Shown here: one piece after another, positions 1-38,067 of the stretch
Position numbering within the stretch: position 1 is the stretch's first letter
Layout of the letters: each line of letters begins with the position of its first letter
Virus record (IMG/VR): IMGVR_UViG_3300046680_000436
Coordinates: 1-38,067 of that record
DNA length: 38,067 bases
Origin: a virus
Strand: one strand, 5' to 3'
Made by a program: the position numbers and the translations under genes
The notes under the pieces: model-generated
Databases searched by the model: none
What the model saw: the letters and a program-made list of their open reading frames with translations, nothing else
What the model was told of the DNA's origin: nothing

Positions 1-546
1 GCCGGTTGCCGCGTCGGTTGCCGAGCGGGTTGCCGAGCGGGTTGCCGCGTCGGTTGCCGCGTCGGTTGCCGAGCGGGTTGCCGCGCCGGTTGCCGAGTAG
101 GTTGCCGAGCGGGTTGCCGAGCGGGTTGCCGCGTCGGTTGCCGCGCCGGTTGCCGCGTCGGTTGCCGAGTAGGTTGCCGAGTAGGTTGCCGCGTCGGTTG
201 CCGCGTCGGTTGCCGCGTCGGTTGCCGAGTAGGTTGCCGAGTAGGTTGCCGCGCCGGTTGCATCGCTCTTAGCTTGTTGCTTACGCCAATGCAAAATCCA
301 CGAAGCTGCACCATAAGCAAAGGCCATAACCGCAGGACTTGGAACGATAATAACGCGCGGCTCTTTCAAGTTTGCCGCAGCGTACAAGCTTTTGATGGCG
401 GGTACGATCTTGCCAGGGTCGATAGGTTCAGTACGCATGGCGCGCTTAATCCACAACTGTGCGTGTTCGTCGAGTTTGATCTTTTCTTCCGGGGTGACGC
501 CACCGCCAGCGAAGTCGGGACGACGGACAATTTTCGATATAGCCAT
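1..546 (-). CDS. Tetrapeptide-repeat protein, N-terminal part (runs off the contig start)
   Basis: Leftward frame from an ATG at 544-546, preceded by AGGAG about 9 bases upstream, open to base 1. Residues 1-93 are a unique domain that includes VRRPDF, GGGVTPEEK and a hydrophobic stretch PRVIIVPSPAVMAFAYGAAS, then a basic WRKQQAK. A degenerate SDAT unit and 21 perfect 4-residue units follow (DAAT, GAAT, RSAT, YSAT). The other end of the same array and its C-terminal domain are at 36977-38067 on the same strand. I infer one protein of about 540 or more residues, split by the contig break. Joining the ends directly is one base out of phase, so the true junction must lack or duplicate repeat sequence. 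Function unknown. The VPSP segment followed by an A-T repeat recalls uncharacterised phage and bacterial proteins, from memory only. Confidence 0.85.
   Translation of the reverse strand, partial: MAISKIVRRPDFAGGGVTPEEKIKLDEHAQLWIKRAMRTEPIDPGKIVPAIKSLYAAANLKEPRVIIVPSPAVMAFAYGAASWILHWRKQQAKSDATGAATYSATYSATDAATDAATDAATYSATYSATDAATGAATDAATRSATRSATYSATGAATRSATDAATDAATRSATRSATDAATG
4..267. repeat. 12-bp tandem repeat array, left end
   Basis: Twenty-one perfect-length 12-bp units with core GGTTGCCG (4-255) plus a degenerate unit to 267. Only the last four bases of a unit vary: CGTC, CGCC, AGCG or AGTA (taking the unit as GGTTGCC plus G and four bases). On the minus strand they encode DAAT, GAAT, RSAT and YSAT. 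The array has no spacers and keeps the frame of the leftward gene throughout. It is the same array as at 37652-38067 and is interrupted only by the contig ends. Confidence 0.97.
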
Positions 547-644
547 TTTGTTGCTCCTGTGAATTGGGTACTGCTTGTTTAAAACCGTTTATGGGTAACG
601 CAGAACAGAATTTAGGCCTTGGAAAACATGAAGTCAAGAACTTT

Positions 645-659
645 ATTTTAGCAATTGCT
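645..659 (-). promoter_or_regulatory. Leftward promoter with AGCANNTGCT palindrome
   Basis: AGCAATTGCT lies at 650-659. On the minus strand it runs directly into TAAAAT (645-650), a -10-like box, about 100 bases upstream of the start of the repeat-protein gene. No good -35 is visible. The arrangement, palindrome overlapping the first base of the -10, is the same as at 4484, 25321 and 30791. I infer an operator-promoter controlled by a phage regulator, probably the product of the adjacent rightward gene. Confidence 0.55.
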
Positions 660-709
660 TCTTGTATTTTTACAAGTTATGTGCTACAGCAAACGCTGAA
701 AAATAGCAC

Positions 710-738
710 TTGCGAAACCCGCCACGCACACCTATACT
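710..738 (+). promoter_or_regulatory. Rightward early promoter
   Basis: TTGCGA (710-715), a 17-bp spacer and TATACT (733-738) make a good sigma70 promoter 26 bases before the Cro-like gene. The -35 box overlaps an imperfect copy of the palindrome (AGCACTTGCG, 705-714), and CAGCAAACGCTG lies just upstream at about 688-699. This suggests autoregulation. The sequence CTATACTCGCG after the spacer recurs in the promoter before the terminase gene. Confidence 0.7.
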
Positions 739-764
739 CGCGCTAAGGATTTAAGGAGAAACCC

Positions 765-1001
765 ATGGTATCGGATCGTTTTAAGAAGTGGATGGAAACA
801 ACAACATTGACCCGCAAAAAAGAAGTAGCGAAGCAGGCCAAGTCCTCGCATATCCTGCTCTACCAGCTGGTAACAGGTCACCGGAACGCGTCCGCCGACC
901 TCGCCGCGCGGATCGAGTACGGGGCGAAGGGGGAAGTGGACCGCGGCGACTTGAACGCGACTTGTGCTTCCTGTAAATATTATAAGGAGTGCAAGAAATG
1001 A
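765..1001 (+). CDS. Cro/YdaS-like helix-turn-helix regulator
   Basis: A 78-residue protein with a strong ribosome site (AAGGAG, 7 bases before the ATG). Residues about 18-50 (KKEVAKQAKSS, then LYQLVTGHRNAS, then ADLAARIE) fit a helix-turn-helix of the Cro/YdaS type, where the recognition helix is followed by G-[HR]-R and an LAxRIE helix. The segment GEVDRGDL is also usual for that family. The tail CASCKYYKEC carries three Cys, which is unusual and could bind a metal. It is first in the rightward operon and shares ATGA with the next gene. By position and size it is the likely binder of the AGCANNTGCT sites. No CI-like partner repressor was found. Confidence 0.7.
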   Translation: MVSDRFKKWMETTTLTRKKEVAKQAKSSHILLYQLVTGHRNASADLAARIEYGAKGEVDRGDLNATCASCKYYKECKK

Positions 1002-1243
1002 GCAATGAAACAAAAGCTTATTCACGTGGATACGCTGCAGGTCGGAAACGCTTAACGCGCGATATTTCTTATGACCGTCTCCAAAAATCAAGAATAGCCT
1101 TTCGAGATAGAGCTTTTTTGGCGGCGTTGCCTTTTGCCTTTCAACAGGATAGCTGGACGCAAAACGGAAAACCTATAAAGTCCGTCGCCGAACGTGTGGC
1201 TTTAGCTTGGACTATCGCAAACGAAGCTGTAAAACACAAATAA
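998..1243 (+). CDS. Small hypothetical early protein
   Basis: An 81-residue soluble protein whose ATG overlaps the stop of the regulator gene (ATGA), with AAGGAG at 984-989 as ribosome site. The N-terminus has Tyr/Arg-rich YSRGYAAGRKR. A central part with FLAALPFAF and a C-terminal helix (VAERVALAWTIANEAV) follow. I recognise no named family. Proteins with a [RY]-x-GY-x-AGRK start occur as small genes in phage early operons, from memory. Translational coupling suggests it acts with the regulator or the downstream primase-helicase. Confidence 0.75.
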   Translation: MSNETKAYSRGYAAGRKRLTRDISYDRLQKSRIAFRDRAFLAALPFAFQQDSWTQNGKPIKSVAERVALAWTIANEAVKHK

Positions 1244-1247
1244 CCCG

Positions 1248-1284
1248 AAGGCCCTGGTTCGCCGCCACCGGCACCCAGGGCCTT
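1248..1284 (+). terminator. Hairpin between early genes, possible weak terminator
   Basis: AAGGCCCTGG (1248-1257) and CCAGGGCCTT (1275-1284) form a perfect 10-bp stem with a 17-base loop, between the small early gene and the primase-helicase gene. No T-run follows (GTTGCCTCTT), so it may be an attenuator or an mRNA-processing or stability element rather than a full terminator. Confidence 0.45.
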
Positions 1285-1306
1285 GTTGCCTCTTGGAGCG
1301 CCTTCA

Positions 1307-3325
1307 ATGCGATATCTCAAAGAATACGGCGCGCAGCTTGTCGCGCTTGGTTATTCGATCATCCCTATCCCCCCAGGCACGAAAGGACCCCGCAAACCCG
1401 GCTGGCAGAAAATTGCCGCCACCCCCGAGATTGTGGACGCGTGGCTGGCGAACGGCTCGGTTGACGACGGTGTGGGTATTCTCGCCGCCCGCGCACCGGC
1501 CATCGATGTGGACATCATGGACGCTCAAATAGCCGAGGAAGTGCGCCGGCTCCTGGAGCGTCATTTCGGTCCTGTGCTGCACACACGTATAGGCATGGCG
1601 CCGAAATTCCTGGTCCCGTTCCGGTGCACCGCGCCCTTCAAAAAGTTGTCGTCTGACTATTACGTTGACACCGTCACTGACATCGAGCATCACGTCGAGA
1701 TCCTGGCCGATGGCCAGCAGTGGGTGGCGTACCACGAGCACCCGGACACGCACCAGCCGTACACTTGGCCGCGGGGCAGTCTCACCGACCTACCCTACGA
1801 TCAGCTGCCCATCCTCACCGAACAAAAAGCTAAAGCGTTTATTATTGATTTCGCGGAGAGTATCGCCGCGCGGCTCGTGGACGCCGGCCAATGGGAGAAA
1901 AAGCATCGCGCAACCGATACGCTTCCTAAGTCGCCCTCCGCCGACGACCCTCTGCTCACCTGGAAACCGACCATCGACTTCAACACCTTAAAGTCTGCCC
2001 TGGCCCGGATCCCGAACAAGGGACGCGACGAGCTCGATTACGACGCCTGGCGCAATGTCATCTTCGCCATCCACCGGGAGACCAACGGCGCCGATCACGG
2101 CCGCCAGCTGGCTCACGCATGGTCAGCCAGGTCCGGCAAGCATGACGCTGCGTTCCTGGACGAGCGGGTATGGCCGTATATCCACAGCGACCGCCCCGGC
2201 GCCGTGACTGGCCTGACCATCATGAAGATGGCGCGTAACCACGGGTGGGACCCGGACGCGCCCAAGTCTCGCGCACCCTTCACCGATGACCCTTACCCGC
2301 AGTACGCCTGGCAAGACTATCAGCAGGGGTTTGCGTCCCTGTCCTGGATCGTGAAAGGGGTCTTGCCACAGGCCGAGTTCGGGGTTTTGTACGGGGCTTC
2401 CGGATCCGGGAAAACGTTCTTCGCCCTCGACCTCGCCGCCACCATCGCCAGGGGCGCCCAGTGGCGCGGCCGGAAGACCAACGCCGGCGCCGTGGTGTAC
2501 GTCGCGGCCGAGGCCCAGGAGGGCATCAAGAAACGGCTTGCCGCCTACGATCGCCAGTTCGGCACCGACGGCGCCCGGCCGCGTATCATGCCGGCAGCGC
2601 CGAACCTCTTGTCCGCCGAGGACGCCGACGCCATAGTGACCAGCACGAACCTGCGCGGCGGGGCGTCCCTCATCGTCCTCGACACCATGGCCGCCAGCCA
2701 CACCGGCGACGAGAACTCCACCAAGGACATGGGCGTCTTCATCGGTCTGTGCAAGTACATAAGCCGCCACACCGGCGCCATGGTCCTTGTCGTTCACCAC
2801 ACCGGCAAGGATGACACCAAGGGCTTGCGCGGCTCGTCCGCCATCTACGCCGCCGCCGACGTGGTCATCGAGGTGTTCAAGAACCAGGAGCTGCACGCCG
2901 CCAAGATCACGAAACAAAAGGACGGAGAGGTGAACCTTGAATTCGGGTTCACGCTCCCCGTGGTCGAGGTCGGGCAGGATAACGATGGCGACCCGATCAC
3001 GACTTGCGTGGTGCAACCGTCTGACGATATCCCCTCAAAGCAGAAAAAGGCAAAATACAGTGAAGAAGCAAAGATTAGCAACTTAAACGATACAAGATAT
3101 GACTTCCATCGCGCAATTATTAATGTATTAGCGGAATATTGCGAGTTAAGTGATGAAAGTTGTAACAGTTTCAACATGAGGGAAGTAGAGGTTATCGATA
3201 TCATAAAAACAAATTTTCCAGACAAGAGAGAGGACAATATTAAACGTGTTCTCCTCACGTTGGTAAAAATGGGTATTTTTAACCAGAACGGTGTGTGGCT
3301 TAGTTTTGCGGGCGGTGTTGAATAA
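1307..3325 (+). CDS. Primase-polymerase / helicase fusion (AEP + PriCT + RepA-like ATPase)
   Basis: Replication initiator and helicase of 672 residues. I chose ATG 1307 over the TTG at 1283 because GGAG sits 9 bases before it and the family begins near LxxLGYSIIPIPPGTKGP. Residues 1-180 match the bifunctional primase-polymerase fold, with catalytic D67-V-D69 and a later HHVEIL motif. Residues about 230-310 (DELDYDAWRNVIFAI, HAWSARS) look like a PriCT_2 domain. Residues about 350-560 are a RepA/AAA_25 ATPase: Walker A GASGSGKT at 363-370, Walker B LIVLDTMAAS, then HHTGKDDTKGLRGSSA. The last 80 residues are Ile/Asn/Lys-rich with AT-rich codons, unlike the GC-rich rest, and may be a newly acquired C-terminal DNA-binding domain. 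It probably acts at the iteron cluster just downstream. Confidence 0.92.
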   Translation: MRYLKEYGAQLVALGYSIIPIPPGTKGPRKPGWQKIAATPEIVDAWLANGSVDDGVGILAARAPAIDVDIMDAQIAEEVRRLLERHFGPVLHTRIGMAPKFLVPFRCTAPFKKLSSDYYVDTVTDIEHHVEILADGQQWVAYHEHPDTHQPYTWPRGSLTDLPYDQLPILTEQKAKAFIIDFAESIAARLVDAGQWEKKHRATDTLPKSPSADDPLLTWKPTIDFNTLKSALARIPNKGRDELDYDAWRNVIFAIHRETNGADHGRQLAHAWSARSGKHDAAFLDERVWPYIHSDRPGAVTGLTIMKMARNHGWDPDAPKSRAPFTDDPYPQYAWQDYQQGFASLSWIVKGVLPQAEFGVLYGASGSGKTFFALDLAATIARGAQWRGRKTNAGAVVYVAAEAQEGIKKRLAAYDRQFGTDGARPRIMPAAPNLLSAEDADAIVTSTNLRGGASLIVLDTMAASHTGDENSTKDMGVFIGLCKYISRHTGAMVLVVHHTGKDDTKGLRGSSAIYAAADVVIEVFKNQELHAAKITKQKDGEVNLEFGFTLPVVEVGQDNDGDPITTCVVQPSDDIPSKQKKAKYSEEAKISNLNDTRYDFHRAIINVLAEYCELSDESCNSFNMREVEVIDIIKTNFPDKREDNIKRVLLTLVKMGIFNQNGVWLSFAGGVE

Positions 3326-3330
3326 TTTTT

Positions 3331-3444
3331 CCTCACGTTTCCTCACGTTTCCTCACGTTTCCTCACTTTACTCAGGTTTCAGTAGTGAGGCTCCTCACTC
3401 ACTCACGTGTGTCTATAAGACACGTGAGTAGTGAGGAAGTGAGG
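3331..3444. repeat. Iteron-like cluster of CCTCAC motifs, putative replication origin or operator array
   Basis: CCTCACGTTT is repeated three times in direct register (3331, 3341, 3351), followed by CCTCACTTTA at 3361. The same hexamer recurs at 3393 and, inverted as GTGAGG, at 3385, 3431 and 3439, giving eight copies in 114 bp. AGTGAGG-CT-CCTCACT (3384-3399) is a perfect small palindrome. ACTCACGTGT (3401-3410) and ACACGTGAGT (3420-3429) form a 10-bp stem around GTCTATAAG. Lying in a non-coding gap just after the primase-helicase gene, it resembles an iteron-type origin. A regulator-binding array is the alternative. Confidence 0.6.
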
Positions 3445-3476
3445 AGAAGTAGTTTTAAAGTAATGGAAAGACGAAC

Positions 3477-3668
3477 ATGCAAAAAGATACGACTTTGTGT
3501 TCCCAGTGCGGGAAAGCGTTTCAGATTGGTTTGATCGAGATGGTGAGACGCCGGCGCCAGATTTGCCCACGGTGCGAATCAGGGGGAGACGCTCCCGCCG
3601 TAAAAGCCCAGGAGGCCGTTATTCCGGGGTCACAGGCAACGATCAAGGATAAGGGAGTAACGGAATGA
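3477..3668 (+). CDS. Zinc-ribbon small protein
   Basis: A 63-residue protein with two CxxC pairs (CSQCGKAF near residue 8 and CPRCES near residue 31) around a basic stretch MVRRRRQI, typical of a zinc ribbon that could bind DNA, RNA or a protein partner. The tail is rich in Ala, Val and Gln. It is the last gene of the rightward early operon and follows the iteron-like cluster. A weak ribosome site (GGAAAGACGAAC) precedes the ATG. The exact role is unknown. Confidence 0.7.
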   Translation: MQKDTTLCSQCGKAFQIGLIEMVRRRRQICPRCESGGDAPAVKAQEAVIPGSQATIKDKGVTE

Positions 3669-3716
3669 GGGCGGAAGAGGAAAACGGCTCAAAACGCGTT
3701 TAAAACGGTTTCTGGT

Positions 3717-3908
3717 TTATTGCAGGCACAAGGCTGCGATGGCGATGCCTGGGTTTGCCAGCAAGAGACCATCGCGGTCATCGAAGCCCAGGAGTTCGGC
3801 CAGCTTGTCACCCATCATGTCGAAAGTCGGGTACACGTCGCTGACCATGTACCCGACAGGGACTTCGGAGGACGGCACGAAGAGGCCGTAGACGAGGAAC
3901 TGTTTCAT
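3717..3908 (-). CDS. Small hypothetical protein
   Basis: A 63-residue protein, last of a four-gene leftward mini-operon. Its ATG overlaps the stop of the preceding gene (ATGA at 3905-3908). It starts MKQFLVYGLFVPSSEVPVGY and contains an acidic/hydrophobic middle (DKLAELLGFDDRDGLLL) and an apolar end (GIAIAALCL). No family recognised. It converges on the zinc-ribbon gene, with only 48 bases between the two stops. Confidence 0.6.
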   Translation of the reverse strand: MKQFLVYGLFVPSSEVPVGYMVSDVYPTFDMMGDKLAELLGFDDRDGLLLANPGIAIAALCLQ

Positions 3909-4066
3909 TGGAGCACGATAGCCGAATAAGGGACCGAGCGCACGTAGAACATGCGTTCAAACGGATGGTAGACATCGGCATACGACAGGTATTCCAGGTA
4001 GCCACAGGTGGGGTCCAGAGCCTTGAGACCAGGCTCCAGGCCCATGAGGACGATGACGTGTTTCAT
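3905..4066 (-). CDS. Small hypothetical protein
   Basis: A 53-residue protein starting MKHVIVLMGLEPGLKALDPTC, with ATG at 4064-4066 and ribosome site GGGAG lying inside the end of the upstream gene. It is rich in Tyr, Val and Pro. The stop overlaps the next start by four bases. No recognised domain. Size, spacing and strand match early phage accessory genes, and the tight packing is the main evidence that it is real. Confidence 0.6.
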   Translation of the reverse strand: MKHVIVLMGLEPGLKALDPTCGYLEYLSYADVYHPFERMFYVRSVPYSAIVLQ

Positions 4067-4068
4067 GA

Positions 4069-4167
4069 TCAACTCCCGTAATACTGCAAAAGTAAGAGGA
4101 TGGTGAGGGAACCCCAGGCGAAGCCCACAAGCACCATTTCGATGCAAAGCATTGTTTCGTCGTTCAT
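4069..4167 (-). CDS. Tiny membrane protein
   Basis: A 32-residue peptide: a short polar start (MNDETMLCIEM) followed by one hydrophobic helix (VLVGFAWGSLTILLLLQYY). The ATG overlaps the TGA of the upstream gene, and the next gene begins two bases after its stop. This fits a single-pass inner-membrane micro-protein. The role is unknown; early leftward expression makes a host-takeover or exclusion role more likely than lysis. Confidence 0.55.
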   Translation of the reverse strand: MNDETMLCIEMVLVGFAWGSLTILLLLQYYGS

Positions 4168-4442
4168 GACCCGACTCCAAGGAAGCGGCGAATACGATCA
4201 ATCAGCACGCAGCGCGGAAGACGTTCACCATTCCTGGCGTAGTTCAGCGCGTGTTGCAGCTCTTGGGGCGCCTTGACCGCCGGCGTGTAGTCTTGGTCTT
4301 CCACCGCGCTTCGGGCAGCCGCCCAGGCCGCTCCTCTCGCCTCGTCAAGGGCGTCGTAAGCATTTTCTTGTGCGGCGGCATACACAGCGTCACGAACGCT
4401 CTGCACGGTTTGGTTGCGTGTGTATTCGTAATTATTTTCCAT
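4164..4442 (-). CDS. Ala-rich small early protein
   Basis: A 92-residue protein. I chose ATG 4440-4442 because TAGGAG lies 8 bases upstream and the promoter at 4479-4506 is just beyond; an upstream extension would run into that promoter. The middle has Ala-rich helical segments (AVYAAAQENAYDALDEARGAAWAAARSA) with a rough four-residue rhythm, and the C-terminus has a Cys/Arg segment (RCVLIDRIRRFLGV). No family recognised. It heads the four-gene leftward operon. Confidence 0.65.
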   Translation of the reverse strand: MENNYEYTRNQTVQSVRDAVYAAAQENAYDALDEARGAAWAAARSAVEDQDYTPAVKAPQELQHALNYARNGERLPRCVLIDRIRRFLGVGS

Positions 4443-4478
4443 GATGTTTTCTCCTAGTTGTTGAGTTGCGATGAATTG

Positions 4479-4506
4479 ATTATAGCAAATGCTAAAACTA
4501 ATGCAA
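4479..4506 (-). promoter_or_regulatory. Strong leftward promoter with AGCANNTGCT palindrome
   Basis: On the minus strand TTGCAT (-35, 4501-4506), a 16-bp spacer and TATAAT (-10, 4479-4484), with an extended -10 TGC. The palindrome AGCAAATGCT at 4484-4493 fills the spacer next to the -10, so a protein bound there would block RNA polymerase. It drives the four small leftward genes ending at 3717. Confidence 0.8.
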
Positions 4507-4962
4507 GGGGATTTTTGCGCGAGTATGGTGATGCGTGTGCTACACGCGCGTGTCATGAGCTGGTGACGAGGCTAATACGCAAAACCTCTGACAAGGATAC
4601 GATTAAGACGTTTTGCATATGGAGGAAACGGCGCTGGTCCACGACCCCAAAACATGCACCACGATCCAGGCAGTTAGTAAGCGCTCACGTCAAACTTATG
4701 TTGCACCGCACAACGACCAAAATACCGTTATTCGTTATGCCTGACAAGATACAACGTGCTCTAAGTCATTGATTATAAAGGGTATTGCAGTGCAACATTC
4801 GCATAATCTATATTATGTAAAGTCGCGTTTATGTACGAAATCACCATGAAATGAGAATCATTATCAACTCTGGGGGCCCTCCCCCGAGGGACGGCGGGGT
4901 TGTGATTTTTGTAGACCACTTTCCCGATCCGCGAACCGAAAAACACGCAAAAGCGAATCTGC

Positions 4963-4968
4963 TATACT
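4963..4968 (+). promoter_or_regulatory. Probable late-operon promoter (extended -10)
   Basis: TGCTATACT gives an extended -10 (TATACT at 4963-4968) 29 bases before the terminase start. No good -35 is present; AAAACA is at the expected distance. The sequence CTATACTCGCG is identical to that in the early rightward promoter (732-742), which may mark a shared class. A weak -35 would fit a promoter that needs an activator. Confidence 0.55.
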
Positions 4969-4997
4969 CGCGAAAAATTACCACTTAACCGGAATCC

Positions 4998-7004
4998 ATG
5001 GCCGCCCTCTCCAATGCTGCGATACTGAAAGCCATATCCCAGGACCGGGCCCTAGGCAGCGCCATGATTTTCCCCCACCGGCACCCGCAAGCAAGTCCCC
5101 CCTTCCACGTCGACATCATGGATCTCTGGCGCTCCAGCGACGAGAACGTGCTGGTCGAAGCGTTCCGCGAAGGTGCCAAGTCCACGTTGTCCGAGGAATT
5201 CCTGCTGCTGGAAGCCTGTTTTGGCAACTTCGGCTACTGCATCATTCTCGGTGAGACGTACACCAAGGCATGCCAGCGCTTGGAAGCGATCAAGCATGAA
5301 GCCGTAAAAAACATGAAGCTGTACTCGTTGTTCGGGAAGCTGAAAGTGCCGAACAACGTCTGGAACGAGAACCAGATCGAACTCATGAACGGCGTCATGA
5401 TCGAGGCCCACGGCTGGGAGGAGGAGCTGCGCGGGTTCAAGTGGCACGACTTGCGCCCGGACCGGGCTTACCTGGACGATATCGAGAACCGGACCTCGGT
5501 CAAGGACAAGCTGGCGGTGGACGCCACCATGAAAAAAATCTATCTGGAACTCATGCCGGCCATGGACAAGGAGCGGGGCAAGATCCGCGTAACAGGTACG
5601 CCGCTGGCGGAAGATTGCATGATCTCGAGGCTGCGGACCGATGCTGCATGGACCGCTGGCAGGTATCCGATTTGCAACGGCGATATCGACGACCCAGCAA
5701 CGGTTGCGACCTGGCCGGACAGGTATCCGATGGAATGGATCAGGAAGAAACGCGATGCCTATGAGCGCGCCGGGCAGCTGCGGGGCTTCCTGCAGGAGTA
5801 CATGCTCATGGCCATTGACACCCAGGACAAGCCTTTCGAAGACCGGCACTTCAATGAAATCGCGTTCGATCCGGCGCCGTGGCTGCCGAAAACCTTGATC
5901 CTCGACCCGGCCCGGACGACGGATGTGAAAAAGTCCGACCGCACTGGGCGCGTGGTGGTCAGCCGGCTCGGCTCGAAGGTGTACGTACACGCAAGTTCCG
6001 GCGAGTACTGGAAACCGGACCAGGTCATTGACGACTGTTTCGACACCTCCAAGAAATTCGGTGAGGCCACTGTGGCCATCGAGAAAAACAGCCTGGACGA
6101 ATGGCTGCTGCAGCCGATGCGCGCCGCGATGCTGAGCCGCGGCCGGTCGCTGAACCTGCGCCCGCTGCAGGCGCCGCAGAACATGGACAAGACCCAGTTC
6201 ATCATGGGACTGCAGCCGTTCTTCGAAGCCGGCGACATTGTCCTGGTCGGCGGGCGCGGGGCGCATGCGCAGCTGGTGGCGGAACTTTTGAACTTCCCCT
6301 CTGGCAAGCGCGACATCGTCAACGCCCTGGCCTACGTGCTGCGCGTCTATACCGGCACGCCGGTGTACGAGGATTTTGGGCCATGGAACTTCGTGGAGGA
6401 GTACGAGCCGCCGCAGGGAACGCAGCTGGCTATCGCGTTCAACGCCAGCGCCAATGAGACCACGGCCGCGCTGGTGGCGGTCGAGGGGGAACGCCTGGTG
6501 GTGCTGGCCGATTGGGCCTCTCCTGTCTCGCCCATGGAGGCCGTCCCGGACATCCTGACCGTGGTGCGGGCAGTGTACCCGGGGCGGCGCCTGTCGTGCT
6601 GGGTCACCGGCGACGTGGCGGACCAAAAGGACAGGCTGCCGCTCATGAACGCGCTGCGCTCGGCCAACTTGCCGGCGCACCGCGGCGGCTACGCGTCGGT
6701 GGCGCGGGGAGCATTGTCGCCCTTGATCCGCACCGAGATGCGCGGCCGGCGCTTGTTGCTCGTCACCCCCGACGCCAAGCATACCGGCAACGCGCTGGCC
6801 GGCGGCTACAACTTCCCCCTGGGGCGCGACTTGCGGGTATCCGGGGAACCGGAGCGCGGACCGCACAGGACGCTGGTGGAGGGGCTCGAAACACTGGCCG
6901 CTAGCATTTGCAACCAAAGTAGTGATATGCTCCCGGATAACGCCCACATGGGTATCAATCCTCAGGGCGCGACCTACATGACCAGTCTACCCAGGAGAAA
7001 ATGA
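4998..7004 (+). CDS. terL: Terminase large subunit
   Basis: The ATP-driven DNA packaging motor and nuclease, 668 residues. The ATPase part has a variant Walker A REGAKST (57-63) and Walker B AYLDDIEN with acidic pair D160-D161, followed by the coupling-like VTGTPL at about 198-203. The nuclease part begins at LILDPARTTD with D303 as a likely metal ligand. The residues after about 455 form an extra domain (starting GTQLAIAFNAS, ending in LETLAASIC) not needed in typical terminases of about 450-550 residues. Its first strands look RNase H-like. It is first in the late operon. No small subunit lies beside it; a candidate is at 26682. The stop overlaps the next start. Confidence 0.92.
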   Translation: MAALSNAAILKAISQDRALGSAMIFPHRHPQASPPFHVDIMDLWRSSDENVLVEAFREGAKSTLSEEFLLLEACFGNFGYCIILGETYTKACQRLEAIKHEAVKNMKLYSLFGKLKVPNNVWNENQIELMNGVMIEAHGWEEELRGFKWHDLRPDRAYLDDIENRTSVKDKLAVDATMKKIYLELMPAMDKERGKIRVTGTPLAEDCMISRLRTDAAWTAGRYPICNGDIDDPATVATWPDRYPMEWIRKKRDAYERAGQLRGFLQEYMLMAIDTQDKPFEDRHFNEIAFDPAPWLPKTLILDPARTTDVKKSDRTGRVVVSRLGSKVYVHASSGEYWKPDQVIDDCFDTSKKFGEATVAIEKNSLDEWLLQPMRAAMLSRGRSLNLRPLQAPQNMDKTQFIMGLQPFFEAGDIVLVGGRGAHAQLVAELLNFPSGKRDIVNALAYVLRVYTGTPVYEDFGPWNFVEEYEPPQGTQLAIAFNASANETTAALVAVEGERLVVLADWASPVSPMEAVPDILTVVRAVYPGRRLSCWVTGDVADQKDRLPLMNALRSANLPAHRGGYASVARGALSPLIRTEMRGRRLLLVTPDAKHTGNALAGGYNFPLGRDLRVSGEPERGPHRTLVEGLETLAASICNQSSDMLPDNAHMGINPQGATYMTSLPRRK

Positions 7005-7165
7005 TGGCCGTCTCGAAGACAATTCACCCGAAAGCCCCGTCGCAAAAGCCGACGGACTTTTTCAAAGGCAAGCAGCAAGGCGGCGCCCATGGCAAGCCGC
7101 AATCGGTCCCGGAGAAGATGACCGGCGGCCCGATGCGCGAAAAAATGGCGAAGAAGGGGCTGTGA
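7004..7165 (+). CDS. Small basic protein between terminase and portal
   Basis: A 53-residue protein rich in Lys, Gly and Gln (PTDFFKGKQQGGAH; GGPMREKMAKKGL). ATG 7004 follows CAGGAGA; an ATG at 7001 is in another frame. It has no predicted membrane segment and is probably disordered. No family recognised. Its place between terminase and portal and its basic charge would suit a DNA- or capsid-associated role, but this is inference. Confidence 0.65.
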   Translation: MAVSKTIHPKAPSQKPTDFFKGKQQGGAHGKPQSVPEKMTGGPMREKMAKKGL

Positions 7166-7167
7166 TC

Positions 7168-7398
7168 ATGGGCATCATGGATACAATCGCCGCCGACCAG
7201 GCGGCCGTGGCCACAGCGCAGGCGGCGCTCGACGCAGCCAACGCGCAACTCGCCAAGGACCAGGCCACGTTAGACGCGGCGCAGCCCCACGTTTCTCTGT
7301 GGGACGAGGTTGTGGCGGAAGCGGACAAGCTTGGCGCCGACGTTGCTGCGCCGTTCGCCGCTCTCGCGGCCCGCGCCAAGGCGCTCCTGGGGGTCTGA
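7168..7398 (+). CDS. Ala-rich coiled-coil small protein
   Basis: A 76-residue protein from ATG 7168 (AAGGGG 12 bases upstream; a GTG at 7162 overlapping the previous stop is an alternative). Residues about 5-40 are an Ala/Gln/Asp heptad-like helix with two related halves (QAALDAANAQLAKDQATLDAAQ), and an amphipathic helix ends the protein (APFAALAARAKALLGV). Likely an oligomeric helical virion or assembly protein. Family not recognised. Confidence 0.65.
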   Translation: MGIMDTIAADQAAVATAQAALDAANAQLAKDQATLDAAQPHVSLWDEVVAEADKLGADVAAPFAALAARAKALLGV

Positions 7399-7400
7399 TC

Positions 7401-7595
7401 ATGGCTATCAAAAACGACAAGATGCGCGGTCACGCCGGCAAGAACTGGTCGAAGTCCGTGGACATGCGCTCGGGCGGTGTCTACGATAAAACCTCCAAGA
7501 AACCGGAACCGGACGACAAGCCGGCGAGGACGCCACGGGAGCGCAACACCGGGACCACGGTGGCTAAGCGCCTGGCAGGCAAGGTCATCGGCTAA
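7401..7595 (+). CDS. Small basic hypothetical protein
   Basis: A 64-residue, highly charged protein starting MAIKNDKMRGHAGKNWSKSV and ending TTVAKRLAGKVIG. The ATG is two bases after the previous stop. The middle is Lys/Pro/Asp-rich and probably disordered. Its stop TAA overlaps the portal start (TAATG), so its translation is coupled to that of the portal. No known domain. Confidence 0.65.
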   Translation: MAIKNDKMRGHAGKNWSKSVDMRSGGVYDKTSKKPEPDDKPARTPRERNTGTTVAKRLAGKVIG

Positions 7596-9772
7596 TGCCG
7601 CGCGCCAAGAAACCGAAGGACACCGACGACATCAAGGTCGGCAAGGTCGACTCCCGCGGGATCGATCCGGAGAAACTCGGCGGGGGGGTGGAGAACTGGG
7701 CGGAAAAACCCGACTCGGAAGCCTACCTCGACGCCGAGAAGCTCTACCCCAAGATCGCCAAATGCTACGAGAACAAGCAGGAGCAGATGGACCGTATCGA
7801 GGAGTATTGGAACATTTACCAGGCCACGCCTGACGAAAACCAGCAGTATTCCGGCAATTCCCTGTGCTACATCCCGGCAGTGCGCGACTGTATCAACGCC
7901 CGTATCAAGCGCACCCTTGCGCAGCTTTTCCCCGCCAACTACAAGCACGTCGACGCCGTCGGCCCTACCGGCGAAACACCGTTCGCGCAGATGTCGCTCA
8001 TGGAGCACTACATTCGCAAATGCGGGTTGAAGGACATCGTGCGCGCGGACTTGCTGGCTGGTGACGTAACTGGGCAGTGGAATTTATACGTGGACTGGAC
8101 GAAGTCCACCCGGCGCGTGACCGAGGTCATCAAGAAACCGCCGACGCTGGCGAATGCCGACGGCTCCATCACGGCCGAGGATACGACCGCAGAGGACGAG
8201 TACGAAACCGAGAACCAGGAAGTCATCGACGAAGGCCCTGACATCGTGCCTTTCGCCACCGAAGACATGGCTTTCTACCCCCCGACGTGCAACAGTGTCG
8301 AGGAAGCAACCGCCACCTGCATACGGCTGCGTATGTCCAAGGAAAAGCTCGAGCAGCTGGTCGACGAAGGCGTGTTCGTCGGCGTCACCGCCAAGGAGCT
8401 GATCGACAAGGTAGCCAAACCCTCGGGCGGGCGCGAAAAATACGTGCCGCCCAAGAAGCGCACCGGCGACGCCGGCGTGCGCACCGAGGGCACCTACAAG
8501 TACGCGCTGATCTACGAGGTGCACACGAACCTGGACCTCGGCAAGGGATACAAAGAGCCGGCCTACATCTACTATGCCGGACAAAACGAAATCCTGGGCA
8601 TCATCCGTAACCCATTCTGGGGCGGCTGGCGCCCGATCCTGTCCGCGCCGAACGAGCGCATTCAGGGCTCGGCCTTCGGGGTATCGAAGATTGAGCCTGT
8701 CAAATACCTGCAGTGGAACTTGAACGACTACTTCAACATGGGCCAGGATTCGGCGCAGTACGCGTTGCTGCCCATTGTCATGACCGACCCGCTGGCGCAG
8801 CCGAACTATCAAAGCATGGTCATGGGACTGGCGGCCGTGTGGCTGGCGAACCCGCAGACGACGCAGTTCGCGACCTTCCCCCCGCTGTGGAAAGATTCGA
8901 TCCAGCTGTGCGGCGCGATCAAGCAGCAAATTCAGGAATCGATGGACGTGAACGAGGCAATGCTGGGCAAAGTCCCGCAAGGCCGCAAGAACCAGGCGCA
9001 GCAGGCCGCCGCCTCGCAAACCCAGGAAACCAACATCGTCGACCACGCCAAGCGGTACGAGGAAGTCATCCTCAACCCGTTGCTGGAACGCATGTTCGAG
9101 CTTGACCGCCAGTTCCGTACCAAGGACATCACCATTGCCAACATGGGCGAGGTCGGCACCGAGAAACGGTTGCAGGAAATCCCGCCCCAGGCATTCGGGG
9201 AACGTTACTTCTTCCGCTGGGCCGGCACCTCCTTCCAGATGGGCATGCAGCGTATCCAGCAAATGATTTCCTGGATGAACGTCATGCGCGGCATCCCACC
9301 ACAGCAGCTGAACGGCCGGCGGCTGGACATTACCCCGATCCTGGAGTACGGCACTGGCCAGATTTTCGGGGTGGAAGTTGCGCCTAAGATCCTGATCGAT
9401 GAACGCAACCTGTTCCATGTCGAACCTTCCGAGGAAAACTTGATGATGCACAACGGTCTGCCGGCGGAAATCCACCCCGCCGACGACGATGCGCGGCATA
9501 TCCAGGAGCACCAGCAGGGCGCAGTGCTGACGGGAGATCCTGTCGGGTTGTTCCGGGCGCATATCCAGGCGCACACCCAGGCGCTGCAAGTCAAGCAACA
9601 GAAAGCCATGGGTCAAGAGCAAGGCGGGCAGCCGGGCGTACCGGGCGGCGCAGGTCCCGGTGTGGCGGGAACGCCGCGCCCTGGCGCGCAACCCGGCCAG
9701 CCGCGGCCGCAGCAACCAGCTGGCGCCATACACCCGGACCAGATGGCCGATCCACAGGCGCAACCACGATGA
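7595..9772 (+). CDS. Portal protein
   Basis: A 725-residue head-tail portal, the dodecameric ring through which DNA enters and leaves the head. Evidence is the length, the position after the terminase and internal features of podovirus portals: an early helical region with PAVRDCINARIKRTLAQLFPA, a Trp/Gly-rich strand region (NPFWGGWRPILSAPNERIQGSAFG), the long helix segment KQQIQESMDVNEAMLGKV, and a Q/P/G-rich tail (from about residue 670) that is probably disordered. Both start and stop overlap neighbouring genes (TAATG and ATGA), so it is translated together with them. Confidence 0.85.
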   Translation: MPRAKKPKDTDDIKVGKVDSRGIDPEKLGGGVENWAEKPDSEAYLDAEKLYPKIAKCYENKQEQMDRIEEYWNIYQATPDENQQYSGNSLCYIPAVRDCINARIKRTLAQLFPANYKHVDAVGPTGETPFAQMSLMEHYIRKCGLKDIVRADLLAGDVTGQWNLYVDWTKSTRRVTEVIKKPPTLANADGSITAEDTTAEDEYETENQEVIDEGPDIVPFATEDMAFYPPTCNSVEEATATCIRLRMSKEKLEQLVDEGVFVGVTAKELIDKVAKPSGGREKYVPPKKRTGDAGVRTEGTYKYALIYEVHTNLDLGKGYKEPAYIYYAGQNEILGIIRNPFWGGWRPILSAPNERIQGSAFGVSKIEPVKYLQWNLNDYFNMGQDSAQYALLPIVMTDPLAQPNYQSMVMGLAAVWLANPQTTQFATFPPLWKDSIQLCGAIKQQIQESMDVNEAMLGKVPQGRKNQAQQAAASQTQETNIVDHAKRYEEVILNPLLERMFELDRQFRTKDITIANMGEVGTEKRLQEIPPQAFGERYFFRWAGTSFQMGMQRIQQMISWMNVMRGIPPQQLNGRRLDITPILEYGTGQIFGVEVAPKILIDERNLFHVEPSEENLMMHNGLPAEIHPADDDARHIQEHQQGAVLTGDPVGLFRAHIQAHTQALQVKQQKAMGQEQGGQPGVPGGAGPGVAGTPRPGAQPGQPRPQQPAGAIHPDQMADPQAQPR

Positions 9773-10116
9773 GAAACTTTTACGCCTACACGACGCCCTG
9801 GGGCACGATCCGCACCGGGGCGCTGTTCCATAAGCTCCTGCCTAGGGAGCAGCAAGCAGTGCTGGCGCATGAGCGCGGGCATATCGTGCACAAACACGCC
9901 TGGAGGCGTATGCTGTGGATATTCTCGGGGTACGCCTTGTTTCACCGGGAAAAGTATTTCGCCATGTGCCGCGCGCAGGAGTTTGAAGCGGATCGGTATG
10001 CGGTGAAAACGGGGCATGCTGTCGGGATGGCGCTGGCGCTAGCTCGGCTTTCGTCGGCTAAAACGGATACCCACCCAAGCCGAGAAGAACGTTTGGCAAG
10101 GCTATGCAATGAGTGA
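9769..10116 (+). CDS. Minimal M48-like zinc metallopeptidase
   Basis: A 115-residue protein with the zinc protease signature H34-E-R-G-H38, a third ligand in E71-F-E-A-D75 (the ExxxD of M48), and a C-terminal THPSREERLARL that matches the end of M48 catalytic domains. It lacks the membrane helices of HtpX/Ste24; a single apolar stretch MLWIFSGYALF lies between the motifs. The start overlaps the portal stop (ATGA), and its stop overlaps the fibre start by eight bases. This is where many phages keep a maturation protease, so a prohead or virion protease is the natural inference. The annotation of the fold is solid; the target is unknown. Confidence 0.8.
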   Translation: MRNFYAYTTPWGTIRTGALFHKLLPREQQAVLAHERGHIVHKHAWRRMLWIFSGYALFHREKYFAMCRAQEFEADRYAVKTGHAVGMALALARLSSAKTDTHPSREERLARLCNE

Positions 10117-11524
10117 TCTTTACCCTCTTACCGCTCCCCGGGTCGACGCGCAAGGCGCGGACCTGACGCAGATCAGCGTCCAGTTGGCGTTCAACCAGCT
10201 GGCGGGGGCTGTGCGCATTTACCTGAACCAGATCGCCGCCGGCACGATTCCGACAGGACCGGCCGGCGGTGACCTCTCCGGAACATACCCGAACCCGACC
10301 GTCGCTGCAGTTCATGCAGTAGCCGGCACAATCGATGGCGTTGTCATCGGAGGGGTTGTTCCGGAACCGGGTTCCTTCACTACGCTGGCGGGAACTAGTG
10401 TTTTCGCTAGCGGAGGCGCGATCCCGCCGGTGACCACTACGGGTACACAGATCTACAATAGCCCAAACCCAACTATTCAATTTATTGACACTATCCGCAG
10501 TGCGGGCAACAAAAACGCGTATGTGCAATGGGGGGCTACTGTTCTAGCTTTTGGCTTCGCTAACGATACCTTTACCGGATTCACAAACGCTTTGACGATT
10601 ACGGGGGGCCAAGCCGTAGGTATTAGTGGGATTACGTCCACAAGCGGAACCGGCGTGTGGGCGCATACCGGAGGGTTCAGCGCAACAGGGGGTATCAACA
10701 GTACCTCTGTGGGTCTCACGACGCCGGCAGCGGCTACGTTCACGGCTCTGAGCAGCACAAGCGGCGCGCTGAACGGGACGATAGGCGCCACGACTCCCGC
10801 TTCGGGGGCGTTCACCACGGTCAGCGCGACCACGCCGATAGGTGTCGCCAGTGGGGGCACTGGTCGCGCAACGTTGACGGCACACGGCGTCCTGGTAGGC
10901 GAAGGCACGACCGCCATTAACCAAACTGCAGTTGGAACCACGGGGCAGATGCTGCTAGGGGTTACTGGCGCGGATCCTGCTTTCGGGAACAACCCGACGA
11001 TCACAGGGGGTACGATTAACGGTGCGGCTATCGGAGGCGTAACGCCGGCGGCGGGGGCATTCACTACCGTCAGCGCCACAGGAACGATCTCACCTTCCAC
11101 GACGGCAGGTATTGTCGGCACTAAGGCGGGGGATGATGCCAACGCGGGCAGTGTCGGGGAATTTGTTACCGCTTCGGCGTCGTCGGTAGCTTTGACGAGC
11201 GGGGTAGTAGCGAATGTAGTCAGTATTTCGCTTACTGCGGGCGATTGGGATGTTTCAGGCGTTGTGGGTATTGTGGGCGCAGGAACGACCACATTTACCT
11301 CCAATATCGGGGGTAGTTCGGCAACAAGTGCAACGCTCGGGCCTCTAGGATCTTATTGGCAAGCCGGATTCGGTTTAGGTACTGGGTCTACTATTCTGGA
11401 AACAATTCCTACAGTGAGGTACAACGTCACGACGACGACGACCATATTTGCTGTTGCGTTATCTTCTTTTTCGGTAAGTACGGCCACGGGCGCTGCCGTT
11501 ATCCGCGCGCGACGCATACGTTGA
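10109..11524 (+). CDS. Fibre-like beta-structured protein
   Basis: A 471-residue Gly/Thr/Ala/Ser-rich protein. The N-terminus (MSDLYPLTAPRVDAQGADL) may anchor it to the virion. It then has GGDLSGTYPNPTV and repeated modules of the form P-x-x-G-x-F-T-T (PEPGSFTTLAGT, PASGAFTTVSAT, PAAGAFTTVSAT), as in trimeric tail fibre shafts. The last 130 residues form a separate beta domain (from GDDANAGSVGEF to VIRARRIR) without repeats, perhaps the receptor-binding or trimerisation tip. Being next to the portal and capsid genes rather than the tail genes, it could be a head fibre or a receptor-binding protein attached to the neck. Confidence 0.75.
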   Translation: MSDLYPLTAPRVDAQGADLTQISVQLAFNQLAGAVRIYLNQIAAGTIPTGPAGGDLSGTYPNPTVAAVHAVAGTIDGVVIGGVVPEPGSFTTLAGTSVFASGGAIPPVTTTGTQIYNSPNPTIQFIDTIRSAGNKNAYVQWGATVLAFGFANDTFTGFTNALTITGGQAVGISGITSTSGTGVWAHTGGFSATGGINSTSVGLTTPAAATFTALSSTSGALNGTIGATTPASGAFTTVSATTPIGVASGGTGRATLTAHGVLVGEGTTAINQTAVGTTGQMLLGVTGADPAFGNNPTITGGTINGAAIGGVTPAAGAFTTVSATGTISPSTTAGIVGTKAGDDANAGSVGEFVTASASSVALTSGVVANVVSISLTAGDWDVSGVVGIVGAGTTTFTSNIGGSSATSATLGPLGSYWQAGFGLGTGSTILETIPTVRYNVTTTTTIFAVALSSFSVSTATGAAVIRARRIR

Positions 11525-11576
11525 CTTTTATAACCAAAAGTAGTAAAACCCTCATTAAATCTTACAGGAGCGCATC

Positions 11577-12098
11577 ATGTTGAAAACCTACCTCGCCGCG
11601 TTGATCGGCTCGATCTTTCCGGCGATCATCGGCCCGGGCAATAACCCGAGTGTGGGGTTGAATGGTGCGATGCCCGACGCCGTTTCGCTCAACACCGCCA
11701 TTCTGAACATTAACCCCTTCCAGGAAACCGCCGTCAACACGGCGGCGAACACCACGGCGTTCACATTGGCGGGGGCTCAAATCTCAGGAGCGGCGCAAAA
11801 CTTCTTGTTTCTGGCGGGTACGCTTGGCGCCGGCGCGGCACTCACATTGCCCACCGTGGCAAACTTGCTGCTGAGCTTGCCGACCAATGTCCAGGCGTCA
11901 CCCATCGGTACCAGCTGGCAGGTACGTATGATCAATAACGGTGCTGGCGCTTTTGCCTGGACCGTGACCACTAACACCGGCTGGACGCTCCCGACTCACG
12001 TCGCCATCGCTCAAAATACTTTCGTCGACTACATCATCCAGATCACCGGCGCCGCCACGGCGACCATGACCTCTGTCGGCTCGGGAGTTTCGCCTTGA
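11577..12098 (+). CDS. Putative capsid decoration or virion protein
   Basis: A 173-residue protein with ribosome site AGGAG (11565-11569). A hydrophobic N-terminus (MLKTYLAALIGSIFPAIIGPG) is followed by a beta-rich body in which ALTLPTVANLLLSLP and WQVRMINNGAGAFAWTVTTNTGWTL resemble the small beta-barrel tip domains used by phage fibre and decoration proteins. No family named with certainty. It sits directly before the scaffold and capsid genes. Its stop overlaps the TTG start of the scaffold-like gene. Confidence 0.65.
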   Translation: MLKTYLAALIGSIFPAIIGPGNNPSVGLNGAMPDAVSLNTAILNINPFQETAVNTAANTTAFTLAGAQISGAAQNFLFLAGTLGAGAALTLPTVANLLLSLPTNVQASPIGTSWQVRMINNGAGAFAWTVTTNTGWTLPTHVAIAQNTFVDYIIQITGAATATMTSVGSGVSP

Positions 12099-12856
12099 AC
12101 GCCCTTCTTCGTAAGCTGCTGGCAAGTCTGTTTCTCGGTGTCAACGATGACGATTTGCCCTTTCCTCCTGACGATGACGACGAAACGCCACCGAGTGACG
12201 ATGACGACGAAACGCCACCGAGTGACGATGACGACGAAACGCCACCGAGTGACGATGACGACGAAACGCCACCAGCGCGCCAAGCCCGGCGTACTTCGCG
12301 TGACGACTCCAGTTCTCGCGCAGTATCCGACGCGCTGGAACGCGCGCGCCAGCTGGAAGAAGATGTCCGCGCGCTGAAAGCCAGCAACGCGGCGCCTTCC
12401 GAAGACCAGCGTTTGCGCGCTGACGAAGATCGCCAGCTCCAGGATCCGCAAACCGATCCCATGGTCAAATGGCAGATCAACGCCAATCGTACCCTGCGCG
12501 AAACGCAGCAAAACGCCAATCGCGCCCTGGCCGAAGCCCGTGACATGCAGGACCGGGCGGCGTTCATGTCCAAGGCCGCCGCCGATCCACGCCGCGCCAA
12601 GTACGAGGAGCGCATCGAGAAAGAGCTGAAAACGCTGCGCAATAAAGGCCAGAACGTCGACCGCGAAACGCTGTACTTCTACCAGCTCGGCAAGGACATC
12701 GCCGAGGGCAAGTTGAAGCCGGCGCCGAAGAAAGCGTCCAACGCCGCAAATGTACCGCGCGGCAAAACGCCGGCGGCGCGCAGCGATGTACGATCACGAG
12801 GAACAAGCAGAAGTTCGTCAGGCGCGCGTGAACGCCTGGCAGACAAACCCATTTAA
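12095..12856 (+). CDS. Putative scaffolding protein with acidic repeat
   Basis: A 253-residue, highly charged helical protein just before the major capsid gene, where scaffold genes sit. I chose the TTG at 12095: GGGAG lies upstream, and it overlaps the previous stop as TTGA. Residues about 26-60 are four tandem copies of DDDDETPPS encoded by a 27-bp repeat. A long coiled-coil-like segment follows (ALERARQLEEDVRALKAS, then ETQQNANRALAEARDMQDR), then a basic C-terminus (KKASNAANVPRGKTP, RSRGTSRSSSGARER) of the kind that binds the capsid shell. Family not identified by name. Confidence 0.7.
   Translation: MNALLRKLLASLFLGVNDDDLPFPPDDDDETPPSDDDDETPPSDDDDETPPSDDDDETPPARQARRTSRDDSSSRAVSDALERARQLEEDVRALKASNAAPSEDQRLRADEDRQLQDPQTDPMVKWQINANRTLRETQQNANRALAEARDMQDRAAFMSKAAADPRRAKYEERIEKELKTLRNKGQNVDRETLYFYQLGKDIAEGKLKPAPKKASNAANVPRGKTPAARSDVRSRGTSRSSSGARERLADKPI
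12170..12273. repeat. 27-bp tandem repeat in the scaffold-like gene
   Basis: Three complete 27-bp units and a fourth of 23 matching bases, nearly identical at DNA level, in frame and encoding DDDDETPPS. The near-perfect identity implies recent duplication, so copy number probably varies between related phages. Confidence 0.95.
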
Positions 12857-12876
12857 CCACCACCCCAAGGATGACC

Positions 12877-14295
12877 ATGAACACCTTTTACCTTGCCATC
12901 CTTGCGATGGCGCACAGCTTGTTTCCAGGCGTGACAAACCAGTCGACCAGCTTTACGGCCGACGTTGAAGCGTACATTCAGGAAGAAGTCGAGCCCCTGG
13001 CCCGCCGCCAGCTGGTGGCGTACCAGTTCGGCAAACCGCTGCACCTGGACACCAATCGCGGCACGACATACACGGCTTCGCGCTACACCCGCCTGCCGCT
13101 GCCCTTCGCACCTTTGCAGGAAGGCGTTGCGCCCCCTGGCGAAGCGATGACCTTGCAACAAGTCACCGCCACCGCACAGCAATGGGGCGACCGCGTCATT
13201 ATCACCGACGTGGCGAACCTGACCATCAAGCACCCCCTGTTCCAACAAGCTTGCGAACTGGTGGCGCTGCAGATGCCGGAAACGCTGGAACGCAACACAC
13301 TGAACACCCTCATGTCGGCGACTCAGGTGAACTTTGCCAACGGCAAAACCAGCCGTGCAAACTTGCTGGCAACCGATGTCATGACCCCTCATGAAAACAA
13401 CCGTATCGTCGGTTCCATGCTGACCTACGGTGTGCCGCGTTTCATGGGCGACGAGCGGGAAGACATGATGATCGAGGCCGGTTCTTACCGCGATCCGTCG
13501 AAGTCCCCCGCTGTCATGCAGCACTACGTCGCGCTGATTCACCCGCTGTCGGCGCAGGACATGCGCGAGAATACTGTGGTGGTCAACGCCTGGTCGTACA
13601 GCGATGTGAACCGTCTGTACAACAACGAACTGGGCCCGTTCGGCGGCTCCCGTTACGTTGAAACCAACTTCATGCCGTACTTCGTCGGTAATGCCGCTAT
13701 CCAGGGCACTGCATCGGCGGCCGGCGGCCAGTTGGCGACCAACGCCGGCTACCAGATCATCGTCACTGCCTCGCCGTCGCAGACCAGTGTCGAGCAGCAA
13801 ATCTATCAGGTGTCGAACGCGATCAGCGTCACCGGCCCGACAGGTTCGATCTCGGTCACATTGCCGCAACTGGTCGGCTACACGTTCAGCGTGTACATCG
13901 GCACTTCGGCAAACCCTGCGAACTTGGGGCTGTCCGCTTCCGGTCCGACCGTCGGTGCGCTGGCCGGCCAGGCTACGCAGCTGGCGCCAAATCAGACGGT
14001 GGTGATCACCGGCATTGGCGCCGCACAAGTGCCACCGGCCGCACCTGCAACGGGTGTGACCGTGTTCCCGACGATCTTCATCGGGAACCACAGCTACGGC
14101 CAGGTGCTGCTGGAAAATCCAGAGTTCCACTACCTGACAGGCGCCGACAAGTCCGATCCGTTGAACCAAACCCGCGTCGTATCGTGGAAGGTGTTCTACG
14201 GCTCCATCATCCTGAACCAGGCTTTCCTGGCGCGGGTTGAAGCAGGCTCAGGCTTTACCGCTGGCTACACCGCCGGCACAGTGACCACACCTTAA
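12877..14295 (+). CDS. Major capsid protein, N4-gp56-like
   Basis: A 472-residue shell protein. I chose ATG 12877 because AAGG ends six bases before it; ATG 12871 abuts that site. Residues 20-170 carry features of the N4-gp56 family: RRQLVAYQFGKPLHL, PFAPLQEGVAPPGEAMTLQQVTATAQQWGDRV and ITDVANLTIKHP. Residues about 255-290 hold ELGPFGGSRYVETNFMP, close to the family's core beta strands. A segment at about 295-390 (with SVTLPQLVGYTFSVYIG) looks like an inserted Ig-like beta domain that could face outwards. The C-terminus (RVVSWKVFYGSIILNQAFLARVEAGSGF) returns to the core. It is followed by a strong terminator, consistent with high expression. Confidence 0.85.
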   Translation: MNTFYLAILAMAHSLFPGVTNQSTSFTADVEAYIQEEVEPLARRQLVAYQFGKPLHLDTNRGTTYTASRYTRLPLPFAPLQEGVAPPGEAMTLQQVTATAQQWGDRVIITDVANLTIKHPLFQQACELVALQMPETLERNTLNTLMSATQVNFANGKTSRANLLATDVMTPHENNRIVGSMLTYGVPRFMGDEREDMMIEAGSYRDPSKSPAVMQHYVALIHPLSAQDMRENTVVVNAWSYSDVNRLYNNELGPFGGSRYVETNFMPYFVGNAAIQGTASAAGGQLATNAGYQIIVTASPSQTSVEQQIYQVSNAISVTGPTGSISVTLPQLVGYTFSVYIGTSANPANLGLSASGPTVGALAGQATQLAPNQTVVITGIGAAQVPPAAPATGVTVFPTIFIGNHSYGQVLLENPEFHYLTGADKSDPLNQTRVVSWKVFYGSIILNQAFLARVEAGSGFTAGYTAGTVTTP

Positions 14296-14301
14296 CGCCA
14301 T

Positions 14302-14325
14302 CGGGGGCTTCGGCCCCCGCTTTCT
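14302..14325 (+). terminator. Intrinsic terminator after the capsid gene
   Basis: CGGGGGC-TTCG-GCCCCCG (14302-14319): a perfect 7-bp GC stem with a stable TTCG tetraloop, followed by CTTTCT. It lies six bases after the capsid stop and likely lets capsid mRNA accumulate above the downstream tail genes. Confidence 0.85.
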
Positions 14326-14344
14326 AAACTCGTTGGAGACAGCA

Positions 14345-14800
14345 ATGGCAACTCGCCTACCCGGTAGTGACAAACCCGAAAAAGAAGAACAGTCCGACGA
14401 CACGTTGAAACAACGTATCGCGGAACTGGAAGCAGAACTTGCCGCATCCAAGACATCCGAACAGAAAGCTATCGAGCTGGCGGCGCACAACGCCGCGGCT
14501 GCGCAAAGCGTTCTGTTGTTCAACTCCACAACCACCGAAATCCACATGGGTAAAACGGAAGACGGTAAGGACTTGTGGAAATACAAGATCGATCTGCCAC
14601 CCTCCGGCGGCACCGACATCAAGGTGAACATGGTTCCGTACTATCACGGTGAAACCTACACTTTCGAGACCGACTTGCTGCGCACGATCAAGGAAATTGT
14701 GCAGCGTTCCTGGGGGCACGAAGCCAGTATCCAGGGCAGCAACGAGAATTTTTACCGTAAAGAAATGAACCGGACAATCAGCGGACGAGGCGGCCGATAA
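14345..14800 (+). CDS. Hypothetical virion or assembly protein
   Basis: A 151-residue protein; ATG 14345 follows TTGGAG. Residues about 15-55 are a coiled coil (DTLKQRIAELEAELAASKTSEQKAIELAAHNAAAA). The C-terminal 90 residues are a mixed domain with WKYKIDLPPSGGTDIKVN and YYHGETYTFETDLLRTIKEIVQRSWGHE. It is first after the capsid terminator and one base overlaps the next start. No named family; position suggests head completion or connector. Confidence 0.65.
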   Translation: MATRLPGSDKPEKEEQSDDTLKQRIAELEAELAASKTSEQKAIELAAHNAAAAQSVLLFNSTTTEIHMGKTEDGKDLWKYKIDLPPSGGTDIKVNMVPYYHGETYTFETDLLRTIKEIVQRSWGHEASIQGSNENFYRKEMNRTISGRGGR

Positions 14801-15195
14801 TGAACGAACAAAATCAAGTTGGATCCGCAGCGATCCTGGGCAACTTTGAAATCACCCTGCCGGCGCCAAACGGCGCGTCGATGCGTATCACCAGCTACCT
14901 GTATGAAGGCGAGTCCCAGGAGTCGCTGGACCAACGCATGGATACTTGCCGTGAATCGCTGCTGCGTCAGCAGCAAGTATTGGAAAAGCCATTGCTGGAA
15001 GAAAAAATTAAGATGCTGAAAGACCAGGAAAAGCATGTTGAACAAGCTTATGCTGATCTGCTGGAACAAAACAAAAAACGTACTTTACCAAGTGCGCAGG
15101 CGCAGCATCTGCAAAACTATCCATCGCAGTTGAAGCAGATCCGGCAGGAAATCGTCAAAGGCGAGATCAAGCTCGAACAGATCGCGGCGGCGTAA
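14800..15195 (+). CDS. Hypothetical coiled-coil protein
   Basis: A 131-residue protein. Residues 1-40 are beta-like (GNFEITLPAPNGASMRITSYLYEGES); residues 45-95 are strongly coiled coil (DTCRESLLRQQQVLEKPLLEEKIKMLKDQ); a second helix ends the protein (QLKQIRQEIVKGEIKLEQI). Start overlaps the previous stop by one base, and the stop abuts the next gene. Co-expression with the connector suggests a head-tail assembly role. No family recognised. Confidence 0.65.
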   Translation: MNEQNQVGSAAILGNFEITLPAPNGASMRITSYLYEGESQESLDQRMDTCRESLLRQQQVLEKPLLEEKIKMLKDQEKHVEQAYADLLEQNKKRTLPSAQAQHLQNYPSQLKQIRQEIVKGEIKLEQIAAA

Positions 15196-15888
15196 ATGGC
15201 ACTCACCGCAGCCCAAATTATCACGTACGCCCTACAAATTGCGAAATGCCCCGGCTTTACGCAACAAGGTGGACAGTCGCTTAATTTGGTGCTGCAGGAC
15301 TTGGCGATGCACCGCGATTTGAAAATCAATCGCGTCACCACCACGATCATCGCGCAGCCGAACAATAACGGGCCTTTCAATCTGGAGCCGGATTACCTGC
15401 GCACCTACGACCTGTTTTTCTCGCAGAACAATCTCCCGTATTTCCTGCACCCGATCTCGATGGAGCAGTACGACCAAGAGTTTAAAGACCCCTCCATCGC
15501 GAACTATCCTTATGAGTTTGCGACTGACTTGTCTCCTCAGGCCACTGGCGGGTTGGGTCTTCTTTATATCTATCCGCAGTCCTCGGGCACGATTCTTCTA
15601 ACCCACCGTTATATGCTGCAGCGGGCGGATATCGCCACGCCGGAAACTTCGGCAACGACCCCTTGGTTTCCCGACACTGACTACTTAATCCACGCTACGG
15701 CGTATCGGATGATGCGGATTACGGACGACGAGCGTCATGACCGCTTCGTAGCCGAAGCCGACAAGATGTTGCGCATTCACCTCATCATGGGCGACGGCGA
15801 TGAGCAATCTGTTGTTAAGTCTGTGCGCTTAGATCCGCGTCGTTTCCACACCAATAGAACGTTGAAACCGACAAAGATAACAGACTGA
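15196..15888 (+). CDS. Head-tail connector, P22 gp4-like
   Basis: A 230-residue protein. The N-terminal helices (MALTAAQIITYALQIAKCPGF, then GGQSLNLVLQDLAMHRDL), central beta region with PDYLRTYDLFFSQNN and YIYP, and C-terminal helix (YLIHATAYRMMRITDDERHDRFVAEADKML) follow the outline of the P22 gp4 tail accessory/adaptor family, which plugs onto the portal. It lies in the expected order after the capsid gene and before the tail protein. The end converges on the HNH gene with three bases between. Confidence 0.7.
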   Translation: MALTAAQIITYALQIAKCPGFTQQGGQSLNLVLQDLAMHRDLKINRVTTTIIAQPNNNGPFNLEPDYLRTYDLFFSQNNLPYFLHPISMEQYDQEFKDPSIANYPYEFATDLSPQATGGLGLLYIYPQSSGTILLTHRYMLQRADIATPETSATTPWFPDTDYLIHATAYRMMRITDDERHDRFVAEADKMLRIHLIMGDGDEQSVVKSVRLDPRRFHTNRTLKPTKITD

Positions 15889-15891
15889 CAA

Positions 15892-16344
15892 CTATAGCCA
15901 GCCCTCACCCCGCTTAATGCGGCTTATCGTAGAATGTACAACACCATATTCTTTAGCTATGCTGTTACAAGATCGATTATTTTGCAGCAAGTACTTAATT
16001 CGGGCAATTTGTTCCGGGGTTAGCTTTGCTTTGTGGTTTTTTTCACCTTTTGCCCCCCTAGCTCTATTCTTGGCTTTCATGTCCGCCATATTATCGATGT
16101 GCGTTCCAATAAATAAGTGGGAAGGGTTGACGCAGCAAGGAATATCGCAGTGGTGTAAAACTTGGTCTTCGGTGTTTAAAACCCCACGAAACAGTAGCCA
16201 CGATAAACGGTGCGCTTTTACTGCTTTGCGGGATACGCCTATTACCCCGTACCCGTTTTTATCGACACCGGCTGTCCACAACCAGCACCCGGTTTCTGTT
16301 ATTTTTTCTATTTTTTCGTTAAATCGATTCTCTATAGTTTTCAT
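15892..16344 (-). CDS. HNH homing endonuclease (free-standing, antisense)
   Basis: A 150-residue nuclease on the strand opposite to the structural genes. It has the usual family order: GCWLWTAGVDKNGYG near residue 19, AHRLSW with H45, then H64-H65-C66 with C70, N73 and H76 as the zinc and catalytic beta-beta-alpha site. The C-terminus (EQIARIKYLLQNNRSCNSIAKEYGVVHSTISRIKRGEGW) is a helix-turn-helix for DNA binding. Its AT-rich codons differ from the GC-rich neighbours. It sits between connector and tail genes with minimal spacing and no intron. This fits a mobile homing gene that invaded the gap. Confidence 0.92.
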   Translation of the reverse strand: MKTIENRFNEKIEKITETGCWLWTAGVDKNGYGVIGVSRKAVKAHRLSWLLFRGVLNTEDQVLHHCDIPCCVNPSHLFIGTHIDNMADMKAKNRARGAKGEKNHKAKLTPEQIARIKYLLQNNRSCNSIAKEYGVVHSTISRIKRGEGWL

Positions 16345-16397
16345 TCCGGTACCGTATGTTCGTCGAAGCCATAATTATACATTAAAAGGGGGCTTAA

Positions 16398-18050
16398 ATG
16401 GGCATCCCTAAGTCATATCCGATTCGCTTCACCCCGAAGGGCTTGAGCGATGCTTTCGACGCCACGGACACGTTTCCGGGCGCCTGCCAAACGCTGCAAA
16501 ACCTCGTCTTTGACCAGGCAAATCCTGAACTGATCACCGCCCGCCCCGGCGTAGGCGCGGCTTTTACCTCGTTTCCGGGCGCGGTAGCCCCCATCGGTTT
16601 TGTGTCGCTGCATTTCACCTTGGGCACCCTTACTTTTGGTATGCTGTCGACGGGGCGAAACCCGGGGAACGACGAACCGTTTTGTTATAACAACGCAACG
16701 AATACGTTTATCGGTATAGCAGGCGTCACCGCAGGTAACACGCCTACCTCGCCGGGCACGACGGGGGCATGGACGCCCCCGACGGCTGCCGTGATAGGAA
16801 TCAAGATCATCATCACCCACCCGGGGTTTAGTGGTGTGGGCGCGAACTTTTTTGGCGTGATCGATATCACGAACATCGCCGCACCAACGTGGACGGCGGC
16901 GAACTTGGCCACAAACCCCTTGCCGGCGGTGCCGACCAGCGTCGCGAACTTCAACAACCGCGCCTATTACTCGTTCGGCAACAAGCTTTTTTATTCCGAT
17001 GTCCTGGTGCCGTTGACCGCGACCAATGCCGGACAGTCGTTGACCGTGGGCGACAATACCGCCATTACGGCGCAGGCCGGCCTGCCGGTACAGACAACAT
17101 CAAGCGGGATTGTAGGTGCGTTGGTGGTGTTCAAACCCTCGCAAATTTGGCAGGTAACGGGCGACGCCGCGGTGACGACGAACCCGCTTTCTCAGAACTA
17201 CCTGACGTTGAACGTCGGGTGCATCTCACCTCGCAGTATTGTACCGACCAGTTTCGGCCTGGCGTTTATCGGTATCGCAGGACCGTTTTTTCTGAGCCCC
17301 CTCGGTGCTGTGCTCCCGCTCAACAGCAAGTTGAGCGATGGTAGCCCCGCCGATCTGCAAGCCCCGTTCCAGAACACGACCTCGCCAACACGGATCGCGG
17401 CCGGGTTCCAAGGGAACATCTACCGGGTGTGCGTTCCGACGCTCACCGCTTCGGGCGCAGCTACCAATGACTACTGGTACGACCTGTACCGCCGGCGGTG
17501 GAGCGGACCGCACACCTTCCCCTACGACTGCATTTCGGCGGTATCGGGGGCCACTAGCGGGTCCTATTTCCTGCTGTCCACCGCTGCACATCCGGGTGCA
17601 CTGTACCGCGGCCTGGCGCAACCGCAAGCCGGTATTACACCGGAATACGACGATCTTGGCGTACCCTTGCAAACGGTCATGCAAAGTTCCTCGTTTCCCA
17701 AAACAGGGCATATGGCCGAGAAACAGGTAGTGGAGTCCACGATTGAGCTATCGTCTACTGGTGCCAGCGTGTCTTACAATATCAGTGCGCTGAACAGTTT
17801 GGGTAATATCGTGGGCAACGCTGCGGTAACGACACAAAATATCGGGGGTCTTTGGGGCTCGAACGTTTGGGGTGACGGTACTTTGTGGGCTTCGCCCAAA
17901 AATACACCAAGCGTGTACACCGTCCCCTGGAGCGCGCCTGTCGTCTTTAAAAAATTCAGCTTGAATATTCAAGCCACCGCCGTGAACAGTCTGTCTATAG
18001 GCACGTTTTATGCCCGATATCAGGACTGCGGTTATACCTTGATGGAGTAG
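16398..18050 (+). CDS. Tail or DNA-stabilisation protein, beta-propeller type
   Basis: A 550-residue protein with ribosome site AAGGGGG. It is almost entirely beta and Gly/Thr/Pro-rich, with an N-terminal PKGLSDAFDATDTFPGACQTLQNLV and a pattern of strands ending in Trp/Tyr (SQIWQVTGDAAV, NDYWYDLYRRRWSGPHTF, GLWGSNVWGDGTLW), as in P22 gp10-like tail hub proteins, which are beta-propellers. The position after the gp4-like connector supports that role. The name of the exact family is inferred from context and fold pattern rather than a clear motif. Confidence 0.65.
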   Translation: MGIPKSYPIRFTPKGLSDAFDATDTFPGACQTLQNLVFDQANPELITARPGVGAAFTSFPGAVAPIGFVSLHFTLGTLTFGMLSTGRNPGNDEPFCYNNATNTFIGIAGVTAGNTPTSPGTTGAWTPPTAAVIGIKIIITHPGFSGVGANFFGVIDITNIAAPTWTAANLATNPLPAVPTSVANFNNRAYYSFGNKLFYSDVLVPLTATNAGQSLTVGDNTAITAQAGLPVQTTSSGIVGALVVFKPSQIWQVTGDAAVTTNPLSQNYLTLNVGCISPRSIVPTSFGLAFIGIAGPFFLSPLGAVLPLNSKLSDGSPADLQAPFQNTTSPTRIAAGFQGNIYRVCVPTLTASGAATNDYWYDLYRRRWSGPHTFPYDCISAVSGATSGSYFLLSTAAHPGALYRGLAQPQAGITPEYDDLGVPLQTVMQSSSFPKTGHMAEKQVVESTIELSSTGASVSYNISALNSLGNIVGNAAVTTQNIGGLWGSNVWGDGTLWASPKNTPSVYTVPWSAPVVFKKFSLNIQATAVNSLSIGTFYARYQDCGYTLME

Positions 18051-18053
18051 GTC

Positions 18054-18629
18054 ATGTCGATTATTGGAACGCTACCGAATAATATCCAAAACGGGCAGTT
18101 GGAAGACGCTACACCGTTGATGGCGAATTTCAATTTCATCGTCAACCAAGTGAACAACAGCGGTACGCCTCTTGGTACGCTAACGGCGCCGATGGGAACA
18201 CGCATGCTGTTCAACCAGGCGGCCCCGCCTTTGGGGTGGACGCAGGAAACGGGCTCAGCTTTTCAGGATGCTTCGGTAAGAACAGTGACTACAGCGGGCG
18301 GGGGTACTGCGGGTTCTGTAGCATTTTCACAATGGAACTTCGGCGGCACATTTAACGTGAATTCTTTTACGTTGAGCGTGTCGCAACTGCCCTCGCACAC
18401 CCACACCCTGCACGACCCGGGGCATCTCCACACGTTAGGGGGCTCATTAATCACAGCGGGGGGCGTGGGTGTGGGCGGCAGCGGCACGGGGCAGACCTCA
18501 GCGCAAAATACAGCAACGGCTACCACGGGGATTACGATGGACGCTACAGGTTTTGGTACGGCCGTTACCCCGACATTTACGACGCCTCAGGTTAAATTGT
18601 CAGATTACGTGATCGGTATTAAGTCATGA
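18054..18629 (+). CDS. Tail fibre with phage tail-collar domain
   Basis: A 191-residue protein. The centre has AAPPLGWTQETGSAFQDASVRT, the usual start of the tail-collar domain (a P-x-GW motif), followed by HTHTLHDPGHLHT, where paired His residues bind metal ions in the trimer of T4 gp12-like fibres. It ends in VKLSDYVIGIKS, like other short tail fibres (x-YxIxIxK). The N-terminal 45 residues may join it to the tail. Likely a host receptor-binding fibre. Its stop overlaps the start of the next gene by four bases. Confidence 0.85.
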   Translation: MSIIGTLPNNIQNGQLEDATPLMANFNFIVNQVNNSGTPLGTLTAPMGTRMLFNQAAPPLGWTQETGSAFQDASVRTVTTAGGGTAGSVAFSQWNFGGTFNVNSFTLSVSQLPSHTHTLHDPGHLHTLGGSLITAGGVGVGGSGTGQTSAQNTATATTGITMDATGFGTAVTPTFTTPQVKLSDYVIGIKS

Positions 18630-18922
18630 AAAACGTGTGCCCGTTGCTCAAAAAAGAGTGCATCGAGCATCAATGTGCGTGGTACACGCATATCATCGGC
18701 AAAGATCCGCAAACGGCGAAGGACATGGACCATTGGGACTGCGCCGTAAAGTGGTTGCCGGTGTTGATCACGGAAAGCGCCCGGCAGACGCATAATGTGG
18801 CGGCGTCGGTCGACTCGATGCGCAACGAGGTGGTGAAGCGGCAGGAAGTGTTGAACCAAGCGGTGGGACTCGCGCGACCGCAAACACCGCCACGTCTTGA
18901 GGACGGAGGGAACGATGGATAA
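18626..18922 (+). CDS. Cys-rich phage protein before the lysis genes
   Basis: A 98-residue protein with four Cys in CPLLKKECIEHQCAWYTHIIG and WDCAVKWLPVLI, a likely zinc site, then a helical tail (ESARQTHNVAASVDSMRNEVVKRQEVLNQA). I recall this pattern as a widespread uncharacterised small phage/prophage protein found beside lysis genes. The ATG overlaps the fibre stop, and the next gene starts inside its end. Confidence 0.7.
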   Translation: MKNVCPLLKKECIEHQCAWYTHIIGKDPQTAKDMDHWDCAVKWLPVLITESARQTHNVAASVDSMRNEVVKRQEVLNQAVGLARPQTPPRLEDGGNDG

Positions 18923-19097
18923 GAACCTAGGGGACGGATTGTCAATCATGACTATGATCGCGGCGTTTGCGGGCTGGCTGCCCTCTCTCTCGTTACTCGT
19001 GACCATCGTGTGGGGGTGTATCCGCATCTATGAAACCAAGACCGTGCAGCGGTGGCTAGGCCACGAGGCAAAGGTAGTTGAAGATGAGCACTTTTGA
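18915..19097 (+). CDS. Small membrane protein, holin-like
   Basis: A 60-residue protein with GGAGG upstream of ATG 18915. Residues about 10-42 are hydrophobic (IMTMIAAFAGWLPSLSLLVTIVWGCIRIY) with one or two membrane helices, followed by the charged ETKTVQRWLGHEAKVVEDE. It overlaps both neighbours and directly precedes the endolysin. It may be a holin or antiholin; a second holin-like gene follows the endolysin. Confidence 0.7.
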   Translation: MDKNLGDGLSIMTMIAAFAGWLPSLSLLVTIVWGCIRIYETKTVQRWLGHEAKVVEDEHF

Positions 19098-19566
19098 CGA
19101 TGCATTTGACTTGTTGATCGGTAATGAAGGCGGTTACGTCAACAATCCTAAAGACCCCGGTGGTGAAACCATGTGGGGTATTACACTGCGTGTAGCACGG
19201 GCCTATGGGTATTCGGGTGAAATGCGCGATCTGCCACGCGAGTCAGCAAAGATCATGGCTAAAAAGTTGTACTGGGACCCGTTGAAACTGGATCAAGTTG
19301 ATGGACGCGTGGCGTTTCAAATATTCGACGCGAATTATAACGGGGGGCATCCGATAATCTGGATGCAAGGCGCAGCCGGCGTAAAAGCTGACGGTGTACT
19401 CGGTCCGGTGACGTTGAATGCTGTTGTCATGACGGATCCTCTGAAATTTATTTTGCGGTGGAATAGCCTGCGGTTGACGTATTTTACGTCATTGAAAACG
19501 TGGCTTGATTTCGGCAAAGGGTGGGCGAACCGTATTGCCAAGAACCTGAAAATAGGAGGTATATGA
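19084..19566 (+). CDS. Endolysin, GH108 muramidase
   Basis: A 160-residue peptidoglycan hydrolase. I chose ATG 19084 with AAAGG upstream; a TTG at 19078 is an alternative. Residues 9-34 contain the GH108 signature: NEGGYVNNPKDPGGETMWGIT, with E15 as catalytic acid. The C-terminal half has GVKADGVLGPVTL, the usual peptidoglycan-binding-like end of this family, and a helix RIAKNLKI. No signal peptide is present, so a holin must release it. It overlaps the holin-like genes on both sides. Confidence 0.93.
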   Translation: MSTFDDAFDLLIGNEGGYVNNPKDPGGETMWGITLRVARAYGYSGEMRDLPRESAKIMAKKLYWDPLKLDQVDGRVAFQIFDANYNGGHPIIWMQGAAGVKADGVLGPVTLNAVVMTDPLKFILRWNSLRLTYFTSLKTWLDFGKGWANRIAKNLKIGGI

Positions 19567-20141
19567 TGCTACCGATTGCTTTAGCTCTGGCGCAGTTCGC
19601 GCCTATGATCGCGGGATTGTTTGGTGGCCCCAAAGCTGAGGACGTTGCGCAAAAGGTTGTCGGCATCGCCCAAGCCGTAACAGGGCAGTCGGCGCCCAAC
19701 GCCGCGTTAGCGGCTATCCAAGCCGACCCAAATATCGCTCTGCAATTCCAGAAAGCCGTGCTCGATCAGCAATATGAAATTCAGAAACTGGCTCAGGAAG
19801 TTGAATTGGCGAGTATTGCTGCGGATGCGCAAAACGTTGCTGCGGTCAATACCACCATGCAATTCGAAGCTAAGGCCGATCACTGGCCCACATATAGTTG
19901 GCGGCCATTCATTGGTTTTTGCTTCGGAATTATGGGTCTGATCTCGGGGGGCACGGTGGCGCTATGTTACTTGGGGGTAATGTTTTTTGGGGTGAAGCCC
20001 GAGGTGCTGGCGCAGCTGCCAGGGCTGATCGGCGCGGAAGCCGGTGTTATGGCGACCATGGCGCCTGTGCTCGGTATCGCCTCTTATTTTAGGGGCAAAA
20101 TGCAGGCCAATCCCGATATAAAAACGGATAACAGAGGATAG
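19566..20141 (+). CDS. Holin, GTA 3TM type
   Basis: A 191-residue protein; ATG 19566 lies six bases after AGGAGG, although ATG 19563 is also possible. It has an N-terminal apolar helix (LPIALALAQFAPMIAGLFGG), a soluble helical part containing ELASIAADAQNVAAVN, then WRPFIGFCFGIMGLISGGTV and further helices to IASYFRGKM. The WRPF...G motif and the triple helix are those of the gene-transfer-agent 3TM holin family. It lies right after the endolysin in a lysis cassette. I saw no clear spanin pair. Confidence 0.8.
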   Translation: MLPIALALAQFAPMIAGLFGGPKAEDVAQKVVGIAQAVTGQSAPNAALAAIQADPNIALQFQKAVLDQQYEIQKLAQEVELASIAADAQNVAAVNTTMQFEAKADHWPTYSWRPFIGFCFGIMGLISGGTVALCYLGVMFFGVKPEVLAQLPGLIGAEAGVMATMAPVLGIASYFRGKMQANPDIKTDNRG

Positions 20142-20705
20142 ATGAAAAACCTACTCAAAATCGCCCAAGGCATCGACGTAACGCCATTGCTGCTGGCGGT
20201 CCAGCGCCAGCCCAAGCTGTGGAACCGTCACACGATCCGCAAGGATGCCGAAGGCTCCCCGCATGCGGCGATGTCGGATATTTGGCTGCGCTATAACGAT
20301 GTCAAGGATTACGAACTGACGGGCGACTATACCGGGTTCAACGATCCCCACGACGCCATTTTTTACCCGGAGTGGTACGCCTTGCCCCAAGCCCGCCCTA
20401 TTGTCATGGGCTTGATGGCGCGCGTGGAAGGAACCAGGCTCGGGGGCGTCATGATTACCAAGATTCCGCCTGGCGGCAAGATCCTGCCGCACAGTGACGA
20501 CGGCTGGCATGCCAAGCATTTCAACACCAAGTTGTACGTGGTCCTGCAGTCGAACCCGCAGTGTATCAACCGCGTCGAGGACGACACGGTCAGCATGGCG
20601 CCGGGCGAGGTCTGGTACTTCGACAACACCAAGGAACACGAAGTCGTGAACGACGGCCCGGATGACCGGATCACCCTGATTATTTGCATTCGTTGCGAGA
20701 AGTGA
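20142..20705 (+). CDS. 2OG-Fe(II) dioxygenase, Asp/Asn beta-hydroxylase-like
   Basis: A 187-residue enzyme. The iron triad is visible as H117-S-D119 (ILPHSDDGWH) and H166 (NTKEHEVVN), with R176 (DDRITLII) to hold 2-oxoglutarate; GEVWYFDNT is the usual strand before the second His. The double-stranded beta-helix pattern is complete. Length and motifs fit the Asp/Asn hydroxylase family. Substrate unknown; a virion or host protein is plausible because the gene lies in the late operon, and a cupin gene follows one base later. Start directly follows the holin stop, with AGAGGAT as ribosome site. Confidence 0.85.
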   Translation: MKNLLKIAQGIDVTPLLLAVQRQPKLWNRHTIRKDAEGSPHAAMSDIWLRYNDVKDYELTGDYTGFNDPHDAIFYPEWYALPQARPIVMGLMARVEGTRLGGVMITKIPPGGKILPHSDDGWHAKHFNTKLYVVLQSNPQCINRVEDDTVSMAPGEVWYFDNTKEHEVVNDGPDDRITLIICIRCEK

Positions 20706-20706
20706 T

Positions 20707-21081
20707 ATGGCTTTCACCCCTTTAGGACTTATCGAGATGTTGGGCCGCCAGCCGGCGCTGAGCAGGATTACGCATCATTTCCCCTCGGACGATGGGGTAA
20801 CGTCATCCGGTGTTTATATCCGGGAAGCCACTTTGCGTGCGCAAAGTGCCGTGGACACGCATAAGCACACCTACGATCATTGGGGCATTCTGGTGTCAGG
20901 TTCCGCTGCTGTCGAAGTCAACGGCGAAGTCAAGGTCTATGACGGATTGAGCATTATCGACATCAAAGCCAATAAAGAGCATAAAATCACAGCATTGACT
21001 AACATCGTCTGGCTTTGCGTTCACGCAACCGATGAAACCGATCCCGAAAAGATCGACGAAGTCCTGATTAAAGGGGAATAA
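20707..21081 (+). CDS. Single-domain cupin
   Basis: A 124-residue beta-barrel protein. It has a metal-binding cupin motif 1 in THKHTYDHWG (H52, H54, H58) and SGSAAVEVNGE, and motif 2 near EHKITAL (H92), with the Gly turn in YDGLSIIDI. Such small cupins bind Fe, Ni or Zn and are often dioxygenases, epimerases or sensors. It is paired with the 2OG enzyme upstream, so the two probably share a pathway. The function cannot be told from the sequence. Confidence 0.75.
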   Translation: MAFTPLGLIEMLGRQPALSRITHHFPSDDGVTSSGVYIREATLRAQSAVDTHKHTYDHWGILVSGSAAVEVNGEVKVYDGLSIIDIKANKEHKITALTNIVWLCVHATDETDPEKIDEVLIKGE

Positions 21082-21082
21082 C

Positions 21083-22036
21083 ATGCCTTGGGGTGTTGCG
21101 GCGGCGGTAGGGGGGTCTTTAGTATCCTCGGCATTGGCTCCTAGCCCCTCGGGCGGGGGGAGTGGTGGCAGCCCGAACATGTACGTCCCGACAGGCTTGG
21201 GAGCTGTGGACCAGAATTGGCAGAACCTGCAAAACAGTCAACTCGGGGTGTATAACCAAGGTAATCCATACTCGGCTTGGAATCAGCAAGCCGCGAACAC
21301 TAGCGGCACACAATACGGTGCGCTGGCGACTGCTGCGGGGCAGTACGGTCAGCAGCTCGGGCAGCAGGCCCAAGGTGCCTACGGCGCCCAGAATTATCTG
21401 CAAGGTGCGGGTCAGCAAGTCTACAACCTGGCGATGGACCCACAAAGCGCCTTGTACAACCGGACACAGCAACAGCTCGGGGACCAGGTCAACGCCGGCC
21501 AGGCGCAGCGCGGCCTTGGCGGCTCAGCCGTGGGCGGCTCGGAGTACAACCAAGCGATGTCCAATTTCAATATCGACTGGCAGAATCAGCAACTCGGTCG
21601 GGCGACTCAAGGCGCAAGCGCGCTCAGCGGGCTGTACGGTCAGGCCGGCAGCTATGGGCAGTTGGGCAACGCCGATCTCGCGGCGTCGCTCGGTATGGGG
21701 CAGCAGCAGGCGCAATATCTTGGGATGCAGGGTTCAATTCCCTACCAAACGGCGCAGGGCATGGCGAACAACCAGCTGCAGCAGGCTCAAGGTATCCAGA
21801 GCCAGGCCATCCCGTACATGAACTACGGTCAGGGGGCAACGTCTCAAGCTTACAATGCTGCCTCACAAAACGCCGGCGCTACCGGCGCGCTGGTGAACCA
21901 GGGTATTAGCGCCTTGGGTAACTCCAGCTGGGGGCAAAATCTGTTCGGTGGTGGGGGCAGTGGCACCATCTACGGGAACACGGATAATTCGCAACTAGCG
22001 ACGGGTGGCGGCTTCACCTTGGCGTCAGGGTTTTAA
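21083..22036 (+). CDS. Gln/Gly/Ala-rich virion protein, putative ejection protein
   Basis: A 317-residue protein. The N-terminus is apolar and Gly-rich (MPWGVAAAVGGSLVSSALAP), and the rest repeats a Q-L-G/Y-G-Q pattern in helices (AGQYGQQLGQQAQGAYGAQNYLQG). A helix with NRTQQQLGDQVNAGQAQRGLGGSA lies in the middle. Low-complexity, helix-rich proteins at this site in podophages are internal proteins injected with the DNA (like P22 gp7/gp20/gp16). The assignment rests on place and composition. Confidence 0.6.
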   Translation: MPWGVAAAVGGSLVSSALAPSPSGGGSGGSPNMYVPTGLGAVDQNWQNLQNSQLGVYNQGNPYSAWNQQAANTSGTQYGALATAAGQYGQQLGQQAQGAYGAQNYLQGAGQQVYNLAMDPQSALYNRTQQQLGDQVNAGQAQRGLGGSAVGGSEYNQAMSNFNIDWQNQQLGRATQGASALSGLYGQAGSYGQLGNADLAASLGMGQQQAQYLGMQGSIPYQTAQGMANNQLQQAQGIQSQAIPYMNYGQGATSQAYNAASQNAGATGALVNQGISALGNSSWGQNLFGGGGSGTIYGNTDNSQLATGGGFTLASGF

Positions 22037-22047
22037 AGGAGCACGAC

Positions 22048-23556
22048 ATGGCCGGACTCGGCGGGATGCCCTACTACATTAAGGATCTAGGGCAACTCCA
22101 ACAGCAAGCAGCGCAGAAGCAGCAAATGCAGTTGCAACAGCAGGAAGCGTTGCAGCGGCAAGCGCTGATTCAGCAACAGCAGCAGGATCGCCAGCGCCAA
22201 ATGGCAGCGGCCAATGCTGCAGGGAACGTGCTGCCTCAAATGTTCGCGCCACCGCCTCCTTCACCTGCACAGCAATCCGGCGCCCCGCCGCCACAACCCC
22301 CGATGCCAGGGCAACCGTCACAGCCTATGATGCAACCGCGTCAGGGCATGTTGCCGCCTCCACCGCAAGGCATGCCCCAAGGCCAGCCGCCGATGCAACA
22401 AGGTGGCGGTATGCCGCAACAGGGGATGCAGCAACCCCAACAGCTGCCCCCTTACCGGCCGATGCCGACTTCCCCGCCGGCGCAGCAGCCACAGGGCGGT
22501 ATGATCGCGCCTCCACCCCAAGGACTACAAGCCCCGCAACAGCAGCCGGGGCCGTTGTCGTTCGAACACGCGGTAAAACTGCTGTCCGACCAGGGGCTAA
22601 AAGGCGCGGATCTCATGGCGGGTTTGCAGCAGCTGCAACCGTTGCTCGATACCCAGGCCAAGCTACAAGCGACTCAGGTGCAGCAGCAGTTCACGAACGA
22701 GTTGAAACGGGAGCAGTTGAAAAACGTCCGCGACAACCTGGAAGAAAAGAAACGCGAAGCCGATCAACGGGCTCAAGACCGCTCCCTGGACCGTATCGAC
22801 CGCGAACGTGCGCATGCCGATTCCATGGCGATGCGCCAGGAGTCCATCGCCATCCGTAAGCAGATGGTGGGCGCCGGTGCGGGGGATGACGCCAAGTTCA
22901 CCCCCGAAGACCTGAAATTCCTGGCTGAGCAGGCCCGCGCCGGCGACACTTCGGTGTATCAGAACCTTGGCCGCGGCGCCCAAGGCGCGAAAAACATCAT
23001 TGCCCTGCGCCGTGAAGTCATGCGGCAAACGCGTGGTGAGGGGGGCACTGGCGCCGATGTCGCGGCCGCCAATGTCGGTTACCAAGGCGAGAAAGCCGGC
23101 GCCCGTACCGCAGGCACGAAAGCGACCAACGTTGAATTGGCCGCCGCCGAAGCACAGAAAACCTTCCCTCTAGTGCGCCAAGCGTCGGAAGCACTAGACC
23201 GTACTCAATTTCCCGGTGTCAATCGCGCATTACAAGCCGCGCAAACGGGTACGGGTGACCCCCGTGTATTGGCACTGGGTACGGCGCTCAATACCTCGAT
23301 TAACGCTTACGCCCGGGCGATCAGCCCTTCCGGCACGCCGACGGTACACGACAAGGAACACGCCCGGGAATTGCTGTCCACCGCCAATACACCGGAGCAG
23401 TTGAACGCGGTAACGGGGATGATGGAGAAAGAGATGTCGGCAGCCCGCCGCGCGCCTAAGGAAGTTATGAACGCGCAAAAGTCCCGTATTTCCGGCCGCG
23501 CACCGGAAGGCGAAACACCGGCCATTCCTTCCGGCTGGTCGGTCAAGGAACACTGA
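22048..23556 (+). CDS. Gln/Pro-rich virion protein, putative ejection protein
   Basis: A 502-residue protein with three parts. Residues 1-55 are a Gln-rich helix (QQQAAQKQQMQLQQQEAL). Residues 60-175 are Pro/Gln/Met low complexity (PPQGMPQGQPPMQQ). The rest is helical with charged coiled coil (REQLKNVRDNLEEKKREADQR, RAHADSMAMRQESIAIRK). It ends with a domain containing VNRALQAAQTGTGDPRVLALGTALNTSINAYARA. Ribosome site AAGGAG. Likely one of the three internal head proteins; the family is not recognised. Confidence 0.6.
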   Translation: MAGLGGMPYYIKDLGQLQQQAAQKQQMQLQQQEALQRQALIQQQQQDRQRQMAAANAAGNVLPQMFAPPPPSPAQQSGAPPPQPPMPGQPSQPMMQPRQGMLPPPPQGMPQGQPPMQQGGGMPQQGMQQPQQLPPYRPMPTSPPAQQPQGGMIAPPPQGLQAPQQQPGPLSFEHAVKLLSDQGLKGADLMAGLQQLQPLLDTQAKLQATQVQQQFTNELKREQLKNVRDNLEEKKREADQRAQDRSLDRIDRERAHADSMAMRQESIAIRKQMVGAGAGDDAKFTPEDLKFLAEQARAGDTSVYQNLGRGAQGAKNIIALRREVMRQTRGEGGTGADVAAANVGYQGEKAGARTAGTKATNVELAAAEAQKTFPLVRQASEALDRTQFPGVNRALQAAQTGTGDPRVLALGTALNTSINAYARAISPSGTPTVHDKEHARELLSTANTPEQLNAVTGMMEKEMSAARRAPKEVMNAQKSRISGRAPEGETPAIPSGWSVKEH

Positions 23557-23557
23557 C

Positions 23558-25123
23558 ATGCCGAAATTTACCTTCACCTCGCCCGAGGGCAAGACTTACG
23601 ATGTGGAAGGCCCCGACGGCGCCACCAAGGAACAGGCGTTCGGTATCCTGCAACAGCAACTCGGTTCCGCACCGCCTCCGGGTCCTGCTGCGCAGATCCC
23701 CTCCACAAACGCCACCGCACCGAAGCCGCGCCTGGCGCCAGCACCGGACACCGGCAAGCCCCGCACCGGGGGCGATGTGCTGACGGGCCTGGGCGAGACA
23801 GCGTTGACCGTCGGCACCGCCATCCCCGCCGGCATCGCCGGCCAGGTCAAGGGTATCGCTCAGGGCGTAACAGGCGGTAAGTACGGCACACAAGCCGGCG
23901 TGGCGCAGGCCGCTGACGTGGCGAACAAGTTCACCAAAGAACACACCTACGAGCCGCGCACCGCAGCCGGGCAGGAATACACGCAGCGCCTCGGGAGCGC
24001 GTTTGATGAAAGCAAGCTGGCCGGGCTATCGCCGGAAGTGGCCATGGGCCAGATTCCGAAAATACCGCGCGCGGTGAACCTCGGCGCCGAAGCGCTGAGT
24101 GAAGGTGCATCCAAGACCGGCAAGACGTTGAGCAAGGCGGCACTAAGCACGCTCCCTGCCATCGATCCGGAAACCCGCGCCCTGGCACGTGAGGCGCATT
24201 CCATGGGCTTCCGGCTGCGGCCTGACCAGGTGTACGGCAGCAAGTACGGCAAGATCGCCGGTGAGCTGTCGTCCCACGTCCCTTTCTCCGGCAGCGCGAT
24301 CGACAGCAACCAGGCCGTGTTCAACCGCAACGTGTTGAAGACCATCGGCGGCGAGGGCGACAAGCTGACCCGCAAGGCTTACAACGACGCGATGAAGAAG
24401 TCGGGCAGCACCATCGGCGATATCGCCGAAAAGACCAACATCCCGTTGAACGCTGACTTTATCGGTGCGCTGCGTCAGAACGCGCAAGAAGCCGCCAGTT
24501 TCCAGACTTCGGACGTGGCTAAGGTGGTTGACAGCTACATCAACGAAATTATCAGCAAGTCCGAAAGCGGCGTCCTGCCGGGCAAAACACTGCGCACGAT
24601 CAACACCAAGCTCGGCAATCAGATCCGGTCCACCGCCAACGGGGACTTGAAATTCGCCCTTGGCGAGATGCAGGACACGATCCAGGACGCGATGAAAGCG
24701 AACCTCAGCAAGGAAGACATGGCTGCGCTTACCGCCGCCCGCCGCCAATACGCCGCCGGCAAGACGCTGGAAAGTTTAGTCGCCAAATCGCCTACGGGTG
24801 ACATCCCTCCGTCTGCGCTCCTGGGCGCGATCACCGGCACCAAGGCGGGGAAATCGCTTGCGGCCAAGGGCGCGGCCGGCGATCTGGGCAAACTTGCTGA
24901 CATCGGGCAACGGTTCCTGAAAGAGCCGGCGTCGAGCGGTACGGCTGAACGCGGTTTAGTGCAGAAAGTTCTAACAGGCGTAGCAGGTGCGGGTGGTGCT
25001 TACGCGCTGCCAGCTGCGGCGACTATCCCCGGAGGGGCAGCGCTGTACGGTGGTGCGAACCTCTACAACCGATATGGTCCAGGTATTACGCAGCGTCTTC
25101 TTGAGCGGCCGCCTGGGTCTTGA
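23558..25123 (+). CDS. Putative DNA-ejection protein
   Basis: A 521-residue protein. It starts with a 30-residue module (MPKFTFTSPEGKTYDVEGPDG, then ATKEQAFGILQQQL) that I recognise from the N-termini of many phage virion-associated proteins. A Pro/Ala linker, Gly-rich apolar segments (TALTVGTAIPAGIAGQVKG), an all-helical middle and an apolar C-terminus (VLTGVAGAGGAYALPAAATIPGGAALYG) follow. Such amphipathic, membrane-active ends suit proteins that form a channel for DNA through the envelope. Its last 38 bases overlap an antisense gene. Confidence 0.65.
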   Translation: MPKFTFTSPEGKTYDVEGPDGATKEQAFGILQQQLGSAPPPGPAAQIPSTNATAPKPRLAPAPDTGKPRTGGDVLTGLGETALTVGTAIPAGIAGQVKGIAQGVTGGKYGTQAGVAQAADVANKFTKEHTYEPRTAAGQEYTQRLGSAFDESKLAGLSPEVAMGQIPKIPRAVNLGAEALSEGASKTGKTLSKAALSTLPAIDPETRALAREAHSMGFRLRPDQVYGSKYGKIAGELSSHVPFSGSAIDSNQAVFNRNVLKTIGGEGDKLTRKAYNDAMKKSGSTIGDIAEKTNIPLNADFIGALRQNAQEAASFQTSDVAKVVDSYINEIISKSESGVLPGKTLRTINTKLGNQIRSTANGDLKFALGEMQDTIQDAMKANLSKEDMAALTAARRQYAAGKTLESLVAKSPTGDIPPSALLGAITGTKAGKSLAAKGAAGDLGKLADIGQRFLKEPASSGTAERGLVQKVLTGVAGAGGAYALPAAATIPGGAALYGGANLYNRYGPGITQRLLERPPGS

Positions 25124-25289
25124 GCCGGCGGCGTTTTAGAATTTGTTCGTAGATCATTCCGGTGAAGCCGCCATACCCGCCACCGATAAGCACCGCCGGG
25201 ATGAAATCGCCCGTGGTGTATATCTGGATGATCTTGAAAAGAACGAAGAAGTAAAGCACCCCGAAACAGAATTCGAATATTTTGCGCAC
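25086..25289 (-). CDS. Small membrane protein (antisense in the late operon)
   Basis: A 67-residue protein with GTG start and an excellent ribosome site AGGAGG (seven bases upstream). Two membrane helices are visible (FEFCFGVLYFFVLFKIIQIY and FIPAVLIGGGYGGFTGMIY), then a basic tail (EQILKRRRLKTQAAAQ). It has its own promoter with the AGCANNTGCT site at 25316-25330, so it is expressed with the early leftward genes while lying inside the late region. Role unknown. Confidence 0.7.
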   Translation of the reverse strand: MRKIFEFCFGVLYFFVLFKIIQIYTTGDFIPAVLIGGGYGGFTGMIYEQILKRRRLKTQAAAQEDAA

Positions 25290-25315
25290 GGCAACCTCCT
25301 GTTAAATGAGTCTTT

Positions 25316-25330
25316 ACTATAGCAGATGCT
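25316..25330 (-). promoter_or_regulatory. Leftward promoter with AGCANNTGCT palindrome
   Basis: AGCAGATGCT at 25321-25330, followed on the minus strand by the extended -10 TGC-TATAGT (-10 at 25316-25321). The -35 is poor. It lies 26 bases from the start of the antisense membrane gene. The same palindrome ends three bases before the ATG of the rightward ATP-grasp gene, so a bound protein could affect both. Confidence 0.65.
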
Positions 25331-25332
25331 AA

Positions 25333-26673
25333 ATGAAAATACTAATTATCGATGTCGGCTCTAACGCCTTGGATTGGGCGATGCGTTGCCAGCTGTGGGG
25401 GCATGAGGTCATGTGGTACGACAAACCCCGTCCCGATGGCACACACCGCCGTGCCGGCGAGGGCATGATCAAGAAGATCACCGATTTCGATTCCCTGCGC
25501 AAGAAGTGGATCGGGTGGGCCGATTTGATTTATCTTCCCGACAACACCCACTACGTCGACATGCTGGACCCCTATCAACGGATCGGATACCCGATTTTCG
25601 GTTGCAACCTAGCGGCCCGGGAGTGGGAACTGGATCGGGAAGTCGGGCAGCAAGTCATGAAAGACTGCGGTATGCAGATCATCCCGGGCAAGACATTCCA
25701 CGACTACGACAGCGCCATCGCCTATGTCAAGAAACAAGGCAAGGCGTTCGTGTCCAAGCCCTCGGGTGACGGGGAGCGCGCCCTATCCTACGTTGCTGAC
25801 AGCGCCGCCGATCTGGTCTACATGTTAGGGCGCTGGAACAAGATCGACAAATACCGGAAATCGGCCAAGGGGGAAGGGTTTATTCTCCAGGAAAAGATTT
25901 CCGGTATGGAAATGGCTTGCGGCGGGTGGTTCGGTCCCGATGGTTGGAGCAAGTATTTCGTCGAAAACTTCGAGAACAAAAAACTCATGAACGGCGATTT
26001 AGGCGTTAATACTGGCGAAATGGGCACCACGGTGCGCTACGTGAAACACTCCAAGCTGGCCGACCAAGTGCTGCTGCCGGCAACCGATCGCTTGAAGGAA
26101 ATCGGTTACGTCGGCTACGTCGATAATAACTGCATGATCGATGAATCCGGTACTCCCTGGCCTTTGGAATGGACCATGCGTGATGGCTGGCCGATCCGGC
26201 ACAACCTGAATTCGCTCCACGAAGGCGACCCCGCACAGTGGATGCTGGACAAGATCAACGGCAAGGATACGTTGAAGCCTATCGTCGACCAGGTCAGTAT
26301 TTCCGTGGTCATGGCCCTACCCGATTTCCCGTATTCCAAGATCACGAATAAGGAACTTTGTGGTATCCCTCTTTATGGCGCCGATGACATGAACCATATT
26401 CACCTGTCCGAAGCCATGATGGGTGAAGCGCCGGTCGAGGTCAACGGCAAGGTGGTCGACCTGCCGTCCCTGGTGACCGCCGGCGATTACGTGCTGGTGT
26501 GCACCGGATCCGGGGAAACGATCACCGGCGCGCGCCGATCTGCCTATACCGCGATCAAAAAGGTTAAAATTCCGAATAGCCCGTTCTACCGTACCGACAT
26601 CGGCGCTGGCCGGCTCAAGAAACAACTGCCGGCGCTCCAGGCTCTGGGTTACGCCAAAGGGCTCACTTTCTAA
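25333..26673 (+). CDS. ATP-grasp protein, PurD (GARS)-like
   Basis: A 446-residue protein with the order of phosphoribosylamine-glycine ligase. It has an N-terminal MKILIIDVGSNALDWAMRC fold, an ATP-grasp core with K142 (VSKPSGDGERAL) and hinge residue E187 (ILQEKISGMEM), and a C-terminal part with GETITGARRSAYTAI and FYRTDIG as in PurD. The metal-binding signature differs: PurD's E-F-N-x-R-F-G-D becomes E269-W-T-M-R-D-G-W, so Thr replaces the metal-binding Asn. It may have another substrate. No ribosome site precedes the ATG, which lies beside the palindrome at 25321; it could be leaderless or depend on upstream ribosomes. Confidence 0.8.
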   Translation: MKILIIDVGSNALDWAMRCQLWGHEVMWYDKPRPDGTHRRAGEGMIKKITDFDSLRKKWIGWADLIYLPDNTHYVDMLDPYQRIGYPIFGCNLAAREWELDREVGQQVMKDCGMQIIPGKTFHDYDSAIAYVKKQGKAFVSKPSGDGERALSYVADSAADLVYMLGRWNKIDKYRKSAKGEGFILQEKISGMEMACGGWFGPDGWSKYFVENFENKKLMNGDLGVNTGEMGTTVRYVKHSKLADQVLLPATDRLKEIGYVGYVDNNCMIDESGTPWPLEWTMRDGWPIRHNLNSLHEGDPAQWMLDKINGKDTLKPIVDQVSISVVMALPDFPYSKITNKELCGIPLYGADDMNHIHLSEAMMGEAPVEVNGKVVDLPSLVTAGDYVLVCTGSGETITGARRSAYTAIKKVKIPNSPFYRTDIGAGRLKKQLPALQALGYAKGLTF

Positions 26674-26681
26674 GGATCGAT

Positions 26682-27212
26682 ATGCGCCGCGCCATGCGTT
26701 CCGGTCTGATTTCCGAGGCCTCCATCAAGACAGTGCTCACCGAAGCCAAGGGCGACCTGTTCCTGGCTGCCTGTGCGCTCGATTGCACGGTGCGCGAACT
26801 GGATCAGTACATCCGGCGGTCACCGCTCCTACAAGCCTTTGCCTCGACCGTGGAGCAGGTCAAGAACGATCCCAGTTACGACCGCATGAGCGCGGAGCAG
26901 TTCGAGACGCAAGTTACGATCCTGTCCCGATCCTACAAACTGGACGGTTTGAACGAGATCCACAACCTGGCAATGATGCCTATCGGTGAATCGGCGGCCA
27001 TGGCTAAAGTGAAATTGGATGCGGCCGTCGCGCTACGGGGTGGGGCTTCGCATACCGGCCATGGGGGCGAGGCCGAGGCGGCGCTGGCCGAGCTGAACCA
27101 ACTCTACCAGGCCAACGCGCCCCGGATCCGTGAGATACGCACGACAGTCGTTACGTTGACGGATGAACGGGTAGTGCCTCAACATACCGTTGAATCTCTT
27201 GCAAATCGATAA
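26682..27212 (+). CDS. Putative terminase small subunit
   Basis: A 176-residue protein with ribosome site AAGGAT. Residues 12-50 form a helix-turn-helix (IKTVLTEAKGDLFLAACALDCTVRELDQYIRRSP) of the type that small terminases use to bind the packaging site. Next come a helical segment and a C-terminal helical/strand region (AEAALAELNQLYQANAPRIREIRTTVVTL). It is the last rightward late gene, 20 kb from the large subunit. Another HTH regulator is the alternative. Its last 62 bases overlap the convergent gene 27151-28035. Confidence 0.55.
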   Translation: MRRAMRSGLISEASIKTVLTEAKGDLFLAACALDCTVRELDQYIRRSPLLQAFASTVEQVKNDPSYDRMSAEQFETQVTILSRSYKLDGLNEIHNLAMMPIGESAAMAKVKLDAAVALRGGASHTGHGGEAEAALAELNQLYQANAPRIREIRTTVVTLTDERVVPQHTVESLANR

Positions 27213-28035
27213 ACGCTGTATCGTGCAGCTTCTGGATCTTATCGAAATTCGGTTCCGCAACAGGGTACACGTGTAACCGAGTCAGGCTGATATGGCCCTG
27301 GCGCGCCATCTCTTTCACCGACCGGCGCCACGGTTGCATAGGCTGACCGATTTTCACGAACTGGCGCACGCCATTCACAGCTTCCATTTGCTCGATCCAG
27401 TCCCACACCTGGGCCAGCGCTGCATCCTCCGGCCGGATGCGTAGTTTTGCGCACCACACCTCTTGCGGCCGCAACGTGTGCCGCATGTACATGACATGCT
27501 GCGGCGATAACCCGCTGGCCGTGCACAGTTCGCTGTCCGTCATTACCCGCAGGCTATCCGGGTATTTGGAGATGGCGGCCGCGCCGGCGCGCTCCGGTAT
27601 ATCGCGCAGCACATCCCATATTTTCCGGCACGATTCGACAGAAGGAATTTTCAACTCCAATGTCTCGAAATGCGACCGCCAGCTAGGGGGTTTGAACACC
27701 ACTGCCTGCTGCTCGGTATGGATCCGTGACCAGTCCAACGTGCGCACAGCCGAGGGACACTCCACGTGGATCAGGGCATCGTGACTGTCAAGCCCATAAG
27801 ACGAGCTGGATCGGTCGATCAGGACACCGCCATTCTCCCGCCACTTCGCCAGCTGACCGAACGACGCTTTATCCCAGTCCGCGTAAATGAACACCGGCAA
27901 GTGGGCGATCAGCCCGCTTTTGAAATACACCGGGTTCATGAGCTGGTACGAGCGGTTCACCACGACATGGGTAAATTGCTCGTGAGCAGCGATCACGGAC
28001 AGCGCTACGTTATCGGTGGCGAAAACCTTGGACAT
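27151..28035 (-). CDS. Hypothetical protein of the leftward operon
   Basis: A 294-residue protein from ATG 28035, one base after the upstream stop. The N-terminal 110 residues have alternating strands and helices with FTHVVVNRSYQL, FIYADWDKASFGQ and GGVLIDRSSSSYGL. A Cys/Trp-containing helical middle follows (PSVESCRKIWDVLRDIPERAG), then a C-terminus with EVWCAKLRIRPEDAALAQVWDWIEQ. I recognise no family or catalytic motif. It is last in the replication operon and overlaps the convergent terminase-like gene by 62 bases. Confidence 0.65.
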   Translation of the reverse strand: MSKVFATDNVALSVIAAHEQFTHVVVNRSYQLMNPVYFKSGLIAHLPVFIYADWDKASFGQLAKWRENGGVLIDRSSSSYGLDSHDALIHVECPSAVRTLDWSRIHTEQQAVVFKPPSWRSHFETLELKIPSVESCRKIWDVLRDIPERAGAAAISKYPDSLRVMTDSELCTASGLSPQHVMYMRHTLRPQEVWCAKLRIRPEDAALAQVWDWIEQMEAVNGVRQFVKIGQPMQPWRRSVKEMARQGHISLTRLHVYPVAEPNFDKIQKLHDTAFIDLQEIQRYVEALPVHPST

Positions 28036-28036
28036 G

Positions 28037-28366
28037 TTACCGCCCCAGGACCTTGCGCGCGGCGTTGCGCACTTCTTCCGTGACATTCAAGCCGTAACAG
28101 TCGAGATCCAACAAAGCCTCGATGAAGTTTTTGTAATCCATGATCCTCTTGGCGTTGCTGTCAGGACCAAGAACGCCGGTCATGACGGGCGCCGCGCCGA
28201 TCTTGTTCAAGGACACGAAACCCTGGGTGCGGTTCACAACAGGCAATCCAATACCGTATTCCTTCGCGATAGCGGCTTCTCGGGCGCGTTCAAGCGCAAT
28301 AACTCTCGTCGTGAGAATGTCGAAATCGTCACGCAAACACGATACCACCCGTTCAATTTCAGTCAT
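28037..28366 (-). CDS. Small hypothetical replication-operon protein
   Basis: A 109-residue protein; its ATG overlaps the stop of the helicase gene (ATGA). An N-terminal helical part (MTEIERVVSCLRDDFDILTTRVIALERAREAAIAKEYG) contains a heptad-like coiled coil. The C-terminus has NFIEALLDLDCYGLNVTEEVRNAARKVLG. No known domain. Coupled translation suggests that it works with the helicase. Confidence 0.65.
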   Translation of the reverse strand: MTEIERVVSCLRDDFDILTTRVIALERAREAAIAKEYGIGLPVVNRTQGFVSLNKIGAAPVMTGVLGPDSNAKRIMDYKNFIEALLDLDCYGLNVTEEVRNAARKVLGR

Positions 28367-29799
28367 GATTTTCTCCTTTTCATTGCGTTTAACAGCGAAT
28401 CCTGCACGCTGCGTTTTGTTTCCAAGCGGTCTAACACGTCGTAGTCTAACGTGCCGTGCGCCAGAATGTAGTGGATGAACACCGGCCTGTCGTGCCCGGC
28501 CTGCATCTGCCTGGTCGGGCCGATGCGTTCGATAATTTGCTGGTGTTCTTCCAGGTTCCAGTTCACCGAGAAGAACACCAGTGTGTTGCCCCCGTCCTGC
28601 AAATTCAAGCCGTGCCCCGCAGAAGCCGGATGAGCAAGCAACATCCGAATTCGCCCATTATTCCAATCAGTAATAGTGGAAGGATCACTGTCCAGAGCAC
28701 GAGCATGAGGGAAAGCGTGGCGAATGCGCGCAAGGTCGTGCTTAAAATGGTAAGCAACCAGCACAGGAGCACCACCAGACTCTTCCATAATGTCGTCAAG
28801 GGCTTGTAGTTTTGCATCGTGTATCTCCTGCCAGTTGTGTGAGTCGTCGGTGTAAATCGCACCGTTTGCCAGTTGTAGGCATTTTTGCGTCTTTGCTGCT
28901 GCGTTCAATGCCTCGATCTCGACTTCCGCCTCGAGTTCCAGGAACATCTTCTTTTCCATGTCGCGGTACTGCTGCATCGCTTTTGCCGGCATGTGGACCG
29001 GGATCACGTTCTTGATCGGTTCCTTGATATCGAACCAGTCCTTCGCCTCCAGGCTCAGTGAGCAGTCCGCTATCGCCGCTTGTATAGCTTCTTGAGCGCC
29101 GGGCAGCGGCTCCACGCCGAAGCCGTCATAACTAGGCTTGAACCAGCGTTGCGTAAATGCTGTGTACGAGCGGCCGAGCCGAGAACCCCCGTCCACGAAC
29201 CACTGTTGCCCCCAGAGGTCTTTGAGCCCATTTGGCGCAGGAGTCCCGGTGAGGTTGAGCCAGCGCCGGACCTTGCGGTGCGCCACCTCGGCAAGGGCGC
29301 GGCCTCGGATACTACCCCCTGTTTTCTTGATAAATTCAGTGCCTTTTTTACTCGTTTGTGTACTGATCCGAGTGCTTTTGAGTTTCGTCGATTCATCGGG
29401 GACAACTGTCCCAAACGGCCACGGTTTCGGGTTGTGTTTGAAGTAATCCACAAGCCACGGTAGGTTTTCATAGTTCGTTGTGAAAACAGAAGCATTCCGG
29501 TTATTCAGCGCCACGGTGCGGCGTTCCTTTGGGCCTAAAATAGTCTGCACTTCAATGTTGCGAAGATGCGCCCACTTCTTCGCCTCATCCGGCCAGGTTG
29601 ACTGCGCTACCCGTAACGGGGCGATGACCAATGTCGGCAGTGTTTCTTCACCCGACATGTACAAGCGCTCCAGCGCCGTCATGGTCGACACCGTTTTTCC
29701 GAGACCCATCCCCGCAAAAATGTTGGCGCGCAGGGTCTCAACTTCGAAATCGGTGATCAGTTCCTGGTAGCCGCGGGGCACGTAAATTTTACGGGTCAT
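28363..29799 (-). CDS. SNF2-type DEAD/DEAH helicase
   Basis: A 478-residue superfamily 2 ATPase. Visible motifs are Q-like YQELITDF, Walker A GMGLGKT at residues 30-36, motif Ib APLRVAQSTW, Walker B DESTKLKS (a DEST form in place of DEAH), motif III NLTGTPAPNG, motif V SAGHGLNLQDG and motif VI ERIGPTRQM. These match the phage SNF2-like helicases that travel with VRR-NUC and PolA genes. It probably moves on or remodels DNA in replication or recombination. Start and stop both overlap neighbours by four bases. Confidence 0.9.
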   Translation of the reverse strand: MTRKIYVPRGYQELITDFEVETLRANIFAGMGLGKTVSTMTALERLYMSGEETLPTLVIAPLRVAQSTWPDEAKKWAHLRNIEVQTILGPKERRTVALNNRNASVFTTNYENLPWLVDYFKHNPKPWPFGTVVPDESTKLKSTRISTQTSKKGTEFIKKTGGSIRGRALAEVAHRKVRRWLNLTGTPAPNGLKDLWGQQWFVDGGSRLGRSYTAFTQRWFKPSYDGFGVEPLPGAQEAIQAAIADCSLSLEAKDWFDIKEPIKNVIPVHMPAKAMQQYRDMEKKMFLELEAEVEIEALNAAAKTQKCLQLANGAIYTDDSHNWQEIHDAKLQALDDIMEESGGAPVLVAYHFKHDLARIRHAFPHARALDSDPSTITDWNNGRIRMLLAHPASAGHGLNLQDGGNTLVFFSVNWNLEEHQQIIERIGPTRQMQAGHDRPVFIHYILAHGTLDYDVLDRLETKRSVQDSLLNAMKRRKS

Positions 29800-30035
29800 A
29801 CTGCAGCCGGCGTGGCGGGATCTGCAGGAACATCTACGATGATCGGGTCAAACCCCGCAGCATCCGGTCCGCACTTCGCGGTATCCTGACGGCTCGTTCG
29901 CGGATCGGTTTCCAGCATGACCGGGTTACCATAGACTGGATCGAGCACTACGGCCGGCCCCATCCAGTTGCAACTTGGCCTTGAGTACAACGGGTCGAAC
30001 GGGTTGAACCGTGTGCAGTCCTTACAGAAATTCAT
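29796..30035 (-). CDS. Small Cys-containing protein
   Basis: A 79-residue protein with MNFCKDCTRFNPFDP, a third Cys in SRPSCNWMGP and a fourth in AKCGPDAAGFDP, possibly one zinc-binding site. The C-terminus is Pro/Ala-rich. The start has a strong GGAGGGG ribosome site and overlaps the stop of the nuclease gene. I recall similar small CxxC proteins in this phage replication module, but no name. It is coupled to the helicase gene. Confidence 0.65.
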   Translation of the reverse strand: MNFCKDCTRFNPFDPLYSRPSCNWMGPAVVLDPVYGNPVMLETDPRTSRQDTAKCGPDAAGFDPIIVDVPADPATPAAV

Positions 30036-30328
30036 CTCTTGGCCCCTCCTAAAACAATGTAGTTAATGAAACGGTCCACTTCCTCGTAGCTATGGATCAC
30101 CCACACTTCACAGCCCATCTTGCGCAGGCGCTTGTGTTCGCGCACCTGATCCGGTCGTGGTTCTTTGCCCGGGGCTTTCAACTCGACAAAGAAGACCTTG
30201 CCGAACGGTTCGAAAATTGCCAGCTGGTCAGGCATCGCCCGCCGGCCGGGGCTGACAAATTTGCGGGACAGCCCCTCGGTTTCCTTGACGCGACGTTTGA
30301 AATACGCCTCGACCAGTGATTCACGCAC
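30032..30328 (-). CDS. VRR-NUC nuclease
   Basis: A 98-residue PD-(D/E)xK nuclease. The core is GRRAMPD34QL, then FFVE49LK51APGKEPRPDQ61VREHKRL, then GCEVWVI. These match the VRR-NUC family, which in phages is a single domain that cuts branched or replication-intermediate DNA. The start is GTG, overlapping the membrane gene upstream by eight bases. It adjoins the helicase and family A polymerase genes, so a replication/recombination role is likely. Confidence 0.9.
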   Translation of the reverse strand: MRESLVEAYFKRRVKETEGLSRKFVSPGRRAMPDQLAIFEPFGKVFFVELKAPGKEPRPDQVREHKRLRKMGCEVWVIHSYEEVDRFINYIVLGGAKR

Positions 30329-30575
30329 CGAACACCCGATCTTCCAGCCACACGTAGAGGAGCGCTGATAGTCCTAAAATCTGTTCGAGAACCCAAATTG
30401 CGCCGACAGCTAAGACTTCTACCAGCTGCAAGACGGTTTTTAAACCTAAACAGGGTATAAAAACTACTAAAAAAGCAAAAAACCCTGGGATCAAAATACT
30501 AGAGGCGAAAAACCACCAACCTACCGTCGCTAAAGCCCTTAAAAAACTACGAAAAAAGTGTTTGAGTTTAAGCAT
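30321..30575 (-). CDS. Small membrane protein
   Basis: An 84-residue, very hydrophobic protein: a basic start (MLKLKHFFRSFLRAL), then two or three membrane helices (WWFFASSILIPGFFAFLVVFI; LVEVLAVGAIWVLEQILGLSALLYVWL). It overlaps both neighbours by eight bases. Its place at the start of the nuclease-helicase operon is unexpected for a membrane gene. It may anchor replication to the membrane or act in exclusion; neither is shown. Confidence 0.6.
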   Translation of the reverse strand: MLKLKHFFRSFLRALATVGWWFFASSILIPGFFAFLVVFIPCLGLKTVLQLVEVLAVGAIWVLEQILGLSALLYVWLEDRVFGA

Positions 30576-30750
30576 GGCTGGCTTTCCCGAGCTGGAGTTT
30601 CAACAGTTTAACGTGGGTGTCGCGGCACAGCTGCTCATAGTAGAGCGTGGACTGCTCGATATTGGCGCGGTCCCGGTCAAGAGCGTTCAGATGGGCGGCG
30701 ATGCTGCGGATGCGGCGGCGGAGAATGAGGCGCTGTAAAAAGTTTTTCAT
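30568..30750 (-). CDS. Small basic helical protein
   Basis: A 60-residue protein. A basic start (MKNFLQRLILRRRIRSIAAHL) is followed by a helical segment (DRDRANIEQSTLYYEQLCRDTHVKLLKLQ) that could form a coiled coil. CAGGAGCAGG serves as ribosome site. It is the first gene after the strongest promoter in the window (30786-30813). No family recognised. Confidence 0.65.
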   Translation of the reverse strand: MKNFLQRLILRRRIRSIAAHLNALDRDRANIEQSTLYYEQLCRDTHVKLLKLQLGKASHA

Positions 30751-30785
30751 GATTCCTGCTCCTGTAATTGTTATGCTGCGACTTG

Positions 30786-30813
30786 ATTATAGCAGTTGCT
30801 GAACACCTGTCAA
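30786..30813 (-). promoter_or_regulatory. Consensus sigma70 promoter with AGCANNTGCT palindrome
   Basis: On the minus strand TTGACA (30808-30813), a 16-bp spacer and TATAAT (30786-30791) are both perfect consensus. AGCAGTTGCT at 30791-30800 lies in the spacer beside the -10. It starts the leftward operon 30750 to 27151. A promoter of this strength next to a palindrome is the classic repressible early phage promoter. Confidence 0.9.
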
Positions 30814-32888
30814 TCTTTTCTGTAGCGATACGCTTCGAATCCCGCGGCCGCCAGCGGCAGTCCCTTTGTCCAGGGCTTATTTTGGGCCAATAGCCGGGAC
30901 AAATCCTCGTGGCTGAATTCCGGTACGTCGGGCGCGTCCGTAATCAACTCATCGTGCACCGTCAGCCGGATATCGTAGCCGGCCGCCTGGATTTCCGGCA
31001 TGTTGTGCGCCATTACGTTACGGGCAAACTTTTGGCACAGATTCTCGAAAAACTTCCCGCCGTAGGTCTTGACCCGCGACCACTGCTTGCTGTACTGGTT
31101 CACGCCGGCATAGCTGATTCCGCCACTATTGTCGACGCGCGGCGAGGGGTACGCCAGGCAATCCCCGCTCGGCAGCATCATGCGCAGCCAGTTTGCGTCA
31201 CGCCGGAAATGCACCATGCCGACGGGGAACGCCACGCCAGGCTTGTAAATCGCCTGGCGCGCTGCGTCTTCCAGTTCGTCCCACATGGCAACAATTTTCG
31301 GATTTGTTTGCCGCCACAGCCGTTTTAACGATTCGCAGACGCAGAACACCTCATCGGTCAGCCCGAATATCGGGCGTTTGGTTTCCTTGGCCCACTCTAG
31401 GAAGCCCTGAGCTTCGCGCCAGATCGCAGCAGGAATCGAATCGATCACGGCGTCGGTCATGTCGTCCAGGTCAAGGCCGTAAGTCGCTGCAAACGTCAGG
31501 AAAGCGCCCACACCGCCACCATATCCGAGCCCGAGTTCCTGCACCTTGCCGATCTGGCGTTGCGCCTTGTCCACGTCTTCGGGGTCGATGCGCGAGGACC
31601 GGGCGTATGCCAGCTTGTACAGATCCGGGCCGGTGCCGGCGTCGAAATCACGGAACGCCTGCAACTTCCATTTCTCGCCGGCCAGATAGGCGGCGGCGCG
31701 GCCTTCGATATTGGACAAGTCGGTCACTACCAGCTTCCTGCCGGGCGGTACGATGATGACGCCACGCATGCAGTTTGCCGTCAGCTCCATGACGTTATCG
31801 ACGATCAAGTCAGCGCAGCCTAACTTGATGGCTTCGATACCAATATCGATATCAGCTTGCGGCAACGTCGGCCGCAAGAAGTTCTGAGGCTGCAGCAGGC
31901 GGCCGGCCCACCGCTGTGTGCGGCTGGCGCCGGAAAACTGCAGCAACCCGCGCATGTAGCCGTCCGACGAGATGCCTTTGACAATCCGCTTGTACTTGCT
32001 CACTGAGCTGGTAGATGCTTGGAGCCGGATATGGATCAAATCCTTGACCCCGTCCGGGAGATCGGGATCGGTCAGCCGGCGCTCGAGCGTATCCGCTTTC
32101 ATGTCAGGCAACGAGATACCATATTCAGCCAGGATATGCCCGAGCAGCTTATCGCGCTGCGTGGCGGCCTGGATGACGCCGCTTGTGGCTTCCTGCACCT
32201 GGATCGCCAGACCGGCCTGGGCGATGTCTACCGTTTCAATCGCTTTTTGCGCCAGCTCCAGGTCGATGTAGACGCCGCGTTGATTGATCTCCTGGTCCAG
32301 GTGCCAGAGATCCCGCTCGAACTTGTTGTTCGGGTAGTTCCACTGCGGAATTTTCGGCTGCAGTGCGCGCATCGAAGTAATGTCCGACTTGGCGTACTCG
32401 ATGAATTCAGCCCATTCAACCGGGTGCGTTTCCCGGGTTGCGCGGCGCGTTTTCTGGTTCTTGGGCCGGGGCTTGCAAAACAACTGGATCAGCTGCTTGC
32501 CGCGTTTTTGCTTGGCAATGTCTTCGGGCAGCTTGAAAATCTCACAGAGCTTGTCGAGGCTACCCGGCAGGCCGTGGCACAGGGCTTGCACCATGAGATC
32601 ACGATGCTTGTTTCGGTGCATCATGCTGTAAATACCCGGCAACGCATGACTTAAAATAGTGTTGTCAAACATACCACTATTTTGACCCCAATATTCAGGG
32701 CATTCCGTGATAGCTTCGATCAAAGCCCCCGGCATCGGGGAGCCTGTGGTGAGATCCCAACAACGTACCGGCTCGTCGTCCACCGCCCATGTCCACAGCA
32801 TGACCTCGGCGTTCTCGGCGTAAGCGTGTGTGCCGTTGTTGATCGGCACTCCGCTGTACGTTTCCAGATCCCACCACAGTTTTTTCAT
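30810..32888 (-). CDS. DNA polymerase I family (PolA type)
   Basis: A 692-residue replicative polymerase. The 3'-5' exonuclease has D7-L-E9-TYS, QNSGMFDNTIL and YAKSDITSMRAL. The polymerase has motif A TDLSNIEGRAAAYLAGE near residue 390, motif B in KVQELGLGYGGG and motif C VHDELI near residue 646. There is no 5'-3' exonuclease domain. Length and motifs match the phage-type PolA found with VRR-NUC, DUF2815 and DUF2800 genes. Start overlaps the upstream stop (ATGA). Confidence 0.95.
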   Translation of the reverse strand: MKKLWWDLETYSGVPINNGTHAYAENAEVMLWTWAVDDEPVRCWDLTTGSPMPGALIEAITECPEYWGQNSGMFDNTILSHALPGIYSMMHRNKHRDLMVQALCHGLPGSLDKLCEIFKLPEDIAKQKRGKQLIQLFCKPRPKNQKTRRATRETHPVEWAEFIEYAKSDITSMRALQPKIPQWNYPNNKFERDLWHLDQEINQRGVYIDLELAQKAIETVDIAQAGLAIQVQEATSGVIQAATQRDKLLGHILAEYGISLPDMKADTLERRLTDPDLPDGVKDLIHIRLQASTSSVSKYKRIVKGISSDGYMRGLLQFSGASRTQRWAGRLLQPQNFLRPTLPQADIDIGIEAIKLGCADLIVDNVMELTANCMRGVIIVPPGRKLVVTDLSNIEGRAAAYLAGEKWKLQAFRDFDAGTGPDLYKLAYARSSRIDPEDVDKAQRQIGKVQELGLGYGGGVGAFLTFAATYGLDLDDMTDAVIDSIPAAIWREAQGFLEWAKETKRPIFGLTDEVFCVCESLKRLWRQTNPKIVAMWDELEDAARQAIYKPGVAFPVGMVHFRRDANWLRMMLPSGDCLAYPSPRVDNSGGISYAGVNQYSKQWSRVKTYGGKFFENLCQKFARNVMAHNMPEIQAAGYDIRLTVHDELITDAPDVPEFSHEDLSRLLAQNKPWTKGLPLAAAGFEAYRYRKD

Positions 32889-33088
32889 GTCAGATCGACT
32901 TCGAATTCAGCTTCGAGAACGTTAGAAGGGTTAGGCGTTTTTTTTGTCGGTGTGTTACGGCTCCAGATACCATAACTGGTAGTGTCTCCCCTTTTTTCAG
33001 CAGCAACGCACCATTTGCACGCTGCGAGGAAAGTGGTGGTGGTGGTGACTGGCATCGTCTTTCCGCCGAGTTCTTTCACATAAAACAT
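32885..33088 (-). CDS. Small Cys-containing hypothetical protein
   Basis: A 67-residue protein (MFYVKELGGKTMPVTTTTTFLAACKWC start). ATG 33088 has GAGG eight bases upstream. It contains a run of five Thr and a CxxC. It overlaps the 3' end of the upstream HTH gene by 92 bases in another frame, and its stop overlaps the polymerase start. No family recognised. The overlap makes it hard to say which of the two reading frames is correct in that stretch. Confidence 0.55.
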   Translation of the reverse strand: MFYVKELGGKTMPVTTTTTFLAACKWCVAAEKRGDTTSYGIWSRNTPTKKTPNPSNVLEAEFEVDLT

Positions 33089-33416
33089 GATCTATCCTCT
33101 CTAAAGTCCTAAACACGGAGCGCCGGCCCACCCCTCGAACCAGTTCTTTCCAGCTGGTTTTTTTTTGTTCCTCTGTCGGCTCCGTGTCCCACCAATCCTT
33201 TTCCTGCGAGTCCGACCAGCGCGGTGTAAGCCGGTACGGCTGGTGGCAACCGGCGGCCATTTGACCGATGAGATTGTCTCGAACACAGCGCTCCACGAGA
33301 ACACGTGCCATGCCTTTAGAAAGACCAAGCGCCTCCTGCACGTCGTTTCGCGTACCACCTTCCTTGGCGATACGCAGCACCACTTCGATATTTTCGGGCG
33401 TCATAATCGGTTTCAT
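32997..33416 (-). CDS. Winged-helix DNA-binding protein
   Basis: A 139-residue protein with ribosome site AGGAGG. Residues 7-50 form a helix-turn-helix (ENIEVVLRIAKEGGTRNDVQEALGLSKGMARVLVERCVRDNLIG). Residues 51-90 have QPYRLTPRWSDSQEKDWWDTEPTEE. The tail includes a five-His run and a Cys pair at the end. The final 30 residues lie where the next gene begins and have odd composition, so a lost stop or frameshift is possible. It follows the terminator at 33431-33454, which may limit its expression. Likely a regulator of the replication region. Confidence 0.65.
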   Translation of the reverse strand: MKPIMTPENIEVVLRIAKEGGTRNDVQEALGLSKGMARVLVERCVRDNLIGQMAAGCHQPYRLTPRWSDSQEKDWWDTEPTEEQKKTSWKELVRGVGRRSVFRTLERIDHVLCERTRRKDDASHHHHHFPRSVQMVRCC

Positions 33417-33430
33417 GAGGGCCTCCTAAG

Positions 33431-33454
33431 AGAAAAGGCCCGGTCTCCCGGGCC
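33431..33454 (-). terminator. Intrinsic terminator inside the leftward operon
   Basis: On the minus strand GGCCCGG-GAGA-CCGGGCC (arms 33448-33454 and 33437-33443), a perfect 7-bp stem with four-base loop, followed by TTTTCTCTT. It lies just after the DUF2815 stop and just before the HTH gene's ribosome site. It should reduce transcription into the polymerase genes. Confidence 0.85.
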
Positions 33455-33459
33455 ACAAG

Positions 33460-34011
33460 TTACGCCAGGTCGTCGCTAGGGGCTTCGATGCTGTCGAATT
33501 CGTCTTCGTCGATCTTGCCGGCGCCGCCGAACGAATCCCCGTCCCGCAGGAACTGGATACCCATCAAGCCGGCGCGCATGCCGCTGTTCTCACCGTCCTG
33601 GGCGTAGATGTCGAAAGAACAGTTCACGTAACAGCCGGCGTACGGCTTGCCGTCTTTTGGCACCAGCGCGTTTTTGTATTGGTCGATAAGCAGCGGCCGG
33701 CCGTCAGCTTGCTTGCGGTGGGTGCCGATATACATCATTCCTTGGAAACCTTCGTATTCTTTCAGGTCGCCCTTTTGGTAGCAGAACTTGTTGGAATTGC
33801 CGCGCATCGATTCCAGCATGGCCTGCCACTTCTTCGGCCACTTGGCCCTGGCCTCGGTTTCAATCGCGCTCAGGATAGCCTTGTCGTTCGCCGAGCCGGG
33901 CTCGACCAAGAACGTAGCGCTGTGCCGGAAAGGGCCTTTGCCCTGGTATTGCTCGGGCTCGAACACAGAGGAGCAAAAAGCTATCCGGACATCGTTCAAT
34001 TTCACTCTCAT
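33460..34011 (-). CDS. DUF2815 ssDNA-binding-like protein
   Basis: A 183-residue protein with the family outline: MRVKLNDVRIAFCSSVFEP start, FRHSATFLVEPGS, a helix with KAILSAIETEARAKWP, PYAGCYVNCSFDIYAQDGENSG, then GLMGIQFLRDGDSFGG and an acidic tail (IDEDEFDSIEAPSDDLA). The acidic C-terminus is typical of single-stranded DNA-binding proteins that recruit partners. I recall DUF2815 as an ssDNA-binding OB-fold family. It is next to DUF2800 as in many phages. Confidence 0.85.
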   Translation of the reverse strand: MRVKLNDVRIAFCSSVFEPEQYQGKGPFRHSATFLVEPGSANDKAILSAIETEARAKWPKKWQAMLESMRGNSNKFCYQKGDLKEYEGFQGMMYIGTHRKQADGRPLLIDQYKNALVPKDGKPYAGCYVNCSFDIYAQDGENSGMRAGLMGIQFLRDGDSFGGAGKIDEDEFDSIEAPSDDLA

Positions 34012-34023
34012 TTTTGTTTCTCC

Positions 34024-35271
34024 TTAAACTAGATCCGAACCGGGATCGACGGGGTTAAATTCATCAACCAGGGGTTTGATTTCAAGCGGGGTGCGCTTGT
34101 CCGATACATGGGCCACATGCGGCTTGCCCGACTTTTGCGTGATCATGCCCTCGACTTTCTTGGCGCGCCGCGGCTGGTCTTTCAACAGGTCCAGAATCGG
34201 TTTGGGGCCGAGCAGTTTGAAACTGTACATTTCCTCTTGCTTGAGCCGGAAGGATTTGAGCAGTTTTTCCGCGTCTTCATCCGAGTCCCAAGACCGATTA
34301 CCCTTGCGCCCTTCCACCAGCTTCGTGCCCGGCACTTCGCGGCCTTGCAGCAGCTCGTATTCAATGCGGCCGCGCACGGCTTTGGTCCAATCCTCGATGA
34401 AGTCCAGCGCCGGCCAGATGTCGCCCAGATCGTTGTTTGACAGCAGGGTCACTTCCGCTGGCGGGTGCATGGCGTCGAAGTCCAATCCGATCACCTCTTT
34501 CACTTTCTCCGAGCGCGCAGGGCACACGCCCTTAGCACGGCACCATTCACACTGCTTGGCGCCAGGGTTGAAGTCCTCGGCTTTCAGTGCGCGCTGGTCG
34601 CGCATGTGGTGGATCAACACCGCGCGACCGGCGGCGGGGGCGGCCGTGAGGTCGATCCAGTCCTGCAGGTCCTTGACGCTGAAAGACCACTCAGTAGGCG
34701 CACCGATAGCCGGCTGGTCGATCACCGCTGTTACGGTCTGGAAATCCGCAACCAAGCCGAATTTTTCCAGCGCGCCGGCGGCGTACAGCATGAGCTGCGG
34801 ATTGTTCTCGACCTCGACTTCTTTGTAACCGAACTTGGCGTCGATAGGACAAATCTCAGCGCGCCCGTCCGGCCAAGTGGCGATCAGCACCACGTCAGCG
34901 CGGCCGGTGGCACCTACCTCACCTGTGATTTGTGAAATAGGCACATCCTGCTCGACCTCGATCTGGACCTCGGCGCCGGCCAGCTTATACGCCTGTACCC
35001 TGTCCGCGATATTGTCCAGAACCTGCTGCACCTGGTCAGCGAATTCCTGATCGACAGTGTTGCCCTTCGCCATGATGCTACCGATCAAGCCTTGCGCCGA
35101 TAATTTAGACGTAAGGCAAGCCGCCAGCAGTTCGTGTTTATCGGTCCCGAGATCTGCAGCTGTCGTATCCCGAATGTCAGGCTGGTCGGCTTCGGCGGCC
35201 AAGGAATTTGCGCAGTTGACCCACTTGGCCGCGCCCGAGGGGCTGAGAAGCGCGTGGTATTCTTCGGTCAT
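34024..35271 (-). CDS. DUF2800 nuclease-like protein (Cas4/RecB-type)
   Basis: A 415-residue protein. I chose ATG 35271 (MTEEYHALLSPSGAAKWVNC) over an earlier frame start at 35394: GGGGGG lies upstream, it overlaps the preceding stop, and the family starts with HxxLSPSxAxxW. The PD-(D/E)xK-type core shows ATGRADVVLIA and ICPIDAKFGYKEV (D-A-K near residue 143). A Cys cluster CEWCRAKGVC near residues 241-250 may bind iron-sulphur. DUF2800 is a usual partner of DUF2815, probably an exonuclease in recombination. Confidence 0.85.
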   Translation of the reverse strand: MTEEYHALLSPSGAAKWVNCANSLAAEADQPDIRDTTAADLGTDKHELLAACLTSKLSAQGLIGSIMAKGNTVDQEFADQVQQVLDNIADRVQAYKLAGAEVQIEVEQDVPISQITGEVGATGRADVVLIATWPDGRAEICPIDAKFGYKEVEVENNPQLMLYAAGALEKFGLVADFQTVTAVIDQPAIGAPTEWSFSVKDLQDWIDLTAAPAAGRAVLIHHMRDQRALKAEDFNPGAKQCEWCRAKGVCPARSEKVKEVIGLDFDAMHPPAEVTLLSNNDLGDIWPALDFIEDWTKAVRGRIEYELLQGREVPGTKLVEGRKGNRSWDSDEDAEKLLKSFRLKQEEMYSFKLLGPKPILDLLKDQPRRAKKVEGMITQKSGKPHVAHVSDKRTPLEIKPLVDEFNPVDPGSDLV

Positions 35272-35453
35272 AATTGACCCCCCGGAAGTGGTTTTACATT
35301 GCCCGCTGAAACAAGAGATTCGTAGCCAACTGCGGGCCTGTTTATCCATATGCGCCACTGGTCTGCGCGTTCTCGTCCTTTCGGGGGATTGCAAATGACG
35401 GCTATTTCATTGCTATAAATAACCCGTTGACCGATAAAATAGAGGGGTTGCAT
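35268..35453 (-). CDS. Small hypothetical protein
   Basis: A 61-residue basic protein (MQPLYFIGQRVIYSNEIAVICNPP start) with a beta-rich first half. ATG overlaps the upstream stop (TAATG) and its stop overlaps the DUF2800 start (ATGA), a tight translational chain. No family known. Confidence 0.6.
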   Translation of the reverse strand: MQPLYFIGQRVIYSNEIAVICNPPKGRERADQWRIWINRPAVGYESLVSAGNVKPLPGGQL

Positions 35454-35899
35454 TACGCCCCCGCTTCCGGATCCAGGTCACCGGACAATACCAGATTGCC
35501 CTCGTGCACGAACAGCGCGTACTGATCTTCTTTCAGATCAGGGCCTTTCTTGGCGCCATAACGCGCAAGCAACGCGACGACCTTATCCCGGCTCTTAGCC
35601 GAGATCGCCAGGATCAGCTTTTTCACGTCGTCGTAAGTCGGCTCTGGCAAAGATGACTCGGTAGTCGGTGCAGACGCTTTCGACGACTTGTCGGTCGTAG
35701 GCGCTTCCGCAGACTTTTTTTCACCGATTTCCTTTTTCTTGTCGGCGTTCACAATTTCCGTTGCGCGTTGTTCTATTTTTTCTTCCATTCGCGTGAGCGC
35801 CTTGGGCGCCACGTCCAATGATGTCCCTCCCCCACGATGCGCGGCCGCGAGTTCGTTAATAGCCTGCGCCAACATTTCGATGCTTGATTCGAGCGACAT
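35453..35899 (-). CDS. Phage hypothetical protein with helical C-terminal domain
   Basis: A 148-residue protein with AAGGAG ribosome site. Residues 1-35 are helical (SSIEMLAQAINELAAAH), 45-85 are a charged Lys/Glu/Ala/Ser linker, and the C-terminal domain reads YDDVKKLILAISAKSRDKVVALLARYGAKKGPDLKEDQYA. I recall similar ends in phage early proteins (a small helical domain ending in L-x-x-Y-G), but no function. It is upstream of the DUF2800/DUF2815 genes. Confidence 0.6.
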   Translation of the reverse strand: MSLESSIEMLAQAINELAAAHRGGGTSLDVAPKALTRMEEKIEQRATEIVNADKKKEIGEKKSAEAPTTDKSSKASAPTTESSLPEPTYDDVKKLILAISAKSRDKVVALLARYGAKKGPDLKEDQYALFVHEGNLVLSGDLDPEAGA

Positions 35900-35910
35900 T
35901 ACTTTTCTCC

Positions 35911-36582
35911 TTAGAATTTGTACTTCAATGACAACAAATGCGTGTGCTTCCAGATTGTGGAGGAGGAGTCATTCTTTACCCCGTCATTGGAAAAATATTG
36001 ATACGACAGCGTGAAGTTATTGCGCCCGACGGACAGCCCGTACATCGAACTCCACACCCAACGATTCATGTTCCGTGCATACACCGTTTGCGGCGGTACA
36101 CTCGGGTTCGGCTGCCAGTCGTAGACAACTTCCGAGAACAGGGGCTTGTGCAGGTAGGGCCCGATCTCAGCGCCTAGCCGCCAGCCATTTATAACGACGT
36201 AGGGCTCTACCGAAAACAAAACCCCTTGGTCGTGACCGCTGCCTACAAAATTTGCCAACGGCAGGCACTTCCCGTTGCACTTCTTGGCGCCCACATCATA
36301 ATTCGCATCATCCGGTGTGGCCACCGCCTGGGTATGGACCGCGCCCAAATATACCCAATCGACGTGATAAGCCAGACCGTAACCTGGACGACGCCACAAG
36401 TCACCCGTTACCCCGATCTCCACCGCTGTCGGAGTCAACTGCAGGCTGTTCTGGAAACCTTCCTGATACCAGTAACCGTCAGCCTTTTTATCGTAGTGCG
36501 CACCACCTACGCCCATTTCAAAATCGACCGCCCCGGCTGACAGGCAAAAACATGTTAAAAATAAAAAGGCGGTCGATTTCAT
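35911..36582 (-). CDS. Secreted outer-membrane beta-barrel protein
   Basis: A 223-residue protein with a signal peptide (MKSTAFLFLTCFCLSAGA, likely cleaved after A18) and a mature part of alternating aromatic/polar strands (DFEMGVGGAHYD, YGLAYHVDWVYLGAV, WVWSSMYGLSVGRNNFTLSYQYF). The last strand ends LLSLKYKF with terminal Phe, the sorting signal recognised by the Bam complex. It therefore goes to the outer membrane. The ATG has GGAG about 9 bases upstream. It could block superinfection or alter the surface. The segment YQYFSNDGV slightly resembles lipid A deacylase (PagL-type) sites, but the catalytic His is absent. Confidence 0.8.
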   Translation of the reverse strand: MKSTAFLFLTCFCLSAGAVDFEMGVGGAHYDKKADGYWYQEGFQNSLQLTPTAVEIGVTGDLWRRPGYGLAYHVDWVYLGAVHTQAVATPDDANYDVGAKKCNGKCLPLANFVGSGHDQGVLFSVEPYVVINGWRLGAEIGPYLHKPLFSEVVYDWQPNPSVPPQTVYARNMNRWVWSSMYGLSVGRNNFTLSYQYFSNDGVKNDSSSTIWKHTHLLSLKYKF

Positions 36583-36607
36583 GGTGTTCTCCTATGAGGC
36601 GTAGGAC

Positions 36608-36961
36608 TTAGTCTTCGACGCGGCGCCAGCCTTCCGGCGAGTATTCGCGTTGCCGGCGGATTTCGTAATTGCCGGGGGTGATCTTGATCGTTTCGTGCGT
36701 GTCATAGCTGCGCAGATGCTCCAACAACGTTTCGGTCGCGTCCGTTGCTTCGATCACCTGCAGATACGACATCATAGGATCGCCTGTCGTCAGCAGCCGC
36801 ACGTTAGGCCGTGCTTCGATCACATGGTTGTGACCCGTTTCGCTGTGGGCGACGACGAATTGCCCTTTTTCGGCTGTAACTGCTACAGCGTTAGCCGGGA
36901 TGGATTCGATACGAATGATCATCAGGTCCCCTTGTGCTGCCATTTTGTTAAAAGTCTTCAT
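36608..36961 (-). CDS. Conserved small partner of the repeat protein
   Basis: A 117-residue protein, 15 bases after the stop of the repeat-protein gene and with AAGGAG upstream. Motifs: AAQGDLMIIRIESIP, VVAHSETGHNHVIE, DTHETIKITPGNYEIRRQREYSPEGWRRVED. Several His residues (SETGHNH; DTHE) could bind metal, and the order of strands suggests a cupin-like or other beta barrel. I recall relatives beside AAT-repeat/DUF6745-like proteins in phages and bacteria; this is memory, not a search. Function unknown. Confidence 0.7.
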   Translation of the reverse strand: MKTFNKMAAQGDLMIIRIESIPANAVAVTAEKGQFVVAHSETGHNHVIEARPNVRLLTTGDPMMSYLQVIEATDATETLLEHLRSYDTHETIKITPGNYEIRRQREYSPEGWRRVED

Positions 36962-36976
36962 TTCAATACTCCTTGG

Positions 36977-38067
36977 TTAAGTACGTACTTCGGGTGAAAA
37001 ATCTTTAGGGTCAAGACCGTAGGTCCATGCGTTTGCCTGGATTGCGGTCTTCATGTTCGGCGGGACGGGAAGTGCAAACTGGCGACCTGTGCCACATTTC
37101 ACTTGCAAGAAACGCTCACGGCCGGAGTCTGGTAAGTCGACCTCGAGCAGCGTTCCTATTTCCTCGTCACCGTCTTCGTCAATAACCCGAGCATTCAGTT
37201 CGTTGAGGATTTTTGACCAGCCGACAATTTCACACGCCGCGCGGCGTTGTTCGATGTTCGACCAGGTAAGCGCTTCTTTCGCAGAAGGTGGCTTGCCGCT
37301 CACCCATTCTCCCGGAATTGCCACGCCGTGCCAGTAATACAGGCTCCACCCATCGCGCCACCGATGAGAGGGACCGTTTTCGCAATGTGGGCGGTTTTCG
37401 TTGTCGACTTTCAAAATCTCAGGAAAATCACTCACCATACAGAAATCTTCGTGCATGACACGGAAACCGCCTTCAATTGCACACTGTTCCCAAGCCGCAT
37501 ACTTCTCGTGAACAGGTAATCTCAAGCCTAAAATGTCGCGACATGCGGAGAGATAGCAATCATAAGACGCCCACATATTTCCCCCCTGATACGCCGCCGA
37601 CCATCGCTGCGCGCATTTCAGACCCCCAAAACCCGCCAAATCTTCGCAAGCAGCTGCCGCGTCGGTTGCCGCGCCGGTTGCCGCGTCGGTTGCCGAGCGG
37701 GTTGCCGAGCGGGTTGCCGCGTCGGTTGCCGAGCGGGTTGCCGAGCGGGTTGCCGCGCCGGTTGCCGCGCCGGTTGCCGCGCCGGTTGCCGAGTAGGTTG
37801 CCGCGCCGGTTGCCGCGCCGGTTGCCGAGCGGGTTGCCGCGTCGGTTGCCGAGTAGGTTGCCGCGTCGGTTGCCGCGTCGGTTGCCGCGTCGGTTGCCGA
37901 GTAGGTTGCCGAGAGGGTTGCCGAGTAGGTTGCCGCGCCGGTTGCCGCGCCGGTTGCCGAGCGGGTTGCCGCGTCGGTTGCCGAGTAGGTTGCCGAGTAG
38001 GTTGCCGCGTCGGTTGCCGCGTCGGTTGCCGAGTAGGTTGCCGCGCCGGTTGCCGAGCGGGTTGCCG
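36977..38067 (-). CDS. Tetrapeptide-repeat protein, C-terminal part (enters at the contig end)
   Basis: The frame is open from the last bases of the window. It has 33 complete X-[A/S]-A-T units and one degenerate DAAA, then a unique C-terminal domain of about 224 residues. A TTG at 37639 could start a shorter product, but the frame remains open upstream and no ribosome site is present. The C-terminal domain has SYDCYLSACRDILGLRLPVHEKY, FRVMHEDFCMVSDFPEILKVD, NENRPHCENGPSHRWRDG and SLYYWHGVAIPGEW. These match what I recall of DUF6745, an uncharacterised domain. The N-terminal half is at 1-546. Enzyme or binding function unknown; HCENGPSHRWRDGW is rich in conserved-looking His, Cys and Trp. Confidence 0.85.
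   Translation of the reverse strand, partial: ATRSATGAATYSATDAATDAATYSATYSATDAATRSATGAATGAATYSATLSATYSATDAATDAATDAATYSATDAATRSATGAATGAATYSATGAATGAATGAATRSATRSATDAATRSATRSATDAATGAATDAAAACEDLAGFGGLKCAQRWSAAYQGGNMWASYDCYLSACRDILGLRLPVHEKYAAWEQCAIEGGFRVMHEDFCMVSDFPEILKVDNENRPHCENGPSHRWRDGWSLYYWHGVAIPGEWVSGKPPSAKEALTWSNIEQRRAACEIVGWSKILNELNARVIDEDGDEEIGTLLEVDLPDSGRERFLQVKCGTGRQFALPVPPNMKTAIQANAWTYGLDPKDFSPEVRT
37652..38067. repeat. 12-bp tandem repeat array, right end
   Basis: Thirty-three full 12-bp units (37664-38059), a degenerate unit at 37652-37663 and a partial one at the end. The unit types are the same four as at the left end, with one extra variant encoding LSAT near 37907. Across both arrays, units whose first residue is D or G always carry A second, and units with R, Y or L always carry S. 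The end and the start of the window are out of phase by one base. Confidence 0.97.

Follow-up and report, generated by a model that had tools for sequence, protein, structure and literature searches.

A phage gene split by its contig ends belongs to a widespread DUF6745 gene set with a fast-changing tetrapeptide array

The two incomplete reading frames at the ends of the 38,067-nucleotide viral sequence analyzed here (the window, an IMG/VR virus record) are halves of one gene, and this gene belongs to a widespread, undescribed gene set whose fast-changing repeat is either internal to a protein or encoded separately by a small gene. In the window the protein is laid out as an N-domain, an array of tetrapeptides and a DUF6745 domain, and its gene lies next to a small partner gene, P. 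By analogy with Tweety gp54 we tentatively favor the reading that DUF6745 and P make up a retunable early accessory anti-host module in which the array would serve as the recognition arm. The features of the window on which the analysis bears are the following.

268..546, minus strand: the gene of the DUF6745 family begins here; its N-terminal domain (residues 1-93) is conserved in relatives.
1..267, minus strand: N-side array, SDAT followed by 21 units X-[A/S]-A-T, truncated where the contig ends.
37655..38067, minus strand: C-side array with 33 complete units, likewise truncated.
36977..37654, minus strand: C-terminal part and stop codon, with the PF20530 match at about 37504-36980.
36608..36961, minus strand: partner gene P, 117 aa, all-beta model, conserved His/Glu; adjoins DUF6745 in most relatives.
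609..637, minus strand: weak sigma-70-like promoter match upstream of the DUF6745 gene (9/12 positions, a consensus match only).
765..1001, plus strand: divergent 78-aa ORF, a putative early repressor, which bounds the module slot; no Pfam match; in phage L207 an ORF with 45% identity occupies this place.

The leftward frame 546-1 is open from an ATG start over 182 aa (M...KSDATGAATYSAT...), and the leftward frame 38065-36977 is open over 362 aa up to a stop codon (ATRSATGAAT...DAAAACEDLAG...PEVRT). Both run through the identical 12-bp array, for which Tandem Repeats Finder gave 322-371 at the left end and 497 at the right end, far above chance. A sequence-only reading had proposed that the two frames form one gene across the contig junction, with at least 55 tetrapeptide repeats, a unique N-terminus on one side and a unique C-terminus on the other. 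The N side holds 22 complete units and the C side 33; the total of 55 is a lower bound for the copy number, the contig ends lying within the array. Relatives carry the N-domain, the array and the C-domain in a single frame (L003/L105 with 422 codons, L010, L012, L112 and many others), which shows that the two frames are indeed halves of one gene whose unique C-terminus is DUF6745. The junction itself stood only in part: when base 1 is joined directly to base 38067, an 11-nt unit results that is one base out of frame, which indicates that the contig terminates within the array on both sides and that this join does not exist in the real molecule. Taken by itself, the failure of the ends to join in frame would be expected of an assembly artefact, that is, of two separate genes or a chimeric array. 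We consider this extremely improbable in view of the intact one-frame relatives and of three sister contigs (3300046543_000614, 3300006028_000021 and 3300046511_000576) that are likewise interrupted in the array, each carrying the N part and the C part at opposite ends. The break would fit a genome that is circular or circularly permuted and was assembled from short reads across a long array.

The suspected DUF6745-like domain was confirmed by a match of the C part to PF20530 over profile positions 28-206 (E 1.9e-19; 70.2 bits against a Pfam gathering score of 27 bits), and DUF6745 was the only Pfam family matched by the window protein. An HMM of the N-domain matches the N part of the window as well as the intact relatives, so that the N-region of the family resides in the same gene. 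In the AlphaFold model of the intact relative L003, the residues equivalent to the N-domain mostly have a pLDDT >90, whereas the array is a low-confidence helical hairpin (pLDDT about 50-72). The flanking domains are thus confidently predicted, but the Thr-based solenoid or plain rod suggested earlier for the array is not supported. This suggestion also conflicts with the presence of V or L at the position of Thr in other lineages, which indicates that Thr is dispensable, and with the separate array gene of one phage clade described below.

That the two genes were undescribed, as first supposed, agrees with our searches. DUF6745 is not mentioned in the literature searched, PDB fold searches with P and with L003 gave no significant match (which does not make the folds new), and PADLOC models matched neither P nor the DUF6745 relatives L003 and L097. 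A PDB match to the antifreeze protein 4ke2 was discarded as a match of Ala/Thr-rich composition only, and the one weak PADLOC match (E 0.009) fell in the repeat region of a chromosomal DUF6745 relative. The arrays of the window and its relatives do not have the A(D/N)LXX period of pentapeptide repeats (Rfr), their own being 12 bp or four residues, and the window protein gave no such Pfam match. Bases 1-25000 of the window have no near DNA relative among GenBank phages.

The gene at 36608 had been put forward as a partner, with a co-occurrence search as the way to check it. Among 80 viral loci picked by P alone, 75 also carry the N or C domain of DUF6745 (the exceptions are L045, L048, L053, L054 and L056), and the two genes are usually adjacent, in either order. 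P is therefore a genuine partner of the DUF6745 gene. Named phages with the pair are MW202476, the Mycobacterium prophage prophiGD102-1 (genes 37-38) and Microcystis phage Ma-LMM01, where gp174 is accompanied by the P-like gp175. A genome scan found the DUF6745 family in Proteobacteria, Actinobacteria, Cyanobacteria and others, with P mostly adjoining, and a plasmid search gave one match for P. Several His, Glu, Gln and Arg residues of P hardly vary, and the structure model of P is all-beta (pLDDT 82); the only match in a BFVD search was an uncharacterised relative.

In the window the module sits between the divergent 78-aa ORF and an early operon encoding, in order, an outer-membrane-like protein, an exonuclease (DUF2800), an Enc34-type ssDNA-binding protein, DNA polymerase A and a helicase. 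The syntenic phage L207 keeps the gene order (repressor, two small ORFs, OMP-exo-ssb) without the module, indicating that the module is accessory. The gene adjoining P (35911-36582, minus strand) encodes 223 aa with a signal-peptide-like start and the look of an outer-membrane beta-barrel; it has a 55% identical counterpart in the module-less L207 and its product is possibly a phage-encoded surface or exclusion protein. Elsewhere in this phage genome we observed a perfect 27-bp tandem repeat of 3.9 copies in the structural-gene region (12169-12273; TGACGATGACGACGAAACGCCACCGAG) and a 446-aa gene (25333-26670, plus strand) matching the ATP-grasp and C domains of phosphoribosylglycinamide synthetase.

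The P and DUF6745 pair also occurs, without arrays, on many actinobacterial and other bacterial chromosomes, where the neighbours of DUF6745 copies include no recurrent Pfam or PADLOC family. Such chromosomal copies, with their non-repeat linkers, suggest an older role that may be unconnected to phage defence. One could go further and regard the pair as a two-gene regulatory or metabolic unit of chromosomes that phages have captured, the array being a lineage-specific elaboration unrelated to defence. The array-free chromosomal pairs and the lack of recurrent defence genes beside them agree with this, but it accounts poorly for an array that evolves unusually fast and for the accessory slot of the window module, upstream of the exonuclease and ssDNA-binding genes. 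We judge it unlikely and retain the anti-host reading.

The site between the N and C domains of relatives is occupied by about 21 aa (one phage clade), by a non-repeat linker of about 85 aa or more (most chromosomal copies) or by an array. Arrays at this same site are of the types xxAT, xxQV, xxQL, xxSV, xxAV and xxNL, which are of similar chemistry, and xxSL, and a tree of 135 C domains requires 23 changes among eight states. A further unit class, 'AA', was discarded as a phase artefact of TxAA in XAAT arrays. We analyzed the variability of the 12 nucleotide positions of the unit in 61 nonredundant arrays: positions 1-12 are variable in 61, 43, 10, 13, 42, 5, 6, 4, 5, 3, 1 and 7 arrays, respectively. 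Nearly all variation falls in bases 1-2 of codon 1 (X) and in the middle base of codon 2. By contrast, third codon positions (3, 6, 9 and 12) vary in just 10, 5, 5 and 7 of the 61 arrays. Third positions are near-fixed within an array, but the synonymous codons used for the constant residues differ between arrays, and selection therefore acts on the protein. The X residue, and partly the second residue, are thus diversified under protein-level selection, although the single-nucleotide variation could partly stem from homogenisation of a few founder units.

The array also turns over fast, judging from close relatives: the C domains of L003 and L007 are 99% identical and their arrays differ in length and unit types, and among near-identical relatives length differs in 12-bp steps. 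Array types differ likewise between the close mycobacterial DUF6745 genes L145 and L150 (xSAV and x[A/D]SV). In the array of L042 (L042:3-1376), GSSR, then KSGL, then AQVG represent one 12-bp unit read in three frames, which indicates that indels within an array shift the frame without introducing a stop. The perfect 12-bp tandem structure, together with recent block duplications in some arrays, is what would be expected of a neutral minisatellite or of a DNA element (iteron, packaging or recombination site) translated by chance. Such an origin is disfavored by the codon-position data, since the protein grammar is the same across lineages that use different synonymous codons; moreover, the array is always found at the same place in one protein, and in trans it forms a coding gene with a recurrent MKSV start. 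We therefore regard it as very improbable. In 20 of 46 non-array chromosomal linkers, which are not all independent, V/L/I/M at every fourth residue exceeds shuffled sequences (p <0.05); the four-residue period consequently appears to be older than the minisatellites.

To survey arrays irrespective of their flanks we used a DNA pattern blind to flanking sequence and retained loci with at least 8 units. DUF6745 genes make up 147 of these 179 loci, and several of the remaining loci are small ORFs built of xxQV units only. In phages with a short linker a separate array ORF often starts with MKSVKxQV..., is about 56-116 aa long and sits close to the module, with which it almost always shares the strand. 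Such an array in trans was found in 20 of 24 nonredundant short-linker phage loci, compared with 1 of 27 phages with an internal array; it was absent from all 59 bacterial loci and present in 2 of 63 control loci. The Fisher value of this association (2.5e-9) is overstated, because the split from cis to trans is a single event on the tree and the 20 loci are not independent cases; a test restricted to independent pairs had one pair only. The array gene is kept in 18 of 23 rows of this clade; the clade is nevertheless diverse, and the position of the gene varies. In the reverse check, 11 records with all-array ORFs carried DUF6745 in 8 cases and P in 7.

A second family of xxQV arrays with other flanking domains was also observed (L421:1949-2908, L426:3203-4012, L429:5335-6141, and also L355, L386, L392 and L440), flanked by ...NPYQATKLP.LKDIKKRL on the N side and YWAIKVTLGLPIKHWFFDFLKLGI..FGKKGKYLGEY on the C side. 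No DUF6745 match was found in these records and the profile match covers just 8 columns, so that the reading of this family as a divergent DUF6745 is not supported.

The existence of a separate array gene in one phage clade indicates that the array is not merely a rod or covalent spacer joining two domains. A passive spacer or ruler, in which length alone would set the distance between the N-domain and DUF6745, draws on the fixed position of the array between two confidently folded domains, on the 12-bp length steps and on a review of Tweety gp54 that proposes juxtaposition of its end domains as the tuned property. An array encoded apart cannot hold two domains apart, however, and pure length selection does not predict variation concentrated at X with third positions fixed; we find this explanation rather unlikely. 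The array might instead be a putative multivalent sticker polymer, with regularly spaced Arg, Tyr/Trp, Asp and Gly, that would seed a scaffold or condensate together with P and DUF6745 and for which composition would matter and order would not. The four commonest array types converge, despite different codons, on similar contents per unit (aromatic about 0.25, basic 0.24-0.37, acidic 0.38-0.50), and they contain little Lys; in most arrays the X residues follow one another in statistically random order, and the array can occur as its own gene. Against such a polymer, the near absence of Pro and the strict four-residue period with a fixed residue point to a regular structure, and the hydrophobic period of the non-repeat chromosomal linkers points the same way. 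This second explanation likewise seems to us to be on the unlikely side.

In the anti-host reading that we favor, the DUF6745 core and P would form a complex on which the array docks as a recognition or tuning arm. Recombination between 12-bp units would change, in one step and with the frame kept, the length of the array and the order of Arg, Asp, Tyr/Trp and Gly, and would let each phage lineage retarget the arm, most likely against a fast-evolving host or prophage defence protein. The module would then be an early-made counter-defence or anti-host factor, similar to Tweety gp54 in its working and unrelated to it in descent. A bolder version, possible but more doubtful, is an undescribed three-part system of phages and bacteria in which the DUF6745 core and P, the small beta protein, are accompanied by a combinatorial tetrapeptide polymer, either in cis or in trans. 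The X residues of this polymer would provide a recognition surface, shuffled by recombination, on a new fold of four-residue period. If this is true, phages and perhaps their hosts share a module, found widely, in which rapid functional change is laid down in the number and order of four-residue repeats, a protein-based, minisatellite-driven way of retargeting an anti-host factor. Tweety gp54 would turn from a single odd case into one example of a common solution at which unrelated proteins arrived independently. The module would also give a first entry point to DUF6745, an uncharacterised family, and to P, and the binding partner of the separate array gene should reveal the role of the internal array.

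Comparison with known systems places the module as follows. Chromosomal DUF6745 proteins (PF20530) share both the N and C domains and usually an adjoining P homologue, and nearly half of the 46 non-array linkers show a degenerate form of the period; they differ in having mostly a non-repeat linker where the window gene has an array. Bordetella phage BPP-1 resembles the window in its early genes (polymerase 58%, helicase 58%, ssDNA-binding protein 48% and exonuclease 39% identical) and carries in the equivalent early-region slot bbp36 (VR2), a nonessential gene of variable repeat number. In contrast to the window gene, bbp36 (L450:32776-33705) has DUF7666 and an 8-residue GTATAGYR repeat and gave no match to the DUF6745 models; the window gene, which matched DUF6745 and not DUF7666 and has 12-bp rather than 24-bp units, is therefore not of the bbp36 type. 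Tweety gp54 (Che8 gp57, PMC gp51) has a 12-bp unit and a tetrapeptide array between unique N and C parts, a copy number that varies between close relatives, a gene missing from one close relative, and substitutions at first and second codon positions only, a pattern that is also found in the DUF6745 arrays with their fixed third positions. Its gene is thought to be nonessential and the 12-bp design and codon-position pattern have been described (PMC2884959, PMC9262239, PMC8549241); escape mutants with more or fewer tetrapeptides overcome a prophage-borne defence (PMC9262239, PMC8549241), and the repeat number of this counter-defence protein is reported to tune its action. It differs in its unit, AA[GWQ][SY], in the lack of an adjoining P gene and in its flanks, which Pfam, HMM and profile comparison show to be unrelated to DUF6745: gp54 matched neither PF20530 nor the N and C models, and hhalign aligned a trivial 9 columns, so that we rejected it as a homologue. 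The likeness between the two accordingly lies in the working principle, and in this respect Tweety gp54 appears to be the closest working analogue of the DUF6745 array module.
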